A DNA stretch of 31,519 bases from a virus: the IMG/VR virus record IMGVR_UViG_3300045738_000107, positions 1 to 31,519 of that record; one strand, 5' to 3'. The notes beneath the pieces were generated by a model. The model was not told the origin of the DNA. It did not search any database and worked only from the letters and a program-made list of their open reading frames with translations. Made by a program: the position numbers and the translations under genes. Positions 1 to 31,519 of this stretch are shown here, one piece after another (within the stretch, counting starts at the first letter, position 1; each line of letters begins with the position of its first letter).

Positions 1-116
1 CGAGGCTCGATGATGGTGCCGTGTCGATCCAGGTCAGAAGTCGAGGCGCGGAACCACGAAAGCCCGTCCTCGTTCTCTGTCTCGATGGCTCGCGCTGCGG
101 TCTTGATCGGGTCCAT
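1..116 (-). CDS. Prohead protease, N-terminal fragment cut by window edge
   Basis: Only the first 38 codons lie in the window. The reading starts MDPIKTAARAIETENEDG and carries RASTSDLDRHGTIIEP, which matches the N-terminal strand of HK97-type prohead (capsid maturation) proteases, where 'S-x-x-D-x-D-R-x-G' is typical. The catalytic His and Ser are outside the window. The ATG at 116-114 is one base past the portal stop, and a GGGAG motif lies about 7 bases upstream of it inside the portal gene. The order portal then protease fits HK97-like head modules, so the capsid gene is expected beyond the left edge. The family call rests on a short segment. Confidence 0.75.
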   Translation of the reverse strand, partial: MDPIKTAARAIETENEDGLSWFRASTSDLDRHGTIIEP

Positions 117-117
117 G

Positions 118-2550
118 TCAGACTCCCTTCACGTCATAGATTAGAACGCAGCGACATCGCACTACGTTCTCCGCGCTTCCCTCTGGATCGAGCGGGCGCA
201 TCATGCGCTCGTCGTTCACAAGGAAGGGCTCGTTCTGTAGAACCGTTCTGCGGTTCTCTCCCGTTTGGTTCTTGATGTTCTTGGCCTTGTGATGCTCGCG
301 GGTTCTTTCGTCTTGCGTCGGCACCCAGGTCTTGAGAACGTCAAGCGTCGGGTTCTCGTCTGCGAACACTTGGCTGTTGTTGAACTTGCCCGCGTTGTAT
401 GAGCCAGCCGTCTCGGTGCGTGCGATGGTTTCAGCGCGCACGCCTTTGAACTTGTTGAAGTCTTCACGCAGCCGCTTCGCGAGTTGGTCGATGCTTTCGT
501 TGGCTTCGAGTGACTCTCCGAGTACGCGCCTCACCTTCAGCTTCGTCGTGTCGCTGATCTTCGTGATCTCCTTCGCAGAGTGTTTGCGAGCCCACTCCAT
601 CACCGAGTCAGAGATCAGATCGAACTCGATGAGAAGTTCGGGAGCCACCTTCGCAGCGATCTCGGAAGCGAAGGCTTCGTGGCCTGCGGCGAACTGGTTG
701 ATCGCCTCCTCCTCGATGATGCGTGCCATCTCTTCATTGAACCCGTCGATGACTGCATCGAGCGCAACCTCCGAGGCGCGGACCTCGACGACCTTGCCCT
801 TCGCTCGCTCGCCCTTGACGGCAGCGACGACAGCCTTCGACATCTTCGTGAAGACGGCGCGCAGTCTGCCCTTCATGCGGCGCTCGCCATCGCCCTGGGA
901 GTTGAGGAAGCGGAGCGCGGTGATCTCGATCTGCTCGTCACTCGGGTCTTCCAGCTCGCGGTCATCGGCTTCGATATCGACTTCGATCTCGATGGCTTCG
1001 AGTGCGCGGTCTACCGCTGCGGCTGTCTCTTCCGGCTTGTTGACTCCGGCGTTGCTCGCGGGTCCAAGGATGCGAAGCGCCTTCTCCATCGACATCCCGA
1101 ACGCGGACTGGATGATCTCCAGCGCCGAGGCATACGGGAGCGATCCCGTCATCATCGCCGTCACGACTTGGATCAGCGAGGTGACTTGAGCGCCGTTGAG
1201 AACTGTCTCGGGTGCGATGCTCTCGCCGACCTTCGCTTCGCCTCTGGCGGCGTCATCGGGTGCGATGGTCGGCACGTCCTCGAAGGCGGGAGATGGTCCG
1301 CTCACCGACATCGGGGCCATGCCTGTCTCGGGGTTCTCGGTCACGGTCGAGCCCATCGGGACGAAGAACACCGCGCCGTTGCCGCCTGCTTCGGGCTCGA
1401 AGCCGATGCGTTCTCGGTACTCGTCCATCGTGATCGCGCCCTTGCCGAAGGCTGTCTCGGCAGAGATGCGCTCGAACTCCTTGTCGGCAACATCGACGGG
1501 ATCGAACTCGAAGCTGTATCGCGTCGGGTCGAGTCCGATGCGCGGGAATAGCTTATGAGTGATTGGCTCCTCGTATCGCTTCAGTCGAGGGCCGAGACAG
1601 AGCGCCGAGTAGACTCGATCCGCTTCCTCGCCGTTCGCCCTGGAGCTGTCCTCGATCAGTCCGATTCGGCTGGCTGGGATGTGATAGGCGGCGAGGATCT
1701 GATCGCGACTGACACGAGCGAGACTCAAGAACTCCAGATCCTTGATGTGAGCGGAGAGCGATTGGAATGTCGCACCCTTGCCGAGTACCTGGATCTTCTC
1801 TGTTCCCTGATGCGAGTCCTGCCAACCTTCGGCGAGGAGTGCGGCTTGGTCGCGAGTCAGCTCGGCTTCGGTCGTGAGGATGCCGGTCGGCATCGCGTGA
1901 TTGCGGAGATGGCTCGCAGCATAGGCTCGCGAATAGGTGTCCATGTCCACGCTCATCGCTACGGCGCGAACGGGCGAGATGCCTCCGGTCGGGTCCACCG
2001 GATCGGGATAGCGGAACAGGATGACATCCTCGGCGGGGAGGACGCGGCGCGTTGATCCCGAGACGTTGATCTCCCAGCCGGTCAGCATGGTCTTGTCCTT
2101 GTTGTAGACGGCCTTGTTGATCCAGTCGGGGTTCAGCGGTTGGATGCCGACCACTCGACCACTCGAACCGGGTGCGGTGACGAGATGCCAGAAGGCTCGG
2201 CCTGCGAGGTCGAGGTGCGTCTGGCTGACCTCGATCAAGTCGCCCCATGTCTGAGTCGCCGAGGGTCGAAGAAGGATGTCGGGTATCTGCGAGCCTTCGA
2301 GCTTCTTCCAGTCCTTGCGGCTGTTGCCTGCGCGTTGCCAGATCGACCAGCTTGACGAGCGAACGTCTTGGCTGATGGTGGAGACGCAGGCATAGATCCA
2401 TCCCGAGTAGGACTTCAGCGCATCGCCGTCCGTCTTGATCGGGTCGGTGTCGTAGGCTTCCTGGTTCAACAGGCGAGCGAGCGAGAAGCTCATCCCTCCG
2501 GTCGGCTGTGGAACCTCGGCGGCTCGTTGTTTCGTCTCGAAGATGCTCAT
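118..2550 (-). CDS. Portal protein fused to Mu gpF-like head morphogenesis domain
   Basis: This 810-residue protein has two parts. Residues about 20-420 are an HK97-type phage portal (SGWIYACVSTISQDV near residue 48, then the ring-forming core), which forms the DNA entry vertex. Residues about 640-805 match the Mu F/SPP1 gp7 minor head domain, ending in the typical GSAENVVRCRCVLIY. The middle, about 430-640, is acidic and helical with no family I recognise. Portals of this family are usually about 400-500 residues and MuF is usually a separate gene, so this is a fusion. The start ATG overlaps the terL stop by 4 bases (ATGA), implying coupled translation. Confidence 0.93.
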   Translation of the reverse strand: MSIFETKQRAAEVPQPTGGMSFSLARLLNQEAYDTDPIKTDGDALKSYSGWIYACVSTISQDVRSSSWSIWQRAGNSRKDWKKLEGSQIPDILLRPSATQTWGDLIEVSQTHLDLAGRAFWHLVTAPGSSGRVVGIQPLNPDWINKAVYNKDKTMLTGWEINVSGSTRRVLPAEDVILFRYPDPVDPTGGISPVRAVAMSVDMDTYSRAYAASHLRNHAMPTGILTTEAELTRDQAALLAEGWQDSHQGTEKIQVLGKGATFQSLSAHIKDLEFLSLARVSRDQILAAYHIPASRIGLIEDSSRANGEEADRVYSALCLGPRLKRYEEPITHKLFPRIGLDPTRYSFEFDPVDVADKEFERISAETAFGKGAITMDEYRERIGFEPEAGGNGAVFFVPMGSTVTENPETGMAPMSVSGPSPAFEDVPTIAPDDAARGEAKVGESIAPETVLNGAQVTSLIQVVTAMMTGSLPYASALEIIQSAFGMSMEKALRILGPASNAGVNKPEETAAAVDRALEAIEIEVDIEADDRELEDPSDEQIEITALRFLNSQGDGERRMKGRLRAVFTKMSKAVVAAVKGERAKGKVVEVRASEVALDAVIDGFNEEMARIIEEEAINQFAAGHEAFASEIAAKVAPELLIEFDLISDSVMEWARKHSAKEITKISDTTKLKVRRVLGESLEANESIDQLAKRLREDFNKFKGVRAETIARTETAGSYNAGKFNNSQVFADENPTLDVLKTWVPTQDERTREHHKAKNIKNQTGENRRTVLQNEPFLVNDERMMRPLDPEGSAENVVRCRCVLIYDVKGV

Positions 2551-3818
2551 ACGAAGACCTGCGCTCCGGGGCTCGTTGTTAGTTCAGTAGCCGCCCACAC
2601 GAACGCATCGGCTGAGTCAGGCGAGCCGTCTGCCTCGTAGCCTTCGAGCGAGAACGATGCGAGCTGGTCTTCGAGCTTCTCCATGCCTGGAAGCGTGTGC
2701 GCCTTGCTCTGCTCGAAGAGTGAGAGGATCGGCTGCGCTCGAACGTGCTTTCCTCGGGTCGCCGTGACCATCGTGATCGGGACGTTCTCGTCCACGCTGC
2801 GGATCGTGTGTTCGCACATCGCTCCCCCCTGGTTCTTCTCGACAACGATGGTGTCGGCCTCGAACTCTCGGTAGGCGTCAATCACGCGCCGAGCCCAACC
2901 GGCAGGGCCGAGACGACAGGAGCGGTCTGCAAGCGCATAGAGATCGCCATCGACGCCCTTGCCGACGACGACGATGCCGGTGTGATCTGAGTTCTCGCCT
3001 GAGCTGATGGCGGGATCGACGCCGACGATGATGCGGCCCAGGTCGGGAGCTTCATCGACGCGGAGGATCTCGATCTGCTCGCGAGTGAGGACAGCGCCAT
3101 CCACGTCGTCGAGGACTTCAGCGTGGATCTCCTGCCGCCCGAGACGGGTGCCTTCGTAGCGGCGCACGATCTCCTCGATGAACTGCGGCGCGAGGTTCGC
3201 AGCGTTGTCGTAGGTCGAGCCTCGCACCACCACGCAGTCATCTCGATTCAGCAGCTCGCGAATGATCTTCGTCGGGCGCGGTGTCGTCGTGACCATCGCT
3301 CTCGGGTTGTTGCCCAGTCGCAGCGCGAAGAGTGCCATGTCCCAGGCTGATGGATACTTCCACGCGGCCAGCTCGTCGGCCAGGAGTAGGTCGGCGTTGA
3401 CACCGCGCAGCCGGTCGGGTTCCTCGCTGGAGTAGAGCCCGACCGTTGCTCCGTTCTTCCATGTTAGGCGTCTCTTGCTTGGCTCGTAGAGCGGACGATC
3501 CCAAGGCGGGCAGACAGTGAGCAGCCCGCTCGGCCCTTCGACCAGAGTGTCTCGAAGGTCGGAAGCGGTTGCCGCCACGATGATCGCCCGAGATGTTCTT
3601 CCGCTCTCGATCTGTGCGCGGACCCACTCGGTCCCTGCTCGCGTCTTGCCCCAACCGCGACCAGCGCAGGCCATGAAGTATCGGTGCGGTCCTTCGGGTT
3701 CGAGCTGATCGGGTCGAGCCCATAGCGGCCACTCGTATCGGGCAGCGGCTTGGATGTCGGGCGTCGAGGTGAGGATGCTCTCGCGAACGTCGGAGCGTGC
3801 GACCATCGGGGCGCTCAC
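2547..3818 (-). CDS. terL: Terminase large subunit
   Basis: The 423-residue packaging motor has both expected domains. The ATPase shows Walker A AGRGWGKT (52-59), Walker B LLLADE (144-149) and a coupling motif TTTPRP (177-182). The RNase H-like nuclease shows acidic residues in GVDP (266-269), VVEKN (E327) and SADAF (D404). It drives DNA into the prohead and cuts concatemers. The start is GTG at 3818, overlapping the small-subunit stop as GTGA with GGGTGAT upstream. The packaging strategy (cos or pac) cannot be read from the sequence alone. Length is normal for the family. Confidence 0.96.
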   Translation of the reverse strand: MSAPMVARSDVRESILTSTPDIQAAARYEWPLWARPDQLEPEGPHRYFMACAGRGWGKTRAGTEWVRAQIESGRTSRAIIVAATASDLRDTLVEGPSGLLTVCPPWDRPLYEPSKRRLTWKNGATVGLYSSEEPDRLRGVNADLLLADELAAWKYPSAWDMALFALRLGNNPRAMVTTTPRPTKIIRELLNRDDCVVVRGSTYDNAANLAPQFIEEIVRRYEGTRLGRQEIHAEVLDDVDGAVLTREQIEILRVDEAPDLGRIIVGVDPAISSGENSDHTGIVVVGKGVDGDLYALADRSCRLGPAGWARRVIDAYREFEADTIVVEKNQGGAMCEHTIRSVDENVPITMVTATRGKHVRAQPILSLFEQSKAHTLPGMEKLEDQLASFSLEGYEADGSPDSADAFVWAATELTTSPGAQVFV

Positions 3819-4255
3819 GAATCATCACCCAGCATTCGACGCAGCTCCTCGGCTGCGACTTGCATCTCGGCGTTCATGTCCACTTCGGCGCTGATCTCAT
3901 GCTTCGAGACTTCGGGCCAGCCGCGTCGGATGTAGTGACCGAAGGCGGCATCGTTCTTTCGCTTGAGTAGCTGGTCAACGAATATCTCGGCGAGCATCTC
4001 TCGCTTGGTAACGCCGTGATTGGGAAGCTGTTTATCGAGTGCGCGGTTCACCAGCGTCTCGAAGCTAACTCGACCGCCGCCCCTCGGCCCACCATTCGGG
4101 TTCCCGCTCTGCCCCTTCTTCCAGGGCGGTCGGAGATTGCCGTTGCCAGTCTTATCCGTCAAACGCGATTCCCGGTATGTTGCTCGGTGCGGCTGACACC
4201 GAACGAAAGCCAAGCGCCCCGAGCGAACTCGGTTCGTCCTCACCGGGTAGCTCAT
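3815..4255 (-). CDS. Terminase small subunit-like protein (DUF5681-type N-terminus)
   Basis: The protein carries LRPPWKKGQSGNPNGGPRG, the KGQSGNP motif of DUF5681-type proteins that commonly sit directly before terL and are taken as DNA-recognition small terminase subunits. The rest is helical and charged. The start is uncertain. The ATG at 4255 directly abuts its GGAGG motif (no spacing), and residues 1-31 are Arg-rich and unlike a protein. A TTG at 4162 (LTDKTGNGN) has GGGA six bases upstream and gives a 115-residue protein with the motif near the N-terminus, as is usual in the family. I favour 4162 but give the longest frame. Its stop overlaps the terL GTG. Confidence 0.75.
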   Translation of the reverse strand: MSYPVRTNRVRSGRLAFVRCQPHRATYRESRLTDKTGNGNLRPPWKKGQSGNPNGGPRGGGRVSFETLVNRALDKQLPNHGVTKREMLAEIFVDQLLKRKNDAAFGHYIRRGWPEVSKHEISAEVDMNAEMQVAAEELRRMLGDDS

Positions 4256-4275
4256 CCTCCGAGCTGGTCAACGGG

Positions 4276-4407
4276 TCAGGTCAAGTTGTGGTCTGTCGTC
4301 TTGTGGAGTTTCGCCAACGCTGCGCTGAGCCTCTTGCGCCTGCGCTCATCTCGTCGGCGTTGGAAGAAGCGCCAGAGTGTCGAGATCGGGACCGTCACCA
4401 TCATCAT
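4276..4407 (-). CDS. Small basic hypothetical protein (43 aa)
   Basis: A short frame starts with three consecutive ATG codons at 4407, 4404 and 4401 and fills the space between folE and the small terminase gene. An AAGGA motif lies about 10 bases upstream of the first ATG. The product is very basic, with the cluster RRRDERRRKR at residues 17-26, so nucleic-acid or membrane contact is possible. No family is recognised. It fits the tight head-to-tail packing of this strand, but arginine runs also arise by chance in G+C-rich shadow frames, so it is a modest call. Confidence 0.35.
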   Translation of the reverse strand: MMMVTVPISTLWRFFQRRRDERRRKRLSAALAKLHKTTDHNLT

Positions 4408-4439
4408 CGCCTTGCGATCCTTCTCCCAAGCGCGGTGCT

Positions 4440-5399
4440 TCAAAGCGCCAACCGCAAGAACTCGGAACGGCCTGCATCTTCTCGAATCACTCCGTAGGTG
4501 GCTGAAGTCACCATCGTTGCACCCTGCTCTCGAACTCCTCGACAAGTCATGCAGGAGTGGACGCCCTTCACGACCGCGCCCGCTCCGAGAGGTCGCAGCT
4601 CTGGATGATCCATGAGGAACGATGCCACTTGATGCGTAAGCCGTTCCTGTACCTGGAAGCGCCGTGAGAAGGCATGAACGATCCTCGCGATCTTCGAGAG
4701 TCCGATCACCCTACCTTCGGCGGGGATGTATCCGACCGATATTGTTCCGGTGAACGGGAGTAGGTGATGCTCGCAAAGCGAAACGAAGTCAATGTTCTGT
4801 AGAACGACCATCTCGTCGGCGTTCTCTTCATAGAAGACTTTGCACAGCTCCATCGGATCGACGCGATAGCCTTCGGTCATCTCTGCGAAAGCCTTAACAA
4901 CTCGTTTCGGCGTTTCGATCAGCCCTTCCCTGGTTGGATCTTCTCCAACTCGTTCAATGATACGAACCACGGCGTCCTCTGCCGACTGCTCAGAGTCATC
5001 GCCCATCGTCAACTCCCAAGGAAAGACAACCCAGTCGTCAATCTCTTTAGCTTCCGGTGCGCGTTCCTTTGGTGAGTGCGGCTTTCGGATCAAGGCATCG
5101 AAGTAGGCGTCACAGCCATAGTCGCCGCCCTCGATTGCCAGAGCAGCTCGCTCTGCCGTTCTTCCTGAATCAACCAGATCGTCAACAACAACTCCGGCGA
5201 ACATGATGTCATCGACGAGTTGATAGCCGGGGAAGGAACAGGCAAGCATCGCAGCAACGATAGAACCACCTCTCGGGATTCCGTACAACCCTATTGCCAG
5301 CCCATCTCGGTTAAGAGTCTCTACCATAGTCTCGATCTCAATACGTTCGTTGAGTTTAAGAACGAGACGCTCAACATCTTCCCACGTCAAGGTCTTCAT
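4440..5399 (-). CDS. folE: Phosphoribosyltransferase-GTP cyclohydrolase I fusion
   Basis: This 319-residue protein joins two enzymes. Residues 1-130 are a type I phosphoribosyltransferase: GIPRGG (40-45), the PRPP loop VVVDDLVDSGRTA (70-82), and WVVFPWE (123-129), which resembles the purine-contacting WIEQPW of E. coli Gpt. Residues about 135-319 are GTP cyclohydrolase I, with zinc ligands C209, H212 and C283 and H281 in HSCMTCRGV; it makes dihydroneopterin triphosphate, the first step to preQ0. The ATG at 5399 overlaps the queE stop (ATGA) and has GGAG upstream, so I prefer it to the ATG at 5414. The fusion suggests guanine salvage feeding the pathway, which is inference. Confidence 0.93.
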   Translation of the reverse strand: MKTLTWEDVERLVLKLNERIEIETMVETLNRDGLAIGLYGIPRGGSIVAAMLACSFPGYQLVDDIMFAGVVVDDLVDSGRTAERAALAIEGGDYGCDAYFDALIRKPHSPKERAPEAKEIDDWVVFPWELTMGDDSEQSAEDAVVRIIERVGEDPTREGLIETPKRVVKAFAEMTEGYRVDPMELCKVFYEENADEMVVLQNIDFVSLCEHHLLPFTGTISVGYIPAEGRVIGLSKIARIVHAFSRRFQVQERLTHQVASFLMDHPELRPLGAGAVVKGVHSCMTCRGVREQGATMVTSATYGVIREDAGRSEFLRLAL

Positions 5400-6010
5400 C
5401 GGGCTCCGATCCACTTATGGACTTGAAGTGATAGCCTCCAATCCGGGTTCTCAAGGACGAGCTTCTGACACCACGCGACTGCATCTCTGTCAATCGACTG
5501 CCCTCTGAATGCTGGTGAGATGAGCTTGTGATCGGCCTTCGCCGAGGGTTTCGGAATCCCTTGCCCGACATTCCTCACATACTTCAGCTCTGAAACCTTC
5601 TTAGTTCGGATGGCGTGTTCTGCAATCTTCGGCGACAGCGTGATCCAATCGAGCCCGAGTCCGCTGACATCGAACGTCCCGTTCGTTTCGATAGCGGTGT
5701 GAGCGCCTGCATCCTTGAATGCTTCAACGAGTTCCGCATCGAGTTGAAGCCCTGGTTCGCCGCCCGTAAAGATAACGCCTGGAACAGAGCCGCCCGTCAA
5801 TGACTTGGCGACATTCAGGATCTCCTCGCCTGTCAGCGACCGACCGGATACGAACTCGGTGTCGCAATCGAAGTCGGCGTTGGGTTCTTCGTGGCCTCGA
5901 TGGCAATCCATGTTACAACCGCTGAAACGGACGAAGACATTAGGCGTTCCCATGCGGACGCCTTCACCCTGTACCGAGTAAAAGACTTCATTGATTCGGT
6001 ACTTGTTCAT
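5396..6010 (-). CDS. queE: 7-carboxy-7-deazaguanine synthase QueE (variant Cys spacing)
   Basis: The 204-residue radical-SAM enzyme converts 6-carboxytetrahydropterin to 7-carboxy-7-deazaguanine. Residues FYSVQGEG (10-17), FTGGEPGLQ (81-89) and ETNGT are typical of QueE. The cluster cysteines are C32, C36 and C49, that is CX3CX12C, instead of the usual CX3CX2C; the segment 37-46 is an insertion before the conserved FDCDTEF. Longer spacings are known in some QueE proteins (Burkholderia multivorans has CX14CX2C), so activity is likely kept. It overlaps the queD stop as ATGA, with AGAGGTG upstream. Confidence 0.95.
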   Translation of the reverse strand: MNKYRINEVFYSVQGEGVRMGTPNVFVRFSGCNMDCHRGHEEPNADFDCDTEFVSGRSLTGEEILNVAKSLTGGSVPGVIFTGGEPGLQLDAELVEAFKDAGAHTAIETNGTFDVSGLGLDWITLSPKIAEHAIRTKKVSELKYVRNVGQGIPKPSAKADHKLISPAFRGQSIDRDAVAWCQKLVLENPDWRLSLQVHKWIGAR

Positions 6011-6417
6011 CGAGACACCTCTGACCAGCAGTTCGGCGTCTCATAAAGTCGCAACCGAACTACCATCAGCTCTGGAAGAAGCTCCTTCGCCTTCTCGAAA
6101 AGCAGCTCGGCCATGTTCTCGGCTGTCGGGTTCGAGTCCATCAGAAAGAACCGCCACCCATTCACTTCGCAGAGCTTCGCAACGTCCTGGTCGGCATCGA
6201 AGAGGATGCAGCCATGATCAAGATGTTCGTCCACCCATCCACCGAACACTCTCTTCATCACGCTAAAGTCGATCACGCGACCGAGCGAGTCGAGTTCTCC
6301 TCCAACAGTCAGTTCGATCTTGTATCGGTGTCCGTGAAGGTTCCGACATTTCGACTCGTGTTTCATTACGCGGTGCGCGGCATCGAACTCGATCACTCGG
6401 GTACAGTTCGGCATCAT
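6007..6417 (-). CDS. queD: 6-carboxytetrahydropterin synthase QueD
   Basis: This 136-residue protein of the PTPS/QueD fold converts dihydroneopterin triphosphate to 6-carboxytetrahydropterin. Zinc ligands H15 (FDAAH), H28 and H30 (LHGH), the catalytic C24 (KCRNLHGH), D67/H68 (LDHG) and E126 (ETP) are all present, and the length matches bacterial QueD. Two adjacent ATG codons (6417 and 6414) are possible starts; the first overlaps the upstream stop, and GGAG lies 4-7 bases before them. It lies between the FolE and QueC functions in one transcript. Confidence 0.95.
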   Translation of the reverse strand: MMPNCTRVIEFDAAHRVMKHESKCRNLHGHRYKIELTVGGELDSLGRVIDFSVMKRVFGGWVDEHLDHGCILFDADQDVAKLCEVNGWRFFLMDSNPTAENMAELLFEKAKELLPELMVVRLRLYETPNCWSEVSR

Positions 6418-6863
6418 GCGACTCCATTCGTCATCGTGTTCTTAGTAAGCCACCTGAGTTGCTTTCCAATGCCAAGACCTTTCATCGGCACATCAATATG
6501 ACAACCCATCCTTTCTAATGGAGGAATAAGAAATTCTCTGTATCGTTTACCAGCTAGAAACACAATCGACATCGACACATCAAAGACATCAAAGAAATTT
6601 AGTTGAAAGAGGACACGCTTCGCCCATAATCGCCTGTCTTGAATTTTCATTGTGTTTAATGTTTTGTTGTAGGGTTCGATAATCTGATTTGAATCAAGCA
6701 GTCCGTACTTGGCGGATAATATATACCAGCGCGGTGGATTCACTGACTCAATATAGGATCTAGCTTTCAAGAACCAATCGGACTGATATAGATCCTTGGC
6801 AGCAACTGCGTTATTTAATTTTTGACCAACGCAAGACACGAAGTAGATCGGTTCATTCTGCAT
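6414..6863 (-). CDS. DUF6884-like protein in the 7-deazaguanine cassette
   Basis: A 149-residue protein with an N-terminal strand YFVSCVGQK, then WYILSAKYGLLDSNQIIEPYNKTL (about 47-70) and a central hydrophobic segment VSMSIVFLAGKRYREFLIPPL. The pattern C-x2-K near the start followed by SAKYGLLD and PYxxTL is that of DUF6884-type proteins, which have no assigned function that I can state. The gene is clearly A+T-rich: positions 6601-6720 have 48 G+C of 120 (40%), against 36 of 60 in a typical early gene stretch (12241-12300). It is coupled to queC (TAATG) and queD (ATGA), so a role in making or placing the modified base is likely but unproven. Confidence 0.8.
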   Translation of the reverse strand: MQNEPIYFVSCVGQKLNNAVAAKDLYQSDWFLKARSYIESVNPPRWYILSAKYGLLDSNQIIEPYNKTLNTMKIQDRRLWAKRVLFQLNFFDVFDVSMSIVFLAGKRYREFLIPPLERMGCHIDVPMKGLGIGKQLRWLTKNTMTNGVA

Positions 6864-7528
6864 TACACGACTCCCTTCGTCATCGGATCAACGACACCAG
6901 CCTTGGCGAAGGCTTCGATCCGCTCTTGGCAGGAGCCACACTTGCCGCAATGACGGTCGCCGCCCTTGTAGCACGTCCATGTCAACTCCCAAGGAACTCC
7001 GAGCTTCTCGCCAAGCGAAACGATCCCGCCCTTGTCGATGTCAATGAATGGGCGAAGTAGTCGGATCTCGTTCCAGTCGCAGAGCTGCGCGGCAAGATCC
7101 ATCACGGTAGCAAACGACTCCCGACAGTCTGGGTAGATTGCATGATCGCCAGAGTGTGCGCCATAGGCGACAGTACCGGCACCGATGGAGATCGCGTGCC
7201 CGATACCGACCGCAAGCATGATCATGTTCCTATTGGGCACAACGGTTGCTTTCATCGACTCCTCTTCGTAGTGACCTTCCGGCACTTCGATCTCGGGCGA
7301 AGTCAACGCGCTGCCCGCCAGGAGAGAGGTCAACGAAGTGAGATCGACCTTCTCCCACGCCAGACCCTTCCCGAGACAGAGCTGCTCGGCAGCAAGCAGT
7401 TCCCTCTTATGGCGTTGTCCGTAATCGAACGACAGGCACTTCAACTCATGCCCTTGATCGAGTAGGTGGTAGACCATCGTGGCCGAATCCATCCCACCCG
7501 AAACGATTGCAACCGTGTCCCAAGTCAT
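6863..7528 (-). CDS. queC: 7-cyano-7-deazaguanine synthase QueC
   Basis: The 221-residue ATP-dependent enzyme turns 7-carboxy-7-deazaguanine into preQ0. It shows the PP-loop SGGMDS (10-15), VVPNRN (96-101), and the zinc cysteines C186, C194, C197 and C200 in [15 protein letters not shown]. No amidotransferase domain is fused to it, so the expected product is preQ0 itself and not an archaeosine-type base. The ATG at 7528 has GGAGGGAC two bases upstream and overlaps the dpdA stop as ATGA; the ATG at 7540 would put the Shine-Dalgarno inside the gene and is rejected. Confidence 0.96.
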
Positions 7529-8382
7529 AAGTCCCTCCAAAAATTTAGAGCGTTCACAGCCATCACAAGCTCAAAGCCACCATCGCATGATGATATTGCA
7601 ACGAATACCCTCGTTCCGTATTTCCTTTTCATGTCCAGCGCCCACAAAACATTCGCCCTCGAACACAATCTTTCGATTGCCAAATCTCCCTTATGAGAAA
7701 CCCGACTCCAATGCTTCTCCTGCGTCAACTCTCGCGGATCTACACCATGAAAACGGATAGCCCTACACACCTCGTCGCTCGGCCTCTTGACGAAGTCTTT
7801 CCGCATGAGTGAAATCATCTTCCCACGCCCCATGTAAATAGGAACGAAGCCGTATCTGTACCCCATCGAGAAGTTAGAGGAGTCCACCGAGTAGGGTTTG
7901 AAACCTTGGATAAATCCAAACCTCGTAAAACCAAGCCAATGAACCTTCCGATCACCGACGTAGCGCATGATGCCTTTTACGAAACCCTTATTCCCCTTCG
8001 TCCCAACGAGCCCACCGATAGCAACGAGGTCGCTCGTCTCGTAGTAGCGATCCAACTCGGAGACATCTTCTCCTCTGGTGAATATCGGGATCGGCGACAG
8101 TCCTCGCTCAAGCATCCGTTCGTAGTTCTTTCTCGTTCCTTCGCTGTCTCCAATCACGTCTAGCGTGAAATACCGTTCCGGCTGCGGCTTCAACGCTTCG
8201 ATCCAATCGCAGTATTCATCCACGTCGAGAACATCACCGGCCTTCCAGGCAGTAAAGGCACCAGAATCTACGAAAACATTGATTAGTGAACGATTCTCTG
8301 ACCAGACCTTTAGGTATAACTCCGTGCAGTACGGCCAAGCTACCAATACGTTGAGCTTTGAATCAGCGTATCTTGACGGCAT
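7525..8382 (-). CDS. dpdA: DpdA-like DNA 7-deazaguanine transglycosylase
   Basis: A 285-residue protein of the TGT-like DpdA type found in phages with 7-deazaguanine DNA. Visible landmarks are [11 protein letters not shown] (37-47, equivalent to the DSGGF of tRNA-guanine transglycosylase), AIGGLVG (121-127), VHWLGFT (147-153) and [15 protein letters not shown] (164-178). D39 and D167 are the candidate catalytic acids. It should exchange guanine in DNA for preQ0 and release free guanine. The longer frame to 8592 is discarded because its first 70 residues are an out-of-frame reading of the ParB gene; ATG 8382 has GGAGGG seven bases upstream. It overlaps the ParB gene by 20 bases. Confidence 0.88.
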
Positions 8383-8929
8383 CCAAGAACCCTCCGGCCT
8401 TGACCGCCTCGACGATGATCTGGCGAACAGCTTCGGCATCCACCTGGGCACACTCGACAACGACCTTCGACTCGATCCCGTCCGTATGTTCCTTGATGTC
8501 ATCGAGATCGAAGTCGGTGTTCCACTCTTCCAGATCCTGCGCCATCGAGTCGAGCATCTCTGCAAGTCCCTCGCTCTGAGCATCGAGATCACTCAGCAGT
8601 TCCTTGAGCTGCTCTTCGTTCTTGGACGCCATCGCACCAATCGGATCAATGGTCGCCAGGAGTAGATCGGCCTCGGCCTCGTTGACATCGAGAACGAGAA
8701 CGGGCCACTCGGTTGCGTCATCCATCTCGGTGCGAAGGTGTCCGTCGATCAGCTCCAGGCCGTCGTCCGTCTCGCGAGCAATCAACGCCCCAGCGATGCC
8801 GACCTCATCGAGAACGCCACCGAGCGCCTTGCGTTGATCGGCTGGATGCTCTCGCCAGTTCTTCGGGTTCGCCTTCAGCTCGGAGGCTGGGACGCGGCGC
8901 AGTTCCTTGACTCGATCTCTCCAGTTCAT
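8363..8929 (-). CDS. ParB/Srx-domain protein, possible DpdB-like partner
   Basis: This 188-residue protein starts with a ParB N-terminal/sulfiredoxin-like domain: LKANPKNWREHP (18-29), then LELIDGHLR (58-66), where GHLR is the ParB box II position (usually GHRR or GERR). The second half is acidic and helical. Many phages carry such proteins without a known role. Here it directly precedes dpdA, with a 20-base overlap. In bacterial dpd islands DpdB is a ParB/Srx-type ATPase that works with DpdA, so a DpdB-like role is an attractive inference, not shown by sequence. The start has GAGGAG five bases upstream. Confidence 0.85.
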   Translation of the reverse strand: MNWRDRVKELRRVPASELKANPKNWREHPADQRKALGGVLDEVGIAGALIARETDDGLELIDGHLRTEMDDATEWPVLVLDVNEAEADLLLATIDPIGAMASKNEEQLKELLSDLDAQSEGLAEMLDSMAQDLEEWNTDFDLDDIKEHTDGIESKVVVECAQVDAEAVRQIIVEAVKAGGFLDAVKIR

Positions 8930-8979
8930 TCTATCTCCTCTTGAGTTTGACGAGCCACTTCGCTGCGTCTTCGATCACT

Positions 8980-9471
8980 TTATCCTCGCTCTTTTGCGCG
9001 ATCTTCGATCCATTGTTCAGCTTCCCGAAGACACGTCTGCGGGGCATCACCGAAGCAGTTTAGGATCTCTTGCATGATGGCTTCGGCAGCATCTATATCC
9101 TCGTCCATATTCAACCCATCAGAACGCAACTGCGATTCCTTGTCTGTAAACAGGGCTTCAGACAGATCGGATGCCGCTTCATCCACCATCATCGAGATCG
9201 CCATACGCACGCCATGTATGAGATTGATCGTCGAACGAATCAACTCTTCCAGCAGCTTGTTGTCGATGTCTTGATTGTCGCCATTGTATTCAGAGAGAAG
9301 ATACGCACCGAGGTCGAGCGCCTCTTCGTGCGCTTCAATGATGGCGCGATTGCCAACCCACTCGGGTCCGTACTTTACGCGACCACGGCGCAGCTTCTCT
9401 TCCATCTCTCGGATCGGATCAATCTGTTCTTCGATCAGATCGGTATGGTCTTCTGGATCATAGTTCTCCAT
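8980..9471 (-). CDS. Hypothetical acidic helical protein, possibly MazG-like
   Basis: A 163-residue acidic protein. Residues about 27-60, KLRRGRVKYGPEWVGNRAIIEAHEEALDLGAYLL, resemble phage proteins of the all-alpha NTP pyrophosphohydrolase (MazG-like) type, in which a Glu-rich helix (EAHEEALD) binds magnesium. Only one such helix is clear, so enzymatic function is uncertain; a house-cleaning nucleotidase would fit a phage that remodels its guanine pool. The ATG at 9471 follows GGGAGATAACG and overlaps the end of the RuvC-like gene by 14 bases. Confidence 0.7.
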   Translation of the reverse strand: MENYDPEDHTDLIEEQIDPIREMEEKLRRGRVKYGPEWVGNRAIIEAHEEALDLGAYLLSEYNGDNQDIDNKLLEELIRSTINLIHGVRMAISMMVDEAASDLSEALFTDKESQLRSDGLNMDEDIDAAEAIMQEILNCFGDAPQTCLREAEQWIEDRAKERG

Positions 9472-9940
9472 CGTTATCTCCCAGTTCTCTCAATCCAAGT
9501 GAAAGAGTCCAGAGCGCATCGGCAGCGTCTTCCGAATCGGTATGACCGAAGGCGGTGCAAGCGCGAGCGAGCATCGCAGGCTTGCCCGCGTTGCCCTTGC
9601 CGGTAGCGTGCTTCTTGATCGTTCCGATGGGAAGACCGCGAAACGGAATCGAACGCCCTTCGCAGAACTCCGACAGTACGCCGAGGAACCCGCCGTATAT
9701 ATGCGCGGCGTTGCCGGATCGGTGCGCCTGAGCTGCAACCTCCTCGAAGAAGATCACCACGTCTTCGGGTTCGTCGATCAGATCACAGAGGAAGCGCCGG
9801 AACCGAAGGAAGCGCATCCCGCCGCCTTCGTGTCGCCTGGGTGAGAAGTCTGCAACGCCCGAGTGCGAGGCTCGCACCTTCGAGTCATTCGTGTAGGCGT
9901 ATCCGGTCTTCGTCCCGAGGTCGAGGCCGATAACTCGCAT
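9458..9940 (-). CDS. RuvC-like Holliday junction resolvase
   Basis: A 160-residue RNase H-fold nuclease. MRVIGLDLGTKTGYAY gives the first catalytic Asp (D7), IFFEEVAAQ gives E66/E67, and the C-terminal SEDAADAL gives D138 and D141, the D-E-D-D set of RuvC-type resolvases. It would resolve branched DNA before packaging. The frame is open up to 10198, but residues before MRVIG are a shadow of the helicase gene; the true ATG at 9940 overlaps the helicase stop (TGATG) with a GGGGG motif just upstream. Confidence 0.87.
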   Translation of the reverse strand: MRVIGLDLGTKTGYAYTNDSKVRASHSGVADFSPRRHEGGGMRFLRFRRFLCDLIDEPEDVVIFFEEVAAQAHRSGNAAHIYGGFLGVLSEFCEGRSIPFRGLPIGTIKKHATGKGNAGKPAMLARACTAFGHTDSEDAADALWTLSLGLRELGDNDGEL

Positions 9941-10944
9941 CAGTCCCCCTTGCAGAATCGACCACGCGCAAAGTCGCGGAAGAGTGCGCCGATGCTGCCG
10001 CTCCGAGTCGAGCGCGAATAGGGAATGTCCACGTCTACCACGTCCTCGACATCGGTGGAGTTGATTCGGATCACCACGTCGGCAAGGTACTCTAGTGAGC
10101 GGCCTTTGACATGACCTTGCGCGGCCAGCTCGGAAACGATCAGCCAACCGATGCGCCCTTCCGTCGAGCGTCTGGAGTTCATGGCCCAGGATGACCAATC
10201 GCGAAGCAATCGCCAGTAGGCGTTGTCGCCTCCTTCGCTCTGTCCCATGTCCACGATCCGGTTGATCGAGTCGAGGACGATCAAGAGTTTCGTGTCGGTC
10301 GGTTCGATCTCCTTCTCGATCTCATCATAGAGTCCGTCGATGCTGATGCCGGTCGTGACGTTGGCGATCTTCATCCGGCTCGCAACCTGCTCGTCGATCT
10401 TGCCCATGTAGTTCAGGAGTCGAAGCCCGATGTGAGCGCGACTCATCTCGGCGTTGACATAGACCACGCGCCAACCCGCTCGGGCCGATTCGATTCCGCA
10501 GGACAGCGACATCAGGCTCTTGCCGACCTTCGGCTGTCCAGCCATGACCGTGACGCCGACGCCACCCAACCCGGCGAGGATCTCATCGACTGAAGCGCAG
10601 CCGGTTGGATAGTGCGGCGAGGCATCGAAGATGGGCTCGTTGACTTCCTGCCATTCAAGCGGGGCAAGTGTCGCTCCCTTCGCAGATCGAAGTTCAGCCA
10701 GGAGTCGGTTCCCCGGCATCGCGTGATAGCGGCCTTCGATGGAGTAGACCATGCTGCGAAGTTCATCGCTATCGCTATTCTGATCGGCCTCGAAGTCGCG
10801 CAACCATGTTTCGACGCCATGCGGCTTGACTGCATTCTTGAACCACCACGCAAGCATCTCATCGTTTTCGAGATACTTCCGCAGCGTGCTGACCATCGTT
10901 GCAGCTTCGAGCTTCTCTTCTGCTTTCTGGATCTCTTCTCTCAT
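9940..10944 (-). CDS. DnaB/RecA-like replicative helicase
   Basis: A 334-residue RecA-fold ATPase with Walker A GQPKVGKS (136-143), a Walker B strand LLIVLDSINR and a sensor-like LIVSELAAQGHVKGRSLEYLADVVIRI. This layout matches phage DnaB-type or RadA/KaiC-type helicases encoded next to an O-like initiator. The first 110 residues are a helical N-terminal region. ATG 10944 is preferred over the ATG at 11013: it has AGGGGG upstream, and the extra 23 residues overlap a candidate small membrane-protein frame. It may be loaded by the O-like protein, as in lambda, although lambda recruits host DnaB. Confidence 0.85.
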   Translation of the reverse strand: MREEIQKAEEKLEAATMVSTLRKYLENDEMLAWWFKNAVKPHGVETWLRDFEADQNSDSDELRSMVYSIEGRYHAMPGNRLLAELRSAKGATLAPLEWQEVNEPIFDASPHYPTGCASVDEILAGLGGVGVTVMAGQPKVGKSLMSLSCGIESARAGWRVVYVNAEMSRAHIGLRLLNYMGKIDEQVASRMKIANVTTGISIDGLYDEIEKEIEPTDTKLLIVLDSINRIVDMGQSEGGDNAYWRLLRDWSSWAMNSRRSTEGRIGWLIVSELAAQGHVKGRSLEYLADVVIRINSTDVEDVVDVDIPYSRSTRSGSIGALFRDFARGRFCKGD

Positions 10945-11038
10945 CGTGCCCCCTGTTGTTGGTTTCAATTCCAGCTCGCGTTGCCCAACCAGCGACAAAC
11001 GAAACCGAAGCAATCAACCACGCGACGATCCAAGTCAC
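10859..11038 (-). CDS. Candidate small membrane protein (59 aa) overlapping helicase start
   Basis: A GTG start at 11038 overlaps the stop of the O-like gene as GTGA. The first 25 residues, VTWIVAWLIASVSFVAGWAT and on, form one clean transmembrane helix followed by a hydrophilic basic tail. A GAGG motif lies 10 bases upstream. This helix explains the 90 bases between the O-like stop and the helicase ATG, which otherwise code for nothing. The last 28 codons overlap the helicase gene in another frame, which lowers confidence. Small single-helix proteins at this place are common in phages; function unknown. Confidence 0.4.
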   Translation of the reverse strand: MTWIVAWLIASVSFVAGWATRAGIETNNRGHDERRDPESRREARSCNDGQHAAEVSRKR

Positions 11039-11853
11039 AGACCGAACGCCTCGGCGAAGTCCTCGGGCGAGTCCTTCTCTCTCGTATCTTCTTGGCCCTT
11101 GAGTTCCTCCATCGCCTGCGATTCGACCCACGCGACTGCCCTGCGAATCTCGTCGGGCTTCACGTTGCGGAACCAGTTGACGCAAGACCGAACCGGCGAC
11201 TTGTATCCCTTGGCGAGTATCACCGGCTCGATCATCAGGAACCACGCTTGCACCTGATCGGCAGAGTAGAGCGCGCCGCCTGGACGGATGGCGATCAGGG
11301 TGGCGATCTTCTGCTTCGTCAGTCGAGGCTTGAGCCGACCGAAATGGATGCCCATCTCTCTTGTCTTGTTTATCTCTCTATTGTATGCCCCCTCCTGGGG
11401 GTAAGTTCTTCCCCCCTCCTGGGGGTAAGTTGTGGTCAGGAGGGGGGAAGTTGGCGACTTACCCCTTCTAGGGGGGATGTTAGTCTCTGAACTTGCCCCC
11501 TGTGTGGGGTAAGTTGGTCGGCCTCGGATCAACCACTTCCGGTGATCCTTCTTGATCGACAGGGTGGCGATGCGACCTTGCCCGCCCTTCTCGATTCGGA
11601 TGATGTTCTTGGCTTCGAGGGAACGGAGTAGCGAAGGGATCTTGTTTCTCGGGATCGCGGTCAGCTCGGCGAGCTGCGAGGCGGCGATGCGGTCCTTCTT
11701 CTTCTGCCAGCCGTAGGTCTTGCGGATCAACGCCAGGACGACGGCCATCTCGCGACCGCCCAGATTCACGCGACAGAGCGCCTCTAGCAGCTCGTCAGCG
11801 ATCTTTGTGTAACCGTCTTCCAGTTGTGGCGTCGATGATCTAAGTGCGGGCAC
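11035..11853 (-). CDS. Replication initiator, phage O-like N-terminal domain
   Basis: A 272-residue protein. Residues 11-100 match the phage replication protein O N-terminal winged-helix domain: EDGYTKIADELLEALCRVNL, VLALIRKTYGW and a recognition-helix region ASQLAELTAIPRNKIPSLLRSL. This domain binds origin iterons in lambda. Residues about 115-160 are a low-complexity linker with the repeats TYPTQG, TYPQEGG and TYPQEGA, encoded by the iteron-like DNA repeats described separately. The C-terminal part likely contacts the helicase. The start is GTG at 11853 with a weak ribosome site; it overlaps the XRE-like gene by 14 bases. Confidence 0.87.
   Translation of the reverse strand: MPALRSSTPQLEDGYTKIADELLEALCRVNLGGREMAVVLALIRKTYGWQKKKDRIAASQLAELTAIPRNKIPSLLRSLEAKNIIRIEKGGQGRIATLSIKKDHRKWLIRGRPTYPTQGASSETNIPPRRGKSPTSPLLTTTYPQEGGRTYPQEGAYNREINKTREMGIHFGRLKPRLTKQKIATLIAIRPGGALYSADQVQAWFLMIEPVILAKGYKSPVRSCVNWFRNVKPDEIRRAVAWVESQAMEELKGQEDTREKDSPEDFAEAFGL
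11388..11515 (+). repeat. Iteron-like repeats in the initiator gene, candidate replication origin
   Basis: Four related 20-base units lie inside the O-like gene. CCCCCTCCTGGGGGTAAGTT occurs twice exactly (11388-11407 and 11412-11431, 24-base period). An inverted, diverged copy covers 11456-11476, and a fourth direct copy with CCCCCTGTGTGGGGTAAGTT covers 11496-11515. Each has a C-run/G-run dyad followed by TAAGTT. Lambda places its ori iterons in the same linker of gene O, so these are good candidates for the initiator-binding origin. An alternative is a purely protein-level repeat. Confidence 0.6.
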
Positions 11854-12064
11854 GGCGCGTTCTTAGGATATCCTCTCGGCGTCGGTCCCCGACGAGATCG
11901 AATAATGTGATCTCTGGAGCCGCTCGCATGATCTTGAAAGCGGTGAAGGCGCTGGTCCCTTCGCCGTTCTTGATGGCGTTGATTCGGGTCTGGGAGACGC
12001 CCGATATGCTCTCGAACTCCTCCTCTGTAATGGCGTTGATGGCGAGATAGTCGGCGAGTGTCAT
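11840..12064 (-). CDS. Small XRE/Cro-like transcription regulator
   Basis: A 74-residue protein with one helix-turn-helix: MTLADYLAINAITEEEFESISGVSQTRINAIKNGEGTSAF, where ISGVSQTRINAIKNGE is the turn and recognition helix of the XRE/Cro family. It probably binds the operator-like sites just upstream and sets the balance between the leftward and rightward units. ATG 12064 is chosen because the domain starts there. A -10 hexamer TATACT ends 10 bases before it, so its mRNA would be leaderless or nearly so. No repressor-type C-terminal or RecA-cleavage domain is present. Confidence 0.8.
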   Translation of the reverse strand: MTLADYLAINAITEEEFESISGVSQTRINAIKNGEGTSAFTAFKIMRAAPEITLFDLVGDRRREDILRTRRART

Positions 12065-12073
12065 GGGGTTTAG

Positions 12074-12097
12074 AGTATAGCCCAGTTCCGGGTACAA
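12074..12097 (-). promoter_or_regulatory. Leftward promoter -10 with operator-like site O1
   Basis: On the minus strand ACCCGGAACTGGGC (12093-12080) is followed directly by the -10 hexamer TATACT (12079-12074). Transcription would start near 12067, a few bases before the ATG at 12064. A good -35 at 17-base spacing is not evident. TTGTAC lies only 12 bases from the -10, so activation by a bound regulator is possible. Confidence 0.55.
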
Positions 12098-12110
12098 ATC
12101 AGAGGTGCTA

Positions 12111-12134
12111 TTGAACCCGATTCCGGGCTATACT
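12111..12134 (+). promoter_or_regulatory. Rightward promoter -10 with operator-like site O2
   Basis: ACCCGATTCCGGGC (12115-12128) is followed directly by TATACT (12129-12134), the mirror image of the leftward site. The two sites form an imperfect inverted repeat, 17 of 22 matches, centred near 12105. This should drive the early rightward genes starting at 12173 and be repressed when the XRE-like protein fills O2. Confidence 0.55.
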
Positions 12135-12142
12135 TTCAGGGC

Positions 12143-12168
12143 TCTGCATTCCGCAGACGGAGGCAATT
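12143..12168 (+). promoter_or_regulatory. Leader hairpin plus GGAGGCAA ribosome site before the ATPase gene
   Basis: TCTGC (12143-12147) pairs with GCAGA (12153-12157) across a 5-base loop, directly before CGGAGGCAATT. It is the first of a series of leaders in the rightward unit that combine a hairpin with GGAGGCAA. Confidence 0.5.
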
Positions 12169-12172
12169 CATT

Positions 12173-12988
12173 ATGACGAACTATCTGAATCGCGTGGCGA
12201 CTGGCGTCACGCCTCGACCCTTGCGAGTGGCCATCACCGGGCATCCTGGTTCCGGCAAGACCACATTGGCAACCGGCGCTCCGAAGTGTCTTGTGATGCC
12301 GGTCGAAGAAGGACTCGGGATTACGGGAGCGACGGCGCTTCCTGCTCCCAAGTCTTTCGACGATGTGATCGGTCAGCTCATCGAGCTGTCGAAGGAGGAT
12401 CACGACTTCGGAACCTTGGTTGTCGATGCCATCGACGGCATCGAGCCCTTCATCTTCGAGAACATCGTGGCCGAGGCGAAGCCAACGAAGGCGGGGCCGA
12501 TCAAGACTGTCGCCGACATCGGCTTCAACAAAGGCTATGTCGAGGCCGATGCCTACTGGGTCCGACTCTTCAAGGCGCTCGACTATCTGCGCGCCGAGAA
12601 GAACATGAACATCGTGGTGATCTCGCACGTCGCGACGGTCTACTACGATGACCCGACGCTGGGCTCCTACTTCCGGTTCGAGCCCAACCTCCACAAGAGG
12701 ACGGTTCCGTTCCTGACGAAGTGGGCCGATGTGATCGGCTACCTCGACATCGAGCGAACGCTGACCGAGAAGGGCAGCGACCGCCGCACGATCACGACAG
12801 CGATGGCTTCACAGACGCGATGGCTTCACATCACCGACCAAGGACCGTTCATTGCCAAGAACCGATTCGGCATCAGCGGCCCCCTGGAGATCCCAGTCGA
12901 GAACGGATGGACCGTTCTCCGCAACGAGGTCGCTGCGGCATACAAGTCCAAGGCACCGAAGAAGACGAAGAAGAAGGAGGCAGCATGA
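12173..12988 (+). CDS. Sak4-like AAA ATPase (recombination)
   Basis: A 271-residue RecA-fold ATPase with Walker A GHPGSGKT (23-30), a Walker B strand FGTLVVDAIDGIE and an IVVISHV sensor strand. The pattern fits the phage AAA_24/Sak4 family, whose members assist single-strand annealing together with an SSB-type protein. The next gene is such a protein and the one after is a nuclease, giving a full recombination set. The C-terminus is Lys-rich (KSKAPKKTKKKEAA). Its stop overlaps the next ATG (ATGA). It is the first gene after the rightward promoter. Confidence 0.85.
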   Translation: MTNYLNRVATGVTPRPLRVAITGHPGSGKTTLATGAPKCLVMPVEEGLGITGATALPAPKSFDDVIGQLIELSKEDHDFGTLVVDAIDGIEPFIFENIVAEAKPTKAGPIKTVADIGFNKGYVEADAYWVRLFKALDYLRAEKNMNIVVISHVATVYYDDPTLGSYFRFEPNLHKRTVPFLTKWADVIGYLDIERTLTEKGSDRRTITTAMASQTRWLHITDQGPFIAKNRFGISGPLEIPVENGWTVLRNEVAAAYKSKAPKKTKKKEAA

Positions 12989-13500
12989 GCGAAACATTCG
13001 ATATCGACCTGTCCAACGTGGACACCAGTTCAACAGGCGGAGGCGGGTGGTCCGCATTCCCGAGCGGCGAATACCGAGCGATGATTACGAGGGCCGAGGT
13101 CAGCGACACCCGAGCGGGCACAGGCAAGCGCCTCGCTCTGGAGTTCACGATCCTCTCCGACGATGATCTGAACGGTCGCAAACACTGGGAGGGCTTGAAC
13201 ATCGTGAACCCGAGCGAGGTCGCGCAGCGCATCGCGCACGAACATCTCGCAATGCTCGCAGATGCCGCAGGGCTGGAGCGCGACTTCCTCAAGACCAAAG
13301 GCACCGGAGCCCTCGAAGGCAAGGTCGTCTTGGCTCAGATCGCCAAGGTGAAGGCGAAGGAAAGCCAGATCGAGTTCGCGGACAAGGATGGCTTCGAGAA
13401 CGTCGTGCGTTCCTACAGCGCGACGGGCGGCGGAGCAACGGAGGCGAAGACGAAGCAACCCGCGTCGAAGCCTGCCGTGTCGGACGACATTCCTTTTTAG
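12985..13500 (+). CDS. DUF669-type ssDNA-binding-like protein
   Basis: A 171-residue protein of the phage DUF669 type: FPSGEYRAMITRAEVSDT, RLALEFTILSDDDLNGRKHWEGLNI, and a lysine-rich middle. The acidic tip SDDIPF resembles the C-terminal partner-binding tip of bacterial SSB, and DUF669 proteins usually take the SSB place beside Sak4. ATG 12985 sits in ATGA with the upstream stop and has GGAGGCAGC before it; the frame is open further upstream, but that part is a shadow. Binding single-stranded DNA is inferred from family and tip. Confidence 0.82.
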   Translation: MSETFDIDLSNVDTSSTGGGGWSAFPSGEYRAMITRAEVSDTRAGTGKRLALEFTILSDDDLNGRKHWEGLNIVNPSEVAQRIAHEHLAMLADAAGLERDFLKTKGTGALEGKVVLAQIAKVKAKESQIEFADKDGFENVVRSYSATGGGATEAKTKQPASKPAVSDDIPF

Positions 13501-13527
13501 AACCTCGCCCTGTTGGGGGTGAGGGCT

Positions 13528-13599
13528 GGCGAGGGGATGGGAGCGCGATTGGGTTGCCTCCGGGTTGCGCTCCCTCCCTCGCCGGTTTTATACCGGAGG
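13528..13599 (+). other. Long intergenic stem-loop and second hairpin at the ribosome site
   Basis: GGCGAGGGGATGGGAGCGC (13528-13546) pairs with 13567-13583 through 16 base pairs and one small internal loop, around a 20-base loop. It is followed by GGTTTTATACC, where CCGGT/ACCGG forms a second hairpin that reaches into the GGAGG of the next gene. The short T-run makes an attenuating terminator possible; a leader that controls translation is the other reading. Confidence 0.6.
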
Positions 13600-13603
13600 C
13601 AAC

Positions 13604-14356
13604 ATGAACGAATTGGAACAGACGAGACTTCGCGTCCCCGAGATCGAGCAGCGGATCGACGAGGCGCTGACGCAAAACGAGAAGGCGAAGGAGCGGGCGA
13701 GTATCAAGAACCCGCCCCGCGTGGATCGCATGAGCGCATCGGGTCGCTGCTACCGAGAGCGATGGTTCACATTCCGAGGCTTCGAGATGGACGAGCGCGG
13801 AGGCTTCGCATCGAACCCGAGACTGCTTCGCATCTTCAGACTCGGCCACGCCATCGAGGACGAAGTGGTTCGGCTCTTGGGGGAGGCGGGCTTCGTCGTC
13901 AAGGATCAACAGCTCGAAGTCGGCGCAGGCGAATGGCTCGGTCACATCGACGGGCTGATCGACATGGGCCGAGGCGGGATTCCCGATTGGTGCTTGTTGG
14001 AGATCAAGAGCGCGAACGCTTCGCGCTTCGAGTTGTTGAGCGAACTCGATTCGTATGAGACTTGGAACGCGGGCTATGCCTCACAGATCCACGCCTATCT
14101 CCACCACTTGAATGTCTCGGATGCCATCGTGATCGTCTACAACAAGAACACCTCCGAGCTGTATGTCGAGCGCATCCTTTACGATCTCGATGCGGCGATG
14201 CAGCTTGAGAAGGAGAACGCCCTGGTGACTGCCGAGGGCAACGTCCCGCCACCGAGACCCGCCGAGGCGAGGAGTCAATACTGCGCCTTCTGTAAGTGGT
14301 GCGACCTCCAGCAGACCTGCTGGGGCGGTGCGGTCGATGTCGAGTTCGATGATTGA
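13604..14356 (+). CDS. Cas4/RecB-like PD-(D/E)XK exonuclease
   Basis: A 250-residue nuclease. The active site appears as H82 (RLGHAIEDE), D116 (GHIDGLID), E133 and K135 (LLEIKSAN), followed by a YASQIHAYL helix. Four cysteines, C49 (SGRCYRERWF) and C227, C230, C233/C239 (YCAFCKWCDLQQTC), could bind a 4Fe-4S cluster as in Cas4 and AddB. It likely resects DNA ends for the Sak4 and SSB-like partners. ATG 13604 follows CCGGAGGCAAC; upstream residues in the frame are not coding. It is not linked to any CRISPR array. Confidence 0.86.
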   Translation: MNELEQTRLRVPEIEQRIDEALTQNEKAKERASIKNPPRVDRMSASGRCYRERWFTFRGFEMDERGGFASNPRLLRIFRLGHAIEDEVVRLLGEAGFVVKDQQLEVGAGEWLGHIDGLIDMGRGGIPDWCLLEIKSANASRFELLSELDSYETWNAGYASQIHAYLHHLNVSDAIVIVYNKNTSELYVERILYDLDAAMQLEKENALVTAEGNVPPPRPAEARSQYCAFCKWCDLQQTCWGGAVDVEFDD

Positions 14357-14361
14357 GTCGA

Positions 14362-14380
14362 GATGGACTTCGCGTCCATC
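14362..14380 (+). other. Intergenic hairpin after the nuclease gene
   Basis: GATGGAC and GTCCATC form a perfect 7-base-pair stem around TTCGC. It starts six bases after the nuclease stop and has no T-run, so it is more likely an mRNA stability or processing element than a terminator. Confidence 0.5.
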
Positions 14381-14440
14381 GCTACCCCCCGCTGGACTGG
14401 CCCACCAGCTCGACGAAACGGGCCGCCTGGAGGCAACGAC

Positions 14441-14776
14441 ATGACACGACACGAAGAGATGCGGCGATCCTGCCAAGCGTTCCACGGGGAACATCCCGAG
14501 GTCTGGAAGTTGTTCGTTCGATTCACGATGGAGAAAGTCGCGCTCGGATACGACAACTTCGGAGCGAAGGCGGTGATGGAGCGAATCCGCTGGGAGACAT
14601 CGGCAGGCGGTGACGATCCCGAACTGAAGATCGGAAACAATCACACCGCCTTCTATGCTCGCCGCTTCAACCGGCTGAACCCAGACCTCGGCGACGGCGA
14701 GTTCTTCCGCCTGCGCGAACAGACATCACACTATGCTCCCGCAACCGGATTGTCGGAGTTCGTCGTCACCCGCTAG
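14441..14776 (+). CDS. Conserved phage hypothetical protein
   Basis: A 111-residue protein: HPEVWKLFVRFTMEKVALGYDNFGAKAVMERIRWET, then KIGNNHTAFYARRFNRLNPDLGDGEFFRLREQ. I recognise this layout (VWxxFxxFT, IRWET, NNHxxxYARxF) from many phage early regions, but no function is known to me. It lies after the recombination genes, so DNA metabolism is possible. The start ATG follows CTGGAGGCAACGAC; the frame is open upstream to 14363 without a ribosome site. Confidence 0.8.
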   Translation: MTRHEEMRRSCQAFHGEHPEVWKLFVRFTMEKVALGYDNFGAKAVMERIRWETSAGGDDPELKIGNNHTAFYARRFNRLNPDLGDGEFFRLREQTSHYAPATGLSEFVVTR

Positions 14777-14785
14777 ACTCGCCGG

Positions 14786-15013
14786 ATGACTCCGCACGAC
14801 CGAGAACTCGGAAGTCTGACCGAGCAGTTGAAGGGCGAGATCCACGCTCGCCGGAATATGAAGATGATTCTCGACGGAATCGTGGCCGACCTGATCGAGC
14901 TGCGCGGCCAGGTAGATCGGCTCCGCGTGACGATCAGGACAACGCTCTCGGTCCTCGCCATCGCCATCGGTGTTCTTGCATGGCTGATCGAGATCGCCCT
15001 TCGGACGCCGTAG
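14786..15013 (+). CDS. Small coiled-coil membrane protein
   Basis: A 75-residue protein with an amphipathic, coiled-coil-like N-terminal half (LTEQLKGEIHARRNMKMIL, then LIELRGQVDRLRV) and one C-terminal transmembrane helix (TLSVLAIAIGVLAWLIEIAL). This is the layout of XhlA-type and other small phage membrane proteins. It is far from the lysis cassette, so superinfection exclusion or membrane anchoring are equally possible. No clear Shine-Dalgarno is present before ATG 14786, unlike its neighbours. Confidence 0.65.
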   Translation: MTPHDRELGSLTEQLKGEIHARRNMKMILDGIVADLIELRGQVDRLRVTIRTTLSVLAIAIGVLAWLIEIALRTP

Positions 15014-15111
15014 GATCGTCTCTGCGGGCCGATCTCCTGCCCACCCTCCTCCCCATACCAGAGAGCCTCAAGGGCTGCTAGATACGCCTCCTGGGGGGAT
15101 TCTACCCGCCT

Positions 15112-15192
15112 GTTACGGATAACCGTAACGTGGCTGCCATCTTACCCGAAAGTGGGTATAATGCTGATCCCACCCCGCGCAACGATGCGCGG
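15112..15192 (+). promoter_or_regulatory. Second rightward promoter with operator-like site O3, palindrome and leader hairpin
   Basis: The 197-base gap holds several elements in order. A palindrome GTTACGG-ATAA-CCGTAAC lies at 15112-15129. An operator-like ACCCGAAAGTGGGT at 15144-15157 runs straight into a -10 TATAAT (15157-15162), the same arrangement as O1 and O2. A 5' leader hairpin CCGCGC-AACGAT-GCGCGG lies at 15175-15192, before AGGAGGCAACAAC. A C5-G6 dyad at 15086-15098 also recalls the origin repeats. This should start a second, co-regulated early transcript. Confidence 0.6.
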
Positions 15193-15210
15193 TCAACAGG
15201 AGGCAACAAC

Positions 15211-15636
15211 ATGAAACTCACAATCAAGAATCTCAAGGTCGCAAAGTTCGCCAGCGAAGAGACGCTCTGCTTCGAGGCCACGGTCTATGTCGATGGCAAG
15301 CGGTCATTCACCGCAAGCAATGACGGTCACGGCGGTTGCAACGTCTACCACGGTGATCGGGCGAACATCAATGCCGCCGAGGCATGGTCGAAGACTCAAC
15401 CCGATGGGCTTCTCGACTACATCATCGACGAACTCATCGAAGAAGTTGAGATCACAAAGGAAGTCAAGAAGATTCGGAAGAAGCTCGCGATCTTCGACGC
15501 GCCTAATATTCTAACTTGGAAGTGTGCGCCCGATGATGAACGCGGTCGAAAGTTCATCGCGAAGAGTCACCCGAACGCGGTGATCTTGAATGACATTACT
15601 CTGGATGAGGCCGTCACAATCTACAAAACAATCTGA
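15211..15636 (+). CDS. Conserved phage hypothetical protein (141 aa)
   Basis: The protein begins MKLTIKNLKVAKFASEETLCFEATVYVDGKRSFTASNDGHGGCNVYH and continues with an acidic helical part (DYIIDELIEEVEITKEVKKIRKKL) and a C-terminal DITLDEAVTIYKT. The N-terminal beta-rich part with VYVDGK and NDGHGGxN is seen in other phage early proteins, but I know no function. The start follows AGGAGGCAACAAC and is the first gene behind the TATAAT promoter. Confidence 0.8.
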   Translation: MKLTIKNLKVAKFASEETLCFEATVYVDGKRSFTASNDGHGGCNVYHGDRANINAAEAWSKTQPDGLLDYIIDELIEEVEITKEVKKIRKKLAIFDAPNILTWKCAPDDERGRKFIAKSHPNAVILNDITLDEAVTIYKTI

Positions 15637-15644
15637 GGTGAGGG

Positions 15645-15695
15645 GTGCCGCTTCAAGCGGTACTAAACCACAGCTTCGGTCCCAAGTCCGAGGCA
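15645..15695 (+). other. Leader hairpins before the 97-aa gene
   Basis: GTGCCGC-TTCAA-GCGGTAC (15645-15663) is a 7-pair stem with one G-U pair. Further down, CTTCGG and CCGAGG form a second weak hairpin just before CAACGGAGGCAATAAG. The words CGAGGCAA and CGGAGGCAA occur in tandem. Confidence 0.45.
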
Positions 15696-15709
15696 ACGGA
15701 GGCAATAAG

Positions 15710-16003
15710 ATGAACAAACCAACAACATTCGCTTCAATCAAGACGAGATACATCGGCCCGACGAACTCACGGGGCAGTCGAATCTCGGTGACAGACGACG
15801 GCGGTTTCAACGACAACCGGCGAAGGTTGGTCATCGGCTGGGACTACGCTCTGAACACGAACGAGAACCATGCGGCAGCAGCGTCGGCATGGATCGAGAA
15901 GTTTATCGACCTGCCGAACGCTCGCGTATCTGATACAGGGCTTTCGTTCAATAGTGAGTACTTCTGGACGTGGGAGTTCGGCTCAGAGGAGGCAACACGA
16001 TGA
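15710..16003 (+). CDS. Conserved phage hypothetical protein (97 aa)
   Basis: Residues SIKTRYIGPTNSRGSRISVTDDG and DYALNTNENHAAAASAWIEKF resemble a small phage protein type (YxGPTNxRGSRI ... ENHxxAA) seen among early genes; function unknown. The ATG at 15710 follows CGGAGGCAATAAG; the longer frame from 15590 is a shadow of the upstream gene. Its TGA overlaps the next ATG. Confidence 0.78.
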   Translation: MNKPTTFASIKTRYIGPTNSRGSRISVTDDGGFNDNRRRLVIGWDYALNTNENHAAAASAWIEKFIDLPNARVSDTGLSFNSEYFWTWEFGSEEATR

Positions 16004-16344
16004 GCAAAGTCAGCGACATTCAGATCAAAGCGACCGAACAACCTCGAACATGGATTGAATGCCTTGCCGAGAATGAACGGCTTCGCATTCAGGTCGCCGC
16101 CATGCCGACCGAGATCGCACGCCAGACGAAGGCGCTGCGCGATGAGCGGGACCATTTCCTCGATGAGATCACACAACTCCATCACGAATATCTGACCAAG
16201 GATTGTCCGACCTGCGACGGCGTGGGTCAGGTTGAAGTCGCGGTGACTTGTAATTGGCCCAGCGCCCACGATCCTTGGACGCCTGCCGAACGGATGGAGC
16301 TTGACATCTGCGAAGACTGCCAAGGCACCGGCAAGGAATGGTGA
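16000..16344 (+). CDS. Small zinc-finger protein with DnaJ-like CxxCxGxG pair
   Basis: A 114-residue protein. The first half is a charged helix (ECLAENERLRIQVAAM, TKALRDERDHFLDEITQLHHEYL). The second half has two DnaJ-type repeats, CPTCDGVGQVEV and CEDCQGTGKEW, separated by about 35 residues, which should bind one zinc. No J-domain is present. Such proteins are common in phage early regions and may bind nucleic acid or protein. It has AGGAGGCAACACG before the ATG and overlaps both neighbours by 1-4 bases. Confidence 0.75.
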   Translation: MSKVSDIQIKATEQPRTWIECLAENERLRIQVAAMPTEIARQTKALRDERDHFLDEITQLHHEYLTKDCPTCDGVGQVEVAVTCNWPSAHDPWTPAERMELDICEDCQGTGKEW

Positions 16345-16991
16345 TGGAGAAGATGAGAGTCTTGATCGCCTGCGAGAGCAGCGGCGTCGTGCGGGAGGCG
16401 TTCCGCGCTCTCGGCCATGCGGCGTGGTCGTGCGACCTCCTTCCCGCCGACGACGGGAGCCCGTACCACTTGCAGGAAGATTGCGTGAAGGCGGTGCGAG
16501 GTGGGAGCTTCTTCGCGGTGTGGGATCTCATCATCATGCACCCGCCCTGTACCGCGATCTGCGTGAGCGGCAATCGCTGGTACGGAAGCGGGATGCCGAA
16601 GCACGCCGAACGCATCGAGGCGGTCCAATGGACGATGGAATTATGGGAGTTGGCAACCCGTGTCTGTCCGCGAGTCGCGATGGAGAACCCGGTCGGCACG
16701 TTGCCGATGAAGGCAACCCAGTACGTTCAGCCGTTCGAGTTCGGTGATCCATCACGCAAGCGGACAGGACTCTGGCTTCATGGCCTGCCTTCGCTCAAGC
16801 CCACAAACATCGTCGAGCCAGAGATCAAGCGATACAAGAAGAAGGACGGCAGCGGATACACCAGCTTCTCGGCAGACTACGGCGTCGGGTTCAAGACGAA
16901 GCATGGAAGCAGGCGCAGCGTCACCTTTGAGGGCATCGCGAAGGCGATGGCTTCGCAATGGAGTAACAACCAACAACGGAGGCAAGCATGA
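16344..16991 (+). CDS. C5-cytosine methyltransferase-like protein
   Basis: A 215-residue protein. MRVLIACESSGVVREAFRALGHAAWSCDL (from residue 4) is a SAM-binding strand-loop, WDLIIMHPPCT (60-70) carries the PPC nucleophile motif (C69), and VAMENPVGTL (111-120) matches the ENV motif of C5 methyltransferases. It is shorter than typical Dcm-type enzymes, and no target recognition domain is evident. It may methylate phage DNA or be a divergent base-modifying enzyme. ATG 16344 (TGATG with the previous stop, AAGGA upstream) is chosen; 16338 and 16353 are alternatives. Confidence 0.7.
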   Translation: MEKMRVLIACESSGVVREAFRALGHAAWSCDLLPADDGSPYHLQEDCVKAVRGGSFFAVWDLIIMHPPCTAICVSGNRWYGSGMPKHAERIEAVQWTMELWELATRVCPRVAMENPVGTLPMKATQYVQPFEFGDPSRKRTGLWLHGLPSLKPTNIVEPEIKRYKKKDGSGYTSFSADYGVGFKTKHGSRRSVTFEGIAKAMASQWSNNQQRRQA

Positions 16992-17146
16992 CAATAATAT
17001 TCGTTGAAACATCACAGATCGACGACTCGTTCGAGAGAAAGGTCGTCGCCGACGACTCGTTCGAGGCGAAGATCATCACGATCACAGAGGCCGAGGCGAT
17101 CAAGCTGACCGCCAACGCTGCAACATTGAGAGAGGTGATTCGATGA
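16988..17146 (+). CDS. Small hypothetical protein with internal duplication (52 aa)
   Basis: This short gene has a strong site CGGAGGCAAGC before its ATG, overlaps the upstream stop (ATGA), and its own TGA overlaps the next ATG at 17143. The product has a duplicated block, DDSFERKVVA then DDSFEAKIIT (residues 12-31), mirrored by a 15-base DNA repeat GACGACTCGTTCGAG at 17021 and 17051 (approximate starts). Function unknown. The ribosome site and both overlaps make it a convincing gene. Confidence 0.75.
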   Translation: MTIIFVETSQIDDSFERKVVADDSFEAKIITITEAEAIKLTANAATLREVIR

Positions 17147-17544
17147 CAGTTCGTCAAAGCGAGATCGAGATCATAGTGAGCAAATGCGTCGAAGCGACCA
17201 TTCTGGCAATGAGCTTTCGCGAAGGAGACGAGGACATCCTTCCGAAGCTGGAGGCGGAACTTCGCGACGTGGTTCGCGATGAACTGATGAAGGCTGGCGT
17301 GCCGGTGCAACGCAAGCGGAAGGCGATTGTCACGTCGCCGAGCGCAGGGCAACATCACCCTCTGGCAATCCTCGACACGGTTAGCAGCTACCTACCGTCG
17401 AACTTCACCGCTTGCGAATCGAGTGGCACGATTCACGGGGACTGCATCCTCATCGAAGGGTTCGACCGCGCAGGCTGGACGCTCGATGCCTATGTCATCC
17501 CTCGTCTCGCCTCGGGGCTCATCGTCGCGAAGGAGGTGAAGTGA
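17143..17544 (+). CDS. Hypothetical protein (133 aa)
   Basis: The N-terminal half is helical (SEIEIIVSKCVEATILAMSF, LPKLEAELRDVVRDELMKAG), the C-terminal half beta-rich (GTIHGDCILIEGFDRAGWTLDAYVIPRL). No family recognised. AGAGGTG precedes the ATG by six bases. It is embedded in the rightward early unit with 4-base and 1-base overlaps to its neighbours. Confidence 0.72.
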   Translation: MTVRQSEIEIIVSKCVEATILAMSFREGDEDILPKLEAELRDVVRDELMKAGVPVQRKRKAIVTSPSAGQHHPLAILDTVSSYLPSNFTACESSGTIHGDCILIEGFDRAGWTLDAYVIPRLASGLIVAKEVK

Positions 17545-17690
17545 TGATCCACTTCGACGGCTTCAGTCTGCTCCTGATCGTGACCTTCTCCTGGCTCGGC
17601 TATGTCATCGGCTGGCGTCGATGTCGCGCAGAGATGCGGTCGGCACTCGCGAACGATGCCTCGGTGATCGCTCAGGCAAGGAGGGACTGA
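17544..17690 (+). CDS. Small single-span membrane protein (48 aa)
   Basis: MIHFDGFSLLLIVTFSWLGYVIGW gives one transmembrane helix, followed by a basic and polar tail (RRCRAEMRSALANDASVIAQARRD). The ATG at 17544 overlaps the previous TGA by one base (TGATG), and a strong AGGAGGTG lies 8 bases upstream. It is the last gene of the rightward unit. Function unknown; small membrane proteins at the end of early operons are common. Confidence 0.65.
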   Translation: MIHFDGFSLLLIVTFSWLGYVIGWRRCRAEMRSALANDASVIAQARRD

Positions 17691-17718
17691 GACTACTCAT
17701 CGAACAGCTCGGACCATA

Positions 17719-17795
17719 AACGCGCCAGGGCGATCCCCCACTCCGCATCGTGGTCGGGTATGGCGATCACTGTGAGGCTATTAGTCTGGCGCGTT
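17719..17795. repeat. Inverted repeat between convergent units
   Basis: AACGCGCCAG (17719-17728) and CTGGCGCGTT (17786-17795) are perfect 10-base inverted copies, 57 bases apart. The right arm is the end of the lipoprotein gene. The gap between the converging rightward and leftward units holds no clear rho-independent terminator. A 25-codon leftward frame (17693-17770, GTG start) crosses it. Confidence 0.4.
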
Positions 17796-18011
17796 GGCAA
17801 TCGAGCTACAGCCCCAGTTCAACATCGCCCAGTCACCCACGACTGGGACAGCCGAGATCGTTCGGCCTGCAATGTTGTCAGTGATACAGTCACGCGCCTT
17901 GAAGTCGAGGCTGATGATCCCGTCTGCGGGGCTGACCGTGATGCCCATCCCTACGCAACCCGTCAAGAACAGCGACATCGCTGCCATCACCGCTACTATT
18001 TTCTTGTCCAT
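17781..18011 (-). CDS. Small outer-membrane lipoprotein, possible o-spanin
   Basis: A 76-residue protein with a signal peptide MDKKIVAVMAAMSLFLTGC; LTGC is a lipobox, so C19 should be lipidated after cleavage. The mature part has two further cysteines (RDCITDN and LNWGC). It is the last gene of the lysis cassette, where an outer-membrane spanin would be expected, but it lacks the proline-rich stretch typical of many o-spanins. ATG 18011 overlaps the upstream TAA (TAATG) and has AAGGGGA upstream. Confidence 0.7.
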   Translation of the reverse strand: MDKKIVAVMAAMSLFLTGCVGMGITVSPADGIISLDFKARDCITDNIAGRTISAVPVVGDWAMLNWGCSSIANAPD

Positions 18012-18328
18012 TATCGAATCCCCTTCTTGTCGAGTCGAGCTTCGAGCGAGTCCACCTGTTCGGACAGATCGCGGCTGCGGCCCATGTTCTGAAAGAACCT
18101 GAACGTGATCCCCGCTGCTGTCGCAATGGCGATCAGCGTCGAGTCCTTGTTGATCTCTGGATCGAGCGCGAGATCCTTGGCGAGAACGTCGAGCTGGAAT
18201 CCGGCAACGGTCGAGATCGCGAGCAGCAGATATGCGATGAGAGAGATCCACCGCTTCCGTCCCTGTAGCTTCCCGTTAAATACCGTCGCGGCTGATCGAA
18301 TCAGCTTCATCATGTTCGCCGTCATCAC
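18011..18328 (-). CDS. Two-span membrane protein, candidate holin
   Basis: A 105-residue protein with two hydrophobic helices: WISLIAYLLLAISTVAGFQLDVLA (27-50) and STLIAIATAAGITFRFFQ (63-80), then a charged, coiled-coil-like tail SEQVDSLEARLDKKG. It lies directly after the endolysin gene and before the lipoprotein, so a holin role is the best contextual guess. Several starts are possible (MMTANMM). An alternative is a lysis-linked membrane protein of unknown role. Confidence 0.65.
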   Translation of the reverse strand: MMTANMMKLIRSAATVFNGKLQGRKRWISLIAYLLLAISTVAGFQLDVLAKDLALDPEINKDSTLIAIATAAGITFRFFQNMGRSRDLSEQVDSLEARLDKKGIR

Positions 18329-18675
18329 TTCGTCCCCTTGTGTTCAATCGAATAGTGGTTGCCGTCTGGCCTTGAGAAGCGACCGCCCCAGCAGAACGTC
18401 ACCCGCTCGCCGTCGAAGTCACCGCTGAGTCCTTCCCAGTACTCGCCGAGGATTCGGTGATCTTCTGATCTTGTCAAGAACTCACCTCCTCTAAACAGGT
18501 TCAGATCAGCGGCAAGCCGCCTCGTATGATTCGAGCCCTCGAAGCCGAGCCGCTTCGCCTCTGTCTTCGATCTCTCGACCTGTCCCATCCGAACCTCGAA
18601 GCCTCGAAACGCTGCGAACTGCAACAGCAGCGCGAGCGCCTGGGCGAATAGCTCCTGCTTCCTTCCGAGCTTCAC
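18325..18675 (-). CDS. M15-family peptidase endolysin
   Basis: A 116-residue zinc peptidase of the phage M15 (VanY/L-Ala-D-Glu or D,D-peptidase) type. SNHTRRLAADLNLF supplies the H50 and D57 zinc ligands (SxHxxxxAxD), and GGRFSRPDGNHYSIEH supplies H107 and the catalytic or ligand H112 region. The usual Gly of SxHxxG is Arg here. There is no signal peptide, so it would need the holin to reach the cell wall. The start is GTG at 18675, overlapping the upstream stop (GTGA). Confidence 0.85.
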   Translation of the reverse strand: MKLGRKQELFAQALALLLQFAAFRGFEVRMGQVERSKTEAKRLGFEGSNHTRRLAADLNLFRGGEFLTRSEDHRILGEYWEGLSGDFDGERVTFCWGGRFSRPDGNHYSIEHKGTK

Positions 18676-18950
18676 AGGCCAGGAGTCTCTCGGATCTGCA
18701 ACGCCGTTCGGACTTGCGCTCTGAATGTCGCTGCTGCTACGGCCTCGGTTTGTATCGTGTCTTTGATGTCCTCGACATTCTGCGCGAGCTTCTCATGCCG
18801 CTCCTTCGACTCGGCTTCGACTTCCCTGATCTCACTTCGGACGGACTCGATGTCATCGCTCGACGCTCGGGTCGCAGCGAACGACCACGCTCCCAAGATG
18901 CCCGCCGTCACAAGAGCGGCAGCGACTTTCTTGAAGTCTCCATTCGGCAT
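18672..18950 (-). CDS. Membrane-anchored coiled-coil protein, candidate i-spanin
   Basis: A 92-residue protein: a short N-terminus, one transmembrane helix (VAAALVTAGILGAWSFAAT, 9-27), then a long predicted coiled coil (SDDIESVRSEIREVEAESKERHEKLAQNVEDIKDTIQTEA). This is the topology of Rz-type inner-membrane spanins, and it is encoded together with the endolysin. A pinholin or XhlA-like role is an alternative. The ATG immediately follows the stop of the upstream structural gene (TGAATG). Confidence 0.65.
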   Translation of the reverse strand: MPNGDFKKVAAALVTAGILGAWSFAATRASSDDIESVRSEIREVEAESKERHEKLAQNVEDIKDTIQTEAVAAATFRAQVRTALQIRETPGL

Positions 18951-20165
18951 TCAGATCACGATGTCGCTCTGCAAAGTAAAGCGCCCCCTTGTTACCGTCT
19001 CCACCTTACTGGATTTAGTCATCTGTAGCTCATGCGTATAGAGCTGATCGACAACCGAAGCAGGAAACGTATTGGTCGGGAAGTCGCTAGCAGCGATCAC
19101 GATGGTCGGCTGGTTTGTCTCTCCGTCCACGGTGATCGTTCCGCCCGCGCTGGTCTTCGCCAGACTCGAATGCGAGTCAACGCCACGCTTCAAGTTCCAC
19201 TTCCACGTCTCGCTTCCGTCGAGCGTTCGGCTCTCGTCGAGAGATACGGTCACGTTGATGATGACATCATCTCCACGAACGTATGTTATGTCTTGCCCTG
19301 TCTTCATCTGTCCACCCTCCAACGTAATCGTCGAAACTGAATCGCCAATCAAGGACAGAACCGATGTGGCTGTGCCTTCGATGGAATAAATAGAAATGGC
19401 TGCGCCCTGGAGAGAGAACGTCGTGACGGCAGGAATGTATTCGATCTCAATCGCTGGGTGATAGATTGTATTGACGTGATCGCAGGAGGTTAAGTCTACA
19501 TGGTCAACAGTGGAATCGGAGTGATCGTAGGAGTGGTAGAGCTGGAAGAGGGCAGAGATGTAAGTAGAGCCCTCTTCCGTATCCACTCCGCGAGTCGCAT
19601 CGACCAGCGGATCATCGAGGTAGGACTGGAGTTGTGAGACTAGACCCCCTGCGGTGTCGTTGCCGATATTTCCCGTGAGCGTTCCGGCACCGATACTCCA
19701 TTCCGACAGTGACGATCCGCCCTTTACGCAGGAGAGATCCTCGAAGGCCGCAGCTCCTCCGTAGAAGTTATCCGGGTTCTTTGAGATCCCCGCGCTGTAG
19801 TTCGCTTCGCCGAATGGGATGTCAGTATCATTTACCCACTCGGCAACACCTCCAGCATCGTTCCAAGCGTTTGATGACTGCCGAACCGTCCATCCTCCGG
19901 TGAGCAGCCACGGTCCATCAGTAGTCGCCGAACCGGAAACGGAGTAGTCCAACTTGACTCCGAGGATCGTTGCGCCGTAAGGAATGTCTATCTCGTACCG
20001 GACGAAGACCCCATGATTCAGATAGAACGTGCCGTTAAATGTCGTTCCGCAAATCAGCGTCACGTCAGACACGCTCTGACGTGCGATGCCTGTGGACTGA
20101 AGGAGCTGATCCATGTCGGCATAAGATTTAAGGCTTGCGATGGCTCTGAAGGTTTCGGTAGGCAT
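18951..20165 (-). CDS. Virion protein with BppU-like C-terminal region and decapeptide repeats
   Basis: A 404-residue beta-rich protein. Residues 1-245 resemble a jelly-roll or carbohydrate-binding type domain (TFYLNHGVFVRYEIDIPYGATI, WLLTGGWTVRQ). Residues 249-285 are four tandem ten-residue units (TFSLQGAAIS, IYSIEGTATS, VLSLIGDSVS, TITLEGG). Residues about 290-404 resemble BppU-type baseplate N-terminal domains (DDVIINVTVSLDESRTLDGSETWKWNLKRG). It probably belongs to the tail tip or fibre set and may bind host surface. Function is inferred from place and composition. Confidence 0.6.
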   Translation of the reverse strand: MPTETFRAIASLKSYADMDQLLQSTGIARQSVSDVTLICGTTFNGTFYLNHGVFVRYEIDIPYGATILGVKLDYSVSGSATTDGPWLLTGGWTVRQSSNAWNDAGGVAEWVNDTDIPFGEANYSAGISKNPDNFYGGAAAFEDLSCVKGGSSLSEWSIGAGTLTGNIGNDTAGGLVSQLQSYLDDPLVDATRGVDTEEGSTYISALFQLYHSYDHSDSTVDHVDLTSCDHVNTIYHPAIEIEYIPAVTTFSLQGAAISIYSIEGTATSVLSLIGDSVSTITLEGGQMKTGQDITYVRGDDVIINVTVSLDESRTLDGSETWKWNLKRGVDSHSSLAKTSAGGTITVDGETNQPTIVIAASDFPTNTFPASVVDQLYTHELQMTKSSKVETVTRGRFTLQSDIVI

Positions 20166-20169
20166 TAGA

Positions 20170-20790
20170 TTATATGACCAGCTTCCGGCGGAACCGGATG
20201 TCGCCAGTGGCCTCTTCTACCGTCGCATCGTAGTCGCTCATCATACCGTCGCGGAAAGCCGTAAGCCTCGACTGGTCTGGCGTGAGAGGAACGTCGAGGT
20301 TGTACGCCAGCATGTTGTAACCGATCAGATCGAGAACGCGGCCATCGTCCAGGGCGAGATCGTTATGGATCAGGAATCGGATAGCGGATAGATGAGTCTC
20401 GACCTCATCGACACCCTCGGCGTCCGTGACCGCCGCCCAGATCATCGCCGTAGAGACGATCTTCTCGGTGTCCTCCCTCTCGACATCGAACTTCGAGACG
20501 TGGATTCCACCGACCAACTCGCCGCCTCGCCTTACTGACAGAAAGAGCGCATCGAGAGGGCTGCTGGAATTGAACCTGTGGAACGCACCAGCGGGCTCAC
20601 TCCATTGGCAGATCGTTTCTTCTTTCGGAATGCCTTCAGACTCGACGAACTCAAGCGCCGCCTGATTGTAAATTCTCTGGACCGCGAGGCAATCAGATTG
20701 ATTGATCGAGCGGAGGTCTGAGACTGACCACCCTATCGGTTCGATGTCGAACGGCAGGACGATTGGGAAAGGATACTCCAGGTGCGGCAT
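20170..20790 (-). CDS. Hypothetical protein in the tail-fibre region (206 aa)
   Basis: An acidic protein starting MPHLEYPFPIVLPFDIEPIGW. The middle FLSVRRGGELVGGIHVSKFDVE followed by a helix vaguely recalls an acyltransferase (GNAT) fold, but the acetyl-CoA motif is not clear and I do not assign it. The C-terminus DIRFRRKLVI is beta-like. It sits between a small beta protein and the BppU-like protein, so a virion or assembly role is plausible. Confidence 0.6.
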   Translation of the reverse strand: MPHLEYPFPIVLPFDIEPIGWSVSDLRSINQSDCLAVQRIYNQAALEFVESEGIPKEETICQWSEPAGAFHRFNSSSPLDALFLSVRRGGELVGGIHVSKFDVEREDTEKIVSTAMIWAAVTDAEGVDEVETHLSAIRFLIHNDLALDDGRVLDLIGYNMLAYNLDVPLTPDQSRLTAFRDGMMSDYDATVEEATGDIRFRRKLVI

Positions 20791-20794
20791 GATC

Positions 20795-21121
20795 CTATCC
20801 CTCGACTGCCGCGACGGTCACGCTGGTTGCGTCCGAGTAGGTAGCGGTCGCCTTCCGCGCCGAGCTGTTGAAGCGCATGATGTCGAACGGGCCGAGCGCA
20901 GTCGTCACGGTATCGGCGACCGTTGCTGTGAAGTTCTGCGCCGCGTGGCCGAAGCTGCAAGTCCGTACCTCGGCGACCGTGACCGTGATCGAGCTGCCGC
21001 TTGCGTTCTTCACCCAGAGATAGACTTGCCCTGTTGAATTGTTCCAGGTGTTCCCGGTTGCATCAGCAGCCGCGAGCGACGGCGATGCCATGTCTGTCTG
21101 CAATGTTAGTTCTGTTGCCAT
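20795..21121 (-). CDS. Small Ala/Thr-rich beta virion protein
   Basis: A 108-residue protein with regular strand patterns: GQVYLWVKNASGSSITVTVAEVRTC, FTATVADTVTTALGPFDIMRFN and ATATYSDATSVTVAAVEG. This composition is typical of small phage structural or decoration-like beta-sandwich proteins found near head or tail genes. Its partner is unknown; its position just after the fibre gene suggests a tail-tip or fibre accessory. AGGAGGGG precedes the ATG, which is strong. Confidence 0.65.
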   Translation of the reverse strand: MATELTLQTDMASPSLAAADATGNTWNNSTGQVYLWVKNASGSSITVTVAEVRTCSFGHAAQNFTATVADTVTTALGPFDIMRFNSSARKATATYSDATSVTVAAVEG

Positions 21122-21139
21122 GTGAACCCCTCCTTCCTG

Positions 21140-22603
21140 TTATGCCGCCGGTTCGCCGATTGCGATCCAAGGATGAGCATAAATATTGGTCCGCTGAGAA
21201 GAATTTCCTGAACCAGACCCTCTCGCCGTCACCGTGAGGACGGTCGCCGTTGTACTGTATCCAGCCGACTTAATGGCAGGGGCCGCATCGTACCCGAGCC
21301 AATTTCTGGGCTGGAGAGAGCCGGATGAGGAGTCATAAGCCTCCCCTGGCATAATTACAAAAGGCGGGGCCGCATACGCCTCCGGGTAGGTGTAGGTTTC
21401 TGAGACTGGAGTCGAGTTACTGGATTGAATTGCTTCGGCCCAACCCCACTGAATGAGCATCCCGCTAAACTTGAAGGCTCCGATGTTGTCCTGACCATCC
21501 CCACCCATTCCGGTTCGTGTGCCCACCGAAAACCCAGCAACGAACTCGGCGAGCATCACGAAGGCGGCAACGTGGTTGCCATCGAGAAGATCCGCATCGA
21601 GTCCGTTGCCTGCGCCGGGACGGAGACTCTCCCATGTAGCTACTCCTCCTCCGACATCTGAATTAAATTCGAGCTTCGATGTTGCAGCGTCGATCCTAAT
21701 CGCAGCCTGCGATGCGCCACCGGCATTCTTCGTACTCAGATAGACATCTCCATCGGCGGTATCGAGATATAGAAGGGCACGCTCGATGCCGCCATCCTGC
21801 AACACGAAGCCTGCTGTCTGAGATACGCCAGACGTGTTCGCTGTGATCCTCGTCGCGCCTGATGTTGTCGCTGACAGATTCGCGATGATGGACTGAGCAG
21901 ATGCATCATCAGTTCGGACGAAGGCAGCCGCCGCATTGCCGTCGAGCGTTATCGCATCGCCGCCACCCAAGTCGCCAGTCGTCGCAGCGACGATGTTGCC
22001 CGATACGTTGATCTTCAGAACGTCATCGGTGGAGAGGTTCGAGCTGTCAACCTTGAGAACCTTGCTTCCCGATGAAGCGGAGGCCGTCGCGATGGCTTCG
22101 ACTGAAGCAGTACCCAGGCCGAGGCTTAGTCGTTCGGCCTCCGCGTCTTCCGAGTTCGCTCGTCCGTAGCTGCGCCAGACCTCGATCCAGTGGTCGCCGC
22201 TGTAAATGATGACGAGAATCCTTTCGGCGCAGAGGATGAACGAGGATCCGTCTGTCATCGTAATCGAACCGGCTGATGTACCGTGAGTAATGGTGATTGT
22301 TTGCCCGCCCGACTCCGTACTCGTTCCGTCGTTGTTCTTCAGGATGACAACTCGGCCCTGCGTGATGTTTGTCGTGGCGATGGTGAGTAGAATGTCCGCC
22401 GTGTCATCACTGAATCCTTCAGACCTGACGAGAATCATGCTGGAGAGCGGTGGGTCGAGTGCGCCGGTCGAGATAGTGAGCAGCGTTGGAGCCTCGCTCC
22501 CAATCTCGGCAACGACATCGTGAAGCTGCTCAAGCGCAGTCTTCATCTCGCCTTCGGTTCGTGCGTTGTCGCTCAGGTATCCCGAGCCGGGTAGCTGTGT
22601 CAT
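21140..22603 (-). CDS. Tail fibre / receptor-binding protein
   Basis: A 487-residue protein. The first 170 residues are an attachment region ending in DHWIEVWRSYG, frequent in phage fibres. The centre is Ala, Ser, Thr and Gly rich with beta repeats (ADLLDGNHVAAF is a common fibre motif). The C-terminal 150 residues (FSGMLIQWGWAEA, TYPEAYAAPPFVIM, WIAIGEP) match the gp53-like fibre C-terminal domain that forms the receptor-binding tip. It would set host range. It follows the J-like gene by one base, as expected. Confidence 0.83.
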   Translation of the reverse strand: MTQLPGSGYLSDNARTEGEMKTALEQLHDVVAEIGSEAPTLLTISTGALDPPLSSMILVRSEGFSDDTADILLTIATTNITQGRVVILKNNDGTSTESGGQTITITHGTSAGSITMTDGSSFILCAERILVIIYSGDHWIEVWRSYGRANSEDAEAERLSLGLGTASVEAIATASASSGSKVLKVDSSNLSTDDVLKINVSGNIVAATTGDLGGGDAITLDGNAAAAFVRTDDASAQSIIANLSATTSGATRITANTSGVSQTAGFVLQDGGIERALLYLDTADGDVYLSTKNAGGASQAAIRIDAATSKLEFNSDVGGGVATWESLRPGAGNGLDADLLDGNHVAAFVMLAEFVAGFSVGTRTGMGGDGQDNIGAFKFSGMLIQWGWAEAIQSSNSTPVSETYTYPEAYAAPPFVIMPGEAYDSSSGSLQPRNWLGYDAAPAIKSAGYSTTATVLTVTARGSGSGNSSQRTNIYAHPWIAIGEPAA

Positions 22604-22604
22604 A

Positions 22605-25600
22605 TCAATATCCCTCGATCACGACGGCGGCTGTGCCGGTCGTCTCTACAAATGGACTCCATAGCCTAATGGTCGGACCCGATAACTCGATTGCGGTTTC
22701 AGCGCCTCCGGGTTGATGGTTCGCCAGCAGGTTATACGCTTCTCCCGTTATATGACCTTGCGAAGAATCTGCATCGTTAATCGCGTTGATTGTAACATTG
22801 GTAATCTTGCGAAAATTCTTGCCAGTCAGATCGACAACAGTTCCGCCCGTAGAGGAAACCGTCACCGTCTCTCGATGTATCTTCTCAAGTCCCTCCACGA
22901 TGATCTTCGCAGCCTTCATCTTTCCCTGGATGGCTCCACCCGAGATGGTGATTCTCAAGCTAATACTTTCGAGAAAGTAACCGGAAACGAAGAAACTTTC
23001 GATGCCGAACTCAATTTCGTGTATCACACGCTCACCGGGCCAAGGAACGTAGTCCTCTTGATACCAAGTCGAAATGCCAGTGGGGATGTCATGGGATTTT
23101 AATGCGCGATATTCGACCTTGTAGTCTGACCCCTCTACATCGAACTCCGAAAAGCGTTGCCGCCCTGGTAGGTCAGCGCCGGTAGGCCAGTCGCCTGTAC
23201 TGACCACATCAGCTACATCATTATTAACGTATACCGTTTCTGTATATATCATTTCATCATAGGTCGTTAGACCGTAGAAGATGGTCGCGTAGATTCCTGT
23301 CCAATAGGTTGCGCTGTCGGCACCAGCCCAGAAGACCGGCGAGATGTTCTCTGTTGCGACCAGATAGTCCGTTCCTGATTCGACCTCGCAGTTCGTCTTC
23401 GTGCCTGTCCATAGTCCCGTCCATGTCGAAGTACTGGTGATATCCAGATCATCAGGGCTTGCGATTAACCGAACACCGGACAGCGTAGTCGATTCGTTGC
23501 CTCCGATATCGACCGCTCGAACCATCAGTGTCGTGATTCCAGGCTGAATCCGTCCACCGATCTGAACCCAGTTGTCTGTGATGAGGTTCGTTGAGAGTGT
23601 GATTCCCGTTGACCAAGTGGCATCGCTGCCGGATTGATACTTGACGATGAAGCCAGCGAAGTCGCTTGGCTTCTCTCCGTAACTCCAGCGGATCGCATTA
23701 CCCCAGACAGAGAGATCCATCGGCGGGTCGGGTGGAGTCGATAGGCCGATGACGGTGTGATTGTTCACCTGAACCCATGCGCTCGCCGTAGAACTCTGGT
23801 CGGAGATGGAACGGACTCTGATGTCGTATATCGAGCCCTCTTCGACTGGCTGGATCGTGATGCGCGTGTTCCCGACAGCCTCGACGCGAGGAAGATTGTA
23901 CCAGCCAGTCACGGCAACATCGTCGCTCTTGCCTCGGAACTGAACATGGTAGTGCGTTGTCGGTGAGTAGGTTCCTATTGCGTTCTGTGGCGTGATGACA
24001 TTGACGACGATGCGAGCCTCTGGCGCACCAGCCGAAGAGAACGCAATCACTGTTTCATCGCTAACAGGATTCCCAACGAACTCGGGCTCGATGGGAGTCA
24101 ATAGAGTCGGGTTCGATTGCAGCGAGATGTTGCTTGTGTGTTCTGGGATAACGTCTTCGGCTCCGTAGACGGCCTCGTTGTATTCAACCATCTCAATCAT
24201 CGCAGTCAGATCATTGCGTGGTGAGATGCGTTGGATGATGCACTCCAGGCTCTCGATGGTCCGTTCGCCGAAGAGAACGAGATCGCCGACGCGAGGCTCT
24301 ACTGTGCCAGCTCCGGCGAATGAATACGCATCAACGGCAGTTACCGTAGAACTCAAACCAGCTTGGTTCACGATGTTGATGATCGCATCGGCTGGATCGT
24401 TGCCGCTAGTCGTCATGCCTCGGACGCGGATTGCGTAGTCCTTGTCCACGTCGTAGAAGAACTCTTCGTCGAGCGTTCCTCCCAGGAAGTCATTCCCGCT
24501 AGTCGTGACATCGGTGAAGCGAGCGCCGCCATAACCTACTGCAATGACATCATGCGAGACTCGAACTAGGTCGCCTCGGTTACACACCAGATGCTCGACA
24601 TCGACCTCGATGGTGAATATCTCGGGCCGCAGCTTGGTCGAGGCCAGGTGGTAGCGTGCATCGCGAAAGGCTTGGTCTGGATCAGCTACGCCCCACAGCG
24701 ACAACTCGGCGAACTCGGTGGCCCGCTTCGTATCGTTGTCCACCACGATGGACTCGATGTCGAAGACGCTGCCGAATGAAGTGCCGCCCGTAACGAAGTC
24801 GAAGCGCAGGCGGTCGATGGTTCCTGTCCAGATCGCATTGTCCGAGAGATCCCATACGACCGTCACCCAACCCTTCGTCCAATCGGGTTCGGTTGACTGG
24901 ATCTCGTCCTTACCAACTCCACCTGCAAAGGCAGCGGTGCCAGTCTGGAAGAACATCCGACCTCTCCATGTCTCATCGCCTGCCGTGACTCGTCGCATCC
25001 TGACGCGGACGAACTTGGAAACATCTGCGTCGATGGCGAGAAGGTTGTCGGGGTTATTGTAGAACTGTGGATCTCCATCCGTGACGGTAAGGCGGGCAGA
25101 GTATCCTTCATGTCCCTCTAAAGTGGCTTCAAATCCACGCCACTGTGACACAGTTCCGGGTCCACCCGACAAGAGAGTCGTCGGAGTCGCTGAGCCTCGG
25201 AAGTCCAGATCGACAACGTGGTTCCCGTCCTCGCTGTAGCCGTCGTCATAGACGATCAGCTCGTCTTTCTGATACGACTTCACGCCACCCTCTTCAGGCT
25301 CGGGGTTGACGAAGTGCGTGCGGATCGCGTGCGGTCGCCTCGCGAAAGACTTTCCGCCAGAGAAGTTCCGAGAGTTTCGCGGGCTGAAGTGTTGGATGAT
25401 CTGATCTCTTGGGATGTCTTGGACGACCGAATACTTCCCGTCAATGAGATTTAGAGCGGCACGACTAGCACCAGCGATATCAGAGAGAACGCTTCTAGCT
25501 GTTGTCGAGTAGTCGATCACGGCGTCGAGGTTGCGAGCTAGTACTGGTGAGTCTTGTCCACTGATCGCATAGCCACCTGTTCCGTCAAGATTGCCAGCCC

Positions 25601-27095
25601 AATCGGCAATCCCAGGGCCGTCGATTCTTGAGTCTTCGATGGGTCGAGAGTTCGCAGGGCCACGAAGCATCTGAGCAAACAACCACGCGGCGTTCCGAGT
25701 TGGGAACATCGAAACATTGTACGCCGAAGATGAAGCCATAGATGGACCCCACGATTGAGTCAACGAATCGAACTTTGGAGCGATAGATGTACAGATGGCA
25801 GAGATGTTGTCGATGATTCCGCTCAGCCCTGTATCGCTCGCATTGATCTCCAACTCGATCTTCGCGAGGTTCTTGATCCTCGACTCGATGTGAGGCTTGA
25901 TCGTTCTGATTCCTGTAATCGTTGCGTCGGAGAAGATGCGGTTTCCGTTTGTTACGGAGGTGGATGTTGAAACTCTTGTGATGCGAACATCGTGAGCTAC
26001 TCCTGGTGAACTGTCCGCTGGAACTGTCCAGCGCAGCCCTCTCGTCACAGCTCCTCGTTCGGCTAACTTGATGTCGAATAGTCCAGCCGAGACTTTCGTG
26101 ATCCCGGTATCGGTATCCATGTCATAGTCCACGCCAAGGGTCGGATCACTGATGAGCGAATAGTCGTCTACATCTTCACCGGCCTCCTTCTCCTCGACTC
26201 TCAACCGAACCGTCACACTTGTCGGATTCCCTCTCTCTTTGAACGCAATCAATCCGGCTGCGAAGAAGATGTCGAACGATATCTCTTCGGGACCCGCACC
26301 TGTAGTTAGGCTACCGACTTCTGGATCATCTCTCGGAAGGTCTGGCTGGATGAGTCCATTGAAGTCAACCTCGTCTCTGAAGATTGACAGCGGCGCATCG
26401 TCATCCCACCCTTCTAGGACATTGTACTTTGATACCGGGATGAGTTCCAATATGGGCGTCTCGCCAATACGAATGTCAGTGATCTCCATCGGCCCGTAGC
26501 CGAAACAGAGAAGCATCCGAATGATCGAGTCATTGCCAACTGTCTCGATGAACGGCTTGCCGAGCAGATCAGGGTAGACGCGATACTGACCCAGGACAGT
26601 TCGGATAGGTCCGTACAGTCTTGCGCTGTTCCTGGTTCCGGTTAAAGCTGCTGAATCTCGACTCTGCGGAATAGCTCCACCGAAGGGAACGGCTGGAGGT
26701 GGTGCAAGAAGAGAAGCAATCCCTGATCCGATTGTTGCCAGCGCGCCGATGACTACCACACCACCTGTAAGCGTCAGAGGTCCGGGTGCGTAGAAACTGG
26801 CGGCAATGATGAGAATGCCGAGGATGATGGATAGAATTGCCTTCCCTTTCGGACCACCGCGAGGAACGACGCGAAGAACAACGAGCGTCCCAGCCTTCGG
26901 TCTGACTCGGGCGAACATACTCTCGGGAACCATCTCGCCGTTGATGACGGCGTTGACCGTATAGACGCCATCGAGCCTAAGCCCTTGCGCCAGGATGATC
27001 GCCTCCAGCGACTCGCCTTCGGTGGCGTAGGCTTGGACGCGATGACCCTCGAAGGGATTGCGTGCTACCTCAACGCCTAGTTGATTCGGTAGCAT
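22605..27095 (-). CDS. Tail tip attachment protein J-like (host specificity)
   Basis: A 1496-residue protein, the largest in the window. The N-terminal region resembles tail-tip proteins: RVQAYATEGESLEAIILAQGL, INGEMVP, and a long hydrophobic segment (about 92-140, ILGILIIAASFYAPGPLTLTG) that is typical of this family. Fibronectin-like and other beta domains follow (PDPPMDLSVWGNAIRWSYG, YVPWPGERVIHEIEFG). It forms the central tip hub. ATG 27095 is chosen because GGAGG lies 8 bases before it; the ATG at 27116 has no such site. It overlaps the peptidase gene by 19 bases. Confidence 0.88.
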   Translation of the reverse strand: MLPNQLGVEVARNPFEGHRVQAYATEGESLEAIILAQGLRLDGVYTVNAVINGEMVPESMFARVRPKAGTLVVLRVVPRGGPKGKAILSIILGILIIAASFYAPGPLTLTGGVVVIGALATIGSGIASLLAPPPAVPFGGAIPQSRDSAALTGTRNSARLYGPIRTVLGQYRVYPDLLGKPFIETVGNDSIIRMLLCFGYGPMEITDIRIGETPILELIPVSKYNVLEGWDDDAPLSIFRDEVDFNGLIQPDLPRDDPEVGSLTTGAGPEEISFDIFFAAGLIAFKERGNPTSVTVRLRVEEKEAGEDVDDYSLISDPTLGVDYDMDTDTGITKVSAGLFDIKLAERGAVTRGLRWTVPADSSPGVAHDVRITRVSTSTSVTNGNRIFSDATITGIRTIKPHIESRIKNLAKIELEINASDTGLSGIIDNISAICTSIAPKFDSLTQSWGPSMASSSAYNVSMFPTRNAAWLFAQMLRGPANSRPIEDSRIDGPGIADWAGNLDGTGGYAISGQDSPVLARNLDAVIDYSTTARSVLSDIAGASRAALNLIDGKYSVVQDIPRDQIIQHFSPRNSRNFSGGKSFARRPHAIRTHFVNPEPEEGGVKSYQKDELIVYDDGYSEDGNHVVDLDFRGSATPTTLLSGGPGTVSQWRGFEATLEGHEGYSARLTVTDGDPQFYNNPDNLLAIDADVSKFVRVRMRRVTAGDETWRGRMFFQTGTAAFAGGVGKDEIQSTEPDWTKGWVTVVWDLSDNAIWTGTIDRLRFDFVTGGTSFGSVFDIESIVVDNDTKRATEFAELSLWGVADPDQAFRDARYHLASTKLRPEIFTIEVDVEHLVCNRGDLVRVSHDVIAVGYGGARFTDVTTSGNDFLGGTLDEEFFYDVDKDYAIRVRGMTTSGNDPADAIINIVNQAGLSSTVTAVDAYSFAGAGTVEPRVGDLVLFGERTIESLECIIQRISPRNDLTAMIEMVEYNEAVYGAEDVIPEHTSNISLQSNPTLLTPIEPEFVGNPVSDETVIAFSSAGAPEARIVVNVITPQNAIGTYSPTTHYHVQFRGKSDDVAVTGWYNLPRVEAVGNTRITIQPVEEGSIYDIRVRSISDQSSTASAWVQVNNHTVIGLSTPPDPPMDLSVWGNAIRWSYGEKPSDFAGFIVKYQSGSDATWSTGITLSTNLITDNWVQIGGRIQPGITTLMVRAVDIGGNESTTLSGVRLIASPDDLDITSTSTWTGLWTGTKTNCEVESGTDYLVATENISPVFWAGADSATYWTGIYATIFYGLTTYDEMIYTETVYVNNDVADVVSTGDWPTGADLPGRQRFSEFDVEGSDYKVEYRALKSHDIPTGISTWYQEDYVPWPGERVIHEIEFGIESFFVSGYFLESISLRITISGGAIQGKMKAAKIIVEGLEKIHRETVTVSSTGGTVVDLTGKNFRKITNVTINAINDADSSQGHITGEAYNLLANHQPGGAETAIELSGPTIRLWSPFVETTGTAAVVIEGY

Positions 27096-27466
27096 CGCAA
27101 GATCCTCCGCTGCCATGCGGGCGTCGAGGTTGACACGATGCAGGAGTCAACGCCTTCCATAGAGTGAAGCATCAGACGATTGCCGAGGATCACTCCACAG
27201 TGACACTCGACGCCGACGATCCGACACCACGCCACGTCGTACTCTTTCGGCGCTCCCTCGACTTCTTTCCACGCGCTGTTCTCTTGCCCGAAGGCGGCAG
27301 CGAAGGCGTCACCGTCTAGGCTGTCATTGTATCCCGCATAAGAGGGAAGTTCGATTCCCAGCTCGCGACTGTAGACTTGGCGAACGAGTCCCCAGCAATC
27401 GAGCGCGTTCATCTCCCTGCCGTTGATCTCGTAGGGGATGCCGATGTAGGCGTTCGTCCATGACAT
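27077..27466 (-). CDS. NlpC/P60-type tail tip peptidase (K-like)
   Basis: A 129-residue protein. ALDCWGLVRQVYSRELG holds the catalytic Cys (C26 region, DCWGLVR), ECHCGVILGN contains the H (HCG), and LMLHSMEGVDSC a third polar residue, the NlpC/P60 pattern. Phage tail-tip peptidases of this kind (lambda K) help local wall opening during entry and tip assembly. The start ATG 27466 overlaps the upstream TGA (TGATG); the frame extends to 27643 only as a shadow. Confidence 0.85.
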   Translation of the reverse strand: MSWTNAYIGIPYEINGREMNALDCWGLVRQVYSRELGIELPSYAGYNDSLDGDAFAAAFGQENSAWKEVEGAPKEYDVAWCRIVGVECHCGVILGNRLMLHSMEGVDSCIVSTSTPAWQRRILRCYRIN

Positions 27467-27975
27467 CAGAACAGTCCAGGCGTCAAGTGCGGAGTGAACT
27501 CGTCCTTCGGGAATCTTCTGTTCGTGATGTCCTCGAACGAGAGTTCCCCACTGACCACCGCAGCCGAATACTCCGCGCTTTCGAGGACGAAATAGTAGGG
27601 TCCAGCCTCGACGACATCGGGCGAGCTTCGGAGGACAATCCACATCCGAACCTCGGGTGGCTCCGAAGCTCTGCGAATCGCGGCAACGATCTCTCTGTCC
27701 ACGTTATCAATCGACAGGCGAACGCTAGAGATATTCTCACCCGCTTCTTCTGGTAACTCGATCCCAAAGAAGCCACCCGCGAACGTGACCGCAGAGGCGT
27801 GCGTGTCCGTTCCATCCACGGTCAGCTTCGAGTCGAGGTCTAGGGAATCCATTGCGGTGCGGATCGGCTGAGATGGGTCGTCCTCGTTACTGATCTCCAA
27901 TAGCAGGACGAACACCTCCTCGGTGCTTTGATCGTACATCGCTTGACGAGCTGCTGAAGATACGGTTCGACTCAC
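27466..27975 (-). CDS. DUF1833-type tail tip protein (L-like position)
   Basis: A 169-residue protein with DQSTEEVFVLLLEISNEDDPSQPIR near the N-terminus and GPYYFVLESAEYSAAVVSGELSFEDITNRRFPKDEFTP at the C-terminus, the DUF1833 pattern. In siphophage gene order this is the place of lambda L, a zinc or Fe-S tail-tip assembly protein, but no Cys cluster is present here. It lies between the M-like gene and the peptidase. Confidence 0.78.
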   Translation of the reverse strand: MSRTVSSAARQAMYDQSTEEVFVLLLEISNEDDPSQPIRTAMDSLDLDSKLTVDGTDTHASAVTFAGGFFGIELPEEAGENISSVRLSIDNVDREIVAAIRRASEPPEVRMWIVLRSSPDVVEAGPYYFVLESAEYSAAVVSGELSFEDITNRRFPKDEFTPHLTPGLF

Positions 27976-28364
27976 GCGAGCAACTCCAGACTAAGTGAGA
28001 CTCGGAAGTGCCCGAAGGCGTCTTGCGTAATGACGGGAGGAGCCAAGAAGCGCCATCCGTTCGTCGTTGTCACAGTCCCAACACCTAGACCAGTCCTAGG
28101 ATGAGTGAGCGTTCCGAACGTAAGCGCACCACCCGAAGTTCCAGAAGGTGTATCGGCAGAGTTGTTGTTGTAGAACTCCATGAGCGTCGTTGCTTGCGCC
28201 GTCGTCATGGAGAACTGAAGCGAGAACTGCGAAGGCGATGACGAGAAGCGTCGGCGCAGCTTCGCCGGTCCCGCATCTGTTTCGGTTCGCACCAGCGAGT
28301 TTCCTGGTGTCTCGGTCCATCCGTACTGCGGCGCGTCCGGTAGTGATCCAGGCCATTCAGCCAT
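27972..28364 (-). CDS. Minor tail protein (M-like position)
   Basis: A 130-residue protein starting MAEWPGSLPDAPQYGWTETPGNSLVRTETDAGPAKLRRRFSSSP; the WPxxLP and TDAGPAKxRRR motifs are typical of small tail-tip proteins in siphoviruses. The C-terminus WRFLAPPVITQDAFGHFRVSLSLELLA is beta-rich. It overlaps the tape measure stop by one base (TAATG) and the DUF1833 gene by four. Confidence 0.78.
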   Translation of the reverse strand: MAEWPGSLPDAPQYGWTETPGNSLVRTETDAGPAKLRRRFSSSPSQFSLQFSMTTAQATTLMEFYNNNSADTPSGTSGGALTFGTLTHPRTGLGVGTVTTTNGWRFLAPPVITQDAFGHFRVSLSLELLA

Positions 28365-30547
28365 TAGATTCCATGCCTCCCGACACGGTTGACGCCGTAG
28401 CTGTTGCGGATCGCCTGATCCACGTCACCACCGCGAGAGATGTTCTTGGAGATCGCCTTACCGATCAGGATCTCAATGTTCCGGTCGCCGTTGGGTCCAT
28501 CGCGTTCGGTTGTCGATGACTCCTCTCCGGTGTTGTTGATGACGGTCACGGCCACGTTCCCGCCGCCGCCCTTCGATGCCATGCTGTTGAGCGACATGTT
28601 CGTCGCAACGAACCCGCTGCGGCCTGGGATGAACAACTCGGGGCCGCGCTCACCGACGAGGATCGGGCCACCACCACCGACAGGGCCACCGTTCGCAAAT
28701 CTAATGACATCGCCACCGCTAGGAAAGTCCTGTGGACCGGGTGGGACAATCTCGAAAGTGGTGCCACTACCCCCAGCGGCACCAGCGATACCAGCGAAGC
28801 CCTTGATGATATCGAATATGCCTGCGGTCGCCTGTGCTACACCCAGCTTGACGAACTCTCGAAGGAACGCATCGCCGAGCGCCCTGAAGGTGATCTCTCC
28901 ATCGAGAAGCATCGTCGCCAGCGCATCGTTGAAGCCGTCCATAACGAACTGGTTCAGCGCCTCCCACTGTTTCATCTTGTCTGCGTTTGCTTTCTTATCG
29001 TCCTCCAGGTCTTTCTCTCTGATGTCGTCGATCTCTGCCGCTGCGATAGCTTCGAGCTTCAATCTGTCTTCTTTGAACTGTTTTTCGAGGTAGAGTCTTT
29101 CGTCGATGTTCTCCTTCAGAGCCTCGATATCGTTCTTGAGCCGCAGCCGAACGGCATCTTCTTCCTTGCCAATCGACTGTAGATATTCTTGATGGATGCC
29201 TCTTCGTATGCCGCTGATCTCGTCGGCACCATCCTGCTCGATCTCTGTGATCTCTATCTTCAAGGCTTCTGCGATGTCTGCTCTTGCTTGCGCGAAGCTG
29301 TTAGTCGCCTCGTTCTCTTCATCCGATGCAGAATTGAGTATTGCCAGCTTCGCGTCAGCAGCCTCTTGTGCAAGCCTTATGTCTTCACCGCGAAGCTGTA
29401 GGATGTGATCGTGAACCTCTTGTTCAAGAGCCTTCCTGTCTGCGATTCCCTTCTGCATCTCTGCAACGGTTTTACTCACACCTGAACCAACGGCGGGTTG
29501 TTCAGGTGGCTTCAAGGCATCTTCGCGTGCGTGTTTTAGAACCTGGAGCTGAGCCATTATTTCTTTGAGTTCTGCACCAGCTTCGTCCGCTAGACCCTGC
29601 CACATTAACTCTTCGCCCTTGGCACCCATCGCCGCAGCCGCTCTTGCTCTTTCCGCGAAATCCTGAACTCTTTCGTTTACTTGACTTCGTTTAATTTCCA
29701 ACCCACTCATACCGAGGCTTTCGATATTCGCAAATTGGACATAGACCCGATTGGCCCACCCGGCGAGTTCAGCCATTGACGACGCGGCTGAAACGAGAAC
29801 CCGGCCACCCAGATCAATCAAAGCTGGTGCGAGCGAGTTTGATGTTATGCGAGCCAGAGCCTCTAGCGTGTCTTTGGTTTCGGTGGACTTCGCTATCACC
29901 TCGTCCGATAGAACGAGGCCGAGCTTCTGAGCCTCTTCCCTAAGCGCCTCGGTCTTTCCGGCCATGTTCACCATAGCCACGCCTTCGGAGTCGAACAGCT
30001 TGAACGCTAGACGGACACGCTCAAGCGGGCTCGCGACTCCACCGAGCGCGGAGATGGCATCCATGAACAACCCTTCGGTCGTTCGGAGATTGCCTTCGCC
30101 ATCTCTGAGTTGAATACCGAGCTGCTTCAGCGCGTCTCTTGCTTCACCCGTTCCGGCTGCGGCTTCGGCTGCTCGACGACCGAATCGCTGCAAGCCCATG
30201 TTGAGAGTCTCGACTTTGACTCCGCTCTGGTTCGCTGCGAACTGAAGTTCTTGAAGCGCAGAGACAGAGATGCCCAGCTTCCCGGCTGTCTTGCCCAGAG
30301 AGTCGGCTAAGTTGATGGCCTCCTTCGCCATCATCGCCATCTTGCCGACCGTTATCGCACCGAGTACGGCAACGATGCCAAGCACGTTCCTTTTTATCAT
30401 TGAGGCGGCAGCGGAGACTTTCTTGAAGTGCCCAGTCATTTTCTTGCTGGTGGAGCCGGTGGCTGTCTGCGCCTTTTTAAGATCACGGCGAAGCCTGTTA
30501 AGGTCCGCACGAATGCGGATCTCTAGTTCTCCAACTGGTTCAGCCAT
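28364..30547 (-). CDS. Tail length tape measure protein
   Basis: A 727-residue protein. The N-terminal LEIRIRADLNRLRRDLKKAQTATGSTSKKM, a hydrophobic stretch (IVAVLGAITVGKMAMMAKEAI, about 58-78), LADSLGKTAGKLGISVSALQELQFAANQSG and a long helical body are classic for tape measure proteins. The C-terminal part is Gly-rich and contains GPELFIPGRSGFV. At roughly 0.15 nm per residue, a known rule for this family, the tail would be about 110 nm. It overlaps the upstream chaperone gene by 8 bases. Confidence 0.93.
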   Translation of the reverse strand: MAEPVGELEIRIRADLNRLRRDLKKAQTATGSTSKKMTGHFKKVSAAASMIKRNVLGIVAVLGAITVGKMAMMAKEAINLADSLGKTAGKLGISVSALQELQFAANQSGVKVETLNMGLQRFGRRAAEAAAGTGEARDALKQLGIQLRDGEGNLRTTEGLFMDAISALGGVASPLERVRLAFKLFDSEGVAMVNMAGKTEALREEAQKLGLVLSDEVIAKSTETKDTLEALARITSNSLAPALIDLGGRVLVSAASSMAELAGWANRVYVQFANIESLGMSGLEIKRSQVNERVQDFAERARAAAAMGAKGEELMWQGLADEAGAELKEIMAQLQVLKHAREDALKPPEQPAVGSGVSKTVAEMQKGIADRKALEQEVHDHILQLRGEDIRLAQEAADAKLAILNSASDEENEATNSFAQARADIAEALKIEITEIEQDGADEISGIRRGIHQEYLQSIGKEEDAVRLRLKNDIEALKENIDERLYLEKQFKEDRLKLEAIAAAEIDDIREKDLEDDKKANADKMKQWEALNQFVMDGFNDALATMLLDGEITFRALGDAFLREFVKLGVAQATAGIFDIIKGFAGIAGAAGGSGTTFEIVPPGPQDFPSGGDVIRFANGGPVGGGGPILVGERGPELFIPGRSGFVATNMSLNSMASKGGGGNVAVTVINNTGEESSTTERDGPNGDRNIEILIGKAISKNISRGGDVDQAIRNSYGVNRVGRHGI

Positions 30548-30839
30548 CCGTCAGCCCTTCTTCTTTCGGCTTCGCCTTCTCATCCATCATTCTCTCGATC
30601 ATCATCACGTCTGCTCTGTGTTCTCGAAGTCTGATCTCTGCCTCCTTGCCCTTCAAGACCCGCGCTGGCTTCGGCGGGTTCATCCAGACTTTGAAGTCGG
30701 GCAGTCGCTTCGTTCGTGCCAAAGTCTCGGCCCAGTACGCTGAAGCCTTTTCGAGATCGACTTCTGCATTTCTCTTCTTCCCGAACGCTGCCGAAAGCTG
30801 GTTGAACTCTGCTGGCGTCAGCGACCAAAATGAATCCAT
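30540..30839 (-). CDS. Tail assembly chaperone, distal part (likely frameshift product)
   Basis: A 99-residue frame: SFWSLTPAEFNQLSAAFGKKR resembles the C-terminal phage tail chaperone family (xFWxLTPxEF). The ATG at 30839 lacks a ribosome site, and the frame is open and protein-like upstream (codons for ARDFAVVNLGFSMDSFW), with a stop only near 30900. This is the -1 frame relative to the previous gene, so it is probably made as a fusion with that protein by ribosomal frameshift, as in lambda G-GT. Stand-alone initiation remains possible. Confidence 0.75.
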   Translation of the reverse strand: MDSFWSLTPAEFNQLSAAFGKKRNAEVDLEKASAYWAETLARTKRLPDFKVWMNPPKPARVLKGKEAEIRLREHRADVMMIERMMDEKAKPKEEGLTDG

Positions 30840-30856
30840 TGAAAAACCCAGGTTGA

Positions 30857-31258
30857 CTACTGCAAAGTCTCGGGCGTCAACGAAGCTCCATTCGCGTCTG
30901 CTGTCGTCGGAGGGTCCGCGTCGTCATCGCTGCCGCCGAAGTCTGGTTCCAGCTCGCCCCATAGAGACAGGTTGATTGCCTCAACCGCTGCTTGGAATGT
31001 CGGCAGCAACGGATAGAACCAACCCTTCACATCGTCAGCCTTCAACTCTGGCTCTTCCCAGAGACGACCAGACCAGACCAGCGAGGCTAGTGTCTTCCCG
31101 TCGAGCGATGAGATCGCAGACGGAATCTCGCTCAGACCCTTGATGCCAAGCTCGTCAATCAGATGAGCCAACGCGCCCTGATCGAAGCGAAGGAACTTCT
31201 CCTCGCCGTCGATCAGGACACGAACACGTCCACGCAGTTGGTCAGCCGTTAGGTTCAC
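30857..31258 (-). CDS. Tail assembly chaperone, proximal part (G-like)
   Basis: A 133-residue protein located between the major tail protein and the tape measure, the place of lambda G. VRVLIDGEEKFLRFDQGALAHLIDELGIKGLSEI and LASLVWSGRLWEEPELKADDV are the usual globular part, followed by an acidic disordered tail (GGSDDDADPPTTADANG). It should coat the tape measure during tail assembly. The start is GTG at 31258, three bases after the major tail stop, with only a weak ribosome site. Confidence 0.82.
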   Translation of the reverse strand: MNLTADQLRGRVRVLIDGEEKFLRFDQGALAHLIDELGIKGLSEIPSAISSLDGKTLASLVWSGRLWEEPELKADDVKGWFYPLLPTFQAAVEAINLSLWGELEPDFGGSDDDADPPTTADANGASLTPETLQ

Positions 31259-31261
31259 CGA

Positions 31262-31519
31262 CTAAGCCCAGCCGCCAGTTACCTGGAAGCTCACTTCCGT
31301 CTCTGCGGGTCCATGCTCCGGTGCGCTCACCGACAGCGAACTGACCAGCGCGGTCGCCGTCAACAACGTGGAACCCGTCGCATTGGTTCCGTCTGTCGAG
31401 GCTTCGTGCCAAATGAGACTCACTGTCGACCCTGCGTCGTATGCGGTGCGGAGCGCCGCCTGCGCTGTATCGGCGACGATATAGAGTGAAGAGCAGGACA
31501 CCGTGTCCGTATTCTTCCC
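31262..31519 (-). CDS. Major tail protein, C-terminal fragment cut by window edge
   Basis: The frame is open through the right edge (GKNTDTVSCSSLYIV at the edge), so only the last 85 residues are present. AAYDAG-like loops, SLIWHEASTDGTNATGSTLLTATALVSSLSVSAPEHGPAETEVSFQVTGGW match the C-terminal part of siphovirus tail tube proteins, which end in a SAPExGxxxxSxxFxxxG strand. The GTG at 31501 is an internal codon and not a start. Confidence 0.82.
   Translation of the reverse strand, partial: GKNTDTVSCSSLYIVADTAQAALRTAYDAGSTVSLIWHEASTDGTNATGSTLLTATALVSSLSVSAPEHGPAETEVSFQVTGGWA

Follow-up and report, generated by a model that had tools for sequence, protein, structure and literature searches.

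We propose that the 31,519-nucleotide window analysed here, a linear contig from an IMG/VR virus record (IMGVR_UViG_3300045738_000107), carries a phage operon for 7-deazaguanine hypermodification, in which preQ0 is made, inserted into DNA and then tailored by a DUF6884 protein; we give this reading as a whole a probability of roughly 0.55. That the DNA of this phage carries a 7-deazaguanine modification is very probable, and it is fairly likely that the DUF6884 protein acts on the preQ0 nitrile. The final base is probably an amide-type or otherwise altered form rather than plain preQ0, with dADG having an even chance of being the product. We found no literature report of chemical analysis for a cassette of this type.

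The cassette (positions 4440-8929, minus strand) consists of seven genes, in the order ParB-like, dpdA, queC, DUF6884, queD, queE and FolE (Table 1). Stop and start overlap at every junction, as ATGA in four cases, TAATG in one and by 20 nt between the ParB-like gene and dpdA, and the genes therefore look translationally coupled. The original prediction of contiguous, overlapping and co-directional genes for FolE, QueD, QueE, QueC and a DpdA-like protein, with active-site residues visible in each, is borne out, as the expected motifs are present in all five enzymes. So is the place assigned to them: replication genes (a phage_O-type protein, a DnaB-like helicase and a RuvC-like gene) lie on one side and packaging and portal genes on the other. 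Among related loci with enough sequence, all four preQ0 genes adjoin dpdA in 48 of 54, and the association is thus far beyond chance. QueF, of which no gene had been visible to the original reading, was not found in the record, and no restriction gene was seen within the cassette; the PADLOC scan covered the seven cassette proteins only.

Table 1. The seven cassette genes, with positions in the window and the matches or motifs that identify them.
Product	Positions	Strand	Length	Matches and features
ParB-like protein, first cassette gene	8363..8929	-	188 aa	phrog_620 1.6e-8; phrog_498 5.7e-10
DpdA-type DNA-guanine transglycosylase	7525..8382	-	285 aa	phrog_887 3e-31; phrog_7068 2.5e-17
QueC, preQ0 synthase	6863..7528	-		PF06508 5.8e-61; SGGMDS, CGKCGSC; no amidotransferase domain
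DUF6884 protein, putative tailoring enzyme	6414..6863	-	149 aa	PF21818 7.7e-48
QueD	6007..6417	-	136 aa	PF01242 7e-31; HGH motif
QueE radical-SAM enzyme	5396..6010	-	204 aa	PF04055 2.9e-8; phrog_2076 1e-29
PRTase-FolE two-domain protein	4440..5399	-	319 aa	PF01227 1.2e-63; probable ATG at 5399

Profile matches and motifs identify a complete set of FolE, QueD, QueE and QueC which, given such strong family membership, would convert GTP to preQ0. FolE displays CEHH and CMTCRG. QueE has TGGEP and three cluster cysteines that align in its relatives, the second and third being separated by an extended loop, and its top NCBIfam model is queE_Cx14CxxC (2.5e-39, under the model's cut-off). QueC probably starts at the ATG at 7528, a longer TTG ORF reaching 7540, and it is free of an amidotransferase fusion, as had been noted originally.

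Judging from its fold, motifs and context, the DpdA-type protein would then swap guanine in DNA for preQ0. Its probable start at 8382 is the one originally implied. The sequence contains DSGAF, YFTLD, GGLVGT and VDSS, and D39, D75, D167 and G123-G124-L125 are invariant in an alignment of 15 sequences; by analogy with TGT, we infer catalytic roles for these residues. When an AlphaFold2 model (pLDDT 88, pTM 0.87) was searched against the PDB, Foldseek returned nothing at E<=0.001, while in the VIA-align comparison of Foldseek's list the best 50 rows were all TGTs (Z 13.2-13.8; best match Z 13.8, rmsd 3.5, 236 aligned). It had been stated beforehand that grouping of this product with unrelated proteins would speak against DNA insertion, and the structure search gives TGTs. 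Fold, conserved aspartates and the GGL loop place the protein in the DpdA/TGT superfamily. The zinc site CxCxxC of TGT is absent from its sequence, whereas a bacterial DpdA (locus L146) has CKCPICK; fold and profile are our grounds for assigning the window protein to the DpdA group, and we do not count it among the zinc-type TGTs.

A ParB-like homologue lies immediately upstream of dpdA in all 60 related loci where this could be tested, a constant pairing that the original prediction had overlooked. The window protein has a DGHLR motif at residue 62; it gave no match to a ParB Pfam family and none in PADLOC, DpdB included. Aligned with DpdB, which is a ParB-like ATPase about 350-380 residues long, the 188-aa protein reached an hhalign probability of 67.5 (E 5e-5). 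We consider it probably a DpdB-like helper, a DNA-engaging partner of DpdA, and this protein, encoded just ahead of DpdA, probably assists the exchange of guanine for preQ0.

What sets the predicted end product apart is the DUF6884 protein. Its family assignment is firm (162.5 bits vs a cut-off of 30), with the motifs CxxxK (C11-x3-K15) and LSAxxG (LSAKYG). It matches the PADLOC DpdC model weakly and partially, at 8.4e-6 over 54 residues; the other four of the five phage-type DUF6884 proteins tried also gave weak matches to DpdC models (L004 7e-9, L006 6e-5, L009 and L016 4e-4), and the DUF6884 alignment compared with a bacterial DpdC gave an hhalign E of 3.8e-6 and a probability of 87. It is not a full-length DpdC, with 149 aa vs about 310 and the C-terminal half of DpdC unmatched. 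DpdC, cited from Montevideo (PMC11888242), has been placed in the YaaA family (DUF328) and described as hydrolysing dPreQ0 to dADG (PMC12839542). The fold nearest to the predicted DUF6884 model (pLDDT 91.5) is YaaA (Z 9.5), followed by AF0587 (Z 7.9, rmsd 3.9, 123 aligned), which matches the core domain of the archaeosine synthase ArcS at 1.6e-11 and shares the C-x3-K motif following the first strand. ArcS acts on preQ0 in tRNA (PMC11298593). The full ArcS motif in fetched sequences, PCxxxKPYxxSxxH, is absent from the DUF6884 protein, which keeps C-x3-K alone; hhalign gave a probability of 1.4, outside ArcS membership, and the profile comparison was not significant, scoring 18.1 against a highest value of 21.3 (mean 13.4) among 30 column-shuffled controls. 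The link to ArcS is therefore one of fold and motif only. We regard the protein as a likely tailoring enzyme of the DpdC/ArcS kind, which makes dADG more likely than dPreQ0. We put at even odds the bolder reading that DUF6884 is a hitherto unrecognised phage enzyme for the preQ0 nitrile in DNA, belongs with ArcS and DpdC to one superfamily of nitrile-acting nucleic-acid enzymes, and yields here either dADG, then made by a dedicated phage enzyme, or an undescribed DNA base.

The distribution of DUF6884 bears on this assignment from both sides. The gene directly follows queC in the window and in 11 other loci, and DUF6884-bearing loci are scattered on the DpdA tree, with 12 changes of which at least seven are forced by well-supported branches. 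One viral contig (L006) encodes a fusion of DUF6884 with a DpdA/TGT domain, and the isolate Fusobacterium phage phiFN37 (OR492271) has dpdA, DUF6884 and a queuosine-precursor transporter gene in succession. Ten cellular genomes encoding a DpdA relative hold four DUF6884 genes that pass the cut-off, each of them on the dpdA contig; a scan of viral contigs with a single DUF6884 protein yielded one locus. DUF6884 occurs in 10 of 54 dpdA loci vs 74 of 50,697 phage records, with sensitivity unequal between the two sets. It is missing from about four-fifths of related dpdA cassettes, and since many members occur without dpdA in the regions or loci seen (Caulobacter phage Kronos, actinobacterial fusions), the family is not specific to the 7-deazaguanine pathway. 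The phages with measured dADG that were searched (7-11, HVTV-1, MED16, CP220 and nt-1) gave no DUF6884, PF03883 or YaaA/DpdC-type match, so dADG can arise by other means.

The FolE protein begins with a Gpt-like phosphoribosyltransferase (PRTase) domain (about residues 1-135), another feature that had been overlooked. The overall match is weak (PF00156 1.9e-4, below the cut-off; phrog_8995 1.9e-6; PDB purine PRTase GpT-2 0.0043), with PRGG, VVDDLVDSGRT and DWVVFPWE as its motifs. The PRPP-binding loop and the purine-site W(I/V)xFPWE of Gpt-type enzymes are both present, and VVDDLVDSGRT and DWVVFPWE are kept in most relatives. Such a domain occurs in 24 of 54 related loci, FolE-fused or standalone, and 33 records align over at least 80% of the two-domain protein. 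Speculatively, it may recycle the guanine released by the exchange to the GTP pool, which would pull the exchange forward and supply preQ0 synthesis.

Other explanations of the cassette deserve weighing against tailoring by DUF6884. Its end product could be plain dPreQ0, as in systems of the CAjan or Rosebush kind, the DUF6884 protein then serving in DNA repair or stress and having no link to the pathway beyond sharing the operon. CAjan, which has DpdA and preQ0 genes but lacks DUF6884, carries dPreQ0 (PMC6884629), the majority of related cassettes have no DUF6884, and the DUF6884 member YfjM has been reported among DNA-lesion interactors, with a repair role proposed (PMC11701544). We nevertheless think this unlikely, as DUF6884 recurs beside queC in unlinked DpdA lineages, has been fused to DpdA and matches DpdC. 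The shared C-x3-K and the second-best fold, an ArcS-core protein, would also fit an ArcS-like enzyme adding an amine donor to the nitrile, the base then being, rather than dADG, an amidine of the archaeosine type or an undescribed adduct; this seems to us decidedly improbable, given that the ArcS motif is kept only in part, the profile comparison is not significant and the DpdC match suggests hydration.

The recurrent Gpt-like domain raises the further idea that it makes a preQ0 nucleotide for the DNA polymerase, a DpdA-independent route of the type proposed for Campylobacter phages and mentioned in PMC6884629. However, DpdA in the cassette makes a second route superfluous, and no kinase or reductase for a preQ0 nucleotide was seen there, so we hold it very unlikely. 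Still harder to credit is that the preQ0 genes boost host tRNA queuosine with no DNA modification: this has been proposed for phages with preQ0 genes but without DpdA (PMC6884629), whereas the present cassette has a DpdA, with a ParB-like gene as its neighbour, the TGT-like gene matches the phage DpdA group, and DNA modification in CAjan needs DpdA (PMC6884629).

Synthesis of preQ0 and its insertion into DNA, as originally predicted, are thus well supported by gene families, coupled junctions and the TGT fold. The end product is probably something other than the predicted dPreQ0; the DUF6884-like protein, mentioned then only as a reservation, has DpdC-, YaaA- and ArcS-like matches. Shielding from restriction is plausible but depends on base and density: EcoRI was not blocked by dPreQ0 in the plasmid assay with 9g (PMC6884629), and dADG at about 0.13% had no visible effect in MED16 (PMC8306585).

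The core of the cassette is not new, as phages have been known to carry preQ0/DpdA cassettes from 2019 onwards. The group 2 cassettes of Hutinet et al. likewise hold FolE, QueD, QueE, an amidotransferase-free QueC and DpdA, and dPreQ0 makes up about 28-32% of G in these phages (PMC6884629); the window differs in the DUF6884 gene within the operon, the PRTase domain on FolE and the ParB-like gene ahead of dpdA. CAjan has no DUF6884, and small hypothetical genes flank its dpdA on both sides. MMDA13, PaMx25, VpKK5 and others share the two-domain PRTase-FolE; unlike the window, MMDA13 encodes a QueF-like protein, and the region fetched from it gave no DUF6884. Conversion of preQ0 in DNA to the amide has been ascribed to an unidentified protein or mechanism (PMC6884629, PMC8306585), and DUF6884 offers a small, concrete candidate that recurs in such operons and ties together by fold DpdC in bacterial defence, ArcS in archaeal tRNA modification and YaaA. 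If dADG or another base were confirmed, base prediction from gene lists would change for all DUF6884 cassettes. The ParB-dpdA pair and the PRTase-FolE fusion add ideas on DNA engagement and the handling of released guanine.

Bacterial Dpd islands (dpdA, dpdB, dpdC) resemble the window in the adjoining DpdA, ParB-like partner and YaaA-family protein (the island on L146), but the phage proteins are shorter and only weakly similar in sequence, and the preQ0 genes are built into the phage cassette. Bacterial DpdC, sought twice in the class to which the Paraburkholderia and Granulosicoccus genomes belong, turned up in 0 of 274 and 1 of 369, the single match being the source of the reference island. 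In phiFN37, the ParB-like gene, dpdA and DUF6884 are contiguous as in the window, with the transporter gene replacing the preQ0 synthesis operon, and its DpdA is only a distant relative (27.6% identity over 203 residues).

The ORF listing and three profile libraries bore out the original prediction that FolE, QueE, QueD, QueC and a DpdA-like protein are encoded contiguously and in one direction, here the minus strand, and placed the DUF6884 gene within the same run. The predicted overlaps are found at every joint when probable starts are used: ATGA at dpdA/queC, DUF6884/queD, queD/queE and queE/folE, TAATG at queC/DUF6884, and 20 nt at ParB/dpdA. Active-site motifs were present in each enzyme, as anticipated, and profile matches of the neighbours confirmed a position between replication (phage_O-type, DnaB-like and RuvC-like) and packaging (terminase and portal) genes. 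QueF, thought to be missing, was indeed not found across the 31,519-base record, an IMG/VR contig that is possibly a fragment, since it is classed linear.

The window DpdA gave no match to Pfam. Its AlphaFold2 model, built from a 15-sequence alignment (pLDDT 88.3, pTM 0.87), aligned best to TGTs, which made up all of the 50 best VIA-align rows (Z 13.2-13.8); the grouping with unrelated proteins that would have spoken against the prediction did not occur. Foldseek by itself placed an archaeosine TGT at fifth rank (E 0.016). D39, D75, D167 and a GGL in the presumed base-binding loop are among the residues invariant across the 15 DpdA proteins and would have the roles assigned by analogy with TGT, while the TGT zinc motif is absent from the window DpdA.

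Scanning IMG/VR with the DpdA alignment yielded 80 loci, which with earlier loci and after removal of near copies represent 61 distinct DpdA; gene content was counted in the 54 DpdA loci with more than 2.8 kb downstream. All four preQ0 genes occur in 48 of these, a PRTase-like domain in 24 and DUF6884 in 10, and a ParB-like ORF lies directly 5' of dpdA, or overlaps it, in 60/60 loci where visible. Hence, the core cassette is of a widespread, already known kind (PMC6884629), and ParB pairing is a constant of the window's DpdA group. The pair is also found in Fusobacterium phage phiFN37, and in Mycobacterium phage Bipper, where DUF6884 was sought and not found, one small gene separates the ParB-like gene from dpdA downstream.

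We propose that DUF6884 tailors the preQ0 nitrile, with dADG rather than the originally predicted dPreQ0 as the candidate base. The window protein (Pfam score 162.5 bits) contains both CxxxK and LSAxxG, motifs noted by the Pfam authors, who tie the family to YaaA (PMC11701544), and a survey assigns DUF6884 to DpdC as its domain (PMC11888242). Elsewhere DpdC is described as belonging to DUF328/PF03883 and as hydrolysing dPreQ0 to dADG (PMC12839542). PADLOC models of DpdC hit the window protein at 8.4e-6, with values from 7e-9 to 5e-4 for DUF6884 copies of other cassettes, and two DUF6884 alignments matched DpdC of the bacterial Dpd island L146 with hhalign probabilities of 87 (E 3.8e-6) and 81 (E 1.2e-5). 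The DUF6884 model (pLDDT 91.5) is closest to E. coli YaaA (Foldseek 4.2e-5, Z 9.5), followed by AF0587 (Z 7.9), with remaining rows at 6.4 or below. AF0587 is matched at 1.6e-11 by a profile of archaeal DUF5591 sequences, which we take to be the ArcS core; as comparing the ArcS profile with that of DUF6884 gave no significant match, the link between these two consists of the fold and a common C-x3-K motif.

Genomic context points the same way. DUF6884 lies directly 3' of queC in the window, in viral loci L009, L011, L016, L024, L029, L055 and L059, and in cellular contigs L098, L099, L102 and L107. DUF6884 loci are scattered over the DpdA tree (the 12 labelled rows require 12 changes, and well-supported branches force at least 7 of them). 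Among ten cellular genomes that encode a DpdA relative, all four DUF6884 genes above cut-off are on the dpdA contig. On a 148.7-kb viral contig (L006) the two are fused, the DpdA part matching PADLOC DpdA at 2.4e-23 and PF01702 at 1.6e-6, and phiFN37 has a ParB-like gene followed by dpdA, DUF6884 and a queuosine-precursor transporter gene. The DUF6884 rate of 10/54 dpdA loci versus 74/50,697 phage records (Fisher p ~2e-18) is a rough comparison, the searches differing in sensitivity. Many further DUF6884 genes lack dpdA within the stretches examined, so the family is broader than the preQ0/DpdA pathway; DUF6884 and PRTase also recur beside preQ0 genes outside phages. The gene set of L148 suggests a diversity-generating or conflict-type system assembled around 7-deazaguanine genes.

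Coordinates of cassette features and related loci
Locus	Position	Feature
Window	5396-6010	QueE; longer loop between second and third cluster cysteines (CNMDCHRGHEEPNADFDCDTEF); L059 QueE has a comparable, shorter loop
L006	7089-8444	single 451-aa protein, DpdA/TGT domain plus DUF6884
L006 contig	G001:C1:120497-120880	second DUF6884 gene
L017	7995-9643	tandem dpdA pair after ParB-like gene; queC ~1.6 kb beyond
L019	820-1701	dpdA frame broken by stop; open in near-identical L018
L029	2296-3345	tandem DUF6884 pair after queC, two PRTase-like ORFs further down; likewise L030
L108 (Bipper)	2047-2472	unknown 141-aa gene between dpdA and queD; phage without queC
L147, actinobacterial (G638:C24:62000-81900)	7353-11413, minus strand	QueE, DUF6884, PRTase, PIG-L, FolE run
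L148, actinobacterial (G636:C20:100-18000)	4660-13036	one run: queC, queD, queE, reverse transcriptase, FGE-sulfatase-type protein, DUF6884, radical SAM protein, PRTase, 5'-3' exonuclease

Phages with measured dADG (PMC6884629, PMC8306585) speak against this proposal. Neither DUF6884 nor YaaA/DpdC-type matches were found in the whole of 7-11, HVTV-1, MED16, CP220 and nt-1, and dADG can therefore arise otherwise. Most of these contain only traces of dADG, CP220 being the exception, and CP220-kind Campylobacter phages are listed without DpdA (PMC6884629). In the literature searched, no report of chemical analysis was found for any phage carrying a window-type cassette.

The FolE protein has an N-terminal region with weak similarity to PF00156 (1.9e-4) that also hits phrog_8995 (1.9e-6) and a purine PRTase of solved structure (0.0043). 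Most relatives keep the PRPP loop and a W(I/V)xFPWE motif, and PRTases with these motifs are fused in L009, L067, L079, L082, L083 and MMDA13 and form their own gene in L010, L018, L023 and others. The window domain resembles E. coli Gpt. We prefer salvage of guanine to GMP as the role of this putative PRTase, because DpdA would release guanine; it might instead make a preQ0 nucleotide.

No statement on a DpdC-like protein in phage cassettes was found in the literature searched; priority for this proposal is uncertain, as the search did not cover a 2023 paper describing additional phage bases. Systems of preQ0 genes and DpdA were already known from phages, and in CAjan dpdA is flanked by small hypothetical genes, unlike the ParB-paired dpdA of the window. 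To these systems our analysis adds DUF6884 as a candidate for tailoring, its fusion to DpdA, the constant pairing with ParB and the PRTase domain.

Follow-up and report, generated by a model that had tools for sequence, protein, structure and literature searches.

A ParB-fold gene paired with phage dpdA, a candidate exchangeable adapter for DNA-modifying enzymes

The ParB-fold gene that overlaps dpdA in the virus record analyzed here (31,519 bases; hereafter, the window) is a conserved partner of this kind of DpdA and, judged from sequence comparisons, its C-terminal tail tracks the enzyme whereas its N-domain does not. By a narrow balance we favor reading this ParB as an exchangeable adapter by which DpdA is kept on phage DNA as on a tether, a role that would fall to a replication clamp in another DpdA lineage. 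The reading draws on gene order, conservation, co-segregation of tail and enzyme, cassette exchange, folds, and a split between a clamp motif and ParB.

The window locus and the ParB–DpdA pair

On the minus strand of the window the ParB gene is followed by dpdA, queC, a DUF6884 gene, queD, queE, folE, and the terminase genes (Table 1). An ORF check bore out the 20-nt overlap of the ParB gene and dpdA (8363–8382) described in an earlier, sequence-only reading of this DNA. The dpdA start was taken as the ATG at 8382; the listed 355-aa ORF (GTG at 8592) begins upstream of any homology.

Table 1 Features of the window locus discussed in the text
Feature	Position	Strand	Basis or remark
ParB-fold gene, putative adapter	8363..8929	-	ATG start, 188 aa; PHROGs, AlphaFold model
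ParB N-domain (residues 1-131)	8537..8929	-	common, exchangeable part; GHLR = Box II-like motif (R66), D95-P96 at Box III region
ParB C-terminal tail (residues 132-188)	8363..8536	-	DpdA-type tail
dpdA, predicted DNA 7-deazaguanine transglycosylase	7525..8382	-	285 aa; C-terminus NFWRDL, not clamp-like
queC (7-cyano-7-deazaguanine synthase)	6863..7540	-	PF06508 E 5.8e-61
DUF6884 gene, weakly DpdC-like	6414..6863	-	PF21818 E 7.7e-48; DpdC models E 8.4e-6
queD	6007..6417	-	PTPS E 7e-31; QueD-like in PHROGs
queE	5396..6010	-	QueE-like radical SAM, 1e-29
folE (GTP cyclohydrolase I) with extra N-terminal phosphoribosyltransferase-like part	4440..5414	-	PF01227 E 1.2e-63
Exchangeable cassette: ParB tail, dpdA and que genes	4443..8615	.	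DNA comparison with nearest relative L001
Gene preceding terL, TerS-like by position only	3815..4255	-	gene order
Terminase large subunit, conserved flank downstream of cassette	2547..3818	-	sequence comparison

The window DpdA matched the queuine tRNA-ribosyltransferase family of PHROGs (E 3.8e-31), whereas Pfam gave no match for it, NCBIfam gave no family above cut-off for it or for the window ParB, and a DpdA profile search in PDB sequences did not find TGT. With the DpdA model, VIA-align 2 put TGT (Z 13.5, 3.3 Å over 232 residues) and the bacterial DpdA 7ui4 (Z 13.3, 3.7 Å over 237) first, whereas plain Foldseek put other folds on top. An HMM of window-type DpdA matched the DpdAs of phages 9g and CAjan (E 9.6e-30 and 8e-29, respectively). 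The dpdA product is thus a TGT-fold DpdA homologue, predicted from these matches and the model to be a DNA 7-deazaguanine transglycosylase. The modified base may be dADG instead of dPreQ0, as suggested by the weak likeness of the DUF6884 gene to DpdC (E 8.4e-6). A DUF6884 gene inside the que operon recurs in some relatives. The N-terminal phosphoribosyltransferase-like stretch of folE matched PHROGs 8995 (E 1.9e-6), with a Pfam score under cut-off.

Relatives fetched by DpdA alone comprised 91 loci, or 80 distinct contigs after 11 contig repeats were dropped, and duplicate DpdAs and ParBs were removed ahead of counts. A ParB-fold ORF lies directly upstream of dpdA, nearly always overlapping it, in 77 of the 80 viral contigs, a count that takes in L155, where a frameshift makes the two genes read as a single ORF, as well as L058 and L171 (frameshift-split dpdA). 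The other three contigs end within 190 nt of dpdA, one of them keeping the ParB tail, and wherever the upstream sequence was readable among the 80 contigs no window-type dpdA without ParB was seen. These counts exclude a chance pairing and uphold the proposal of a conserved, dedicated ParB partner for this kind of DpdA. A natural ParB–DpdA fusion was considered for L155 and rejected in favor of a frameshift, because translation across the join puts the conserved tail in the wrong frame. A tandem dpdA pair stands behind a single ParB in L056 (7998–9646) and likewise in L179.

In contigs from bacteria and archaea, the five closer DpdAs (L221–225) all had ParB upstream, L228 had a ParB-like ORF overlapping the 3' end of dpdA, and no ParB was found at the DpdA loci L226, L227, L229, and L230. 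ParB is at or near the operon head in the phages Bipper, Arbiter, CRB2, Sonali, Sour, Funsized, Nicole72, and Saguaro, and directly downstream of dpdA in phiSM. Actinophages (CRB2, the Rosebush group, Sour, and Sonali) resemble the window in that queC-queD-queE-folE are headed by a ParB-fold gene that overlaps dpdA or lies close to it, but their DpdA is ~30% identical, their ParB tail is of another type, and in several of them R66 is replaced by T. Arthrobacter phage Sonali also has an annotated second, shorter DpdA-like gene (L064 987–1604) apart from the que operon.

The ParB fold and its relation to bacterial DpdB

The window ParB matched ParB-like/DNA methyltransferase families in PHROGs (E 1.6e-8 and 5.7e-10); Pfam ParB_N matched 37 of the 56 proteins of the ParB alignment and missed the window ParB itself. 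Its AlphaFold model (mean pLDDT 90.1, pTM 0.68; residues 146–149 below 50) has a ParB fold, as the sequence-only reading had supposed for the 188-aa protein, with CDP-bound ParB as the best structural match (6sdk_A; Z 13.1, 3.4 Å, 131 residues aligned). Nucleotide-bound ParB and Noc (Z 12–13) were followed by sulfiredoxin (8–9; Srx 6ky4, Z 9.1) and the serine kinase SerK (~7; 5x0b, Z 6.9), and SspE and BrxU reached only Z 2.5–4. DndB and DpdB are not in the VIA match list for this model, an absence that excludes nothing.

The protein shares with canonical ParB/Noc CTPase clamps this fold and the G..R phosphate-binding motif of Box II (G63 in 172 of 172 sequences and R66 of GHxR in 162 of 172), with window R66 aligned to the arginine of canonical GERR. 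It differs from them in having no dimerization domain, no parS-binding HTH in the 188-aa model, and an altered Box III, where the canonical EN is replaced by DP (95–96) in the window-type N-domain. CTP, ATP, or GTP can be the ligand of divergent ParB-CTPase folds, and these folds require the Box II arginine, according to the accessible text of Kaljevic et al. 2025 (PMC12704722).

In the bacterial dpd island L239, dpdC, dpdB, dpdA, a second dpdB, and dpdD were all identified by PADLOC models, and dpdB overlaps dpdA by 4 nt, so the layout seen in the window, a ParB-superfamily gene overlapping dpdA, occurs there too. Membership of the phage protein in DpdB is not supported. None of the 56 phage ParBs, the window's included, matched DpdB models at E ≤ 0.1 (nothing at E ≤ 1 for the window ParB), while both DpdBs of the island, serving as positive control, matched PDLC02811 (1.5e-136 and 8.3e-124) and 45 of the 56 phage ParBs matched one type II methyltransferase model. 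Bacterial DpdB belongs to the same ParB/Srx superfamily, but it is about double the length, carries a DGQQR motif, and forms a separate family. An hhalign comparison paired window DGHLR with DpdB DGQQR at a probability of 52%, with similarity at superfamily level around GHxR/GQQR only. By family models, then, the phage ParB found with DpdA is not a DpdB. In L239 (4385–7858), dpdA is flanked by two dpdB genes.

The phage ParB could still be a functional equivalent of bacterial DpdB, powering or licensing preQ0 insertion by ATP hydrolysis. The shared superfamily, the 4-nt overlap in the island, and the weak profile similarity near the G..R motif speak for such a role, and ParB ahead of DpdA in mycobacteriophage CRB2 is already in print, where the accessible text reads ORF1 as a DpdB homolog. 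We nevertheless regard it as unlikely: beyond the family result, this N-domain occurs with enzymes whose chemistry requires no such help. The ATP supply proposed in the sequence-only reading becomes improbable for the same reason, because the same ParB N-domain serves methyltransferases, Mom, TET/JBP, and glycosyltransferases. Moreover, 9g DpdA made modified plasmid DNA in E. coli without ParB (Hutinet 2019, accessible text), so DpdA chemistry does not generally depend on ParB.

Partner enzymes, tails, and cassette exchange

The first ~131 residues of the window ParB recur in its relatives, whose sequences differ sharply beyond that point. For the partner census we used the best 80 of 564 ParB relatives plus the first 45, a non-random sample; partners were named by Pfam on representatives and then assigned by tblastn to 98 distinct ParB ORFs. 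Within this sample the window-type N-domain has nine partner classes: N6/N4 methyltransferase (n = 31, nearly all fused), Mom (n = 16), C5 methyltransferase (n = 13), TET-associated glycosyltransferase (n = 9), DpdA (n = 9), TET/JBP (n = 9), PAPS-reductase-like (n = 3), ABC-GNAT (n = 3), and an FkbM-like methyltransferase (n = 1), with four ORFs without class. About one third of the relatives in this sample (again the best 80 of 564 plus the first 45) are in-frame ParB–methyltransferase fusions (PF02195 + PF01555). These fusions are the nearest sequence kin of the window N-domain (72% over residues 1–141 in L001) but are joined to their enzyme, whereas the window ParB is stand-alone with a DpdA-type tail.

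In the same selection (best 80 of 564 plus the first 45), counted without the window, L066 (its ParB coming from the phage search), and L182 and L208 (fetched by their DpdA), 6 of 94 ParBs have DpdA as partner. The sequence-only reading had named, as one half of what would count against its proposal, a ParB family common in phages lacking DpdA and having no dpdA linkage. The family is indeed common without dpdA, 88 of the 94 ParB-fetched ORFs being of that kind (three of them without assigned partner), yet window-type dpdA was not seen without ParB wherever the upstream sequence was readable.

The tail, rather than the N-domain, predicts the partner. Over 94 ParBs (the 98 ORFs minus four without assigned partner), the nearest neighbor gave the correct partner class for 82 by tail and for 32 by N-domain, against a chance expectation of 18%. 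When proteins fused to methyltransferases were also omitted, the tail predicted the partner of 49 of 61 stand-alone ParBs and the N-domain that of 18; shuffled controls for these 61 had a mean of ~10 and maxima of 21 and 20. Five of the 12 stand-alone ParBs mis-assigned by tail are DpdA-linked with rare tail types. Among 66 distinct type I ParB–DpdA pairs (window-type DpdA), tail distance correlated with DpdA distance (r 0.70; partial 0.68 given the N-domain), while N-domain distance did so with r 0.25 (partial 0.08), and the N-domains of these pairs belong to widely differing subfamilies (mostly ~20% identity to the window ParB over the whole protein). In L088 and L133 the N-domain can be identical and yet be followed by unrelated tail and enzyme. 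At the L088 locus, two ParBs that differ in their tails precede TET/JBP and a C5 methyltransferase, respectively, but in L004 and L080 a single ParB stands for two enzymes.

An exchangeable domain on a constant enzyme recalls specificity subunits, and ParB might accordingly read sequence or strand context and choose the guanines to be exchanged; the different restriction enzymes resisted by Rosebush and CAjan DNA, as given in the accessible literature, fit that idea. But N-domains 98–100% identical serve N6/N4 and C5 methyltransferases as well as glycosyltransferases, that is, enzymes acting on different target bases, and the model has no HTH, so we consider such a subunit quite improbable. 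A regulator of cassette expression or toxicity, comparable to DndB repressing dnd, is more doubtful again. ParB is the first gene of the operon, and DndB is a ParB-fold repressor (PMC12704722, accessible text), but a regulator accords poorly with in-frame methyltransferase fusions, with a tail that co-varies with the enzyme, and with a model devoid of a DNA-binding HTH. The partner enzymes and the gene order led us to set aside a role in plasmid partition.

DNA comparisons placed the exchange point at the end of the N-domain. Similarity ended 5–44 nt past it and returned downstream of the enzyme in all nine compared pairs, one of which is Mom against Mom of another type. Between the window and L001, whose TerL is 90% identical, similarity stops at ParB codon ~105 and returns at the end of folE, and L001 holds a methyltransferase half where the window has the tail and the dpdA-que cassette. 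Because tail and enzyme are DNA neighbors and travel together, their co-segregation is also expected from linkage and by itself is no proof of docking. The breakpoints would also suit an N-domain that is just a homology arm for swapping modification cassettes beside the terminase genes. We give this reading very little credence, since the reading frame is preserved and the DpdA-linked ParBs of unrelated phages, only ~20% identical, are nevertheless present wherever the upstream sequence is readable; DNA homology cannot explain the retention of ParB at that identity.

Two ParB genes flank a PAPS-reductase-like enzyme in L086 (80–2418) and L096 (1150–3482), an arrangement that we take to resemble phosphorothioation-type or IbrAB-type pairs. 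A double ParB domain in a single ORF lies ahead of a TET-associated glycosyltransferase in L009 (1125–2189) and L123 (2414–3472).

Clamp motifs and the proposed tether

C-terminal peptides with the consensus QxxLF bind the beta clamp, as in Pol II, Pol IV, and Hda. Of 17 whole phage records searched, nine carry ParB, and none was found in those of 9g, CAjan, Dp-1, MMDA13, RHEph04, Ssp-JY38, ytsc, and VspDsh_1. The eight ParB-less DpdAs end in LF or LF plus 1–2 residues (e.g., QMELF, QRRLF, and IQGLF), whereas ParB-linked ones do not. The beta-clamp gene dnaN comes next after dpdA, or is separated from it by no more than two small genes, in seven of these eight records; in the remaining one, Dp-1, it is the third gene past dpdA. 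The description of phage systems with DpdA alone is true of the 9g/CAjan type, in agreement with the accessible text of Hutinet 2019 and with whole genomes devoid of ParB; the window type has ParB in 77 of 80 contigs. The two types are homologous, and differ in that 9g and CAjan have genomes without ParB, a DpdA with the C-terminal LF motif, and dnaN beside dpdA.

The LF ends were first spotted by eye and then tested on a newly fetched set of 70 distinct ParB-less DpdAs, 67 of which have a complete C-terminus. Among these sequences, which share ancestry, 62 of 67 end in LF, and the other five show QELY, QQDLF, QQDLY, or DLF in the last nine residues; none of 78 distinct ParB-linked DpdAs ends in LF, and the base rate is 99 of 3086 ORFs of at least 150 aa. 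ParB was found at none of the 70 DpdA loci of the new set, and dnaN lies less than 1 kb from dpdA in 58 of the 62 loci with enough sequence. In the bacterial and archaeal set (L221–L230), fetched earlier and regardless of the clamp question, the ParB-less L226, L227, L229, and L230 end in RLSLF, NNLGL, NTLFPL, and TKLFKMF, respectively, the NLGL of L227 not being LF, and dnaN adjoins dpdA in L227 and L229; the ParB-linked L221–225 and L228 have no LF-type end. A strict pattern that also missed LF ends found no clamp motif in the small proteins between dpdA and dnaN.

ParB and the clamp-like motif are thus mutually exclusive in the DpdA sets examined, a split that may rest on few independent events because DpdAs of the clamp type and of the ParB type mostly group as clades. 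From its C-terminal motif, 9g-type DpdA is a predicted beta-clamp client, and the activity of 9g DpdA in E. coli is compatible with reliance on a clamp.

In the adapter reading, the N-domain, a ParB-CTPase-type fold without HTH, would probably bind nucleotide and DNA or other ParB copies, and might slide along DNA or hold it topologically, as a clamp does. The partner-specific tail, given its co-variation with the enzyme, probably docks DpdA, and the tethered DpdA would exchange guanine along the genome for a preQ0-type base made by the neighboring que genes. The tether would be generic, phages combining one ParB domain with a variety of tails and enzymes, and in the other main DpdA lineage the sliding clamp appears to serve instead, via the C-terminal clamp-binding motif of DpdA. 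More tentatively, and as a possibility we would not yet favor, base modification at large may be tethered by either of two interchangeable rings, the beta clamp or a ParB-fold NTP-switch clamp with enzyme-specific tails.

Parts of this picture are in print. ParB–methyltransferase fusions are known, and Kaljevic et al. 2025 list ParB-CTPase folds fused to phage methyltransferases (PMC12704722, accessible text); the terms DpdB, DNA modification, and Mom are absent from the accessible main text of that paper, and no discussion of gene pairing with DpdA was found there. The accessible text of the CmoX paper (PMC12783734) describes ParB genes adjoining CmoX enzymes and notes ParB domains that accompany phage DNA-modification enzymes, as neighbors or as fusions, as being of unknown function. 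Neither the partner-specific tail nor the clamp/ParB split turned up in the literature we searched, although parts of them may exist in key field papers outside our search. If true, the adapter model would explain the ready exchange of modification chemistries among phages. A constant ParB domain with a partner-specific tail, together with the clamp-motif exclusion, makes the docking part and the nucleotide used testable, as well as a coupling of base exchange to replication that would hold for only one of the two DpdA lineages.

The ParB of Cellulophaga phage phiSM (L245 1782–2246), which overlaps the dpdA upstream of it, itself ends in SVNLF, a clamp-binding-like sequence.
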